Shown: positions 1-36,139 of the stretch, in pieces
How the letters are laid out: every line of letters starts with the position of its first letter
Numbering within the stretch: position 1 is the first letter of the stretch
From: a virus
Virus record (IMG/VR): IMGVR_UViG_3300028920_000168
Coordinates: 1 to 36,139 of that record
Direction: 5' to 3' (one strand)
DNA: 36,139 nucleotides
The notes under the pieces: model-generated
What the model saw: only the letters and a program-made list of their open reading frames with translations
What the model was told of the DNA's origin: nothing
Databases searched by the model: none
Translations under genes and position numbers: made by a program

Positions 1-1692
1 TATTCCAAATGTGATCGTCTTAGCGGCACGCCTATAGAACTTCAGCTCTTCACCGCTCAGATCTTCAACTGACTCATCTGTGAATCCGAACATCTTTTTC
101 ATGTTATTATAGTGAATGTCACCTTCCACGCATGCTTTCCTCAACCCTGCATCACCAGAGAGATGAGCTAGCATACGAACTTCAGCTTGACTATAGTCGG
201 CCGCGATTATGGTGTATCCTTTCCTCGCTTCAAAAATATTTTTAATAACCTTATCCTTAGGGATTCCGTGGATATTCGGATTTCCTGAGGATAGCCTAGC
301 TGTACGGGTACCTATCATCTTGAAGTCTGGAGATATGAATTCATCATTCCATAACCTCTTGATTATTCCATCGTGATAAGCTCCCATCCTCTTAGCAACT
401 AATCTTCGGTTAGCCAGAGTTGCAGGAAATTCATGTTGAATCCCGAGCCAGTACAGCATGAATAGCGATGTGCTATCCGACTCCATATTACTGGTCGTTT
501 GAGTCGAAGTTGACTTCCAGCAGTTTATGGCATCGTGTGAAGCTTCAGGCATAACCTCATCAATCTTTCGCTGGATCAATTTTTGCGACATCTTTCCGTT
601 CTTATTGCTCATCTTGACTAGCTTCAAATCCTTGTATAGTATCTTCTTCACTTGGGGTACTGAATTAAAATTGACTCCTTCATCGCAATATTTCTTCAGG
701 ATTTCATCGCATTCATTAATTTTTCCTTCCCAGATTTCCTTAACATGAGCAAGGCCATCCTTTGATACTTTCAAACCCTTTATCCACATATCGATAAAAA
801 GTTTAGCTCCAGAAAGCATTATGTCATCATGGATCTTCATCTCAGTCAGAGTCAGTATCTTTTTGAGACGGTTGAATACCCGAAACGTAGCATCACAATC
901 TGCCGCATTATATAGTAAGACCTTCTCCTTATCTGACTCCCAGGCTTCCTTCATTTTCTTCACATCTATTCCATAGTCACCTAGATCAACGTATGCAAGA
1001 TGCTTAAGTCCATGAACTCCCTTCCGTTCATCCCTAATGTAACTCATAAACATAGTATCATACCTGTAATTAAGATTTATTCCATGGAGTGACAGCCATG
1101 GAACATCATACTGACCGTGGTGGAATATGCATTCTTTATTTCGAAAGAACTCATTCAACATCCCGATGAATTCAGGATGGTTGATAAATGGAAATGCTCC
1201 TCCATTACCTGGAGCATCCGATATCCCTATGGATATCAACTCATCATTACGGGCATTAAGGCCAATGGTCTCGATATCAACAGATATCAGCTTCGACTTA
1301 TGGTACATATTCAATACAGCTTCTATATCCCCTACTATATAGTCTTCATATGGAGGTACCGGAACTCTCCATTCACCTTTCATATATAAAGCGATTAATC
1401 CAAGTTGATCCGCCAGTGACCTAAATACATCCACATTATTATATACTTCGCGTATATGATTGATTATGAATACATTAGGTTCGAAGAACCTTCCGAGTAC
1501 ATCAGCAATTTTCCTTCGCTTCTTATATGGAGCCATATCATCCTTTTCAGATACAGCATTGACTACATCATCATCATGTATTATTTCTCTGCTGAACATG
1601 ATTTGATTTTCCTTTACCCCGAATGGTTTTAGCATCTGTCTAATAACGCTCTTCTGACGTATGGCATATACTCCGACAAAGTTTATCTTCAT
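1..1692 (-). CDS. polA: Family A DNA polymerase with 3'-5' exonuclease (C-terminus cut by window edge)
   Basis: This is the replicative DNA polymerase, of the Pol I family. I translated 564 residues before the window ends. Residues 139-141 (DIE), 191-196 (HHGQYD) and 261-265 (YNAAD) fit the three DEDDy exonuclease motifs. Residues 461-479 carry a TxTARLSS-like motif 1, 499-512 are motif A (DYSQAEVRMLAHLS), and 554-564 begin motif B (RRAAKTITFGI). Motif C lies outside the window. There is no 5'-3' exonuclease domain. About 130 N-terminal residues before the exonuclease are unassigned. The ATG shares one base with the stop of the upstream synthetase gene (TAATG), so the two are translationally coupled. 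A PolA-type polymerase next to a PurA/PurZ-family gene matches the DpoZ-PurZ neighbourhood known from 2-aminoadenine phages, but nothing in the visible motifs proves that specificity. Confidence 0.93.
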   Translation of the reverse strand, partial: MKINFVGVYAIRQKSVIRQMLKPFGVKENQIMFSREIIHDDDVVNAVSEKDDMAPYKKRRKIADVLGRFFEPNVFIINHIREVYNNVDVFRSLADQLGLIALYMKGEWRVPVPPYEDYIVGDIEAVLNMYHKSKLISVDIETIGLNARNDELISIGISDAPGNGGAFPFINHPEFIGMLNEFFRNKECIFHHGQYDVPWLSLHGINLNYRYDTMFMSYIRDERKGVHGLKHLAYVDLGDYGIDVKKMKEAWESDKEKVLLYNAADCDATFRVFNRLKKILTLTEMKIHDDIMLSGAKLFIDMWIKGLKVSKDGLAHVKEIWEGKINECDEILKKYCDEGVNFNSVPQVKKILYKDLKLVKMSNKNGKMSQKLIQRKIDEVMPEASHDAINCWKSTSTQTTSNMESDSTSLFMLYWLGIQHEFPATLANRRLVAKRMGAYHDGIIKRLWNDEFISPDFKMIGTRTARLSSGNPNIHGIPKDKVIKNIFEARKGYTIIAADYSQAEVRMLAHLSGDAGLRKACVEGDIHYNNMKKMFGFTDESVEDLSGEELKFYRRAAKTITFGI

Positions 1693-2807
1693 TATCGGAG
1701 TTTCCTTGCATCAAACTTGTTACTATTTCCGCATCCATGTCCAAACAATTTTACTTTAGTGCCATACGGTATAGAGGATTCAATGAAACTTAGGAACTGC
1801 CAGAACTTATTATCCTTATACTGATCCTCAGTTTCTAAATGAGGTATCCCATTTTCCACCATATCAAGATAATCAAAGTATTCACTCGAACTCCAAGGTT
1901 TGAAGAACATCAGACTTCCACTTTTATCATATACTCCAATGTTCATTTCTATATCGCACAGCACATCAATTTTAGAAAGTGCTAGGTAAGACGGTCGCTC
2001 AATCATGATAGCCCTGCACAGGTTTCGAAGGTTTAGCCATCCTATCCTTCTTTTCCTTCCGCTCACAGATCCTATCTCATTTCCTTTTTCTCTGATATAA
2101 TTCGCTGACTCAAACCCCATTCCATCAAAATCTCCTGGGCCAACCTTAGTAACATATGGTTTTATGCACATGATTCTTTCATCTACCAGAGAGGGACTGA
2201 ACCCTGCTTGAGACCCGATTGAACTAAATCCACAGTTTGAAGTGGTAACTATAGGATATTCCCCCTGGTGGATGTCAAGTCCAAATCCATGAGCTCCTAT
2301 GAATAATATATTTTTGTCAAGCGAATTGTTTAAATAATCCGCAGTATCTATGGTTGATATTCCATTGACGCTAATTGACCCCATCATCTCAGATTTCCTC
2401 ATCATCCTATCGACATTGCATGGGCCTACTCCAGTCCCTACAGAACCAAATTTTGAAATGTTTTTTTCACTATCCTCAACCATATGTTTAGATAATATTA
2501 CAGGAGCAGTCTTACTGACTAAAACTTCAAAGTTAGGATTTTTTTGTTTAAGCTCCCTTATTTCTTTCATAAGCACATCGAGGTTAATGCACATTCCTTC
2601 AGTCAAAACCAATGTAGATCCTGCTTTTAAACCTCCTGATGGCAATAATCTGAATACAATTTTTTCATTATTGTCAGTTGTTACAGTATTTCCAGCATTA
2701 CTACCCCCGTTGAACCTGACGAATATATCGTACTCGTCTTTTATGAAATTAACAATTTCAGCCTTACACTCATCTCCATATTGTCCTCCAATGATTACTG
2801 TTTTCAT
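1692..2807 (-). CDS. Adenylosuccinate synthetase family enzyme (PurA/PurZ-like)
   Basis: Members join L-aspartate to a purine nucleotide using GTP: PurA acts on IMP, and phage PurZ acts on dGMP on the way to 2-aminoadenine. At 371 residues it is shorter than bacterial PurA (about 430), as phage and archaeal forms are. The P-loop is GDECKAE (11-17) rather than GDEGKGK. The catalytic Asp is present (D12), whereas published PurZ enzymes typically lack it. The residue matching E. coli His41 is Asn40 (NAGNT), and the one matching Gln224 is His173 (GAHG). The aspartate loop GRKRR (250-254) and the GTP-specificity motif KID (279-281) are kept. An unusual FGHGCGN lies near the C-terminus. The ATG at 2807 has GGAGG 5 bases upstream, which is better than the ATG at 2819. 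It overlaps the HNH gene by 4 bases. Family membership is secure; the substrate is not. Confidence 0.88.
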   Translation of the reverse strand: MKTVIIGGQYGDECKAEIVNFIKDEYDIFVRFNGGSNAGNTVTTDNNEKIVFRLLPSGGLKAGSTLVLTEGMCINLDVLMKEIRELKQKNPNFEVLVSKTAPVILSKHMVEDSEKNISKFGSVGTGVGPCNVDRMMRKSEMMGSISVNGISTIDTADYLNNSLDKNILFIGAHGFGLDIHQGEYPIVTTSNCGFSSIGSQAGFSPSLVDERIMCIKPYVTKVGPGDFDGMGFESANYIREKGNEIGSVSGRKRRIGWLNLRNLCRAIMIERPSYLALSKIDVLCDIEMNIGVYDKSGSLMFFKPWSSSEYFDYLDMVENGIPHLETEDQYKDNKFWQFLSFIESSIPYGTKVKLFGHGCGNSNKFDARKLR

Positions 2808-3241
2808 ATGAACCTCCATCTCCTTCCGGTATTAATGTTACTTATTGTCTTGCTGGATACTCCATAAAAGCTTGCTAATATACTTTGGTTGCATCCAGTC
2901 CTGAGACTGGATTTGATAGCCTTGATTTCCTCAAGTGATAACTTGATATTCCCATGCCTTTTCTTGACTGCCATATCAACCATATTGTCTGATTGATTCC
3001 CGGATATCAAGTGGTTGAAGTTTATGCATTTTCTGTTATCGCACTTATGAAGAACGACCTCCGGAGTTACGCCGCACATTAGGAACATATACCTTGGAAG
3101 ACTTATTTTCTTCCTATTGATAGTGATGTAGCAATATCCAGTTGAGCTTGGTTTATGCGAAGTGCATTCATGGCAGTATGGATCTATTCCTAAACGCTCG
3201 TTCCTCTCATAATATACTTCCTTATATGAAATTTTCCTCAT
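2804..3241 (-). CDS. HNH endonuclease, homing-type
   Basis: This is probably a free-standing homing endonuclease that cuts DNA at an allelic site lacking the gene. The central region has the HNH core, with His and Cys around LHKCDNRKCINFNHL and then a conserved NxxDN segment. The basic C-terminal part looks like the small helical DNA-binding (NUMOD-like) tail seen in these enzymes, with a helix-turn-helix-like stretch ending in NINTGRRWRF. The ATG at 3241 is preferred over 3292 because AAAGGA stands 7-8 bases before it, while the longer form would start inside a stem-loop. The gene sits between dpdA and the PurA/PurZ-like gene and overlaps the latter by 4 bases, as expected for an element inserted into a compact operon. 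It has no obvious metabolic link to its neighbours. Confidence 0.85.
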   Translation of the reverse strand: MRKISYKEVYYERNERLGIDPYCHECTSHKPSSTGYCYITINRKKISLPRYMFLMCGVTPEVVLHKCDNRKCINFNHLISGNQSDNMVDMAVKKRHGNIKLSLEEIKAIKSSLRTGCNQSILASFYGVSSKTISNINTGRRWRFI

Positions 3242-3261
3242 ATCAAATCCTTTCAGAGTCC

Positions 3262-3293
3262 AATGCAACCCTGCCCGAGGACAGGATTGCATT
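3262..3293 (-). promoter_or_regulatory. Stem-loop in the leader of the HNH gene
   Basis: A 12-base-pair stem (AATGCAATCCTG against CAGGGTTGCATT, one G-U pair) with an 8-base loop lies between the dpdA stop and the HNH start. No U-tract follows on the minus strand, so it is not a classic terminator. It may lower translation or stabilise processed RNA, as hairpins before phage homing endonuclease genes often do. Confidence 0.5.
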
Positions 3294-3309
3294 TATTAAT
3301 CTACTCTTA

Positions 3310-4035
3310 TTATATTTTATATAGTTTTGCTATATTTTCAGATAGCAATTTGCTTCCTGCCTTATATGCAAACATGAACGTTCTACTTCTGCAAGGTACG
3401 TCCGAATCAATTCTTTTCTTATTTTGAGCATATAATGCCGCATAGCATGTGTCCAGTGACCTTATTGAGTTATCCAAATCCTTTAGATCTCTCAGTTCAT
3501 CCAGCGAATTAAGACCAAGCACATGGATTTCTTTTTGTATTCCTTCGCTGAATAGCAGATGTGAAATGAATGTCCTCCTATTCACTTCTTTTTGAATCAT
3601 GAACTTACTGATTCCCAATGTATGGATACATCCTTGATCTGCTAGTATCTTAGCGCATTCGACGTATTCACTTCCATCATATCCTTGAGGAACAGCCATC
3701 AGTTTTCCCTTATACTTCCAGCACTTAGTTTTCAAGAATGATGTGAAATCCTTCATCTTCGATATAGTGGAATTCTTATCATATAAACTATCCGGAATCA
3801 CTACTTCAGATGGATTGATATAGCTCATGACTTCATGAAGTTCCTCGAATGTCAGCTGATTCCCTTCGGCTTCACCATTGTCAAGTACCACATATGAAGT
3901 TTCAGCAACTTTTCTATAAAACTGAGCGTATGATTCGTTGTTACGAGCGACGTGAGCTAAACACATGTGGATAGAACTATCCTTGGTTTCATTAAGATTC
4001 CCAACTGGCACTATATTAGCTATTTTCAAATTCAT
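3310..4035 (-). CDS. dpdA: DpdA-like DNA 7-deazaguanine transglycosylase
   Basis: Phage DpdA proteins are relatives of tRNA-guanine transglycosylase that exchange guanine in DNA for a 7-deazaguanine. The 241-residue protein has the expected order of motifs: LDNGEAEG at 51-58, VVIPDS at 78-83 (family D-rich substrate loop), MAVPQG at 113-118, LGI at 140-142, HVLGL at 171-175, and IRSLDT at 191-196. The last Asp lies where the TGT nucleophile would be. It lacks the long zinc-binding C-terminus of bacterial TGT, as the small phage forms do. The start is uncertain: ATG at 4059 overlaps nrdD more, and I chose 4035, which has GGAG 3 bases upstream. Its operon mates folE, queD and queE supply deazaguanine precursors, which strengthens the call considerably. 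Confidence 0.82.
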   Translation of the reverse strand: MNLKIANIVPVGNLNETKDSSIHMCLAHVARNNESYAQFYRKVAETSYVVLDNGEAEGNQLTFEELHEVMSYINPSEVVIPDSLYDKNSTISKMKDFTSFLKTKCWKYKGKLMAVPQGYDGSEYVECAKILADQGCIHTLGISKFMIQKEVNRRTFISHLLFSEGIQKEIHVLGLNSLDELRDLKDLDNSIRSLDTCYAALYAQNKKRIDSDVPCRSRTFMFAYKAGSKLLSENIAKLYKI

Positions 4036-5773
4036 CAACTCCATTCCATTTTCTATCATAGAACTCTACTTGTCTTTCTTGACTCCAGCTACTGACTGGG
4101 ACAAAGTATCCTATTATACGGCTCCAAATTTCTTTAATAGGTTTTCCACATTGGCAAACCCTAACGTTCCCTAATGGGAGTATATGATCATCTTCACACT
4201 GTGTAAATCCATAGTTTACAGCTAAATGAGGGAGTCCATATTTTATAGCTAACAAAATGATTTGCTTCATACCAGCTGGATTAAGCTTTGGAACATTAAT
4301 ATGGCATATCCCTCCACCAGAGAGGGCATTGACTAACCCTGCGGATATCTTGATCCTTTGCTCTATCGGCATATCGACGTGAAGCGGAACAAATTGATTG
4401 CTGTATATGCTATACTTCTGAACTTCCTTGCCGAAGAACTCCCTATCTGACTTAGCCATCTTCACACATGCTCCCTCTCCAGGGACTTCTTCGACGTTGA
4501 AGATCAAGTCAGATTCATGCTTATCAATCTCCTCCTTTATAGTCTTAATTATCACTTCCATCATGTTATAGGATAATCCAAGGATTTCAACTGCTTCATA
4601 AATCCCAACTATCCCTATGGTTGCAAATAGATTCATGAGCTTAATAATTCCTAATGGCTTGATAAACTTATTATATCCGTTATTAGCGGCATCCTCTAAG
4701 ATTTTTCTGTGAGCCTCATGCAATTTGATGATATCACCGACGTCATCCTTTAGGATTTCCAGGAATGTCGTTGGATTCCCTCTACTCAGGTATGCAAGGT
4801 GAGGAAGGTTGATCGCAATAACTCTGGACGAACCTACATCGATACCTCCGTTTCCGAAGCTGTCAATCCTATCGAGATCATTCACGAATCTACAGCACAT
4901 GGATACCTTATTATCATCTGAGTTAGCCAGGTATATATTAAAATTCCCTAGCCTTGAGTTAGTGTCCGAAACGTAATCCAGGAATTCATCGTCAGACTTG
5001 TTTATGTTGAATGTGCTGACTGGGAATCGATAAGGTATTCCGGATTCAGTACATCTCATCAATTCAGCGTACAATTCCTGAACTCTGAGCATCACGTATA
5101 AATCGAATTCGTAGTCCTTGAAAATATTTCGTGCGATGTCCCTCGAAAACATTGAGAAATTTGTAAACGGGGATTGGCCAGCAGTCCTGTTTTCATTGTT
5201 GAACGCCAGTACTATCCTCATTAGGTCTTCCATAATTTCTGAATCACTTACTTCACGTCCAGCTTTCTCAATGAACTGAGCGTATAGTACAAAGAAGTCA
5301 GATGGAGCTATAGCTCCCATGCAATAATTGGCCAATGATGACATCGCCTCTATCACGACAGTTGTAAATTCTCTGTGATTCTTAGGAACTATCCTGACTC
5401 CATTCGACTCATATCCTTCTTCAGCTAACTTTCTCAGACTTATGGCTACGCAATATATACTTCGAATATCAGACAAATCATGAATATACGTCCTGTTATT
5501 TATAACATTTCTCATTATCTGATCCCTATCAGGTGAATCGAGATACCTGTATATAGTGAATAGACTTTCCGTCTTATATTGTTTATCCGATGTCATCCAC
5601 TTCTTCTTCACTGGGGATATAAAATTCGCATTAGCATTTGGATCCGATTTGTCTTCATTATCCTTCATAAATTTGATATTATCATTTATAAATTCTTTAG
5701 TCGGGATACAGAAATTCTCTCCATTATCTTTAGTATTCCGAATTATTTCTACAAATTTATTATATTCAATCAT
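4016..5773 (-). CDS. nrdD: Anaerobic (class III) ribonucleoside-triphosphate reductase
   Basis: This enzyme reduces ribonucleoside triphosphates to deoxy forms using a glycyl radical, so it works only without oxygen. At 585 residues it is shorter than E. coli NrdD (712) and has no recognisable N-terminal ATP-cone. The central SMCCRFVNDL followed by a glycine-rich loop and INLPHLAYL fits the active-site region. Near the C-terminus a Cys pair (CQCG) precedes RIIGYF, which matches the glycyl-radical RxxGY motif, followed by SSW and an E-x-x-x-R-like tail. AGGAG precedes the ATG by 7 bases. The upstream gene encodes its activase and stops 2 bases before this start. It supplies dNTPs for phage replication and marks the host as anaerobic or facultative. 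Confidence 0.95.
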   Translation of the reverse strand: MIEYNKFVEIIRNTKDNGENFCIPTKEFINDNIKFMKDNEDKSDPNANANFISPVKKKWMTSDKQYKTESLFTIYRYLDSPDRDQIMRNVINNRTYIHDLSDIRSIYCVAISLRKLAEEGYESNGVRIVPKNHREFTTVVIEAMSSLANYCMGAIAPSDFFVLYAQFIEKAGREVSDSEIMEDLMRIVLAFNNENRTAGQSPFTNFSMFSRDIARNIFKDYEFDLYVMLRVQELYAELMRCTESGIPYRFPVSTFNINKSDDEFLDYVSDTNSRLGNFNIYLANSDDNKVSMCCRFVNDLDRIDSFGNGGIDVGSSRVIAINLPHLAYLSRGNPTTFLEILKDDVGDIIKLHEAHRKILEDAANNGYNKFIKPLGIIKLMNLFATIGIVGIYEAVEILGLSYNMMEVIIKTIKEEIDKHESDLIFNVEEVPGEGACVKMAKSDREFFGKEVQKYSIYSNQFVPLHVDMPIEQRIKISAGLVNALSGGGICHINVPKLNPAGMKQIILLAIKYGLPHLAVNYGFTQCEDDHILPLGNVRVCQCGKPIKEIWSRIIGYFVPVSSWSQERQVEFYDRKWNGVDEFENS

Positions 5774-5774
5774 G

Positions 5775-6527
5775 TCAGAACTCCTTTACTCTAAAATACG
5801 TGGTGAATTGGTCAGGTAATTCCAGTAGATCTATAGTATGGTACACGTGTTGATCCGAACCATACTGTCCTACCTTTATCACGTGGCACAGTTTCTTTAT
5901 GCGGTTAGGGACGTCGAATAATTTGTTCCCTGTATATAATATATTATATACGCCGATGTCATAGAAAAACTTCATGAGTGAAAATAGGGCATCCTCCTGG
6001 AGTGTTGGTTCCCCTCCCTGGTAAGTGACCGCCTTATAGTCGAATAAGCTCGTAATGATGTCCTTGACTATATCCTTAGCTGTTTTCGTCACTCCTTTAG
6101 TTATATCAAATAATCCAGGGTTATGACATCCTTTGCATCTGATATTACATCCTTGGAAAAAAATGATAGGAGATACATATCCGAAGCTGTCTTGAGTAAC
6201 TATCTCAGATATATAATTTTTTGGAACTTCCAGTTTTATGTTTGATAAATCATTATAATTCATTCTTAGTCTGCATATATCAGCTATAATATATGCATAA
6301 TTGGCGACATCAGCACATTCCTTTATTATCTCAGTCTCACGAAAAAGGTTTATTTCATATCCAAGTTCAGCTACTTCCTCTATCATTTTCACATACATCT
6401 CATTTATCGGGGTATTGATAGACCATCCGTTTCTCTTATGTCTTTTTTCCTCAAATTTTTTAATCATCGCGAACCTGAAGTGATCTAGGTTCCGCTTTAT
6501 CTTTTCCATATCCGAAATTATTTCCAA
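5775..6527 (-). CDS. nrdG: MazG-like domain fused to NrdG radical-SAM activase
   Basis: There are two domains. Residues about 1-95 carry a MazG/dUTPase-like helical pattern with EEVAE at 50-54 and E70-x-x-D73 in ECADVANY, the metal-binding layout of all-alpha NTP pyrophosphatases. Residues about 105-250 form a radical-SAM domain with C127-x3-C131-x2-C134 and GGEPTLQ at 171-177, as in NrdG, which makes the glycyl radical on NrdD. NrdG proteins are usually about 150-190 residues, so the N-terminal part is an addition. The start is TTG at 6527, with AGGAGG 8 bases upstream; the in-frame ATG 18 bases later has no site. The MazG-like part could trim a nucleotide pool (dGTP to dGMP, as MazZ does in 2-aminoadenine phages) or clean up abnormal dNTPs. 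That role is inference. Confidence 0.88.
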   Translation of the reverse strand: MEIISDMEKIKRNLDHFRFAMIKKFEEKRHKRNGWSINTPINEMYVKMIEEVAELGYEINLFRETEIIKECADVANYAYIIADICRLRMNYNDLSNIKLEVPKNYISEIVTQDSFGYVSPIIFFQGCNIRCKGCHNPGLFDITKGVTKTAKDIVKDIITSLFDYKAVTYQGGEPTLQEDALFSLMKFFYDIGVYNILYTGNKLFDVPNRIKKLCHVIKVGQYGSDQHVYHTIDLLELPDQFTTYFRVKEF

Positions 6528-6529
6528 AA

Positions 6530-6877
6530 CTAACGCCTCCTAACTTCAGAGCTAAACTTATCATCCTCGCACACTTCGACGCTGTATATATTATATCCAT
6601 CATCTCTCATCATATTGTATATCCACTCAGCCATATGTTCGCATGAATCTGTTGAACAATTTTCCTTGAATTGATCCCAATAACTTTTTATAAAGGATTC
6701 ACATACATCTTTAAACATGATGTATTCGATTTCCCTATTGGAATGCTCAACCTCAACTTGTATAATATATGTGAAATTATGATAATGAGGGAGTTTCAGG
6801 TATTTAACTTCAAACGGAGCATTTGGATAATGATGAGCCCCTAAGTATGAAGATTTCACTTTTACTAATTTTCTCAT
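6530..6877 (-). CDS. Divergent QueD/6-pyruvoyl-tetrahydropterin-synthase-fold protein
   Basis: I see a degenerate copy of the QueD fold in this 115-residue protein. Alignment by eye with the QueD encoded at 8157-8534 gives GAHH (13-16) over the first zinc His, HYHNFTY (31-37) over HGHSYRC, YIMFKDV (52-58) over VINFSDL, and CEHMAEWI (79-86) over AENIAAWI. VEVCED (100-105) lies over VKLWET, so the HxH zinc ligands and the late Glu (E104) are kept. The catalytic Cys before HxH and the LDH catalytic pair are missing. It is probably a different enzyme or a binding protein acting on a pterin-like or deazapurine intermediate. It overlaps folE by 4 bases (ATGA) and lies 2 bases before nrdG, so it belongs to the operon. 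Specific function unknown. Confidence 0.62.
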   Translation of the reverse strand: MRKLVKVKSSYLGAHHYPNAPFEVKYLKLPHYHNFTYIIQVEVEHSNREIEYIMFKDVCESFIKSYWDQFKENCSTDSCEHMAEWIYNMMRDDGYNIYSVEVCEDDKFSSEVRRR

Positions 6878-7422
6878 ATCTCACCGATTAGCTTTAGGAA
6901 TTCATGCTTTGTAGAGGTTTGAGTGAAACATCCACGATATATAGACGTTATTGTATCAGCTTCCATCTTTTGAACTCCCCTCATTCCCATACATAGATGT
7001 CTAGCTTTTAATATAACACCGACACCAGTAGCATTCACATACGTTTCAATATCATCTACTATCTGTTTTTGCATTCTTTCCTGAATCTGGAGTCGTCTAG
7101 CATAACACTCAACTAATCTTGCCAGTTTACTTAATCCAACTATTTTTTTACTCGGAATATATCCTATGTGAGCTACTCCTATAAAAGGAAGTATATGATG
7201 TTCGCACACACTTGCAAATCCGATATTTCTAACAACAATCATATTATTACTTTCGGCTTCGAATTGCCTAGACAATATCTCTTCAGGATTTTCCTTATAT
7301 CCTTTGAATAAAAATTCATATGCCCGTTCAACTCTCTCGGGAGTTCTTTGCAATCCTTCTCTTGATACTCCTCCTTTCTCAATTTGATTTAAAATGCTTA
7401 TAATTTCATTTTTGCAGTTCAT
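6874..7422 (-). CDS. folE: GTP cyclohydrolase I
   Basis: FolE converts GTP to 7,8-dihydroneopterin triphosphate, the first step of both folate and 7-deazaguanine synthesis. The 182-residue length is typical of the single-domain core. Residues 73-76 (CEHH) and C144 in RHLCMGMRG supply the zinc ligands, and the block HIGYIPSKKIVGLSKLARL is the family signature. AGGAGG precedes the ATG by 7 bases. With queE and queD just upstream in the operon and dpdA downstream, the likely purpose is 7-deazaguanine for DNA rather than folate. Confidence 0.96.
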   Translation of the reverse strand: MNCKNEIISILNQIEKGGVSREGLQRTPERVERAYEFLFKGYKENPEEILSRQFEAESNNMIVVRNIGFASVCEHHILPFIGVAHIGYIPSKKIVGLSKLARLVECYARRLQIQERMQKQIVDDIETYVNATGVGVILKARHLCMGMRGVQKMEADTITSIYRGCFTQTSTKHEFLKLIGEI

Positions 7423-7440
7423 TCACTTTCCTCCTTAATT

Positions 7441-8106
7441 TTATTTTGCATCTAAAATTTTGTGCAATTGGCAGGACAGTCTCAGAGTCCCAGGTATACT
7501 TTTCCGTTGCTCGAGAAATTTTTCAACTATCAGATCCGGCCTATGGATCTTTCCATCCTGCTCAGTCCTGCATTGCAAATAGATCTCTGAGTTGCTGAAC
7601 AACGATTCCCATACTGATGCCCATGACTTGAGAAATACAAAGCTTTCATCTTCCCTCCCGATTACAACTTTTAATGTAACCCTCGATCCATCAATTTTCC
7701 TGAGTATCTCGATATACTTCTTCATATCATACTCAATGTGATTCTTAGGTGAAAATGTGATATGATCAATCATATAAATCCACGGAGCATCAAGCGAATG
7801 TGTTTCAACATGAACTCTAAATTCTCTAGTTTGCAAAATTCGAATTAATTTGGTGCAATCCTGAAGAGTAGGATCACCGCCAGTTATTACCACTATCGGT
7901 ATATTAGAATCAGAATCCCATGGATCCAATTTATTCACAATTTCATCAATTTTCATAGTTTCGCCAGACTTCATATCCCATGAAGCTTTAGTATCACAGA
8001 ACTTGCATCTGGCATTACATCCAGCAAGCCTTATGAATTGAGCAGGATACCCGGAAAACCTGCCCTCTCCTTGAATTGTGTTAGTAATTATTTCAGATAC
8101 TTCCAT
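7441..8106 (-). CDS. queE: 7-carboxy-7-deazaguanine synthase
   Basis: QueE is a radical-SAM enzyme that contracts 6-carboxytetrahydropterin to 7-carboxy-7-deazaguanine (CDG). The 221-residue protein begins with the QueE hallmark QGEG (12-15). It then has C30-x3-C34-x2-C37 for the iron-sulfur cluster, and ITGGDPTLQ around 75-83. Both the spacing C-x3-C-x2-C and the GGDP loop fit QueE; NrdG in this operon has GGEP instead. GGAGGG lies 5 bases before the ATG. A hairpin separates it from queD. Confidence 0.95.
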   Translation of the reverse strand: MEVSEIITNTIQGEGRFSGYPAQFIRLAGCNARCKFCDTKASWDMKSGETMKIDEIVNKLDPWDSDSNIPIVVITGGDPTLQDCTKLIRILQTREFRVHVETHSLDAPWIYMIDHITFSPKNHIEYDMKKYIEILRKIDGSRVTLKVVIGREDESFVFLKSWASVWESLFSNSEIYLQCRTEQDGKIHRPDLIVEKFLEQRKSIPGTLRLSCQLHKILDAK

Positions 8107-8124
8107 ATTGCCCTCCGATTATTA

Positions 8125-8150
8125 ATGTGGAGTGAATAATCACTCCACAT
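8125..8150 (-). terminator. Stem-loop between queD and queE (possible attenuator)
   Basis: A perfect 11-base-pair stem with a 4-base loop (ATGTGGAGTGA, then TCACTCCACAT) sits between the queD stop and the queE ribosome binding site. Only short A/T runs follow on the minus strand, so full termination is doubtful. Partial termination or an RNA processing site that adjusts queE level is more likely. Confidence 0.45.
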
Positions 8151-8156
8151 CATTCA

Positions 8157-8534
8157 TTACCTGAATTCAATATATACATGAGAATTAGCAGTTTCCCATA
8201 ATTTTACACTAATAACATGCAATGATTTATTATAATTAATTTTTCTTAGTTCATCAGATGCCTTCTCAGCTATCCATGCAGCTATATTTTCAGCAGTCGG
8301 TAATTCATTAAGCACATTATTCAAGTCCTCATGATCCAGCATATCTTCTATCCCTCTGCATATACTACTGAGGTCAGAAAAATTTATAACTATTCCATCT
8401 TTAGTCATATTCCCAGATACAGCTATTTGACATCTATATGAATGTCCATGATTCCTAGCACATTTCCCCATACCAGGAAGATTATGAGCCGCCTCAAATG
8501 AGAATTCTTTAATAGTACTTATTCTCAATGTCAT
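8157..8534 (-). CDS. queD: 6-carboxy-5,6,7,8-tetrahydropterin synthase
   Basis: QueD turns dihydroneopterin triphosphate into 6-carboxytetrahydropterin, the QueE substrate. The 125-residue protein has the zinc ligands H17 (EAAHNL), H29 and H31 (NHGHSY), the catalytic C25, the D67-H68 pair in MLDHEDLN, and E114 in WETANSH, so all the key residues are present. ATG at 8534 overlaps the upstream stop (ATGA), but its GGGGAGG is only one base away. TTG at 8528 (MRISTIKEF) has that site at 7 bases and may be the true start. Confidence 0.95.
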   Translation of the reverse strand: MTLRISTIKEFSFEAAHNLPGMGKCARNHGHSYRCQIAVSGNMTKDGIVINFSDLSSICRGIEDMLDHEDLNNVLNELPTAENIAAWIAEKASDELRKINYNKSLHVISVKLWETANSHVYIEFR

Positions 8535-9049
8535 TCCTCCCCGTCATCTGAGTAGTCATCTTTGAACTCAAGATCATCATCTTCACTCATTGGCTCAAGC
8601 ACATCAGTCTGCTTGGATTTTTTATTGTCAACCTTATTATCGGTTTTACTCCCATTAGTCTTTTTTGCTTTTTCTGAAGGAGTCGATTTTGTATATTTAG
8701 TAACTTTATCCACTCTATTTTTCTCCTGACCATCATCCTCTATTTTCCTAACTGTTAGAGTTGCCTTCCTTCCAATCAGTCTATCAGTATTTAGCTTAAC
8801 TTTCCCTGAAGTTACTCCGAGTCCTGCTAGATGACCTTTTAGACCAAATAATGCATTTGGAAGTAATGAGGTAAAACTCTTGAGCTGAACTCCAGCATTT
8901 TCTTTATCCAAAATTTCCCATGTCCATGTCAGCATTGGATTCCCGGCAGAAGATTCAGTCTCCTCTACATCAATCAGTTTTGCACGATAAATTCCGGTTT
9001 CAACTATTTCGATAAGTTGAACATCTGATAGGTCTACATTAAGATTCAT
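8531..9049 (-). CDS. Single-stranded-DNA-binding-like protein (DUF669-type)
   Basis: The 172-residue protein has a beta-rich N-terminal part (about 1-110) that looks like the phage DUF669/OB-fold family. The segment TGIYRAKLIDVEETESSAGN followed by a conserved tryptophan-rich strand and LLPNALFGLK is typical. A lysine-rich linker (about 115-150) leads to a very acidic C-terminal tail (EPMSEDDDLEFKDDYSDDGEE region), as in SSB proteins that recruit replication partners. The ribosome site is AGGAGG, 7 bases before ATG. Its neighbours, a Sak4-like ATPase and helicases, fit a recombination and replication role. Confidence 0.7.
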   Translation of the reverse strand: MNLNVDLSDVQLIEIVETGIYRAKLIDVEETESSAGNPMLTWTWEILDKENAGVQLKSFTSLLPNALFGLKGHLAGLGVTSGKVKLNTDRLIGRKATLTVRKIEDDGQEKNRVDKVTKYTKSTPSEKAKKTNGSKTDNKVDNKKSKQTDVLEPMSEDDDLEFKDDYSDDGEE

Positions 9050-9076
9050 TAATATTCCTCCTAAATTTTTAATTTA

Positions 9077-10426
9077 TTATATATAACATTGAGCCGCTTT
9101 CATTCCAGAAATGGCACATGATATAAAGCTATCCAAGAACCCAGTTGAATGACCGACCAAATGGATATTGCACTTGTTCGCATTATTCAACCCGAAAGTA
9201 TCTTCCTCTACTTGATATTTATTAGCATAATACTTCATCTCAGGGAAGTATATCAGAGGATCTCCACTTGATACATCAACTATCTTGCCTAGTTCTCTAA
9301 TGAAAGCTCTAAACCCATTGCTAATTGAATAATCCATCTGACCAAGGTCTATCCCCGATACAGATTGAGAATGATAAGTTGAAGTAAATTCGTATGTAGG
9401 TCTGAAATTCATGAAATCTGATACTTTTTGAACTCTAGATGATAAAAACCTAACATTAGTCGTATTACATAATTTCGCCAAGTGCCTCACATACTCTTGA
9501 GGTCTACCTGTTACAATTCCAACAGGGATTTTGCATTGGATTGAGAAGTTCGACCTATTTGATTTCATATTTTCATTAAGGTATGAATGTCCATTAACAT
9601 TAATTATTTCATAATCCTTATGATGTTCATTTGTTATATACCCTTGCTGATTGCAACAGAAGCTTCGGAACTCAAACCCGTTATGCTTGTAAGTTAGTTT
9701 GAAGTCATAGAACTTATCGAATAGCGGCTTCAGAACATTTGCATCTGCTTCGAACCTTATTCCAAAGCAGGCTTCCCCAGGTACACGTGATATGTTCAGC
9801 TTCTTAGATTGCGAAGCTAACCATTTGGATCCAGCTAATCCAGTGCCTATGAATATGACATCTGGTTGATGAATCAGAAAACCATGAGCATAAGTGTTGC
9901 TCTGACTAGTCACCTTCCCATCCAATTCCACATCTAACACGTCTGTATTATATAAAAACTTGATTCCTCTTTCCTTCAGAACTTTTGAAAAGTTTCCTAC
10001 GAAATCCTGAATCCCATCGCTTCCATAGTGCCTGAGTTGATACTCTTCCAGTGTAAACTTAGTGCCGAGGTACTTCTCGTATGCCTTTTCATCAAAGCCT
10101 TTTGTTATTCCCCCAAAGCTATGAGTTTCCATGAGGTCGTCTATCCGGTTAAAAAATTCTTCATCATCCTGTTTGAATATGGATTTGGATGTGTTAGTCC
10201 CCCTCTTCAGGGAATAAGTATTCTTCCCATCCGAGAAACCACCGGCTCCACCTTCACCGCATAGGATGTCGCATGTACCGCAATTGCATAATCCAGATTT
10301 AGAGCATTTCCTATCCTCAATCTTACTCCCAGACTCAATCACCAATATATCATTATCCTTATTCTTTGATAACTCATATGCGGCGAATAGATTTGCTGGG
10401 CCTGCTCCAATCAAAAGTATTTTCAT
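9077..10426 (-). CDS. FAD-dependent dehydrogenase (COG2509-like)
   Basis: The N-terminus has a dinucleotide-binding fold (GAGPAN at 7-12, acidic E31 at the end of the second strand) for FAD. A Cys-rich segment follows (C41, C47, C49, C52, C56) and then GEGGAGGFSDGK at 57-68, which is characteristic of the uncharacterised FAD-dependent dehydrogenases of COG2509. Near the C-terminus there is a second nucleotide-contact region around LVGHSTGFLDSF. The 449-residue length is typical of that family. These enzymes are common in anaerobes but have no established role in phages. It lies between the SSB-like gene and the ATPase in the same operon as the deazaguanine genes, so a part in base or cofactor chemistry is possible. 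No substrate can be read from the sequence. Confidence 0.8.
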   Translation of the reverse strand: MKILLIGAGPANLFAAYELSKNKDNDILVIESGSKIEDRKCSKSGLCNCGTCDILCGEGGAGGFSDGKNTYSLKRGTNTSKSIFKQDDEEFFNRIDDLMETHSFGGITKGFDEKAYEKYLGTKFTLEEYQLRHYGSDGIQDFVGNFSKVLKERGIKFLYNTDVLDVELDGKVTSQSNTYAHGFLIHQPDVIFIGTGLAGSKWLASQSKKLNISRVPGEACFGIRFEADANVLKPLFDKFYDFKLTYKHNGFEFRSFCCNQQGYITNEHHKDYEIINVNGHSYLNENMKSNRSNFSIQCKIPVGIVTGRPQEYVRHLAKLCNTTNVRFLSSRVQKVSDFMNFRPTYEFTSTYHSQSVSGIDLGQMDYSISNGFRAFIRELGKIVDVSSGDPLIYFPEMKYYANKYQVEEDTFGLNNANKCNIHLVGHSTGFLDSFISCAISGMKAAQCYI

Positions 10427-10443
10427 ATATGTCTCCTTTCATT

Positions 10444-11103
10444 TTAATCTTTTCCGATTAGTCCCAAGAATGCTTTCAGAGTAGGTTCAAGTAGGCATTC
10501 CTCATCAGTGCATCTGGTCTTAGCTAAGCACTTCATCATTGATTCATTTTCATGCGGCTTCATATATAGCGTTCGATTTCCATCAACATCATAGTCGAGC
10601 CGAACACATGCATTCACTGCTGAGACTACCCATTGACCTAATTTACCCCTCAAATCTGGAGTCACTATATCCCTTTTTTCCATAACAGTTTCACCAGTTA
10701 TAAGAATCAATATATTGTTGTTCTCTTTAGCCCATTTCTTCATTTGAGCCATTATATCCTTGAACATTGTGCTCCATTGATTAGAATTATTCATACTTGC
10801 CACTTTTAGATCAAAGACGTCCTTTCTTGCGGAAATTTTATTCAGGATAATCGTTTGGAGTTCAGTCATCGAATCAATAACAACGACTGCATTTTTAATC
10901 TTAGGAAAAGTCTTTTCAAATATGTTCTTAAACTCGTTGTATGATGAGATTTCCCTTACTCTCCTTCGCTTATCGGGAATTAAGTCCAGAGTCTCAGCTC
11001 CGATCTCAATGTCGTAATAATGAACATCCTTATTTAGCTCTCGAGATGTCCCAGCGAAGTATGTCTTCCCAACTCCAGGACATCCATACAAAATTATGAC
11101 CAT
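10444..11103 (-). CDS. Phage RecA-like ATPase (Sak4/AAA_24 type)
   Basis: The 219-residue protein has Walker A GCPGVGKT at 7-14 and Walker B AVVVIDS at 72-78, with a glutamate shortly after. The segment ending ILITGETV, followed by PDLRGKLGQWV, is typical of the phage nucleotide-binding AAA_24/Sak4 group, which are small single-strand annealing or RecA-like recombinases working with a phage SSB. The SSB-like gene lies two genes downstream. AGGAG is 9-10 bases before the ATG. Confidence 0.82.
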   Translation of the reverse strand: MVIILYGCPGVGKTYFAGTSRELNKDVHYYDIEIGAETLDLIPDKRRRVREISSYNEFKNIFEKTFPKIKNAVVVIDSMTELQTIILNKISARKDVFDLKVASMNNSNQWSTMFKDIMAQMKKWAKENNNILILITGETVMEKRDIVTPDLRGKLGQWVVSAVNACVRLDYDVDGNRTLYMKPHENESMMKCLAKTRCTDEECLLEPTLKAFLGLIGKD

Positions 11104-11131
11104 TCAACTTCACTCCTTATACAGAGAGTAC

Positions 11132-12583
11132 TCATATATTATCATTAAACGATTCATGAGTCAATCGTATATTTTCCAGTGTTACATCTTTTTTCGAACT
11201 TATGATTTCTAATATGTGCTCTTCGATAGTTCCTTTCATTACAAAACTGTATACCCGAAGGTCTTTATTCTTCTGACCTAATCTCAGCATCCTAGCGTCT
11301 GCCTGGGACATAGATGCATATGTCCAAGGGTATTCGAAGTATATTATCGTATCAGCTTTCGTTAGATTCAATCCCTCTCCACCTATGCCATAGGTTAAGC
11401 ATAGCACATCCAGCTTGTCTGATTGGAACTTTTCAACTATTAAATCATTAGTCTTCTTACTTTTCTTACTATGAATGCAATTTACAGTGATTCCCATACC
11501 TTCGAGGATATCCGTTATGTGTTCAGCTACAGCAATATGTTTCACGAATATTAATGGTCTCCTATCAATGAATTTATCCCTGTGATCTATGAATATACTA
11601 TATTTCCCAAGTTCACTCTCATTATTAGGTTGAATTGCCAAGTTGACTAATGTCTTAACATCCTGCATTCGTATAGTTTGAGGAGTTGCTTCCCTATACT
11701 CATCCTCATGAGCCTTAGTCATTTTCAGATGCACGGTTTCCCTCAACTCGTTGAAGCAGAGTTTGACACTACGCGAGATTAAGTACCTCCCATATATCAA
11801 ATTTTTCCAATTGACCTCCTCGGATTTTAACAGGCCACCTACCTCTATTCCATATGAGAAGAGTTTTATGTTACAGAACCGATGTACAAATCCCCAGTAC
11901 GATCCAAACTTCTTTGGATCACAGAAGCTCAGTAGCGTCCAGATATCATCAACGTTATTTACATTCGGCGTACCTGTTAGCATATATACGTTCTTGCATT
12001 TGCCGCAAATCTTCTTGAATTCCTTATACGAGGACGTCTTTCTGTTCCTAATCTTGTGAGCTTCGTCCATAATCAATGTATCATAGTCGCTGTACTTCGA
12101 AGCTGACTTATAAGTCGTAATCTGATATTCCCCTGAGTACCATTTATCAGCATGACTTGCCCAATCCTTTTCCTTAGCTATTGAACATACTATGAGGAGA
12201 CTTCCACCAGAGAGGGAAGCCGCTACGAGACTAGTAACTGTTTTCCCTGATCCCTGCTTATCAGCAAGGATTCCTTTCTTCCTCCTTACTAACCAACGAA
12301 TTCCTGACCGCTGATGAGGATAAAGGCCTGGAAATTCATCTATTGGAGAAGTGTTTCTGTAATCACATGATAGATCCTTATTCATCTCATAGTCCTCATG
12401 CAACTTCTTCGTAATAGCTGAATCAACTTCGATGTTTGGATATGCCGATATTACTCTTTTTAATATATCTTTGCATATCGGCATTGAGTAGCTTTTCCCA
12501 GTATATCTCAAGTATCCAGAAAGTGACTGCGGAAGTGGATCTTCAAATATCATTCTTCCTCGTTCATATTTCAACCTACGCAT
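11132..12583 (-). CDS. SNF2/SF2-type DNA helicase
   Basis: This is a superfamily 2 ATP-dependent DNA translocase of the phage SNF2-like group (483 residues). It has YPHQRSGIRWL at 88-98 (Q-motif region), motif I ADKQGSGKT at 107-115, DEAH at 173-176, and LTGTP at 202-206. The C-terminal lobe has GEGLNLTKAD (motif V) and QADARMLRLGQ (motif VI). I chose ATG at 12583 over the TTG at 12598 because GAGGGTGA stands 5 bases before it. The upstream 64-residue gene stops 2 bases earlier. It likely remodels replication or recombination intermediates. Confidence 0.92.
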   Translation of the reverse strand: MRRLKYERGRMIFEDPLPQSLSGYLRYTGKSYSMPICKDILKRVISAYPNIEVDSAITKKLHEDYEMNKDLSCDYRNTSPIDEFPGLYPHQRSGIRWLVRRKKGILADKQGSGKTVTSLVAASLSGGSLLIVCSIAKEKDWASHADKWYSGEYQITTYKSASKYSDYDTLIMDEAHKIRNRKTSSYKEFKKICGKCKNVYMLTGTPNVNNVDDIWTLLSFCDPKKFGSYWGFVHRFCNIKLFSYGIEVGGLLKSEEVNWKNLIYGRYLISRSVKLCFNELRETVHLKMTKAHEDEYREATPQTIRMQDVKTLVNLAIQPNNESELGKYSIFIDHRDKFIDRRPLIFVKHIAVAEHITDILEGMGITVNCIHSKKSKKTNDLIVEKFQSDKLDVLCLTYGIGGEGLNLTKADTIIYFEYPWTYASMSQADARMLRLGQKNKDLRVYSFVMKGTIEEHILEIISSKKDVTLENIRLTHESFNDNI

Positions 12584-12584
12584 A

Positions 12585-12779
12585 TTATTCACCCTCAAGA
12601 GTTAGTTTTAATAACCTTTCCCAGACCATTTTCATTATATATTGAGGGTGGTAGATAGAGAAGGGCTTATACACATATCCAGTCCCAGTTATAAATGATA
12701 TATGGCCATATATTACTTCATCATGATCTATAACTCTTATTCTCCCGTCAGGTAGATTAATGAAACTATCATCATTCAT
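12585..12779 (-). CDS. Small protein of unknown function (64 aa)
   Basis: I do not recognise this protein. It is 64 residues with no membrane segment or metal motif. It is judged real because its ATG overlaps the upstream resolvase stop (ATGA), it has GGAGGTGAT 9 bases upstream, and its stop falls 2 bases before the helicase ATG, whose ribosome site lies inside its last codons. Confidence 0.65.
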   Translation of the reverse strand: MNDDSFINLPDGRIRVIDHDEVIYGHISFITGTGYVYKPFSIYHPQYIMKMVWERLLKLTLEGE

Positions 12780-13420
12780 CTTCTTTTATCACCTCCGACG
12801 GAAAGGTCGTCAGTGAAATCCGCATTTGCTATGTGATTCCTCAATCCTTTGGCATAGTGCATGACGTGCTTGAATGCTGATACACAGTGTCTTGATTGAA
12901 TTCCCCTCTCATTGCAGACAATGTTTGCCTGACAACTAGGTGGTTGGAGCTTAATCTTTTCCTTGAAGACGTACTTCAGAACAGCTATGACTTCAAGCGC
13001 TGTGTAATCCTTTGGTCTACCTCCGGTTACGAAATCTTCAACTATAATATCGTCCGGCTTAGCTGATTTGATGTATGCTATAATATTATGAATGTCATGA
13101 ATTACCATATTTTGCTTCAGAAATACTTTATCCAACTGAACATTCGTTACAACTAATCCAGTTGATTTCCCAGGATCCACACCTACTATTATCCTCATAT
13201 TCTTCACTCGATCACCCTTCCTTTTCTTAGAAATCTCCATGCATTCACCGCAGTACAAATTCATTTTCCTAGATATGAATACCTTTTCGCAAGCAACACA
13301 TTGGATCTCATATGCTACGACTGCTTTGACTCCATAATCCTGACATCCTATTGAATCCAATTGCATCTGGACATGTTCCAGCAGGATATTATGCTTCATA
13401 GCAGGATCAATCTTTTCCAT
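12776..13420 (-). CDS. RuvC-like Holliday junction resolvase with N-terminal zinc finger
   Basis: Residues about 75-195 match the RNase H-like RuvC fold of phage resolvases. VGVDPGKSTG at 79-88 carries the first catalytic Asp (D82), IIVEDF at 125-130 carries the Glu (E128), and the region near 177-189 (RHCVSAFKHVMHY) corresponds to the last helix. In that helix many phage enzymes have Asp where this one has Ser181, so the final acidic ligand must come from elsewhere or is lost. The N-terminal 70 residues add a zinc finger (C41, C44, C57, C60). ATG at 13420 has AGGAGG 7 bases upstream and is preferred over TTG at 13435. It probably resolves branched DNA before packaging. Confidence 0.8.
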   Translation of the reverse strand: MEKIDPAMKHNILLEHVQMQLDSIGCQDYGVKAVVAYEIQCVACEKVFISRKMNLYCGECMEISKKRKGDRVKNMRIIVGVDPGKSTGLVVTNVQLDKVFLKQNMVIHDIHNIIAYIKSAKPDDIIVEDFVTGGRPKDYTALEVIAVLKYVFKEKIKLQPPSCQANIVCNERGIQSRHCVSAFKHVMHYAKGLRNHIANADFTDDLSVGGDKRR

Positions 13421-13431
13421 CAAACTCCTCC

Positions 13432-13689
13432 TCAACTAAAATGATACGCCCTCCCATTTGAACATGTATCTGCGTTACAATTTATCTCAATGCATACGCC
13501 ATATCTTTTGCACTTACCTGGGAATGGACATCTTTCCTTGGCCAGCGCACGTTTGAGAATGGTATTTTCACTTTCAAGGAACGTGTTCCTCTCTTCAAGC
13601 TTTTTATTTATGATATTCAGGGATTTACATTCCTTTTCTATCTCTTCAAGTTTATCAAGTCTTGCTTTACTAACAGTGATGTTCTTCAT
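13432..13689 (-). CDS. Small coiled-coil protein with Cys-rich C-terminus
   Basis: This is an 85-residue protein of unknown function. Residues about 8-50 form a charged coiled coil (heptad Leu/Ile pattern around LDKLEEIEKECKSLN). The C-terminal 35 residues hold six cysteines that could bind zinc. GGGAGG 8 bases before the ATG overlaps the end of the primase gene, and the stop falls just before the resolvase start. It is probably a structural or adaptor protein in the replication set. Confidence 0.65.
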   Translation of the reverse strand: MKNITVSKARLDKLEEIEKECKSLNIINKKLEERNTFLESENTILKRALAKERCPFPGKCKRYGVCIEINCNADTCSNGRAYHFS

Positions 13690-13693
13690 AATT

Positions 13694-15679
13694 TTAACCT
13701 CCCAATATTAATCCATATAGGTCTGCTTGATCAGGATCTAAGCATAGACCTGAGTAATATATTTTCCTATGTTTCGATACACGTTTGAATCTCTCACTCA
13801 GCATAGCGCTGAACTTGCTGTTACTCTGTCTTGAGTCCGTGTATTGTTTATAGGCTTCAAAAAGTGATTGATACGGCTCTTCATGTTCCTCCCCAAGTAT
13901 GCAACATTCATCAAGGAATTTAATAAATGGATCATTGCATTTCTTATACTCCTCGCGTGCATCTCCAATGTTCTTTGAAAGCTTGAACCTCCATTTCCTA
14001 TTCCGAAGTCTGATTAATCCTTCAACTGCCCAGTTTACTATCCCAGTGTAATCAAAGTATTCAGCTATCTCAGGAATCTTCTCTTCTTCTGGAATAATTA
14101 CTACAAATGGTATTATGAGATGTCGGTCAACCCACGCATCTCCCTTATCGGATGACTGCGGAATTCGGTTGCATGTGTACACTATCCTGGCGTAGTTTTC
14201 AAATGTAATATGGTCTCCTCCTTTGATTTCCCCTCCTATCAATCCTCCTCCAGTAATACTTTTTATTATACCTGATGATTTCATATATAGGAAATCCTGG
14301 TCATCAATCAGATTGGCAGTCTTTCCAACCAAAGCTGTTGATTGAAACCTCTCATTCAGCTGACCTAAATCCTTGGTGCATATGTTATCTATACCAAGCA
14401 ATTCTTGAAGAACCCTCAATATCAGAGTCTTTCCAGTATTACCTGGGCCGTATAATACGAATATCTTCTTAGCCTTATTATTAGGAACTAGAAGATATCC
14501 GAACAGTTCCTGTAATATACCTTGGTCATCCTTATCCGGCAATATCCTGTCTAGGTTTTTAATCCAGTTATCGCACCTGACATCCGGATCATAGTGATAC
14601 GGAATCTCAATCGTCGAGTGATACTCAGGGTTATCCTCAACCTGCTGAATTCCTTTATTGTCGCATTGGAAAGTTCCATTTTTGAACACGATGATGTCAT
14701 CGTTCCGATTGAACATATTAATATCCTCCTGATTGCATTCCATCATAGCTTTCAACGTATTATACCACGAGTTCTGCATGCTATCATTCAGCAGATGTGA
14801 CTTGAATAAGTCGTACAGTTCCTTTGGAGTTAATTGACGGTATACCCTCTCGTCGAACATATAGTATTTCTTAGTATTCAACGGAATCAACTTATGAATG
14901 TCCAACAGATGTTCGACTAATAGGCTCGGCTTAGAGAATTTGATGGCTTTCCTGTACACCGAAAACCATAAAGGGAGCCCATTTTCGTCCATCGGATCTT
15001 CAAAAAATTTATCATATGCACCGTCAGTCATATCCTCAATTTCCTTATCAGTCAACGGATCTATCATGTTATTTATCTGATGCATCATGATGATTCCCAT
15101 GTCCTTTGGGACTCCCATCCGAGCTAATGAACATGCATGCGATTTGAGTCTATCATTCCGCTCCCCTACCAGGAGGGGGAGAAGACTGGTATCACCCAAC
15201 TTTGCTTTCCTAAGCGGCATTAGTATATCCGGGAAATCTGCTGGCTCAGATGTGTTGACGTATTTCCTATTTTCAGTCCTTTCATTAGGAACGACTATTT
15301 GTCCTTTGTCAGTCCGATAATCGACTATGACTCCAAGTCGAGTCATGTACTTCGCGGCAGATGTTATGTTGGCATATTTCTCTTTATCAATCTTAAAAAT
15401 CATTTGAGCTCCATGAGGAGTCTTAATCGTCAGCGTGTCAAAGTGAGGACATACTGTTTCAGCAGTAGTCGCATCATCAATGTCAACTACTGCTATATTT
15501 TTAGGAAGTTTCCACCCTATCCATCCATTCCAACCGTCTACGTCTCCTTCACGCACTCTCCAATTCTTGTCGATAGGTTGCTTGGCACGCTTATATTCTT
15601 TTTTCGGATTCATCCTCCTATTGTATCCAGCTAATTTTATATAATGACCTTTGTATCTAGTCAGATCAACGTATTCCAT
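13694..15679 (-). CDS. Primase-polymerase / SF3 (D5-type) helicase
   Basis: This is a 661-residue replication protein with two parts. The N-terminal prim-pol domain (about 1-160) has the acidic VVDIDD at 64-69 and TPHG with H89, matching the DxD and His of bifunctional primase-polymerases. The C-terminal superfamily 3 helicase (about 360-600) has Walker A GPGNTGKT at 411-418 and Walker B ANLIDDQ at 455-461. It also has a C-motif region at YTCNRIPQSSD and a D5-type linker before the ATPase. It primes and unwinds phage DNA. The ribosome site GGGGGTGG is close to the ATG. Start and length fit the family. Confidence 0.92.
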   Translation of the reverse strand: MEYVDLTRYKGHYIKLAGYNRRMNPKKEYKRAKQPIDKNWRVREGDVDGWNGWIGWKLPKNIAVVDIDDATTAETVCPHFDTLTIKTPHGAQMIFKIDKEKYANITSAAKYMTRLGVIVDYRTDKGQIVVPNERTENRKYVNTSEPADFPDILMPLRKAKLGDTSLLPLLVGERNDRLKSHACSLARMGVPKDMGIIMMHQINNMIDPLTDKEIEDMTDGAYDKFFEDPMDENGLPLWFSVYRKAIKFSKPSLLVEHLLDIHKLIPLNTKKYYMFDERVYRQLTPKELYDLFKSHLLNDSMQNSWYNTLKAMMECNQEDINMFNRNDDIIVFKNGTFQCDNKGIQQVEDNPEYHSTIEIPYHYDPDVRCDNWIKNLDRILPDKDDQGILQELFGYLLVPNNKAKKIFVLYGPGNTGKTLILRVLQELLGIDNICTKDLGQLNERFQSTALVGKTANLIDDQDFLYMKSSGIIKSITGGGLIGGEIKGGDHITFENYARIVYTCNRIPQSSDKGDAWVDRHLIIPFVVIIPEEEKIPEIAEYFDYTGIVNWAVEGLIRLRNRKWRFKLSKNIGDAREEYKKCNDPFIKFLDECCILGEEHEEPYQSLFEAYKQYTDSRQSNSKFSAMLSERFKRVSKHRKIYYSGLCLDPDQADLYGLILGG

Positions 15680-15714
15680 AGTCCACCCCCTTTATGACTA
15701 AACTGAATTCTACA

Positions 15715-15951
15715 TCACTTATAACCTAGGAATGACTTCAACATTGACTCGATTCGGTCAAGTTTTTCATTGATCTCCTTTAGTAGGTTGGATTCATTAT
15801 TTTCATTAGACAGAAGTGTTCGTTCATCCTTATTAGCCCACTTTATGAATTTTCCACAATCCTTGCAGTATATTCCAAGATTATGACTTTTCTGAACTGT
15901 TGTCACTCCTCCTATATCCTGAACCCCACACGATCTGCATTTGAACTTCAT
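15715..15951 (-). CDS. Zinc-ribbon protein with C-terminal coiled coil
   Basis: This is a 78-residue protein. The N-terminal half is a zinc ribbon with two CxxC pairs (FKCRSCG and YCKDCGKF). The last 25 residues form a short coiled coil (LLKEINEKLDRIESMLKSF). It is the first gene after the strong promoter at 15991-16019, with GGGAGG before the ATG. It could be a regulator or an adaptor of replication or transcription, but there is no direct evidence. Confidence 0.7.
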   Translation of the reverse strand: MKFKCRSCGVQDIGGVTTVQKSHNLGIYCKDCGKFIKWANKDERTLLSNENNESNLLKEINEKLDRIESMLKSFLGYK

Positions 15952-15990
15952 AGATAACCTCCCTTATTTATTTCATATAGAGCAAATCCT

Positions 15991-16019
15991 ATTCTATCTC
16001 ATTTGAATCAAATAGTCAA
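15991..16019 (-). promoter_or_regulatory. Promoter of the replication/nucleotide operon, with internal palindrome
   Basis: On the minus strand there is TTGACT, a 17-base spacer and TAGAAT, which is a near-consensus sigma70 promoter. It lies about 40 bases upstream of the zinc-ribbon gene. The spacer contains the palindrome ATTTGATTCAAAT (16001-16013), ideally placed for a repressor to block polymerase. It is the only strong promoter seen for the 16-kb leftward operon. Confidence 0.8.
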
Positions 16020-16135
16020 CAGATGGAAGATTTTTCCTCATGCAATGACACCGTCAACGATACCCCCCAGTCCCCCTCTCGTTTTCTTTTTTCTTTATAC
16101 ATACTTCCTTCATATAATTGTCCTTCTTCAACGAA

Positions 16136-16254
16136 TCCAGGAATCTTATTGGATTCCTGGAACTGAACTACTTTGCCGGGAGTTTGGGTATATCAGATCG
16201 AACTCCCAAGGAGGGACTTTGCCAATCCAAATATTTCCTTTTAATAAAGTCCCT
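16136..16254 (-). ncRNA. Candidate structured RNA of three consecutive hairpins
   Basis: Read on the minus strand, three stems follow each other: AGGGACTTT with AAAGTCCCT, GGGAGTT with AACTCCC, and TCCAGGAATC with GATTCCTGGA. Linkers are short (about 4 and 16 bases). This compact array could be a small RNA or a processed 3' end of the late transcript. No known RNA family is recognised, and it does not fold as a tRNA. Confidence 0.35.
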
Positions 16255-16368
16255 CGCCGCTCACAAGAGAAATTAATATAGCTCCGCATGAATTATGTAT
16301 CATTTCCTTCGAGGTTTGAGATCTTCATTGTCATTGACTGCACTTGATTAATATCTTGATCGATGAGA

Positions 16369-16425
16369 GGAGGTAAAGCACTTTGCGAAATCTCCATTAA
16401 TCAATTTCGAAAGTTTTTTACCTCC
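16369..16425. repeat. Long inverted repeat with GGAGGTAAA arms
   Basis: The left arm 16369-16391 and right arm 16404-16425 are inverse copies, with two mismatches and one extra base, separated by 12 bases. Each arm starts with GGAGGTAAA when read towards the loop, so the same ribosome-site-like sequence is presented on both strands. The function is unclear; options are operator, origin hairpin or RNA structure. Confidence 0.55.
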
Positions 16426-16481
16426 CAGGAAATCTTGGACTACGAAGTACCCAACGAATTAGTGTTGAAAATTTTTCACCA

Positions 16482-16739
16482 TCATAGCTTGCATATTATC
16501 CCTAATATATTTTCGACTCCCCATGCTGAGAGCGCTAATACTGAGATAATTTTAATCATAAACCCTAAAGTTCCACTGAAGAATGATAAAGTCTTAGCTT
16601 CACTTTTGCACTTTGATTCAAGGGTTGATTCCAAAAGTTTGAGTATTCCATCATAGTGTGAATTCACTTCTTTCCTGAGCTCATTCATGTTATGCTCCAG
16701 GCCATCAACCTTGGAGCTCAACAATTTGATTTCATCCAA
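16482..16739 (-). CDS. XhlA-like small membrane protein (lysis/holin accessory)
   Basis: The 85-residue protein has an N-terminal amphipathic coiled coil (about 1-50) followed by one transmembrane segment (about 58-80, GTLGFMIKIISVLALSAWGV). This layout is typical of the XhlA/haemolysin-like phage proteins that work with a holin and amidase in Gram-positive hosts. The start is TTG at 16739 with AGGAGGG 7 bases before it. It is the last gene of the late operon seen here; no endolysin is adjacent in the window. Confidence 0.6.
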   Translation of the reverse strand: MDEIKLLSSKVDGLEHNMNELRKEVNSHYDGILKLLESTLESKCKSEAKTLSFFSGTLGFMIKIISVLALSAWGVENILGIICKL

Positions 16740-16753
16740 TATGAATCCCTCCT

Positions 16754-17086
16754 TTATCCCATGACTAATATTATTCCACTATTTGAAACGCTAAAAGTCA
16801 CAGTAATTTGATTTACTGAGTCATGAACTACATCATAAAGAACATGGGTATCAGCATTATATGTTGAATCACCATTATCAAATGCAACTTGTACAATAGG
16901 AATTTTACCTAGCCCATGAGTGAATACTACTGATGTTGATGAAGTAAAAAATTTTCGTTTAACTTGAGTACCTCCACCTATGAACGCTCCTGAGGATTCA
17001 CTATACACTGAGAACTTAGACTGAGCTCTCGCTCTCCGATCAAGATATTTCGTAATTATTCCTATAATATATTGTTTTTCCATCAT
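16754..17086 (-). CDS. Small tail-associated protein
   Basis: The protein is 110 residues, beta-rich and low in charge. It has a TSSTSVVFTHGLGKIP motif of the sort seen in phage tail tip and fibre-end modules (HGLGxxP) and ends in alternating strands. I place the start at ATG 17086 because GGAGGGAGG lies about 10 bases upstream. The longer form from 17128 has no site and overlaps the preceding gene. Its position after the hub/propeller protein suggests a tail tip or receptor-binding component. No specific family is certain. Confidence 0.55.
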   Translation of the reverse strand: MMEKQYIIGIITKYLDRRARAQSKFSVYSESSGAFIGGGTQVKRKFFTSSTSVVFTHGLGKIPIVQVAFDNGDSTYNADTHVLYDVVHDSVNQITVTFSVSNSGIILVMG

Positions 17087-17111
17087 CGGGCTATTGCCTC
17101 CCTCCTGGTGA

Positions 17112-19613
17112 TCACGGACTATATCCATAATGGTATGTTTTCAAAGTTTGAAATAATCCATTTTTTCTAATTCTGATTGACATTGATAAGATCCTATAGA
17201 TTTCAGATATCCCAGTGGATGTCTCACGTACATTAATGCAATCTCCAATCTGAAGCCACGGGATTCCTATTACCTTAGCTGTAACTTCCCTGAATCTTTT
17301 TAACATATCCGATCCTAATTGATCAGCTGTAGCTTGGCACTTAGCATCAGTGTCAAGTTCACGTATATCTACAAAAAATACTTTATCAGCTGAAACCCCA
17401 TAATTACTAGGAGATGATGTAGTGTATTTTCCTGAAACAGCTTCTCCTTCTGAGTCCTCTCCTGTAACAACGATTTCACCAAAAATTTCTCTGCGAGAAT
17501 ACTTGTATGATATGGATATCAAATCTTCACCTTCACGAAATACCCATGCCGCATATACATATGAAACATAGACTGTTGCTCCATCTCCTATAGATCCTCC
17601 TCCTATTCGAGTTATTTCCCAAGGAGTTTCATCATTGCCCTCAGTTATAGTATAATCAACGTCTTCCTCATATTGCGTACCCGTCTTCCCGGATGATGAC
17701 CATACCTCGATAGTATCAGATACTATTGGATATTGGGACAGTTCTTCTGCTGTAGTTCCATTTAAAACTATTGTATCTTCTTCTTCTGGTTGTCTATCAT
17801 TTGGACGATGAAATGAAGCTTCATTACTCTCATTAATGTTTATTTCATATCCAGTTATAGTGATTAATTCCTCTAGCGCTTCCCCATACGTCATCCGGTC
17901 GAATGTTATCTCAGATATGGTCATTCCTGTAGATTCAGTCGATATAGATGTAAATCCAGCTTTAGTGAGCAAGTCATTGACTATATATTCAACCGTTTTA
18001 TTAGTATACGTGATATATCGATTAGCTCCATCAGTCACTGATTGATCTAACAGATATGCTCCGTAATCCCTCATTTCAATCTCCAAAGTTGCTGATTTAG
18101 CGTCTCTGGTCAGGATTACGTCATCTATCTCACCTTCGAATATTTTGATAGTATCGCTCCCATATCCAGCATTAATCTCGATGCTCGAACCAGGGAGGAT
18201 AATGTTATTCCAATCTGAATCAACGCCGCTTTCGGGTGAGTACTGACCTACTAATGATCCATCACTTTTTAAACAATTATGAATGAGTATAGATGCAGTT
18301 TGAGCTAAAGCAGACAGTTCGCGATTAGTGTTTATAGATATCACAGGGACATCTTCAACATCTCCTCCTCCATTAACTAAAAGTGTTAATGCATAGTCAG
18401 ACTCAACTGAATCATAATGTTTATAGTATATGTATAGTTTAGAAGACGTAATTAATATGCATCCATATTGAGTACTGTCACTTCCATCAAATTTTGGAAG
18501 TTCTTGACCAGATTCCCATGAGGCTCCATTGTATCTGAATGCTTTTAGCACTGTTCCTATATAATCTAAAACATATATTGCTCCAGTGTTTGGATCCACT
18601 GAGAATACTGTATCATCGTCGCCTACAGTCCAAGATGTAACAGCTTCATCTGCCCATGATGAACCTCCATCAGTTGATTTCTTAATTACATAGTATCCTC
18701 CTCGAGCTTGAGATTTATACCCAGCATAAATATTCCCATTTTCAAGACAAATCATAGTGCATGCTTTATGATCCACACTCACTGATTCTAATGTAGTTGC
18801 ACTACCTGGATAAGTATCTGTAGAACCATCAAATTTAGCATATTTTAGATAATTGTTTGACGAATACATAATGACATGTATATCTTCACCATTAGCATCT
18901 AATTCAGCAGATCCAAATTCATCGACATACCAAAAGACTGCCTGCAAATTAACATATGACCAAGTGCCTTCTGATGCATCATACCACCTATCTCTCGGGT
19001 AATTATCATTGTATATGTAATATATATGAACATCGCCATTATCGCATCCGACTATATCGCATGCAAGATTATCAGTTTCGTGCATATTACTTCCACTCCA
19101 TACCTTATAAGAGTTTGTAGCATATAACCAAACCCCAGTGCTTATGGTATATCTATTATAATACAAATTAGAGTGCTCATAATCATCCCCAGTCTCTCTT
19201 TCCCAAAAAGCAACATACAAATAATCCCCGTTAATATGTATTGCTGGAGCTTTATAATATGTTGAAGATGTCCCATGTTGGTTAGCTGGAGGAGGTAGAT
19301 TTAAATCAATCCATGAATCCCCGTCATCAGTAGATTTAACTACTTTGAATACATTAGAACCCGAATATGTTCTGTAAGATACATAAACATGATTATTTGA
19401 ATCAACTTGCAAATGTTTATGCCATGCATTTATATTATATGCTGAAGGAGATGTATTATGAAATATTTCCTTAGCTTCTTGATCTGCTATTTCATCGTAA
19501 TATTCAACATGGACAGGAGCTCCATCTATAGATATAGATGCGCTAGGAGCATCTTCTCCTATCATGACCTTAGACTTGATTAATGCATTGATTCCAGCTG
19601 GTAATGTTTGCAT
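17112..19613 (-). CDS. Tail hub/tip protein with inserted BNR (sialidase-type) propeller
   Basis: This is an 833-residue virion protein. Residues about 40-415 form a beta-propeller-like region with two clear Asp boxes, STDDGDSW at 94-101 and STDGGSSW at 313-320. Several VYVSY/IYAGY strands typical of BNR/sialidase-like folds also occur. Residues about 420-833 resemble a phage tail hub (baseplate gp27-like) protein, with strands around IFEGEIDDVILTRDAK, a later MTYGEALEELITITG segment, and a final IPWLQIGDCINVRE barrel. A short stretch at 18-37 looks like the first strand of the same hub fold, so the propeller may be inserted. It probably combines tail-tip assembly with sugar recognition. It follows the tape measure and the 122-residue tail protein, as expected. 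Confidence 0.7.
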   Translation of the reverse strand: MQTLPAGINALIKSKVMIGEDAPSASISIDGAPVHVEYYDEIADQEAKEIFHNTSPSAYNINAWHKHLQVDSNNHVYVSYRTYSGSNVFKVVKSTDDGDSWIDLNLPPPANQHGTSSTYYKAPAIHINGDYLYVAFWERETGDDYEHSNLYYNRYTISTGVWLYATNSYKVWSGSNMHETDNLACDIVGCDNGDVHIYYIYNDNYPRDRWYDASEGTWSYVNLQAVFWYVDEFGSAELDANGEDIHVIMYSSNNYLKYAKFDGSTDTYPGSATTLESVSVDHKACTMICLENGNIYAGYKSQARGGYYVIKKSTDGGSSWADEAVTSWTVGDDDTVFSVDPNTGAIYVLDYIGTVLKAFRYNGASWESGQELPKFDGSDSTQYGCILITSSKLYIYYKHYDSVESDYALTLLVNGGGDVEDVPVISINTNRELSALAQTASILIHNCLKSDGSLVGQYSPESGVDSDWNNIILPGSSIEINAGYGSDTIKIFEGEIDDVILTRDAKSATLEIEMRDYGAYLLDQSVTDGANRYITYTNKTVEYIVNDLLTKAGFTSISTESTGMTISEITFDRMTYGEALEELITITGYEININESNEASFHRPNDRQPEEEDTIVLNGTTAEELSQYPIVSDTIEVWSSSGKTGTQYEEDVDYTITEGNDETPWEITRIGGGSIGDGATVYVSYVYAAWVFREGEDLISISYKYSRREIFGEIVVTGEDSEGEAVSGKYTTSSPSNYGVSADKVFFVDIRELDTDAKCQATADQLGSDMLKRFREVTAKVIGIPWLQIGDCINVRETSTGISEIYRILSMSIRIRKNGLFQTLKTYHYGYSP

Positions 19614-19622
19614 AATTCCCTC

Positions 19623-19991
19623 CTAACTACTCGTATGCTCTATAAATACTAGGTTAACAAAGCACTTATCAGTACCTTTGCGTTTTTCTAAAGTTGCATT
19701 AAATATTAATGCATAAGTCCATGACAAAGTTTCAGGAGATGAGTCTATGGATAATGCACGTTTAGTATAATTTTGTTTATCCTGTCCGAAGCTCCACCAT
19801 TCAGCATCTGTACAATGAACTCTAATATTAATTTTTCTTCTTCGTGTTCCCCACCCTATCAAAGCTGTTTGAGGAACATCCCCTGCATCATCTAATGAAG
19901 GGACTAAATCGACTTCATTTAAAAATAAATCAGGAGAGCTCCTATTATATTCCATAATATTCAAAGTTGTTGAACCCCATGTACTAGCCAT
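19623..19991 (-). CDS. Minor tail protein (122 aa)
   Basis: This is a 122-residue beta-rich protein lying directly after the tape measure and before the hub, the place of a distal tail or tail-tip adaptor. It contains GWGTRRRKINIRVHCT and a C-terminal strand pair (KCFVNLVFIEHT) like that of small tail-tube-related tip proteins. AGGAGGGAG precedes the ATG. The specific family is not identified. Confidence 0.6.
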   Translation of the reverse strand: MASTWGSTTLNIMEYNRSSPDLFLNEVDLVPSLDDAGDVPQTALIGWGTRRRKINIRVHCTDAEWWSFGQDKQNYTKRALSIDSSPETLSWTYALIFNATLEKRKGTDKCFVNLVFIEHTSS

Positions 19992-20003
19992 TTATCTCCC
20001 TCC

Positions 20004-22766
20004 TTAGGATTGGAATATTCTTCTCGGCGACACATTAGATGCAACTTGATCAATCTGTTTAGCTAATTCCTGAGAAGTTATCTCAACCGAATCTATGAAT
20101 TCACCCCGGTTTGATACTCCTTTAACAATTATTGTCCCTGATACATTCACATTTAAAGTTTCGGTCTTACCTTGGGAGTAATTATATCCATAATCCATCG
20201 GTGGTGTAAAACTAGTTCGTTTATACTCAATCGGATTTATTTCCTGTATATTAGGAGTTAATCCACTAATTCCTTTTCTAATCTTATCCTTCCCCTGGTG
20301 TAAGTCGCTAGTCATCATATCAATTAAATTTGGGATCCATTTATCACTATTTCTTCCTTCACCTTTCTTCGTAGGACTTTCCCAACCTACGAAGTCATGA
20401 ATCAATTTTGATATCCCTGCTACCTTTTTTCTCAATGGTTCTGTTTTTGATTCGATTCCTGATATAAGATTACCCATCAAGTTAGATCCCCATTCAGTAG
20501 CATTCCCAATGATTCCTCCAATTTTTGAACTCATACTTTCGAATTCAGATGTCATGCTATCTTTAAAATCAATTATACTCTGTAACCCTGCTTTAACCAT
20601 TTCGTCAAAACATGCTAATATATCATCGCACATGTCAGGAATTATGGATCCTCCAACGACTTCATAATATAGGTCGAGTAATGTACCGAGGAACCCCTCA
20701 ACAAATCCTTCGAAGATGCCTGATACTCCACTCCATAAGTCATCCCATAGTTTCATAATATCTGCTCCCCAATTTAACATACCTTCTGTTACTCCATCCA
20801 AGTCCCCAGTTATGAAACTAACAAGTACTTCACTCATATCAAGCATAATTGCTATTGCATCTGCTATGGCTGAAACTAAACCAATAATTCCTTCAGCTAA
20901 TCCCTGAACTACTCCTATCGCAAATGCAAGTTGAACAAACATTAACACATTAATGATTGGCAATAAAGGAGATAACGCATCCATGAGGCGCAGGAATGAG
21001 TCTTTCACTCTAGTCAATGAATCAACTAGTTCAGGGAAATCTTCCTTCATCCTCTCAAAAGTTCCACCGAACCTTTCCTTTACTGAATCTAGAACAGATA
21101 ATAACCCTTCAACATTCTGTTTCATTCCAAGAAATGCATTCGCTATATCATCCGCAGTTTCTTTATCAAAAATTTGAGCGAGGATATCTATTTTCTCAGC
21201 ATTAGTTGCGGTTAAGAAGTCTTCAATAGCAGTTTTAATGTCATTTACCTTAGTTATTACATCTTCTATAGCATCTTTGACTTCAAAAAATTTATCTTTT
21301 AAATTCGTTATACCATCCAATACTTCTTGAGGAATTAATTTCTCAACAGTAGTATTCCATGCTTCTCCAATATCTTTTGTTTTAGTTAATTCATCTGCAA
21401 AAGTCATTATGAATTCTTTAGCAAAATTGAATGCATCTTCTACTAAACCGGTTTTAATAGCTATTGCGGCTAAAACCCCGACTAATAATCCGACCGGAGT
21501 TAAGAATGCACTTATTACTCCAGCTATGACTCCAATTCCAGATGCGAGACCACCTAATACCAGAAGGAGAGGCCCTATGGCCGCTATTAAAATTGCTACG
21601 ATCACTGCGGCCATTTGAATCTCCGGGGGCATATCAATGAATGCATTAGTTATATCCTTGACGATATCAGTTGCTTTTCGTATATACGGAATTAACATCA
21701 TGCCTATTTTAATGGCTAAGGTTTCGACAGATCCTTTTAGTTCTTCTACAGATCCTGCAAAATTGTCCATCTTAGTTGCGGCAACGTCTGCGGCTGAAAC
21801 TTTAGCAATCTCGTTTGCCATATAGTTGACTCCTTCGGCTCCTTCTTTCATTAAAATATTAGCCGCTCTAATTGCATCAGTTCCAAACATTTTTTTCATA
21901 GCCAACTGCTGTGCTTCAGGAGTTAGCTTTCTCAATGAGTACCTTAATATATCTGCTATTTCGGATAGACTTCGAAGTTTACCTTCTGCATCGTAAAACT
22001 TTGAAGTTCCTTTCTTAGTCAATAGGCCAAATTTATCAAACATTTTGGCCGCTGAATCCGTTGCAGGACTCAAATTCAACAACATGGTTTTTAATGACGT
22101 TCCTGCATCTGATCCTCGTAATGAATTTTGGGCAAATACTGCTAATGCAGTAGATGTATCCATAAATGACATCCCTACACCTGATGCTACAGCTGATGCC
22201 ATCGATAACCCATATTTCATTTCATGAACACTTGTAGCAGATTTGTTTGCGGCTCCGGCTAAAATATCTGCGGCTTTACCAACATCCAATGCATCATTTC
22301 GAAATGCATTTAGCACAGTTGCTGCAACTTCAGCAGAATCTGCCAACTCGATTTCCCCTGCTGATGCTAACCTCAGGGATCCCATTAATCCACCTTCTAA
22401 TATTTGTTCGGTGGTTAATCCGGCTTTAACTAATTCTGACATGCCTTCAGCCGCTTCTTTTGCACTAAAAGAAGTATCAGCTCCTGCTTTTAGAGCTAAA
22501 TCAGATAACTGCTGGAATTGGTCTCCTACTAAATCACTATTTGCTTTGACATTACTCATAGCTTTTTCAAAGTCAGTCGCGGCTTTTACTGAATATCCTA
22601 ATCCAGCTACGACAGGGAGAGTAAATGCTTTAGTCATTGTCCCTCCGACTTTTTTCATAGTGTTCCCCATCTTTTTTAACTTATCAACAGACCTATTGCA
22701 CTGCCTATTAAATCGCTGTTCATTCAGCGTGATGTTAATCATTAAATCAGCTATATCAGTGGCCAA
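20004..22766 (-). CDS. Tail tape measure protein (TP901 family core)
   Basis: This protein sets tail length and helps DNA pass into the host. Residues about 60-330 carry the TP901-type core: FEKAMSNVKANSD, then LALKAGADTSFSAKEAAEGM, and further on ALAVFAQNSLRGSDAGT. Two hydrophobic regions (about 383-437 and about 607-650) could insert in membranes. The C-terminal part is helical with a proline-containing end. At 920 residues, the usual relation of about 1.5 angstrom per residue suggests a tail near 140 nm. The start is TTG at 22766, preceded by AGGGA. It lies just after the GT chaperone frame, the usual order. Confidence 0.95.
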   Translation of the reverse strand: MATDIADLMINITLNEQRFNRQCNRSVDKLKKMGNTMKKVGGTMTKAFTLPVVAGLGYSVKAATDFEKAMSNVKANSDLVGDQFQQLSDLALKAGADTSFSAKEAAEGMSELVKAGLTTEQILEGGLMGSLRLASAGEIELADSAEVAATVLNAFRNDALDVGKAADILAGAANKSATSVHEMKYGLSMASAVASGVGMSFMDTSTALAVFAQNSLRGSDAGTSLKTMLLNLSPATDSAAKMFDKFGLLTKKGTSKFYDAEGKLRSLSEIADILRYSLRKLTPEAQQLAMKKMFGTDAIRAANILMKEGAEGVNYMANEIAKVSAADVAATKMDNFAGSVEELKGSVETLAIKIGMMLIPYIRKATDIVKDITNAFIDMPPEIQMAAVIVAILIAAIGPLLLVLGGLASGIGVIAGVISAFLTPVGLLVGVLAAIAIKTGLVEDAFNFAKEFIMTFADELTKTKDIGEAWNTTVEKLIPQEVLDGITNLKDKFFEVKDAIEDVITKVNDIKTAIEDFLTATNAEKIDILAQIFDKETADDIANAFLGMKQNVEGLLSVLDSVKERFGGTFERMKEDFPELVDSLTRVKDSFLRLMDALSPLLPIINVLMFVQLAFAIGVVQGLAEGIIGLVSAIADAIAIMLDMSEVLVSFITGDLDGVTEGMLNWGADIMKLWDDLWSGVSGIFEGFVEGFLGTLLDLYYEVVGGSIIPDMCDDILACFDEMVKAGLQSIIDFKDSMTSEFESMSSKIGGIIGNATEWGSNLMGNLISGIESKTEPLRKKVAGISKLIHDFVGWESPTKKGEGRNSDKWIPNLIDMMTSDLHQGKDKIRKGISGLTPNIQEINPIEYKRTSFTPPMDYGYNYSQGKTETLNVNVSGTIIVKGVSNRGEFIDSVEITSQELAKQIDQVASNVSPRRIFQS

Positions 22767-22775
22767 TTTATATCC

Positions 22776-23344
22776 CTACTTTCTCCATCCTCTCCCTTTT
22801 CCTCTGGCTTTATTCTTAGCCTTTTGTTCCTCTGCTTTTCTTTCCTTATCCCTGATGATATATTCACATTCCCATTCAGACAATTCGTAACTGCTGATTT
22901 CATCTAATAGTTGAGCCTTAGTCATTCCAAGTTTCTCAGCTAGATGTAGATGAAATCTAGTGTCTGAATGGTCGTTTAGTTTTTTTCTATCTTTTCCTTA
23001 GCATTCTCTGATAGTCCACTGAGATCAAGCAATTTATAAGCTATTCGTTCAACTATAGATGCTGATTTTCCTTCAAGCATTTTCCTATCGCCATTTTCAA
23101 ATAACTTAGTTTTCTCCTCGGGTTCATAACATCCCATAATTAATAAATCAGGATATACCTTCGAGAAGTTGATTGCCTTTGAAGATGTATCAACCGCAGA
23201 TGTCATCATTTCTGCCCTTTGCTTTCCTGATAATCCTTTGAGCAATATTTTCGCATTATCCCACTCAGGTATTTCTATGATTTCCTCTTTAATATCACTA
23301 GCTGATACTATTTTACTTCTTAATTGATCTCTTAAATTTGACAT
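22776..23344 (-). CDS. Tail assembly chaperone G-T fusion made by -1 frameshift
   Basis: Ribosomes reading the G gene (stop at 22976) can slip back one base on A AAA AAC at 22979-22985 and continue to TAG at 22776. I read the T extension as 67 residues, from LNDHSDTRFHL, through LAEKLGMTKAQLLDEISSYE, to a Lys/Arg-rich end. The LAEKLGMT...L...ELSEWE pattern is the typical signature of T domains in siphoviruses. The fusion is about 189 residues. G and GT coat the tape measure during tail assembly. The TMP gene starts 10 bases after the T stop. Confidence 0.9.
22976..23344 (-). CDS. Tail assembly chaperone G (unshifted product)
   Basis: The zero-frame product of 122 residues begins MSNLRDQLRSK and is mainly helical, with VEIPEWDNAK-like strands near 22-30, as in tail chaperones of the gp13/gpG class. 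GGAGG lies 6-7 bases before the ATG. It sits between the tail-tube genes and the tape measure gene, the fixed position for these proteins. It terminates with TAA directly after the slippery heptamer. Confidence 0.85.
   Translation of the reverse strand: MSNLRDQLRSKIVSASDIKEEIIEIPEWDNAKILLKGLSGKQRAEMMTSAVDTSSKAINFSKVYPDLLIMGCYEPEEKTKLFENGDRKMLEGKSASIVERIAYKLLDLSGLSENAKEKIEKN
22979..22985 (-). promoter_or_regulatory. Programmed -1 frameshift site (A AAA AAC)
   Basis: The heptamer is in the right phase (GA A AAA AAC TAA) three codons before the end of G, and the -1 frame stays open for 67 codons and encodes a recognisable T domain. This heptamer is among the most efficient bacterial slippery sequences. 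Confidence 0.9.
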
Positions 23345-23367
23345 AATAATCCTCCATATAATAAAAT

Positions 23368-24180
23368 TTATTCGTTAAAAGCTACAGAATTTCCATCTTC
23401 GTCGCATATTCCTTCCAACTCAATTGATTCCTCAATAAGTCCATCTACAGCTCCTGAAATGTCATCTGAACTTATTCTAATCCATAGTCTGATATGCCAA
23501 TTTGAATCCCTATCAATATATAGTTCAAATATGCATACCACATCGTCCGTCAAAAATGTAAGGTTCGTATCATCGTAATAGAATGACCCAATTGAAGCTG
23601 AACTATCTTTCTGAGTCTGCTCACGGTTCTCATAGTCATCGCCGAATATTGAAATCGGTTCATTCTTAGCACTCAATGACACTGAAAATTCTTTTCCCTG
23701 AGCTAATTCAGATAAAGGTAGATAATTACCTGAAACATATATAACTCTGGATACAGCAGATTCATAGGTTACAGTACCTTTTAATCTATTTAGTGAATAA
23801 TCTGATTCAGATTCAGTTGGGCATTTCTGAATCGTATCTCCTGTAGTTTGATCTGTAACAGCTGAAACCGTGATATTATCAACATCTACCACTGCGGTCA
23901 CAAGTCTTTTAGCATTATCCCTAGTAGTATTTATAATCAGATCTCCTTCAGCAAGCCCATGAGCAGTCATCTTAATATTAGTAGTTGTAGTTCCTGCTTC
24001 AGCAGTATCAGGAGATCCATCATATTTATGAACTGATATATCTCCATCATATTCTAAAGCACGCTTAGCAGTATCAGTTATAGTATATACTGTATCACCA
24101 GCTCCAGTAGTAGCTTCACCGACCATAGCTGTAGCAGTTCCAGGAATCTGGATTTTAATATCTTTTCCTTTAGTTGCCAT
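23368..24180 (-). CDS. Second tail-tube-like protein with inserted HGLxxGD module
   Basis: At 270 residues, its N-terminus (MATKGKDIKIQI) and C-terminus (DISGAVDGLIEESIELEG) resemble those of the 132-residue tail protein encoded just upstream (MAMKGKDMAIKV and DISGDVGGAVELSIELEG), so the two genes are probably duplicates. Residues 58-120 hold a separate module (NIKMTAHGLAEGD, RDNAKR, DNITVSAVTDQTTGDTI) that is also found in the head-tail protein at 25892-26446. The module may be a surface decoration. It is followed by the G chaperone gene. It may be the major tube protein carrying an extra domain, or a tail-tip tube variant. Confidence 0.7.
   Translation of the reverse strand: MATKGKDIKIQIPGTATAMVGEATTGAGDTVYTITDTAKRALEYDGDISVHKYDGSPDTAEAGTTTTNIKMTAHGLAEGDLIINTTRDNAKRLVTAVVDVDNITVSAVTDQTTGDTIQKCPTESESDYSLNRLKGTVTYESAVSRVIYVSGNYLPLSELAQGKEFSVSLSAKNEPISIFGDDYENREQTQKDSSASIGSFYYDDTNLTFLTDDVVCIFELYIDRDSNWHIRLWIRISSDDISGAVDGLIEESIELEGICDEDGNSVAFNE
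23821..24009 (-). repeat. HGLxxGD beta module, copy 1
   Basis: This is a module of about 63 residues inside the 270-residue tail protein. It shares with copy 2 (26144-26332) a pattern of T(A)E(A/S)GT, TNIKMTAHGL, GD, RDNA, DNITVS and DQxxGDTI. The same HGLxxGD signature is common in phage surface domains. Confidence 0.8.
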
Positions 24181-24190
24181 AATATCCTCC

Positions 24191-24589
24191 TTAACTATAT
24201 GCCGCTACAGCATCTGCTCCTTCAAGCTCTATCGATAGTTCGACTGCTCCACCGACATCACCTGAGATATCAAATGCCGATACTACAACCTTCTGTTCCC
24301 ATCCATCAGTACCATCTGGTAGGAATCCAATGTATAAATTAGATGCATTTTCCCACGCAGTTCTAATCACAGTCTGTCCATTAGTGTCGGAACTATTGTA
24401 AAATCCAGATAAACTATAAGTGACGTCTTTCAATCCTTGCATTCTGTTTATGTAATCATTATCGATGACTGAGATGTCAATGTTATTTCCTGCATTATTC
24501 ATTGATCCTTCTTTAATATCTGCAACATCATTCCATGCCGCTCCATCTGTCGATACTTTAATTGCCATATCCTTACCCTTCATTGCCAT
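24191..24589 (-). CDS. Major tail tube protein
   Basis: At 132 residues it has the length and layout of small TP901-1/lambda-like tube proteins: MAMKGKDMAIKV start, then VSTDGAAWNDVADIKEGSM, a long DVTYSLSGFYNS strand region, and the final FDISGDVGGAVELSIELEG strand. AGGAGG stands 9 bases before the ATG. It is upstream of the longer paralogue and the G/GT chaperones, as usual for the tube protein. It presumably polymerises into the tail tube around the tape measure protein. Confidence 0.75.
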   Translation of the reverse strand: MAMKGKDMAIKVSTDGAAWNDVADIKEGSMNNAGNNIDISVIDNDYINRMQGLKDVTYSLSGFYNSSDTNGQTVIRTAWENASNLYIGFLPDGTDGWEQKVVVSAFDISGDVGGAVELSIELEGADAVAAYS

Positions 24590-24603
24590 TGTTCATTTCC
24601 TCC

Positions 24604-24807
24604 TTATACTAAATCTATTATGAATCGATTAAACGGGTAATAATTCAAATTCTCATCTTTTTTTAAAACTATTCCTGATATATTCCCATTTATTGTTTGA
24701 ATCCCATAAAACATTCCAGTAGCCTTCATATCTTCTTCATTCCTGTGAGTTACTCTAACTTCCATTCCAGGTTTTAAGATTAAATAACTATCCTTTATCG
24801 GCATCAT
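24604..24807 (-). CDS. Small tail-module protein (67 aa)
   Basis: This is a 67-residue protein of unknown function with a GMEVRVTHRNEEDM strand-turn segment. It overlaps the end of the upstream gene by 20 bases, GGAG is 5 bases before its ATG, and it lies immediately before the tube gene. These features support a real gene. Confidence 0.6.
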   Translation of the reverse strand: MMPIKDSYLILKPGMEVRVTHRNEEDMKATGMFYGIQTINGNISGIVLKKDENLNYYPFNRFIIDLV

Positions 24808-25060
24808 TTTCGCTCCATTCTAACCCACAGAGATTGCATTTCCATTTTTCATCTTTCATCCCCATAGTAGTAAGATTAATTCTGTATTCCGGTGGATGCT
24901 CACATTTCTTAGTTTCCTCATCTACTAACCTATGCATCATATTATCTAATATTCCTTTTGATGCTCCTAAGCTATTAATTATTATATCTGGCTTATCATC
25001 TAAATCAATTTGATCTAGTATTTCCTTCAACAATTTTAATTCTCCACTAAGTTTCTTCAT
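24788..25060 (-). CDS. Small protein with possible zinc site (90 aa)
   Basis: The N-terminal 50 residues are helical. The C-terminal part has C-E-H and CNLCG (CEHPPEYR, KWKCNLCGLEW), so a single zinc knuckle is likely. The ATG has AAAGGGAG upstream, and it starts 2 bases after the tail terminator gene ends. It is possibly a tail assembly or regulatory protein; the family is unknown. Confidence 0.6.
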   Translation of the reverse strand: MKKLSGELKLLKEILDQIDLDDKPDIIINSLGASKGILDNMMHRLVDEETKKCEHPPEYRINLTTMGMKDEKWKCNLCGLEWSENDADKG

Positions 25061-25062
25061 AT

Positions 25063-25470
25063 CTAACTCCCTTTCTGAGTGATTACTCGATATTCAATTA
25101 TAGCATGTCTACTTCGTGTATCACTGGACTCAATATACTTCGTATTTTCCCAACTCACTAAAACAGTTGACCATCCTGATATCGATAATGAGACATCATC
25201 TAGTACATCATCAACAGCATCAACAATATCCATTAATTCAGAATCTGTATCTTTTTCTGAGTACGCAAACACGAATACCGTAGTTTCTTTCCCGTCTCTT
25301 CCGAAAGTGTTAAATTTATCTTCCATACAATCCCCTATTTTGATATATGGATAAGATGGTTTTTCGATAATCCTGCAATGGATTCCACCAGAGAGAAGGG
25401 CCTTAACAGAATTATCAGCATCAAGCAAGGACTTGAACCCTGCTACAATTTTTTTGACTGGAGTTGACAT
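25063..25470 (-). CDS. Tail terminator / completion protein (DUF3168-like)
   Basis: The 135-residue protein has the length and fold pattern of the phage tail completion family: KIVAGFKSLLDADN helix, SYPYIKIGDCMEDKF strand, then ELMDIVDAVDDVLDD helix and a final RHAIIEYRVITQ strand. I placed the start at ATG 25470, with GGAGG 6 bases upstream and TAATG overlap with the gp10-like gene. The open frame runs further upstream without a good start. It caps the tail and joins it to the head. Confidence 0.75.
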   Translation of the reverse strand: MSTPVKKIVAGFKSLLDADNSVKALLSGGIHCRIIEKPSYPYIKIGDCMEDKFNTFGRDGKETTVFVFAYSEKDTDSELMDIVDAVDDVLDDVSLSISGWSTVLVSWENTKYIESSDTRSRHAIIEYRVITQKGS

Positions 25471-25895
25471 TATATTCCTCCGAATCTTCTTACTCTCATT
25501 TTTAAAAGTGGTCTTTCGACTGCCCATGCCTTTGTAAACATTAAAACAGGTTTCTGACCGTAAGTCAAGACAAACTTCCCAATTCGATTGTAATAAAATA
25601 ACCATGGAGTTTGTCTTCCATTACCAAAATAAGCATATCTACCAGTTCCATATTCAACATATTTTGCATAATCAACGTCTGAAAATACTCTCGCCATAGT
25701 TCCTCTATTATAAAATTTAAACTTGATTGAGCTTCTTAATCTCCCAGTATCAACAGGACATGCTATTCTAGCACTTCTCTGAACGTTGATAGCCGCTATT
25801 TTGATATTCTTTTTCAAGTAGTTTAATTCATTTAATCTTATTGAATTAAGAGTCCTCACTGCTGTGTTAACTCCGGATAAGTCAACGTGAATCAT
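25470..25895 (-). CDS. HK97 gp10-like head-tail joining protein
   Basis: The 141-residue protein has the family hallmark PVDTGRLRSSI (about 62-72) followed by YAKYVEYGTGR (about 89-99), near-diagnostic for HK97-gp10-like/tail neck proteins. It forms part of the neck connecting the portal complex to the tail. It overlaps both neighbours: ATGA with the upstream adaptor and TAATG with the downstream terminator. Confidence 0.9.
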   Translation of the reverse strand: MIHVDLSGVNTAVRTLNSIRLNELNYLKKNIKIAAINVQRSARIACPVDTGRLRSSIKFKFYNRGTMARVFSDVDYAKYVEYGTGRYAYFGNGRQTPWLFYYNRIGKFVLTYGQKPVLMFTKAWAVERPLLKMRVRRFGGI

Positions 25896-26446
25896 GGCAA
25901 TGCTTCCCTTAATGAAAATGTAATATATCTTTGATACCCATCCTCGCTGAACGAAATCATTTCGAATGATCTCACCAAATCAGGATACAGTCTAACTCTA
26001 TATTTGGAAGTTAATAAATCTTCTCTATATCTGCATGTTATATCATACTTTTGAACATCTTCAATATGTGAATCCTTTGAAGCATACCCAAGTCCCGAAG
26101 ATCTCCTAGCTTTAAGATTTCCCCATATGGTTGATTTTGATGCAGATCGTTTGACTATAGTATCTCCGCTATCTTGATCAGATACCGAGGATACGGTTAT
26201 GTTATCTTCATCAACAACAGTAACTTCCCGAACAGCATTATCCCTGGAACTATTAATAACATAGTCGCCTGATGATAGTCCATGAGCTGTCATCTTGATA
26301 TTAGTAGATGACGTTCCTGATTCAGCTGTGTCTTCCTCTGAGTAAAATGGAATCCAATCCCCTGAGTATCCTCCGAGGTCATCCTGGGTATATGGATCCT
26401 TTTCCTCTATAAGGAATCTTCGGTCTAACCTGCTAATCTTCTTCAT
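25892..26446 (-). CDS. Head-tail adaptor (SPP1 gp16-like) with inserted HGLxxGD module
   Basis: The frame of the protein (1-38 and about 105-184) resembles phage head-tail adaptors: RLDRRFLIEEKDPYTQDDLGG, a later WGNLKARR and the final MISFSEDGYQRYITFSLRE. That group usually has about 110 residues. Here residues 39-101 are an inserted module (TNIKMTAHGLSSGD, RDNAVREVT, DNITVSSVSDQDSGDTI) closely similar to one in the tail protein at 23368-24180. It therefore carries an extra beta domain that probably faces outwards from the neck. Confidence 0.8.
   Translation of the reverse strand: MKKISRLDRRFLIEEKDPYTQDDLGGYSGDWIPFYSEEDTAESGTSSTNIKMTAHGLSSGDYVINSSRDNAVREVTVVDEDNITVSSVSDQDSGDTIVKRSASKSTIWGNLKARRSSGLGYASKDSHIEDVQKYDITCRYREDLLTSKYRVRLYPDLVRSFEMISFSEDGYQRYITFSLREALP
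26144..26332 (-). repeat. HGLxxGD beta module, copy 2
   Basis: This is the second copy of the 63-residue module, located in the head-tail adaptor. The protein identity with copy 1 is high enough, with similar DNA, to suggest relatively recent transfer between the two genes. Confidence 0.8.
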
Positions 26447-26462
26447 AATTCCCCTCTGCTAT

Positions 26463-27026
26463 CTAATAATATATCTTCCTTGAGTCAATGATATCCTTAA
26501 TCCCGGTTGGTATTTCCTCGCTGGATTCCCGGTTTTCAAAGTAGTGACATGCTAATGATTTTACTGCGAGTATCAGGTCATCAGGTATGTCAGATGCATC
26601 ATCTCCGAATCCGGCTAAATATATGATTTTTATTCCATTACCATTCGAAGTGTACACTGGCCATACACTATTGGTATTTTTTAGTATGAATCCAGGCTGA
26701 TCCTGCAATTCCGCTACTACCTGATATAGATCTGAATCAACCTCATATTCGGTATAGCTGTCATTATAATAGTAAAAACTAGTCAATGACTGAAGAGGAG
26801 GCCTCGGGAGTTCTATTTTATTCAGGATTCGATCAAGGTAGTATGTCCAAGTCTGCGTTAATAAAGCTATTCTGGCTTCACGCTCAATCGTCCTCACCGC
26901 TGACTTGACCAATGAATCTATCAAGTCATCTTCCAAAGTTATCGTGGATTCAATTTTCAAAAATTCCTTCATGTCTTCAGTCGAAATTACCTTGTTCGAT
27001 GATCTTTCTCCTGCAACTAGGTTCAT
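26463..27026 (-). CDS. Head-tail connector (gp6/gp15-like)
   Basis: The 187-residue protein has the typical MKEFLKIES, then DDLIDSLVKSAVRTIEREARIAL helix, a TWTYYLD and IELPRPPLQSLTSFYY segment, and PDDLILAVKSLACHYFENRE. This pattern matches the gp6/gp15-type DNA packaging proteins that extend the portal. GAGGAG precedes ATG by about 5 bases. It is the first structural gene after the early island except the acidic 130-residue gene. Confidence 0.88.
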   Translation of the reverse strand: MNLVAGERSSNKVISTEDMKEFLKIESTITLEDDLIDSLVKSAVRTIEREARIALLTQTWTYYLDRILNKIELPRPPLQSLTSFYYYNDSYTEYEVDSDLYQVVAELQDQPGFILKNTNSVWPVYTSNGNGIKIIYLAGFGDDASDIPDDLILAVKSLACHYFENRESSEEIPTGIKDIIDSRKIYY

Positions 27027-27027
27027 A

Positions 27028-27420
27028 TTATCTCCTCTTCTTTTTATTTATTATCGGAATATTGAGGGCCTGAGCTGGTGAAGTGTTATTATCCTTTTCA
27101 GTTGGATCATCAACTCCATCTTCATCATCACCAGTGATATACCCATCTTCATCCATTTCCAATATATCGACGTCCTCCTCTGGTACATCCGAATCGTCAA
27201 GTTCAGGTAGTTCTTCTTCGATGATCTCGCATGCTCCTGCATCCAGGAATATGTCGATTATAACCTTGGTAATCTCATTCTTTCCATAAGTGAATGACTT
27301 ATATTGCGGCAAACTTATGTCAACCTCATCAACCTCCGTATATTCGGATCCTTCCATGAATCTTCGAACTTGAATTCCGTTGAGTGATGCCTGCCTAGTC
27401 TTAATCATTTTAATCTTCAT
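27028..27420 (-). CDS. Small acidic head-module protein
   Basis: In the 130-residue protein, residues about 1-60 form a compact beta-rich part (MKIKMIKTRQASLNG... YGKNEITKVIIDIFL) seen in small phage head/neck proteins. The C-terminal half is extremely acidic (EEDVDILEMDEDGYITGDDEDG region) and ends in KKKRR. I chose ATG 27420 because AGGAGG is 9 bases before it, while ATG at 27429 is too close to the site. The ribosome site lies in a hairpin (27427-27460), so translation may be controlled. Function unknown. Confidence 0.7.
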   Translation of the reverse strand: MKIKMIKTRQASLNGIQVRRFMEGSEYTEVDEVDISLPQYKSFTYGKNEITKVIIDIFLDAGACEIIEEELPELDDSDVPEEDVDILEMDEDGYITGDDEDGVDDPTEKDNNTSPAQALNIPIINKKKRR

Positions 27421-27426
27421 AATAAT

Positions 27427-27460
27427 CATCCTCCTGTATATGCATTATACCAGGAGGATG
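27427..27460 (-). promoter_or_regulatory. Hairpin that sequesters the ribosome binding site of the 27420 gene
   Basis: The minus-strand RNA has CATCCTCCTG about 24 bases before its inverse CAGGAGGATG, with further TATA/TATA pairing and a short loop. The pairing includes the AGGAGG used by the downstream gene, so the RNA can hide that site. It lies just after a terminator-like stem and may govern expression of the structural genes at the island boundary. Confidence 0.6.
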
Positions 27461-27474
27461 AGAGATTTAAAATA

Positions 27475-27510
27475 GATGAAAGAGGATAGCTGAAGCTATC
27501 CTCTTTCATC
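27475..27510. terminator. Perfect 16-bp hairpin, bidirectional terminator candidate
   Basis: GATGAAAGAGGATAGC, loop TGAA, and the exact inverse GCTATCCTCTTTCATC. On the minus strand it is followed by TATTTTAAAT and lies just after the 84-residue gene. It probably ends that gene's transcript before the structural genes. Confidence 0.75.
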
Positions 27511-27526
27511 TTATCATAACCCATTT

Positions 27527-27781
27527 TCACATCTCGGTTCTAATTATCTTAATCTCATCCTCTGTGAATCCCCATGCCCAAAGGGTCTTATCTCCGAAGG
27601 ATTTAATCCCGTCCATTGCGAATCTTAGATCCCGTAGCTTGCCATCATCAGTTCTGCATCTCTGGATACTCTCATATACCTCATTCTGGTATTCAGTGAG
27701 TACGTCATCATCCTCCCAATCAGCTAGCGCTTCCTCTGCTATCTTGAGCAGGCGATCGATTAATTCAGAATTAATCTGCAT
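27527..27781 (-). CDS. Small acidic protein of the early island (84 aa)
   Basis: This 84-residue, helical, acidic protein has no recognised family. It contains EEALADWEDDDVLTEY and, near the end, KTLWAWGFTEDE. Its leader has the strong promoter/palindrome cassette at 27807-27860 and AAGGAG 7 bases before the ATG. Transcription is in the same direction as the structural genes but from its own promoter and ended by the hairpin at 27475-27510. Short, acidic, strongly promoted proteins of phages are often host-takeover or anti-defence factors; that is inference. Confidence 0.75.
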   Translation of the reverse strand: MQINSELIDRLLKIAEEALADWEDDDVLTEYQNEVYESIQRCRTDDGKLRDLRFAMDGIKSFGDKTLWAWGFTEDEIKIIRTEM

Positions 27782-27806
27782 GCAATCACTCCTTATTCAA
27801 TTATTA

Positions 27807-27822
27807 GGCAGATTAATCTGCC
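27807..27822 (-). promoter_or_regulatory. Operator-like palindrome, cassette 1
   Basis: GGCAGATTAATCTGCC is a perfect 16-base palindrome just downstream of promoter 1. Variants of 15 bases occur at the same place in cassettes 2 and 3. It is a likely repressor site or 5' RNA hairpin. Confidence 0.75.
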
Positions 27823-27831
27823 ATCTCCCTT

Positions 27832-27860
27832 ATTATATCACTAATCACTTTGAGATTCAA
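27832..27860 (-). promoter_or_regulatory. Promoter, cassette 1 (drives the 84-aa gene)
   Basis: TTGAAT, a 17-base spacer (CTCAAAGTGATTAGTGA) and TATAAT form a strong sigma70-type promoter. The spacer and flanks are identical in cassettes 2 and 3. Confidence 0.85.
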
Positions 27861-27970
27861 TAGGGCTATAGTATGAGATTCGATAGGACTCTGATATGAG
27901 CTTCATATAGGACTCTGGTATGAGCTTCATAGTCACAGAGTCCTATATGGAATTGATACTATAGTCCTAT
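27860..27970. repeat. Iteron-like repeats forming a large palindrome between divergent promoters
   Basis: Three direct units of 23-24 bases (27860-27882, 27883-27906, 27907-27930) share ATAGGnCTnTnnTATGAG. Two inverted units follow: CAGAGTCCTAT at 27936-27946 and GATACTATAGTCCTAT at 27955-27970. The outer units touch the -35 boxes of promoters 1 and 2. A partial unit (TAGGGTCTGATG) lies before promoter 3. These are probable binding sites for an activator or repressor acting on all three promoters. Confidence 0.75.
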
Positions 27971-27998
27971 TGAATCTCAAAGTGATTAGTGATATAAT
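27970..27998 (+). promoter_or_regulatory. Promoter, cassette 2
   Basis: TTGAAT, 17 bases identical to cassette 1, and TATAAT. It faces away from promoter 1 and drives the 57-residue gene on the plus strand. Confidence 0.85.
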
Positions 27999-28008
27999 GA
28001 GAGGGTAG

Positions 28009-28023
28009 GGCAGATAATCTGCC
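28009..28023 (+). promoter_or_regulatory. Operator-like palindrome, cassette 2
   Basis: GGCAGATAATCTGCC is a 15-base palindrome around a central A, at the same distance from the promoter as in the other cassettes, and followed by the shared TATATAATTGAATAAGG leader. Confidence 0.75.
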
Positions 28024-28050
28024 TATATAATTGAATAAGGGGATGCTACT

Positions 28051-28224
28051 ATGATTATAACTGAATCAATGATGAGCAGATTCAAGGATCAGGGGAGAGC
28101 AATCCGATTCGCTAGCAGAGCTATCAAGACCCTATGGGTGATTGAGAGCGCTGACCACTATATCGTATCCAAGCCATCAATCTGCGAATACCTAGTGAAT
28201 ACCGGGAGATACCGATATTGCTAA
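28051..28224 (+). CDS. Small basic protein of the early island (57 aa)
   Basis: This 57-residue protein is encoded opposite to the structural genes. It starts MIITESMMSRFKDQGRAI, has a basic amphipathic first half (RAIRFASRAIKTLWV) and ends in SICEYLVNTGRYRYC, with two Cys. It is read from promoter cassette 2 with AAGGGG about 7 bases before ATG. No family recognised. Being basic and first after the promoter, it could be a DNA-binding regulator of these cassettes, but no helix-turn-helix is evident. Confidence 0.65.
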   Translation: MIITESMMSRFKDQGRAIRFASRAIKTLWVIESADHYIVSKPSICEYLVNTGRYRYC

Positions 28225-28498
28225 TGGAGATGAATGAGATGAGCTATCAGATAGGATTGGAAATAAATGGAAGAAGAGGGCCTAGTAATGGCCTTCATTC
28301 ATGCCATAATAAGTAAATCTCTTCCATCTCTTCCAATCTATACGTTCCCCAGGAGAGGATCCCTGAGATTAGATCGAGCTCTGCATCATCCGGAATCCTC
28401 CGGATGGCCCAGGGGATGGATATAGGATGGAAGAAAAAGTCAGGAGATAAGCCCATAGGATTGGGAATCGGTATTATATATTTAATACTAGGGTCTGA
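28225..28498 (+). other. Structured stretch between two small plus-strand genes
   Basis: This 274-base stretch has several inverted repeats. The sequence at about 28255-28275 pairs with 28317-28338 in two 8-bp blocks (GATTGGAA and ATGGAAGA with their inverses). A 7-bp stem CATCCGG/CCGGATG lies at 28387-28406, and an AT palindrome GTATTATATATTTAATAC lies at 28471-28488. Only a weak 52-codon frame is present (see separate entry). It could be an RNA element or a degraded gene. Confidence 0.45.
28267..28425 (+). CDS. Possible 52-residue ORF (doubtful)
   Basis: ATG to TAG, starting MEEEGLVMAFIHAIISKSLP and continuing with Pro- and Arg-rich sequence. The only ribosome-like site (AGGA) is 12 bases away, and the frame overlaps an RNA hairpin. 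It would be the second gene of the cassette 2 transcript if real. Confidence 0.22.
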   Translation: MEEEGLVMAFIHAIISKSLPSLPIYTFPRRGSLRLDRALHHPESSGWPRGWI

Positions 28499-28527
28499 TG
28501 GATTCTCAAAGTGATTAGTGATATAAT
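28499..28527 (+). promoter_or_regulatory. Promoter, cassette 3
   Basis: TGGATT, the same 17-base spacer as cassettes 1 and 2, and TATAAT. The -35 box is weaker than in the other copies. It drives the 73-residue gene. Confidence 0.78.
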
Positions 28528-28536
28528 GAGATAGAG

Positions 28537-28551
28537 GGCAGATTATCTGCC
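28537..28551 (+). promoter_or_regulatory. Operator-like palindrome, cassette 3
   Basis: GGCAGATTATCTGCC is a 15-base palindrome at the same position relative to the promoter as in cassettes 1 and 2. Confidence 0.75.
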
Positions 28552-28579
28552 TATATAATTGAATAAGGAGCTGACCATA

Positions 28580-28801
28580 ATGGGTAGGACTGAGATAATC
28601 GAAGGTATCTGGATGGCTAACAGGAAAAACAGCGCAGGCTCAGTCGATATCTACACCGAAGCTGGTGATATAATTATGGAAGTCAATCACTGCACTGAGA
28701 CCTATGAAATCCGTCGCATGGTTGAGGAATACGCTGGAATGGGAATCGACGAATGTGATGCTGACGAGATAAAGGAAGCGGCAATGAAAATAGAGGGATA
28801 G
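28580..28801 (+). CDS. Small acidic protein of the early island (73 aa)
   Basis: The 73-residue protein starts MGRTEIIEGIWMANRKNSAG, with a beta-rich first half (SVDIYTEAGDIIMEVN) and a helical acidic second half (YEIRRMVEEYAGMGIDECDADEIKEAAMKIEG region). ATG 28580 is preferred over the upstream TTG 28559 because AAGGAG stands 10 bases before it. It is driven by cassette 3 and ends at the terminator at 28803-28840. No family recognised. Its size, acidity and isolated promoter fit a moron-type host-interaction protein (inference). Confidence 0.72.
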   Translation: MGRTEIIEGIWMANRKNSAGSVDIYTEAGDIIMEVNHCTETYEIRRMVEEYAGMGIDECDADEIKEAAMKIEG

Positions 28802-28802
28802 A

Positions 28803-28840
28803 GAAGAAGATGAGATAAATTCCCATCTTCTTCATTTTAT
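28803..28840 (+). terminator. Rho-independent terminator of the plus-strand island genes
   Basis: GAAGAAGATG and its inverse CATCTTCTTC form a 10-bp stem with an 11-base loop, followed by ATTTTAT, directly after the 73-residue gene. Confidence 0.75.
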
Positions 28841-28851
28841 ATGGATGATTT

Positions 28852-29292
28852 TTATGTAGCTGAAACTGGGTCAGGAGCAGTTACTGGTTTCACTCTCCCA
28901 TGACTTAATAAACCTACAACTCCGCATATACCTGCGGAAATTCCAGTCCCTGTATAAGTTCCCTTGACTCTTATATACCTCTTAATCCCTAGATATCCAA
29001 CCTTTTGAACTACCTGGTCTTCATCGTCAGCGTCAATTTTTGTGAATGCTCCCTTAACCTCACTTGAATCAACCGTTGAGAAATCTGCATCAGCAGTAGT
29101 GTCTGATTCCTCAAGGGACAGCGTGATATAGTTATCTCCATCAACTCCGGTTAATGCTCCTACGAGAGCTAGTAATAACGCGGATTCGAACCCTTGAGTA
29201 TCAAGAATATTTGATTTCCATGTGGTGTGAACAGCATCAACAGGCTCTTTTAACATAACATGAGCGATATCATTATAAATTTCGTGATTCAT
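28852..29292 (-). CDS. Capsid-associated (decoration-like) protein
   Basis: The 146-residue protein has the pattern of small beta-rich phage head proteins: TQGFESALLLALVGALTG, ITLSLEESDTTADADF and VGYLGIKRYIRVKGTYTGTG. It then ends in VVGLLSHGRVKP, as in structural proteins often found near the capsid gene. It is the last gene of the head part before the island. AGGAGG is 5 bases before ATG, and it overlaps the glycosyltransferase gene by 20 bases. The exact role is inferred only from similar layouts. Confidence 0.6.
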   Translation of the reverse strand: MNHEIYNDIAHVMLKEPVDAVHTTWKSNILDTQGFESALLLALVGALTGVDGDNYITLSLEESDTTADADFSTVDSSEVKGAFTKIDADDEDQVVQKVGYLGIKRYIRVKGTYTGTGISAGICGVVGLLSHGRVKPVTAPDPVSAT

Positions 29293-30025
29293 AATTTCCT
29301 CCTTTTGATTTCATATATTTATTATATATATCATCTCGGTAAAGATGAATAGCTGGGTAATGAGTATCAACAAAAATTTTGTAATCGTGACAAGTTGCAC
29401 GAATACAGAATGCTCTGTCTTCCCAATTAGTTATCTGAAGATTAGGAAGTGGAGTATAGTTTACTCCTGACCTATAGACATCAGTGTTGACTAATAATAA
29501 CCCACCTACTCCTCCTACATGATACAATCTGTTAGGTTTATAATAGTTCTCAGGCCATGAAAAGAAGTCATACTCCCAACAATTCGGTTCCATCTTTCCA
29601 GACCCATCCTGGTATTCAGTCCAAAGTATCTCTCCACATATATATTCCTTCTTATTAACAAGAATATTATGCAGATGTGCTAATGTTTCTGGTTGAACAA
29701 CAGTATCTGAATCAACCCAAAAGATATAGTCATAATTATACTTTAGTGCATATTCAACTATCATATTTTTCATTTGACTCATAGCATTCAAGTTATTCTT
29801 TTTCCAATTATGAGTGTTAGTATTTTTAACTGTGTCTGTCTCATCATTCCATCGATTCAGAATCCCTGAATTGAATTCAGGTATTAATTCTTCATAGCAG
29901 TTATGAAGTACGAAATATCTCTCAACGTTGAACTCCCCAATGTACAGTTCGTCCAACCCTTTGAGGTATTCACGAAGTATATATTTTTTCTGACGTATAG
30001 GAGATGCTATTAAAATTTTATCCAT
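29273..30025 (-). CDS. Glycosyltransferase, GT-A fold
   Basis: The 250-residue protein has a Rossmann-like start (MDKILIASPI), a metal-binding DSD at 105-107 in FWVDSDTVV, and ENYYKPNRLYHVGGVGGLLL with an acidic residue farther on (WEDRAFC). This is consistent with a family 2/Anp1-like transferase that moves a sugar from a nucleotide sugar. AGGAGG is 9 bases before the ATG, which overlaps the other glycosyltransferase gene by 8 bases. A likely target is the repeat-rich fibre or another head protein encoded just upstream. The target is inferred. Confidence 0.82.
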   Translation of the reverse strand: MDKILIASPIRQKKYILREYLKGLDELYIGEFNVERYFVLHNCYEELIPEFNSGILNRWNDETDTVKNTNTHNWKKNNLNAMSQMKNMIVEYALKYNYDYIFWVDSDTVVQPETLAHLHNILVNKKEYICGEILWTEYQDGSGKMEPNCWEYDFFSWPENYYKPNRLYHVGGVGGLLLVNTDVYRSGVNYTPLPNLQITNWEDRAFCIRATCHDYKIFVDTHYPAIHLYRDDIYNKYMKSKGGNYESRNL

Positions 30026-31043
30026 TCTTAATAACCTCCTCGTATACTTTATTCATTTTACATCCGAATTCTTTTAATGTCCATACAAACTCATTTTCAT
30101 ATGAATCTAATTTATTTATAGCATCTGCGACTTCATATGGATTTTTTATGTCGATGGTATTAGCCGCAAATTGATTACCTAAAGGAGCTATCACTTTTAA
30201 TCCGCAAGATATTGCTTCAACTACGGTTTGAGTAGATATCATTTGGTTAGTGAATAAGAAATCCATAGATCTATAGAAATCTTCGATTGTATGTATCCTA
30301 AGTCCTACAGTTCCTAAGCCTCCAATTTCACGTATCTTAGCTAACAGATTTTGTTCACATAGCTTTATCGGATCATCTAATCCAACTATATGCCATTTTA
30401 ATCCAGGAATCTTCTTGCTTGCGTGATACGCTCCTATGAATAAATCGAATCTAGTGATATCACGTCTATTCGGATCACATATGAATCCATTTATTTCACC
30501 AATTTTATCAGGAGCTATTTGATATTTGCTTCCTGTTGGACTGAATTTTTCATCATCAACAGCTGGGCATTCAAATGCCACCAGTTTATTTTTATCACAT
30601 ACGACTTCCCAGTAAGGAGTGAATTCTGGCCAAAAATATACCATTTTCTTTATTCTGGGACGATAAGATGCACTTCCATAAGCTGAATATGCCTGATATT
30701 TAGGCTCATCGAACTCTTGCCGATAAGATGCTTCTGGACGTGCATGGTTAATGTATATTATAGGAGCCTGATTTCTTGATAACCATTCATCAGGACAGTA
30801 AGTATGGAGAACAATAATATCAGCAATATCTAATGCTGAATTATGAGAAGTAATTATTTCCAAAGATCCCCTCATCACTGATTCTCCAACGGATGGAGCT
30901 TTTTTAGATAAATCCGCTTTAATACCTGTATCAATTATAAATACATCATGACCTGAAATAACATCTGCTTTAAACATATTCAGTGAGGCTTCCATAAGAC
31001 CAGAGCCATTGGGATTCCATGTTGTTACATGACAAACTTTCAT
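30018..31043 (-). CDS. Glycosyltransferase, GT-B fold (GT4-like)
   Basis: The 341-residue protein has two Rossmann-like halves. It starts MKVCHVTTWNPNGSG, and about residues 260-300 have VVEAISCGLKVIAPLGN, the E(x)7-type segment of GT4-like enzymes that binds the sugar nucleotide. ATG 31043 is better than 31052: GAGAGG is 9 bases before the former. It is encoded directly between the fibre gene and the GT-A gene, so the pair probably glycosylates a virion protein or changes the host surface. Confidence 0.8.
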   Translation of the reverse strand: MKVCHVTTWNPNGSGLMEASLNMFKADVISGHDVFIIDTGIKADLSKKAPSVGESVMRGSLEIITSHNSALDIADIIVLHTYCPDEWLSRNQAPIIYINHARPEASYRQEFDEPKYQAYSAYGSASYRPRIKKMVYFWPEFTPYWEVVCDKNKLVAFECPAVDDEKFSPTGSKYQIAPDKIGEINGFICDPNRRDITRFDLFIGAYHASKKIPGLKWHIVGLDDPIKLCEQNLLAKIREIGGLGTVGLRIHTIEDFYRSMDFLFTNQMISTQTVVEAISCGLKVIAPLGNQFAANTIDIKNPYEVADAINKLDSYENEFVWTLKEFGCKMNKVYEEVIKNG

Positions 31044-31088
31044 AAAAATCATCCTCTCGATTCAGAATGATATTATTATACATAAAAT

Positions 31089-31115
31089 GGGAAGAATATG
31101 AAACATATCCTTCCC
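31089..31115 (-). terminator. Stem-loop after the repeat fibre gene
   Basis: GGGAAGGATATG, loop TTT, and CATATTCTTCCC (one G-U pair), followed by ATTTTATG on the minus strand. It is a plausible terminator or attenuator between the fibre and the glycosyltransferase genes. A TATAAT further on might restart transcription but lacks a good -35 box. Confidence 0.55.
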
Positions 31116-31128
31116 TGATTTATTTTTA

Positions 31129-33039
31129 TTAAGGTATTTTCGCAAGTATGAAACTGAGTACTAGCTCCGTCTGAACCAAAGTATAACTCATTCCAACGTC
31201 GGCCTCAACTTTTGTATATGATTGAGTTTCATCATGCTGAATTAAAGTATAACTCCTGTCAGCATCGCACTCGACTTTTGTATAAGATTCCGTTTCAGAT
31301 TTTATGTCGTCTGCTAAGACTTTATCGTAGCTCTGAGTTTCATCATGTTGAATTAGTGTAAAGCTTCTATCTGCATCACATTCAACTTTAGTATAACTCT
31401 CAGTTTCTGATTTTATGTCGTCTGCTAACACCTTATCATAGCTTTGAGTCTCATCATGTTGAATCAGAGTAAAGCTTCGGTCTGCATCTGCTTCTACTTT
31501 AGTATAGGATTCAGTCTCAGATTTTATACTATCTGCTAATACTTTATCATAGCTCTGAGTTTCATCATGCTGGATTAGTGTAAAACTCCTATCAGCATCT
31601 GTTTCTACTTTAGTATATGATTGAGTTTCATCATGCTGAATTAATGCGTAGCTTCTGTCAGCATCTGACTCTACTTTCATATATGACTCCGTCTCAGATT
31701 TTATGTCATCCGCTAAGACTTTGTCATAACTTTGTGTCTCATCATGCTGTATTAATGTAAAACTTCTATCTGCATCTGATTCTACTTTAGTATATGATTC
31801 TGTTTCAGATTTTATATTATCTGCTAATACTTTGTCATAGCTTTGAGTTTCATCATGCTGTATCAAAGTAAAACTTCTGTCAGCATCTGATTCTACCTTA
31901 GTATATGACATCTCAGCATCTGCTTCTACTTTAGTATATGATTCTGTTTCAGATTTTATATTGTCTGCCAGCACCTTATCGTAACTTTGTGTCTCATCAT
32001 GCTGAATCAATGTGAAACTCCTATCAGCATCGGATTCAACCTTAGCATAACTCATTTCTGCATCAGCTTCAACTTTATTATATGACATTGCAACATCAAC
32101 TTCAACCTTAGTATATGACCTAGTTGCATCTGCTTCAACTTTAGTATAAGAATCTATTATATTAAATATACCAGAGGAATCATCTGCCGCTATTGCCGCA
32201 TCCTGACCTCCTGAACACGATGCGCAGGCTTCCCCATCAAATCCTTCCCATTTCCAGGTTGAACTTCCCGCAGTATCGACTACTATCAGAGTGAAATCTG
32301 AAGTTCCTTCGATATATGAATATCCTTTGATTTTAACATTAGTACATGCAGTTGTATGGAATTCAACTAATCCTGTGGTTAACACGCCATAGAAGTCGAT
32401 TTCTATATCAGCAGTATCAACTCCAACCAACCTCACAGCATTTTCGACTGCATTACCCCCAGTAAATCCTATATATTTTAGCTTCAATTTTAATCTATCT
32501 GCCGCGGCAGTTGCTAATACTGCTCTAGCGGCTTCAACGGAGGATGATCCATCTCTCCACTCAACTTTTATATCAAGGTCAGCTGCTTGGAAATGCAGAG
32601 GATTTGTAAGTCCATCAATACCAGCTATGCATATGAAGTTATGGAAAACTATGCTAGCTCCTGAGAATACTATACTAGCACCTGTATCAGTTGAGAAGGT
32701 TAATTTTGCCCTATCATCTCCTTCACCTACAGCTATCCACTGTACTCCTGCTGTACTAAGAGTCAACGCTCCGGCACTAGCTAATGTTTCAGCATGACCT
32801 ACAGCCACATAAACTCTATCACCATTATTTGCAGTAACTTGGCTATCAGCGTAATCCATAGTTTTGAATGCCTTGGCCCATGTTGATCCATCATTGCTGT
32901 CAGAACCGTTCGTATAGTCAACATAGTAACAGTTTCCTGCTACAGGAGCCGCTATGTCAGCTCCTTTTAATCTTAATATTCCGTTAACATTCCATGCCGC
33001 TCCGCCTTGCTCTGCATAATTCAGAGTATTTGCTCCCAT
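31129..33039 (-). CDS. Head fibre-like protein with 11/15-residue tandem repeats
   Basis: In this 636-residue protein, residues about 1-295 form a beta-helix-like head, starting near YYVDYTNGSDSNDGSTWAKA and running through many short strand repeats. Residues about 297-617 contain about 27 units: 21 of 11 residues (SYTKVEADADR, SFTLIQHDETQ types) and six of 15 (SYDKVLADNIKSETE). The repeats vary mainly at one or two sites. The SYTKVE core resembles the YTKxEVD motif of phage fibre coiled coils. It is encoded right after the capsid gene, so a head fibre or decoration is likely. The many Ser/Thr/Tyr residues make it a possible substrate for the neighbouring glycosyltransferases (inference). Confidence 0.75.
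   Translation of the reverse strand: MGANTLNYAEQGGAAWNVNGILRLKGADIAAPVAGNCYYVDYTNGSDSNDGSTWAKAFKTMDYADSQVTANNGDRVYVAVGHAETLASAGALTLSTAGVQWIAVGEGDDRAKLTFSTDTGASIVFSGASIVFHNFICIAGIDGLTNPLHFQAADLDIKVEWRDGSSSVEAARAVLATAAADRLKLKLKYIGFTGGNAVENAVRLVGVDTADIEIDFYGVLTTGLVEFHTTACTNVKIKGYSYIEGTSDFTLIVVDTAGSSTWKWEGFDGEACASCSGGQDAAIAADDSSGIFNIIDSYTKVEADATRSYTKVEVDVAMSYNKVEADAEMSYAKVESDADRSFTLIQHDETQSYDKVLADNIKSETESYTKVEADAEMSYTKVESDADRSFTLIQHDETQSYDKVLADNIKSETESYTKVESDADRSFTLIQHDETQSYDKVLADDIKSETESYMKVESDADRSYALIQHDETQSYTKVETDADRSFTLIQHDETQSYDKVLADSIKSETESYTKVEADADRSFTLIQHDETQSYDKVLADDIKSETESYTKVECDADRSFTLIQHDETQSYDKVLADDIKSETESYTKVECDADRSYTLIQHDETQSYTKVEADVGMSYTLVQTELVLSFILAKIP
31180..32151 (-). repeat. 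Coding tandem repeat array of the fibre gene
   Basis: The DNA is a tandem array of 33- and 45-base units, in register with the 11- and 15-residue protein repeats. It is prone to unequal recombination, so copy number may vary between isolates. Confidence 0.9.
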
Positions 33040-33071
33040 TATACCTATCTCCTTTCTTCTCTATCTATTTA

Positions 33072-34238
33072 TTAAGATACGGAAATCTTTAATTTTTTGC
33101 CAGCTTCAGCTAGAATTATTTGTCCGCCAACTCTCTTATATGCATAGAACCTTGTAGTTCCAGTTCCAGCTTGTGTATAAGGATCCCTCAAGGTTTCAAT
33201 CACTGTTCTGTCAACTAATATGTACAGTCGTTTAGGATCACACAGTATAATTGGATACGCATTAGCCGCTATGTCAGGCATATCAGGACATTCAATATAT
33301 GGCCTCTCTAAGATAGTTGGTGGCTTATTGATTCCAAGGTTAGGAGTCCATAAGTAATTCCCCATACCATCCTTTAACTTTCTAATAGCCTTCAACGTTG
33401 CTCTGTTGCAGATCCATGATGACTTATTCGCATATGAGGATTTTAACTCATAGAAAATATCTATAAGAGCATCTGCTTGCAATTCATCAGCATGACCATT
33501 ATATACTATTCCTAATGCATTTTGACCAGTAGTCAAAATTCCCTCAGGCTTATTCACTCCATTTCCTTCGATGAATGCAGTTCCTTCGCTTACTCCAAAC
33601 TGCTCAGCGAATTCCATCTTGAGATCCTGCTCAAGGTTATAGTCTGCATCAGCCAAATCCTGATTACTGATATCAACATATCCTGCTAATTCATGAACAG
33701 GTATTTCTATCATGCCTACTGTAGGATTTCCAAGGTTAGTCCTTGAACCAATTTCTCCTACCCATGCTCCTCCTGTAATATGACCAGTTTTCTTCCTGAT
33801 CTTCACTGATCTAGCACTAGTTCCCCTTTTCCTCACATGTTGCCTTAGAGGACTATACTCTACTATATCTTGAATCAATTCTCCTGCCATGACATCAGGC
33901 ATACAGAAGTATCCTCCAGTTGTATTATCAACAGCGGTCATGACTTTCAACTCATCCGCTGACAGGTTGTCCTTGCCAACCCTTAGGAATTTCTTGAACG
34001 CTGTCACTACTTCCAACTTCTTTTCATCCTTAGGATCTGTAGGATCAGCTGTTGGAGCTACTGGCCTATTAAGCTTAATCTCTAATTTATCTAACCTCTC
34101 GTTCAGCTTATCGATGTAATCCTTAGTCTCCTGCTTAGCTTCACCTATGGTTTTGATTTCCTCATCCTGTCTTTCGAGTATGGATTTCATCTCATTCCAT
34201 ACCTTACCGAGCTCTAGAGTATCCTTATTATCTGGCAT
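33072..34238 (-). CDS. Major capsid protein (HK97 fold)
   Basis: The 388-residue protein has an N-terminal coiled-coil delta domain (about 1-60), then a linker with PTADPTDPKDEKK and the mature shell domain beginning near GGYFCMPDVMAGELIQDI. Later segments (GYVDISNQDLADADYNLEQ, LGINKPPTILERPYIECPDM) are typical of the Phage_capsid family. The ribosome site GGAAGG is a little distant, but there is no better start. It sits directly after the protease gene, as in HK97-like phages. Confidence 0.95.
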   Translation of the reverse strand: MPDNKDTLELGKVWNEMKSILERQDEEIKTIGEAKQETKDYIDKLNERLDKLEIKLNRPVAPTADPTDPKDEKKLEVVTAFKKFLRVGKDNLSADELKVMTAVDNTTGGYFCMPDVMAGELIQDIVEYSPLRQHVRKRGTSARSVKIRKKTGHITGGAWVGEIGSRTNLGNPTVGMIEIPVHELAGYVDISNQDLADADYNLEQDLKMEFAEQFGVSEGTAFIEGNGVNKPEGILTTGQNALGIVYNGHADELQADALIDIFYELKSSYANKSSWICNRATLKAIRKLKDGMGNYLWTPNLGINKPPTILERPYIECPDMPDIAANAYPIILCDPKRLYILVDRTVIETLRDPYTQAGTGTTRFYAYKRVGGQIILAEAGKKLKISVS

Positions 34239-34239
34239 T

Positions 34240-35514
34240 CTAATCTACCTTCCTTTCATTTATAAAATTTTTCATATCCTTGATTATTTCCTCTGAATTA
34301 CCATTATCAGTTGAATCCTCAGGTTCGGATCTAAAATTTTTCATTTCATTCATTATTTCACTCAATTTATCTTTATCCTTTATATCCTCACTTGATGATA
34401 TTTTAGAAAATGGGAGTTTTAAGATTCCGCTATCACGCAAATCAGATATTATCTCTTTTTTCCAGTTTACATTTTCTTCCCTAGATTTGTACATATCTGA
34501 ATTCAGAGCACGATCTACCCAATCTAAGAGTGAAACCTTAAACTGGTCACAACTCTCAGCAACTACATTCTTGACCTCTTTATCATCATATTGACCATAA
34601 AGCAAATCAATCACTATATCTTCAAGCACTTCAAATAGCTCCCAACGCTCTCTCCACATGAGTCTATCTTGAAGAACGCTATTGAAATCCTTGACATCTT
34701 TATCACTTTTAGTTTTACTCTTGAATGGATCTTCCTTTTCCATTTTTCCATAGTACTTTGAGATATCTGATTTGACTGTGATTACATCCTCCTCTGGTAT
34801 ATCAATCTTCCCTTCACATATTTCCTTAACTGCCGATGATATTGCTTCCTTGATGATTGACAGTTTCCCATCAACTATATCAGCTATAGGTAATTTGTGA
34901 CTTCCCTTCTTATCTGAATCGTTCTTGTCATACCAGAGGAAGGCTTTCCTGTACTGACTCCATTTGATTTTTCCATCTTTATCACTTGCCCATTCAGTTA
35001 TCCTCTTCTCAGCTTCGGAAGCGTTCCAGGGCTTGTCTAGCATTGAAACGTTATTGTACGTGTTGAATGACTTGACTTGATTAATCTGTGCAAGCTCATT
35101 GCATGGAAATGTGACTATGGATACTTCCCATAACTTGATTTCAGTAAGATACCTGATCCTTTTATCCCATTTATCATCTTCTACTGTATATCCTATACTC
35201 AAACCTTTTATGGCTTTTTGTTTCAACAGTGAATGAGCTTCTTTTCCCTGCTGGACTTCCAAGTTTATTTCACCTTTTATATCAAGACCGTCACCATCAG
35301 TACCTAACACATGAATTACGCCTATAGGTGATTCAGTTTTATGTTGCCACAGCATCGGAAACATTGTTGTATTCATGTGTTTGTCAAATGCTCCCTTGAC
35401 AACAACTTCATCCGCGTAGTCAATGTTTCCATATGCAGAAGCTACCCCGAGAAATTCGCCATCGTCATTGATTTCCTTTATCTCTATATTATACTTCAAA
35501 TATTTTAATTCCAT
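34240..35514 (-). CDS. Prohead protease with long C-terminal extension
   Basis: Residues 1-150 match HK97-type (U35) prohead proteases: FLGVASAYGNIDYADEVVV, catalytic His58 in LWQHKTESP, Ser106 in GLSIGYTV and Glu130 in KLWEVSIVTFP. The remaining roughly 270 residues hold a CHAD-free, charged domain (PWNASEAEKRITEWAS, IKWSQYRKAFLWYD, KLPIADIVDGKL). That domain occurs in some prohead proteases as a C-terminal unit, possibly a scaffold. The protein cuts the capsid delta domain after assembly. AGGAGG precedes ATG. Confidence 0.92.
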   Translation of the reverse strand: MELKYLKYNIEIKEINDDGEFLGVASAYGNIDYADEVVVKGAFDKHMNTTMFPMLWQHKTESPIGVIHVLGTDGDGLDIKGEINLEVQQGKEAHSLLKQKAIKGLSIGYTVEDDKWDKRIRYLTEIKLWEVSIVTFPCNELAQINQVKSFNTYNNVSMLDKPWNASEAEKRITEWASDKDGKIKWSQYRKAFLWYDKNDSDKKGSHKLPIADIVDGKLSIIKEAISSAVKEICEGKIDIPEEDVITVKSDISKYYGKMEKEDPFKSKTKSDKDVKDFNSVLQDRLMWRERWELFEVLEDIVIDLLYGQYDDKEVKNVVAESCDQFKVSLLDWVDRALNSDMYKSREENVNWKKEIISDLRDSGILKLPFSKISSSEDIKDKDKLSEIMNEMKNFRSEPEDSTDNGNSEEIIKDMKNFINERKVD

Positions 35515-35526
35515 GTTGTCCCTCCT

Positions 35527-36139
35527 TCATATTTTTAATTGATCCACAACATCGATATTTTTAGCGGATATGATTAATGCCTTAATTTTACCACTATAAT
35601 ATGCTGAATAACTTTCATTATTCTTCCTACATCCTAATAGATTAGTTGTTAATCTATTAGTTATAGGATCACTATCATGATTATTCATTTCTCCAACATA
35701 ATTTCCATCTCTATAGCATCTACAACTATTTGATCCGAACCAGCTTGAATAGTATGAAATAAATGAATCAGTGATTACACTTTCATATATCCTTCCAGAT
35801 TCTCCAGACACTCTTCCAATCCAAAATGCCCAATACCCAACTACTAAATTAAGAGGCATGGAATATTGCGTTTGCGCTGTACTGCCAAGATTTCTTGAAA
35901 TTACATATCCTTCACATAAATGATGTGGCACAATCTTAGCCAAACAGCTTAATGGCCTTGAAACTATCTGTAAGCTTGAATCATCATCACATATCATAAG
36001 CTGAGATCCAGTGAGACTAGCATATACATCTTTCCCAGAATATATATAATGAAGATAGACTCTTGATCCATTGGAATTCTGATAAAAATCATTCCCATTT
36101 CCTGACTGATCGTACCATTTGACTATCTTCCATTGAAAA
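35527..36139 (-). CDS. LamG/concanavalin-like virion protein (N-terminus cut by window edge)
   Basis: The frame is open to the right edge, so the protein starts outside; about 204 residues are visible. It has WYDQSGNGND near the left of the visible part and later Trp/Tyr-rich beta strands (VVGYWAFWIGRVSG, NLLGCRKNNESYSAYYSGKIKALIIS), the signature of LamG-like sugar-binding domains of phage and bacterial surface proteins. An ATG at 35997 inside it is not the start, because the sequence upstream continues in frame with recognisable LamG motif residues. It lies immediately upstream of the protease and may be a head or adsorption decoration. Confidence 0.75.
   Translation of the reverse strand, partial: FQWKIVKWYDQSGNGNDFYQNSNGSRVYLHYIYSGKDVYASLTGSQLMICDDDSSLQIVSRPLSCLAKIVPHHLCEGYVISRNLGSTAQTQYSMPLNLVVGYWAFWIGRVSGESGRIYESVITDSFISYYSSWFGSNSCRCYRDGNYVGEMNNHDSDPITNRLTTNLLGCRKNNESYSAYYSGKIKALIISAKNIDVVDQLKI

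What the first reader, a model, noticed from the sequence alone, without database searches (positions are those of the whole stretch)
1..8534. Possible dual DNA base modification: 7-deazaguanine and 2-aminoadenine genes in one operon
FolE, QueD, QueE and a DpdA-like transglycosylase are the known set for placing 7-deazaguanine in phage DNA. The same operon also encodes a PurA/PurZ-family synthetase, a MazG-like domain and a PolA-type polymerase, the combination linked to full A-to-Z replacement in 2-aminoadenine phages. If both work, one genome would have modified G and modified A, which I do not know to have been described. The PurZ role is uncertain because D12 is kept. A PurA that only boosts dATP supply is the simpler alternative.
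Basis: partly seen in the sequence, partly recalled or inferred. Interest (0 to 1): 0.88.

Follow-up and report, generated by a model that had tools for sequence, protein, structure and literature searches.

The report
Phage DNA-guanine rewriting operon with PurA
A fragment of an uncultured virus of bacteria carries a gene set for replacing guanine in its DNA with a 7-deazaguanine, plus a built-in copy of the adenine-making enzyme PurA that is not the 2-aminoadenine enzyme PurZ but whose substrate pocket is changed in a way seen only in this virus lineage.

Summary
The genes are there, on one strand and nearly touching: QueD, QueE, FolE, a second QueD-like protein (PTPS2), a MazG-like/NrdG fusion, NrdD, a transglycosylase, an HNH gene, a PurA homologue and a truncated PolA. 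The 7-deazaguanine half is well supported. The transglycosylase folds like TGT, matches phage phiST's homologue, and its relatives lie in folE/queD/queE clusters. No QueC was found; across 125 phage loci, PTPS2 and QueC never co-occur (28 versus 75). The 2-aminoadenine half is not supported: the PurA homologue keeps Asp13, fails the PurZ model, and no DatZ was found; MazG and PolA also occur beside such transglycosylases without PurZ. Nine other IMG/VR viruses carry the same operon with PurA between transglycosylase and PolA. These ten PurAs appear to form one clade. Nine have His at E. coli Gln224, a base-pocket residue that is Gln in all 80 cellular and 78 of 80 other viral sequences compared. 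The window's copy has also lost catalytic His41. My reading: a new variant of the DpdA system with a captured, altered PurA, which acts either on a 7-deazapurine nucleotide (about 0.4) or simply on IMP/dIMP (about 0.35). Whether adenine is modified is open.

The parts
1..1692 (-). DNA polymerase I, family A (564 aa, cut by the contig end): 3'-5' exonuclease and start of polymerase domain
   Evidence: Pfam DNA_pol_A 110 bits, exo 72 bits; DpoZ model only 60 bits of 500; nearest named phages include Youna2 and BSP7, which carry 7-deazaguanine clusters
1692..2819 (-). PurA homologue ('PurA*', 375 aa): Asp13 kept, Gln224 to His, His41 to Asn
   Evidence: Pfam 227 bits; residues by alignment; nine relatives in the same operon
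2804..3292 (-). HNH (homing-type) endonuclease, probably an insertion
   Evidence: PHROG 59, E 4e-21; an HNH gene is not seen at this place in relatives L187, L194, L225, L233
3310..4059 (-). DpdA-type DNA-guanine transglycosylase (249 aa), DpdA3-like by kinship
   Evidence: homologues in folE/queD/queE clusters; TGT fold, best viral match phiST; profile hits DNA-guanine transglycosylase 7ui4; Asp60, Asp90, His179, Asp203 invariant in 13 sequences
4016..5773 (-). NrdD, anaerobic ribonucleotide reductase
   Evidence: Pfam NRDD 252 bits; relatives have a different reductase at this place
5775..6527 (-). MazG-like domain (about residues 1-105) fused to NrdG-type radical-SAM activase
   Evidence: NrdG3 56 bits; MazG weak; MazG at the same operon position in relatives
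6530..6877 (-). PTPS2: QueD-like protein (115 aa), candidate CDG decarboxylase (DpdL)
   Evidence: Pfam PTPS 25 bits; 30% identical to phi13:1 gp034; never found with QueC
6874..7422 (-). FolE, GTP cyclohydrolase I
   Evidence: Pfam 225 bits; above NCBIfam folE cut-off
7441..8106 (-). QueE, 7-carboxy-7-deazaguanine synthase
   Evidence: PHROG QueE 121 bits; NCBIfam queE 108 bits, under cut-off
8157..8534 (-). QueD, 6-carboxytetrahydropterin synthase
   Evidence: Pfam PTPS 97 bits
8531..9049 (-). DUF669 / ssDNA-binding-like protein, operon neighbour kept in relatives
   Evidence: DUF669 34 bits; matches in relatives
9077..10426 (-). FAD-dependent dehydrogenase-like protein of unknown role, kept upstream in relatives
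   Evidence: PHROG 12409, E 9e-17; matches in relatives; homologues in Campylobacter phages

Best explanation
This is a QueC-less 7-deazaguanine DNA-modification operon of an uncultured tailed-phage lineage. FolE, QueD and QueE turn GTP into 7-carboxy-7-deazaguanine (CDG). PTPS2 takes the place of QueC and most likely converts CDG to 7-deazaguanine. The DpdA-type transglycosylase swaps guanine in the phage DNA for that base. RNR and MazG-like parts tune the dNTP pool. The lineage has captured a PurA between DpdA and PolA. It is not PurZ. It keeps the 6-oxopurine chemistry (Asp13; His41 in 9 of 10), but its base pocket changed at Gln224 to His. I think it works on a purine (deoxy)nucleotide of this pathway, most likely a 7-deazapurine nucleotide, giving an adenine-like 7-deaza nucleotide after host PurB. 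Shown here: gene content, fold and kinship of the transglycosylase, PTPS2/QueC exclusion, the conserved operon, the residue signature. Inferred: every enzymatic step. Sub-probabilities: G in the DNA is modified, 0.85; the synthetase is not PurZ, 0.9; PurA* acts on a 7-deazapurine nucleotide, 0.4.
For: Gene set and tight packing. DpdA: TGT fold in the PDB (E 7e-6) and phiST homologue (E 5e-17, TM 0.85); profile hit to DNA-guanine transglycosylase 7ui4; homologues sit in folE/queD/queE clusters. PTPS2 and QueC exclude each other in 125 loci (75 QueC only, 28 PTPS2 only, 0 both). Nine other distinct viruses have the same operon with PurA between DpdA and PolA; PurA* occurs in 10 of 19 PTPS2 loci and 0 of 23 QueC loci of DpdA type. 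His at Gln224 in 9 of 10 operon PurAs, in 0 of 80 cellular and 0 of 80 other viral sequences. Gln224 equals S-2L PurZ Q190, a base-pocket residue (mapping). The ten form one clade, support 78/79. PurA on 7-deaza nucleotides has a precedent: host PurA is proposed for the last steps of tubercidin (PMC6112128).
Against: One operon PurA (L296) has Gln224, so His is not strictly needed. Asp13 is kept, which argues against a 2-amino (guanine-like) substrate, and no IMPDH/GMP-reductase homologue was found to remove the 2-amino group. No PurB was found. L297 passes NCBI's purA cut-off while having His224, so it may be an ordinary PurA. The window's own copy has lost His41 and several glycine-loop residues and may be inactive. 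PTPS2 as decarboxylase rests on position and on my memory of Cui et al. 2023, which is not held. All records are fragments.
Confidence: 0.55

Rival explanations
1. The PurA is an ordinary metabolic gene: with the phage RNR it raises AMP/dATP supply during infection, and its presence in the 7-deazaguanine operon has no chemical link to the modification. Gln224 to His is a tolerated drift in one lineage.
For: Asp13, Lys16, His41, Arg303, Arg305 and Asp333 are kept in 9 of 10. Many other phages carry PurA without this operon. L297 passes the purA equivalog cut-off. L296 keeps Gln224. An RNR sits in the same operon.
Against: Gln224 is otherwise invariant: 80 of 80 cellular and 78 of 80 other viral sequences, PurZ included. 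PurA* is confined to the QueC-less, PTPS2-type DpdA operons.
Confidence: 0.35
2. The window's copy is no longer a catalyst: it is decaying, or acts as a binding or regulatory subunit.
For: His41 to Asn (the only such case in 168 sequences), also Gly15 to Cys, Gly17 to Ala, Lys18 to Glu, Thr129 to Val, Glu221 to Ile; longest branch of its group.
Against: The ORF is full length, with Asp13, Lys16, Asn38, Arg143, Arg303 and Arg305 kept, so it does not look like a pseudogene. Relatives keep His41. Only one copy is known.
Confidence: 0.2
3. One reading: the synthetase is a PurZ, and the phage DNA carries 2-aminoadenine together with 7-deazaguanine.
For: With PurZ in the tree the window sequence falls beside PurZ (95/96). 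A MazG-like domain and a PolA are present. PHROG 1211 labels the family after the PurZ-type enzyme.
Against: Asp13 kept; PurZ model 106 of 300 bits; placement is a long-branch effect that goes when PurZ is removed; no DatZ; PolA is not DpoZ-like; MazG and PolA also accompany such DpdA genes in non-Z phages.
Confidence: 0.06
4. The base exchange happens at the nucleotide level: MazG gives dGMP, a transferase (DpdA3-like protein or the ~110-aa domain fused to PTPS2) swaps in the 7-deaza base, a kinase rebuilds the triphosphate and the phage PolA inserts it.
For: PTPS2, a ~110-aa GSTxFK...SDxIYVVN domain and MazG are fused in one protein in L194, L225, L233, L273 and L297. A P-loop kinase-like gene directly precedes dpdA in phi13:1, Youna2, BSP7 and MA9V-3.
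Against: Characterised DpdA enzymes act on DNA (PMC6884629). The ~110-aa domain has no match to PF05014 or the PDB and is not found in the window. The kinase is not seen in this operon.
Confidence: 0.15

Closest known systems
Cellulophaga phage phi13:1 / phiST 7-deazaguanine cluster
   Same: queD, queE, folE, MazG-like gene, 115-aa PTPS2 homologue, DpdA homologue in one run, no queC
   Different: has a kinase-like gene next to dpdA, DNA polymerase III type, no PurA
Weizmannia phage Youna2 and Bacillus phage BSP7 clusters
   Same: queD, queE, folE, DpdA homologue and PolA directly after dpdA
   Different: have queC, no PTPS2, no PurA; kinase-like gene before dpdA
Characterised DpdA / DpdA2 systems (phages 9g, nt-1; PMC6884629)
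   Same: CDG pathway plus DNA-guanine transglycosylase
   Different: use QueC or Gat-QueC to make preQ0 or archaeosine; another DpdA subfamily
Z-phages (S-2L, phiVC8, Ghobes, Wayne; PMC8342488, PMC12884076)
   Same: an adenylosuccinate-synthetase homologue with nucleotide hydrolases and a polymerase in one cluster
   Different: PurZ has Ser for Asp13 and Gln at 224; DatZ, DutZ or DmtZ, not found here; no 7-deazaguanine genes described
Tubercidin and toyocamycin pathways of Streptomyces (PMC6112128, PMC7492574)
   Same: CDG enzymes with PurA-type conversion of a 7-deazapurine nucleotide to the adenine form
   Different: ribonucleotides for antibiotics; phosphoribosyltransferase and GMP-reductase homologue present, not found here

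Membership tests
7-deazaguanine (DpdA-type) DNA modification system | FolE, QueD and QueE for CDG | tested here: met
   QueE under its NCBIfam cut-off but clear by PHROG and Pfam
7-deazaguanine (DpdA-type) DNA modification system | DNA-guanine transglycosylase in the cluster | tested here: met
   kinship, fold and profile; activity not tested
7-deazaguanine (DpdA-type) DNA modification system | QueC or Gat-QueC (preQ0/ADG/G+ branch only) | tested here: not met
   no PF06508 match in the window or seven relatives, all fragments; PTPS2 excludes QueC elsewhere, so this points to the CDG/7-deazaguanine branch
7-deazaguanine (DpdA-type) DNA modification system | Modified guanine in virion DNA | not testable with these tools
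   no virion; needs LC-MS
DpdA/TGT transglycosylase | TIM-barrel TGT fold and conserved acidic residues | tested here: met
   AlphaFold pLDDT 82, pTM 0.83; TGT top in PDB; Asp60, Asp90, Asp203 invariant
PurZ (2-aminoadenylosuccinate synthetase) | Ser (or Gly) in place of Asp13 | tested here: not met
   Asp in the window and all nine relatives; PMC12884076 for the rule
PurZ (2-aminoadenylosuccinate synthetase) | Passes the curated PurZ model | tested here: not met
   106.5 bits of 300
PurZ (2-aminoadenylosuccinate synthetase) | Groups with PurZ in a tree | tested here: inconclusive
   beside PurZ with PurZ in, with its operon kin without; one clade with kin not rejected, p 0.39
Z-DNA cassette | DatZ-type dATP triphosphohydrolase (PurZ phages) | tested here: inconclusive
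   no PF12917 match in the fragment or seven relatives; records incomplete
Z-DNA cassette | DpoZ polymerase | tested here: not met
   DpoZ model 60 of 500 bits for a truncated protein; nearest named phages are not Z-phages
PurA (adenylosuccinate synthetase) | Catalytic Asp13 and His41 | tested here: not met
   Asp13 kept but His41 is Asn in the window; both kept in the nine relatives
PurA (adenylosuccinate synthetase) | Passes the curated purA model | tested here: not met
   window 223.5 of 395.6 bits; L194 314; relative L297 passes with 397.8
DpdL (CDG decarboxylase, Cui et al. 2023) | Membership of the published DpdL family | not testable with these tools
   paper not held; identity of PTPS2 with DpdL is from memory; consistent with QueC exclusion

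The most novel reading that the evidence does not exclude
PurA* turns a 7-deazapurine deoxynucleotide into its adenine-like form, so that in this lineage both purines of the phage DNA lack N7: 7-deazaguanine from the transglycosylase and a 7-deazaadenine-type base made as a nucleotide and inserted by the phage PolA.
Probability: 0.12. Interest if true: 0.92.

Novelty: new variant of a known kind. Interest (0 to 1): 0.62.

Why it matters
It defines a QueC-less branch of phage guanine replacement with a clear genetic rule (PTPS2 instead of QueC) and a lineage in which an adenine-synthesis enzyme is built into that operon with a changed base pocket. If the PurA acts on 7-deaza nucleotides, phages would have a route to modify adenine as well as guanine, and a new enzyme for making 7-deazapurine nucleotides. 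Even if it does not, it separates PurA-bearing 7-deazaguanine phages from 2-aminoadenine phages, which gene names alone confuse (PHROG 1211 labels both alike).

Tried and rejected
PurZ reading: rejected on residues, models and context. Single-protein scans of IMG/VR with the PurA and DpdA proteins found nothing; a DNA pattern for the window's NAGNT motif found no other case, so the His41 loss is unique so far. An FolE scan gave 80 loci, none of which matched the window's DpdA or PurA by tblastn; only the PurA alignment scan found the relatives. A claim that His224 is universal in these operons was dropped when L296 turned up with Gln. QueC, PurB, YfbR/DatZ, IMPDH/GMP reductase, PF05014 and NADAR searches in the virus records were negative, with the limit that all are fragments. 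The ~110-aa domain fused to PTPS2 looks to me like a nucleoside 2'-deoxyribosyltransferase (as DmtZ is), but Pfam, PHROG, NCBIfam and PDB profile searches gave no support, so it is only a lead. Promoter and terminator scans were at chance level.
Full report
Setting. The window is a complete IMG/VR record of 36,139 bases without end repeats, so a fragment. No tRNA gene; G+C about 37-39%. The genes of interest lie on the minus strand, from the polymerase cut by the left end to QueD at 8534, followed upstream by an ssDNA-binding-like protein, a FAD-dependent dehydrogenase-like protein, a Sak4-like protein, a helicase and a primase; the other half of the record holds head and tail genes.

Observation. 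Missing from it are NrdD, the NrdG-type part of the MazG-like ORF, an HNH gene between PurA and DpdA, and a second QueD-like protein of 115 residues (PTPS2). The MazG assignment rests on a weak profile score but is backed by MazG domains at the same place in relatives.

The transglycosylase. It has no Pfam hit. Its phage homologues are in Cellulophaga phi13:1/phiST, Youna2, BSP7, Chryseobacterium MA9V-3 and Campylobacter CP220; in all but CP220, whose fetched stretch shows none, folE and queE lie close by. An AlphaFold model from eight sequences (pLDDT 82, pTM 0.83) finds tRNA-guanine transglycosylases first in the PDB (E 7e-6) and the phiST homologue first among viral models (E 5e-17, TM 0.85). 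A 13-row profile finds DNA-guanine transglycosylase 7ui4 (E 2.4e-6). From memory of the abstract of Cui et al. 2023 (paper not held), proteins of this kind are called DpdA3 and are tied to complete replacement of guanine; I did not test that.

PTPS2. It keeps three histidines expected for a QueD-type zinc site and has its own invariant SCE and ED motifs. Homologues lie in QueC-less clusters of unrelated phages. Over 125 loci in hand with FolE plus QueE or this type of DpdA, 75 have QueC only, 28 PTPS2 only, none both (Fisher p 1.4e-14; the loci are not independent, so the p-value is only a guide). So PTPS2 very likely does the step on CDG that QueC does elsewhere. From memory, Cui et al. predicted a CDG decarboxylase, DpdL, giving 7-deazaguanine; PTPS2 is the natural candidate. 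The expected base is 7-deazaguanine, or CDG itself.

The PurA homologue is not PurZ. It keeps Asp13, which is Ser in phage PurZ. It scores below both curated cut-offs, purA 223.5 of 395.6 and PurZ 106.5 of 300. In a tree with PurZ it lies next to PurZ on a long branch, but forcing it together with its operon relatives is not rejected (p 0.39), and with PurZ left out it joins them.

A conserved operon. A scan of IMG/VR with a PurA alignment, and later scans with PurA* and DpdA alignments, found nine other distinct viruses with the same arrangement: QueD, QueE, FolE, PTPS2 (often fused to a further domain and MazG), a ribonucleotide reductase, DpdA, PurA*, PolA. They are L187, L194, L225, L233, L273, L275, L289, L296 and L297; QueD, QueE or FolE were not detected in the part of L296 in hand. 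Among 55 loci of this DpdA type, PurA is in 10 of 19 with PTPS2 and in none of 23 with QueC, several of which are near-duplicates. The ten PurAs form one clade with moderate support (78/79).

The residue signature. At E. coli Gln224, nine of the ten have His; L296 has Gln. In a set of 168 distinct sequences, His occurs only in operon members, and Gln in all 80 cellular and 78 of the 80 other viral sequences, PurZ included; the other two have Leu. On the tree this needs two changes, one gain and one loss. Gln224 aligns with Q190 of S-2L PurZ, named in that structure among the residues that form the base pocket. The window protein alone also has Asn for His41, an otherwise invariant residue, and several glycine-loop changes, so its own activity is doubtful.

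Mechanism. I take the guanine modification as likely (0.85). For PurA* I weigh two readings about equally. One: it acts on a 7-deazapurine nucleotide; precedent, tubercidin, where host PurA is proposed to act on the 7-deaza IMP analogue (PMC6112128). For it: the operon-bound base-pocket change. Against it: Asp13 suggests a substrate without a 2-amino group, and no reductive deaminase was found. Two: it makes AMP or dAMP as usual, to feed dATP synthesis with the phage RNR. For it: full catalytic set in nine of ten, and one member passing the purA model. PurZ-like use of dGMP is unlikely (0.06).

Limits. No virus here is cultured, all records are fragments, no activity was measured, and the literature library lacks the key 2023 paper. 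Absence claims apply to the fragments only.

Noticed in passing
125 phage loci in hand: QueC and the 115-aa QueD-like PTPS2 never occur together (75 and 28 loci), which suggests that PTPS2 replaces QueC in a whole class of phage 7-deazaguanine clusters.
   Followed up: partly
L003 11487-11984; L004 9387-9938; L005 11357-11920; L008 9540-10010: A P-loop nucleotide-kinase-like gene sits directly before dpdA in these phages; CP220 (L007) has an annotated thymidylate kinase just after it. This could mean nucleotide-level base exchange.
   Followed up: no
L194 6596-7501; L233 6623-7543; L273 6590-7528; L297 7357 onward: PTPS2 is fused to a conserved ~110-aa domain (GSTxFK...SDxIYVVNxxGYxGxST) without database match and to a MazG domain; by eye it resembles nucleoside deoxyribosyltransferases.
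   Followed up: partly
window 9077-10426: A FAD-dependent dehydrogenase-like gene is kept upstream of this operon in several relatives and has homologues in Campylobacter jejuni phages, so it may belong to the modification.
   Followed up: no
window 4016-6527 versus L187 6244-7980, L194 7498-9234: The reductase between MazG and DpdA is swapped: anaerobic NrdD/NrdG in the window, a Ribonuc_red_lgC-type enzyme in relatives, which suggests an anaerobic host for the window virus.
   Followed up: no
L194 11001-13622, L225 10989-13514, L289 11121-13631: The PolA of the relatives carries an N-terminal stretch (VGEAPGxEE...GRPFVGRAGKLLRE) that looks like a uracil-DNA glycosylase domain.
   Followed up: no
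L094 and L096 (human-gut phage-labelled contigs): Two PurA homologues with Leu at Gln224 and other pocket changes, another divergent group.
   Followed up: no
window 31129-33039: The ORF holds many near-identical repeats (SYTKVESDADRSFTLIQHDETQSYDKVLADDIKSETE), probably a structural or receptor-binding protein.
   Followed up: no

What the first reader, a model, noticed from the sequence alone, without database searches (positions are those of the whole stretch)
1692..2807. PurA/PurZ-family enzyme with an unusual set of active-site residues
The P-loop is GDECKAE instead of GDEGKGK. The position of the PurA catalytic His41 is Asn40, and the base-contacting Gln224 is His173, while the catalytic Asp, the aspartate-binding GRKRR loop and the GTP motif KID are kept. 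This is neither a classical PurA nor a classical PurZ pattern. It suggests changed purine specificity, or loss of the normal catalytic step.
Basis: partly seen in the sequence, partly recalled or inferred. Interest (0 to 1): 0.72.

Follow-up and report, generated by a model that had tools for sequence, protein, structure and literature searches.

The report
Altered PurA in phage 7-deazaguanine operon
The gene is a relative of the adenine-making enzyme PurA with several normally invariant active-site residues changed; it belongs to an apparently unreported type of phage operon for making modified DNA bases, in which it takes the place of a standard enzyme (QueC), so it may help build a DNA base not yet described.

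Summary
Among 202 aligned homologues, N40 (PurA His41), C14, E17, V124 (Thr129) and I170 are unique to it. H173 (Gln224) is not: it occurs in 9 of 10 PurA-like proteins encoded beside dpdA and in none of 192 cellular PurAs, other viral PurAs and PurZs. The gene sits in an operon QueD-QueE-FolE-QueD2-(MazG)-ribonucleotide reductase-DpdA-PurA*-PolA, found in eight other IMG/VR viruses. PurA* and QueC are mutually exclusive among 27 DpdA records, so this is a QueC-less branch of phage 7-deazaguanine DNA modification carrying a dedicated PurA relative. It is not PurZ (Asp13 and Arg303 kept). Most likely PurA* acts on a 7-deazapurine nucleotide (inferred). The window's copy has also lost phosphoryl-donor-side residues and probably cannot run the normal PurA reaction; an altered mechanism or a dead copy both remain possible. 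No base or activity has been measured. Best filed as a new variant of a known kind.

The parts
1692..2807 (-). PurA-like protein (PurA*), 371 aa; possible earlier ATG at 2819. GDECKAE loop, N40, V124, I170, H173
   Evidence: AlphaFold2 model and PDB match
1..1692 (-). Family A DNA polymerase (PolA), cut off by the contig end inside motif B
   Evidence: PolA follows DpdA or PurA* in related loci
2804..3292 (-). HNH endonuclease with HTH, inserted between dpdA and purA*
3310..4059 (-). DpdA-like DNA-guanine transglycosylase (likely start at 4041); both invariant Asp of the family kept
   Evidence: family profile best PDB hit is 7ui4 DNA-guanine transglycosylase, E 0.0057
4016..5773 (-). Anaerobic ribonucleotide reductase NrdD (NrdJ occupies this slot in related operons)
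5775..6527 (-). MazG-like N-terminal part fused to an NrdG-type radical-SAM activase
   Evidence: MazG part by comparison with L014/L023
6530..6877 (-). QueD2: QueD paralogue (phrog_17812) with zinc His triad kept, catalytic Cys and Asp-His lost
6874..7422 (-). GTP cyclohydrolase I (FolE)
7441..8106 (-). QueE, 7-carboxy-7-deazaguanine synthase, CX3CX2C present
8157..8534 (-). QueD, 6-carboxytetrahydropterin synthase with catalytic residues

Best explanation
PurA* is a dedicated enzyme of a QueC-less phage 7-deazapurine DNA-modification operon. Shown by sequence: FolE, QueD and QueE are present, which by the established pathway make the free base 7-carboxy-7-deazaguanine (CDG); QueC is absent from every record of this arm; a QueD paralogue (QueD2) and PurA* are present instead; DpdA and PolA flank PurA*. 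Inferred: PurA* acts on a 7-deazapurine nucleotide rather than on IMP or dGMP, because the residues that bind the 5'-phosphate and aspartate are conserved across the group while the pocket residue Gln224 is replaced by His. The expected chemistry is PurA-like: phosphoryl activation of an oxygen, aspartate attack, then removal of fumarate by the host PurB. Two sites fit: O6 (giving a 7-deaza-2-aminoadenine nucleotide) or the 7-carboxylate (giving 7-amido-7-deazaguanine by the logic of SAICAR synthetase). In the window's own copy H41N, G15C, K18E and T129V make the canonical GTP-dependent step unlikely, so it has either a changed phosphoryl donor or mechanism, or has lost catalysis.
For: Same gene order around PurA* in eight further IMG/VR viruses. 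Gln224 to His in 9/10 dpdA-linked proteins against 0/192 others (Fisher 8e-15, not corrected for shared descent). PurA* present in 9 of 27 DpdA records, none with QueC; QueC in 9 others, none with PurA* (p 0.012). QueD2 never with QueC (13 vs 9, p 0.0006), and present in all 9 PurA* records. R143, T239, N38, R303 and R305 kept in all ten; these bind the IMP phosphate, ribose and/or aspartate in solved PurA (PMC11571797; PMC8342488). The protein is not decaying faster than its operon: identity window-to-group / within-group is 34/40.5 for PurA* against 27/42.5 for DpdA, 30/42 for QueE and 35/50 for PolA.
Against: No activity and no DNA base has been measured. Asp13, which contacts N1 and is Ser in all phage PurZ, is retained, so a 2-amino purine at the usual position is not clearly expected. 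No gene for making a 7-deazapurine nucleotide is proven: the DUF4406/NDT-like domain of related operons was not confirmed by sequence and is missing in the window. Placement of the window in the dpdA-linked group is moderate (87/57; not rejected when motif columns are masked, AU 0.79). Records are fragments, so absence of QueC is not final.
Confidence: 0.5

Rival explanations
1. PurA* is an ordinary auxiliary metabolic PurA that boosts adenine nucleotide supply from IMP; its place beside dpdA reflects a replication-gene neighbourhood and Gln224 to His is neutral drift.
For: Most relatives keep GDEGKGK or GDEGKGR and His41, and all keep Asp13 and Arg303. Many viruses in IMG/VR carry ordinary PurA. 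A ribonucleotide reductase lies in the same operon.
Against: Gln224 to His is found only in dpdA-linked proteins; PurA* is absent from all QueC-type DpdA records; the window copy carries changes at otherwise invariant catalytic positions.
Confidence: 0.22
2. The window's copy is a catalytically dead or decaying version, whatever its relatives do (not exclusive with the best explanation for the group).
For: H41N, G15C, K18E and T129V at invariant or near-invariant positions; very long end branch of 2.6. E. coli H41N is inactive as recalled from the older mutagenesis literature (memory, not checked here).
Against: Intact frame in an intact operon whose other enzymes keep their catalytic motifs; overall identity to the group is not reduced more than for the other operon genes; aspartate loop and GTP-base motif kept.
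Confidence: 0.35
3. PurA* is a PurZ-type enzyme making 2-aminoadenine (Z) from dGMP, and this is a Z-genome phage that also has 7-deazaguanine genes.
For: Phage PurA homologue near a PolA and a MazG-like domain, as in Z phages; weak similarity to the PurZ and DpoZ models.
Against: Asp13 is not Ser and Arg303 is not Lys, whereas Ser is in 100% of 147 phage PurZ (PMC12884076). Module polymerases keep the helix-O Tyr that is Phe in both DpoZ clades (PMC8599892). Scores are far below the PurZ cut-off; the fold is nearer PurA than PurZ.
Confidence: 0.07

Closest known systems
PurA, adenylosuccinate synthetase (PF00709, TIGR00184)
   Same: Fold (Z 44 to E. coli and Plasmodium PurA), catalytic Asp, phosphate and aspartate loops, guanine motif KID
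   Different: No His41, no Gln224, P-loop GDECKAE, Thr129 lost, about 60 aa shorter, below the equivalog cut-offs, dpdA operon context
PurZ / PurZ0 (phages phiVC8, S-2L, Ghobes)
   Same: Phage PurA homologue next to replication genes; used for a modified DNA base
   Different: Keeps Asp13 and Arg303; polymerase not DpoZ-like in relatives; operon makes CDG, not dZTP
Phage 7-deazaguanine DNA modification (FolE-QueD-QueE-QueC-DpdA; Hutinet 2019)
   Same: FolE, QueD, QueE and DpdA present
   Different: QueC missing; QueD2 and PurA* present instead
Cellulophaga phage phi13:1 / phiST cluster
   Same: QueD, QueE, FolE, MazG, QueD2 and DpdA without QueC
   Different: No PurA homologue anywhere in the phi13:1 genome

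Membership tests
PurA (functional equivalog) | Adenylosuccinate synthetase fold and Pfam PF00709 | tested here: met
   226.6 bits vs cut-off 27; Z 44, rmsd 2.0-2.2 over 344-349 residues
PurA (functional equivalog) | Curated PurA equivalog scores | tested here: not met
   TIGR00184 223.5 vs 395.55; NF002223 213 vs 402
PurA (functional equivalog) | Catalytic Asp13 | tested here: met
   D12
PurA (functional equivalog) | His41, GDEGKGK loop and Gln224 | tested here: not met
   N40, GDECKAE, H173
PurA (functional equivalog) | Converts IMP + Asp + GTP to adenylosuccinate | not testable with these tools
   needs an enzyme assay
PurZ / PurZ0 | Ser in place of Asp13 | tested here: not met
   Asp in the window and all 10 dpdA-linked proteins; Ser in 147/147 phage PurZ per PMC12884076
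PurZ / PurZ0 | NCBIfam NF038379 cut-off | tested here: not met
   106.5 vs 300 bits
PurZ / PurZ0 | DpoZ-type polymerase with Phe in helix O | tested here: inconclusive
   Eight relatives have Tyr; the window's PolA is cut off just before the residue
Phage 7-deazaguanine DNA modification | FolE, QueD and QueE for CDG synthesis | tested here: met
Phage 7-deazaguanine DNA modification | DpdA transglycosylase | tested here: inconclusive
   Family with two invariant Asp, homologous to genes in phage 7-deazaguanine clusters; best PDB profile hit is a DNA-guanine transglycosylase but only E 0.0057
Phage 7-deazaguanine DNA modification | QueC (CDG to preQ0) | tested here: not met
   No PF06508 match in the window record or eight related records; rings in QueC-type records. 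Records are fragments
Phage 7-deazaguanine DNA modification | Modified base present in virion DNA | not testable with these tools
   needs LC-MS of nucleosides

The most novel reading that the evidence does not exclude
A third kind of phage PurA-family enzyme, after PurA and PurZ, tailors 7-deazapurines: either it makes a 7-deaza-2-aminoadenine nucleotide, so that phage DNA carries a base that is both Z-like and 7-deaza, or it replaces QueC by ligating aspartate to the carboxyl group of 7-carboxy-7-deazaguanine, with host PurB leaving the amide. The window's enzyme would do this without the canonical His41 and P-loop.
Probability: 0.3. Interest if true: 0.85.

Novelty: new variant of a known kind. 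Interest (0 to 1): 0.68.

Why it matters
The two known purine routes of phage DNA modification, 2-aminoadenine by PurZ and 7-deazaguanine by QueC/DpdA, have been treated as separate. This operon joins a PurA-family enzyme to the 7-deazaguanine pathway in at least nine viruses and in exchange for QueC. It predicts a DNA base or intermediate not yet described and gives a small testable gene set. It would also show the PurA scaffold taken up a second time for DNA modification. I found no paper in the held open library that links the two; the key 2023 paper on new 7-deazaguanines was not available to read.

Tried and rejected
Single-protein scans of viral contigs with the window's PurA* and DpdA found no close relatives, so the virus stands alone; the NrdD scan gave one distant locus without the operon. 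The genome-contig scan returned only ordinary cellular PurA, used as the control set. A DpdA alignment including the window and phi13:1 was too diverse to scan with. The idea that the middle domain of the QueD2 fusion is a DmtZ-like deoxyribosyltransferase was not confirmed: no PDB match, no match to the two Ghobes gene products tried, and only a weak DUF4406 hit for one relative. PADLOC gave nothing relevant for PurA* or DpdA. The suggestion that QueD2 is the CDG decarboxylase named DpdL in 2023 rests on memory; that paper is not held. A sequencing artefact as the cause of GDECKAE was considered and judged unlikely because several codons differ, but there are no reads to check. An ordinary-PurA explanation and a PurZ explanation were kept as rivals.

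Full report
What is there. The window is a 36,139-base linear IMG/VR virus record, a fragment, with capsid, protease, tail and replication genes. The finding's gene is on the minus strand, 1692-2807, 371 aa, with a possible earlier start at 2819. It belongs to Pfam PF00709 (E 6e-67). Its AlphaFold2 model (pLDDT 85.3, pTM 0.88) matches PurA structures at Z 44, rmsd 2.0-2.2 over 344-349 residues, and PurZ0/PurZ at Z 34/31.

The residues. I collected viral PurA-like genes and 80 cellular ones and aligned them with E. coli PurA and four PurZ-type proteins. In E. coli numbering the window protein keeps Asp13, Lys16, Asn38, Arg143, Thr239, Arg303, Arg305, Lys331 and Asp333 and differs at G15C, G17A, K18E, H41N, T129V, E221I, Q224H and T301S. 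His41 is invariant in the other 201 sequences. Two layers separate cleanly. Q224H is shared by 9 of 10 PurA-like proteins encoded beside dpdA and by none of 192 others (81 cellular, 107 other viral, 4 PurZ-type). The changes at Gly15, Lys18, His41 and Thr129 are the window's own. In solved structures the PurZ residues equivalent to Gln224, Asn38 and Thr129 line the base pocket, and the His41 equivalent contacts the triphosphate (PMC8342488). In H. pylori PurA the backbone of the residues equivalent to Gly15, Lys16 and Gly17 holds the GTP beta-phosphate position, while Thr129, Thr239, Asn38 and Arg143 equivalents are among the residues within hydrogen-bonding distance of IMP (PMC11571797). The equivalences to E. 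coli numbers are my reading of the alignments. So the private changes lie mostly on the phosphoryl-donor side and the shared one at the base.

The operon. Reading in the direction of transcription the window has QueD, QueE, FolE, QueD2, MazG::NrdG, NrdD, DpdA, HNH, PurA*, PolA. QueD2 is a QueD paralogue (phrog_17812) that keeps the zinc-binding histidines but lacks the catalytic Cys and Asp-His of QueD. Searching for PurA* relatives gave eight further distinct viruses with the same order, QueD-QueE-FolE-[QueD2::DUF4406/NDT-like::MazG]-NrdJ-DpdA-PurA*-[UDG4::PolA] (L013-15, L021, L023, L025, L051, L071, L095, L097). L025 lacks recognised QueD, QueE and FolE in its flank and keeps Gln224, but has lost the usual TTGR aspartate loop. 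In L014 and L025 the MazG domain is a separate gene.

Independent test from the other side. Scanning with DpdA instead of PurA gave 27 loci. DpdA is followed by PolA in most of them. Whole-record searches with PF00709 and PF06508 show two exclusive arms among 27 DpdA records (25 IMG/VR including the window, plus phi13:1 and Youna2): PurA* in 9, QueC in 9, never both (Fisher p 0.012). QueD2 occurs in all 9 PurA* records and in 4 more (L259, L261, L271, phi13:1) but never with QueC (p 0.0006). These counts treat viruses as independent and rest on fragments. No adenylosuccinate lyase is encoded in the PurA* records, as in PurZ systems that use the host PurB.

Is the window copy related to that group, and is it decaying? 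A careful tree puts the window and the dpdA-linked proteins on one side of a branch with support 87/57; the window's end branch is 2.6. With all motif columns masked and cellular sequences added, holding the group together gives a better likelihood than the free quick search and is not rejected (AU 0.79). The placement is therefore moderate on sequence, and is strengthened by the shared gene order. Relative to the spread within the group, the window's PurA* is no more diverged than DpdA, QueE, QueD2 or PolA of the same operon, which argues against simple decay even though invariant residues are lost.

Mechanism. Shown: FolE, QueD and QueE are present, and by the established pathway (PMC13329287) they yield the free base CDG; QueC, which turns CDG into preQ0 through 7-amido-7-deazaguanine, is absent. 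Inferred: PurA* supplies the alternative tailoring step. Its conserved phosphate-binding residues call for a 5'-nucleotide substrate, so a 7-deazapurine nucleotide must arise; the DUF4406/NDT-like domain of the relatives would be a candidate by analogy with DmtZ, which moves deoxyribose 5-phosphate onto the Z base (PMC12884076), but this domain is absent from the window and its family could not be confirmed. Two products are chemically sensible. Attack at O6 would give a 7-deaza-2-aminoadenine nucleotide. Attack at the 7-carboxyl would give a succinyl amide and, after PurB, 7-amido-7-deazaguanine; carboxyl groups on phage bases are known handles for amide ligases (CmoY on 5-carboxymethylcytosine, PMC12783734), and a histidine facing a carboxylate is natural. 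Retained Asp13 and Arg303 speak against a PurZ-like dGMP substrate. I do not choose between the two.

What it is not. It is not PurZ: Asp not Ser at position 13, Arg not Lys at 303, far below the PurZ model cut-off, and the polymerases of its relatives keep the helix-O Tyr that is Phe in DpoZ. It is not a normal PurA by curated score or by residues.

Verdict. Whether the window's own copy is active is open.

Noticed in passing
window 5775-6527: MazG-like domain fused to an NrdG-type radical-SAM activase, followed by NrdD: the anaerobic counterpart of the NrdJ slot in related operons, suggesting an anaerobic host.
   Followed up: partly
window 31129-33039: 636-aa structural protein with a long run of near-identical repeats of the type SYTKVEADADRSFTLIQHDETQSYDKVLADDIKSETE.
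   Followed up: no
window 9077-10426: FAD-dependent HI0933-like oxidoreductase near DUF669; a partial homologue lies near DUF669 in L253 as well.
   Followed up: no
L021, L071, L051, L095, L097, L023, L025, L014 downstream of PurA*: Family 4 uracil-DNA glycosylase domain fused to the N-terminus of PolA; not recognised in the window's PolA.
   Followed up: partly
L025 5986-7191: PurA* with Gln224 kept but the invariant aspartate loop TTGRPRR replaced by GVHIHRPRR.
   Followed up: no
window 2804-3292: HNH homing-type endonuclease wedged between dpdA and purA*, overlapping the possible upstream start of purA*.
   Followed up: no
hits H7-H9: Some records in the phage collection that hold ordinary PurA look like bacterial contigs rather than phages (for example 500-kb Salmonella records).
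   Followed up: no
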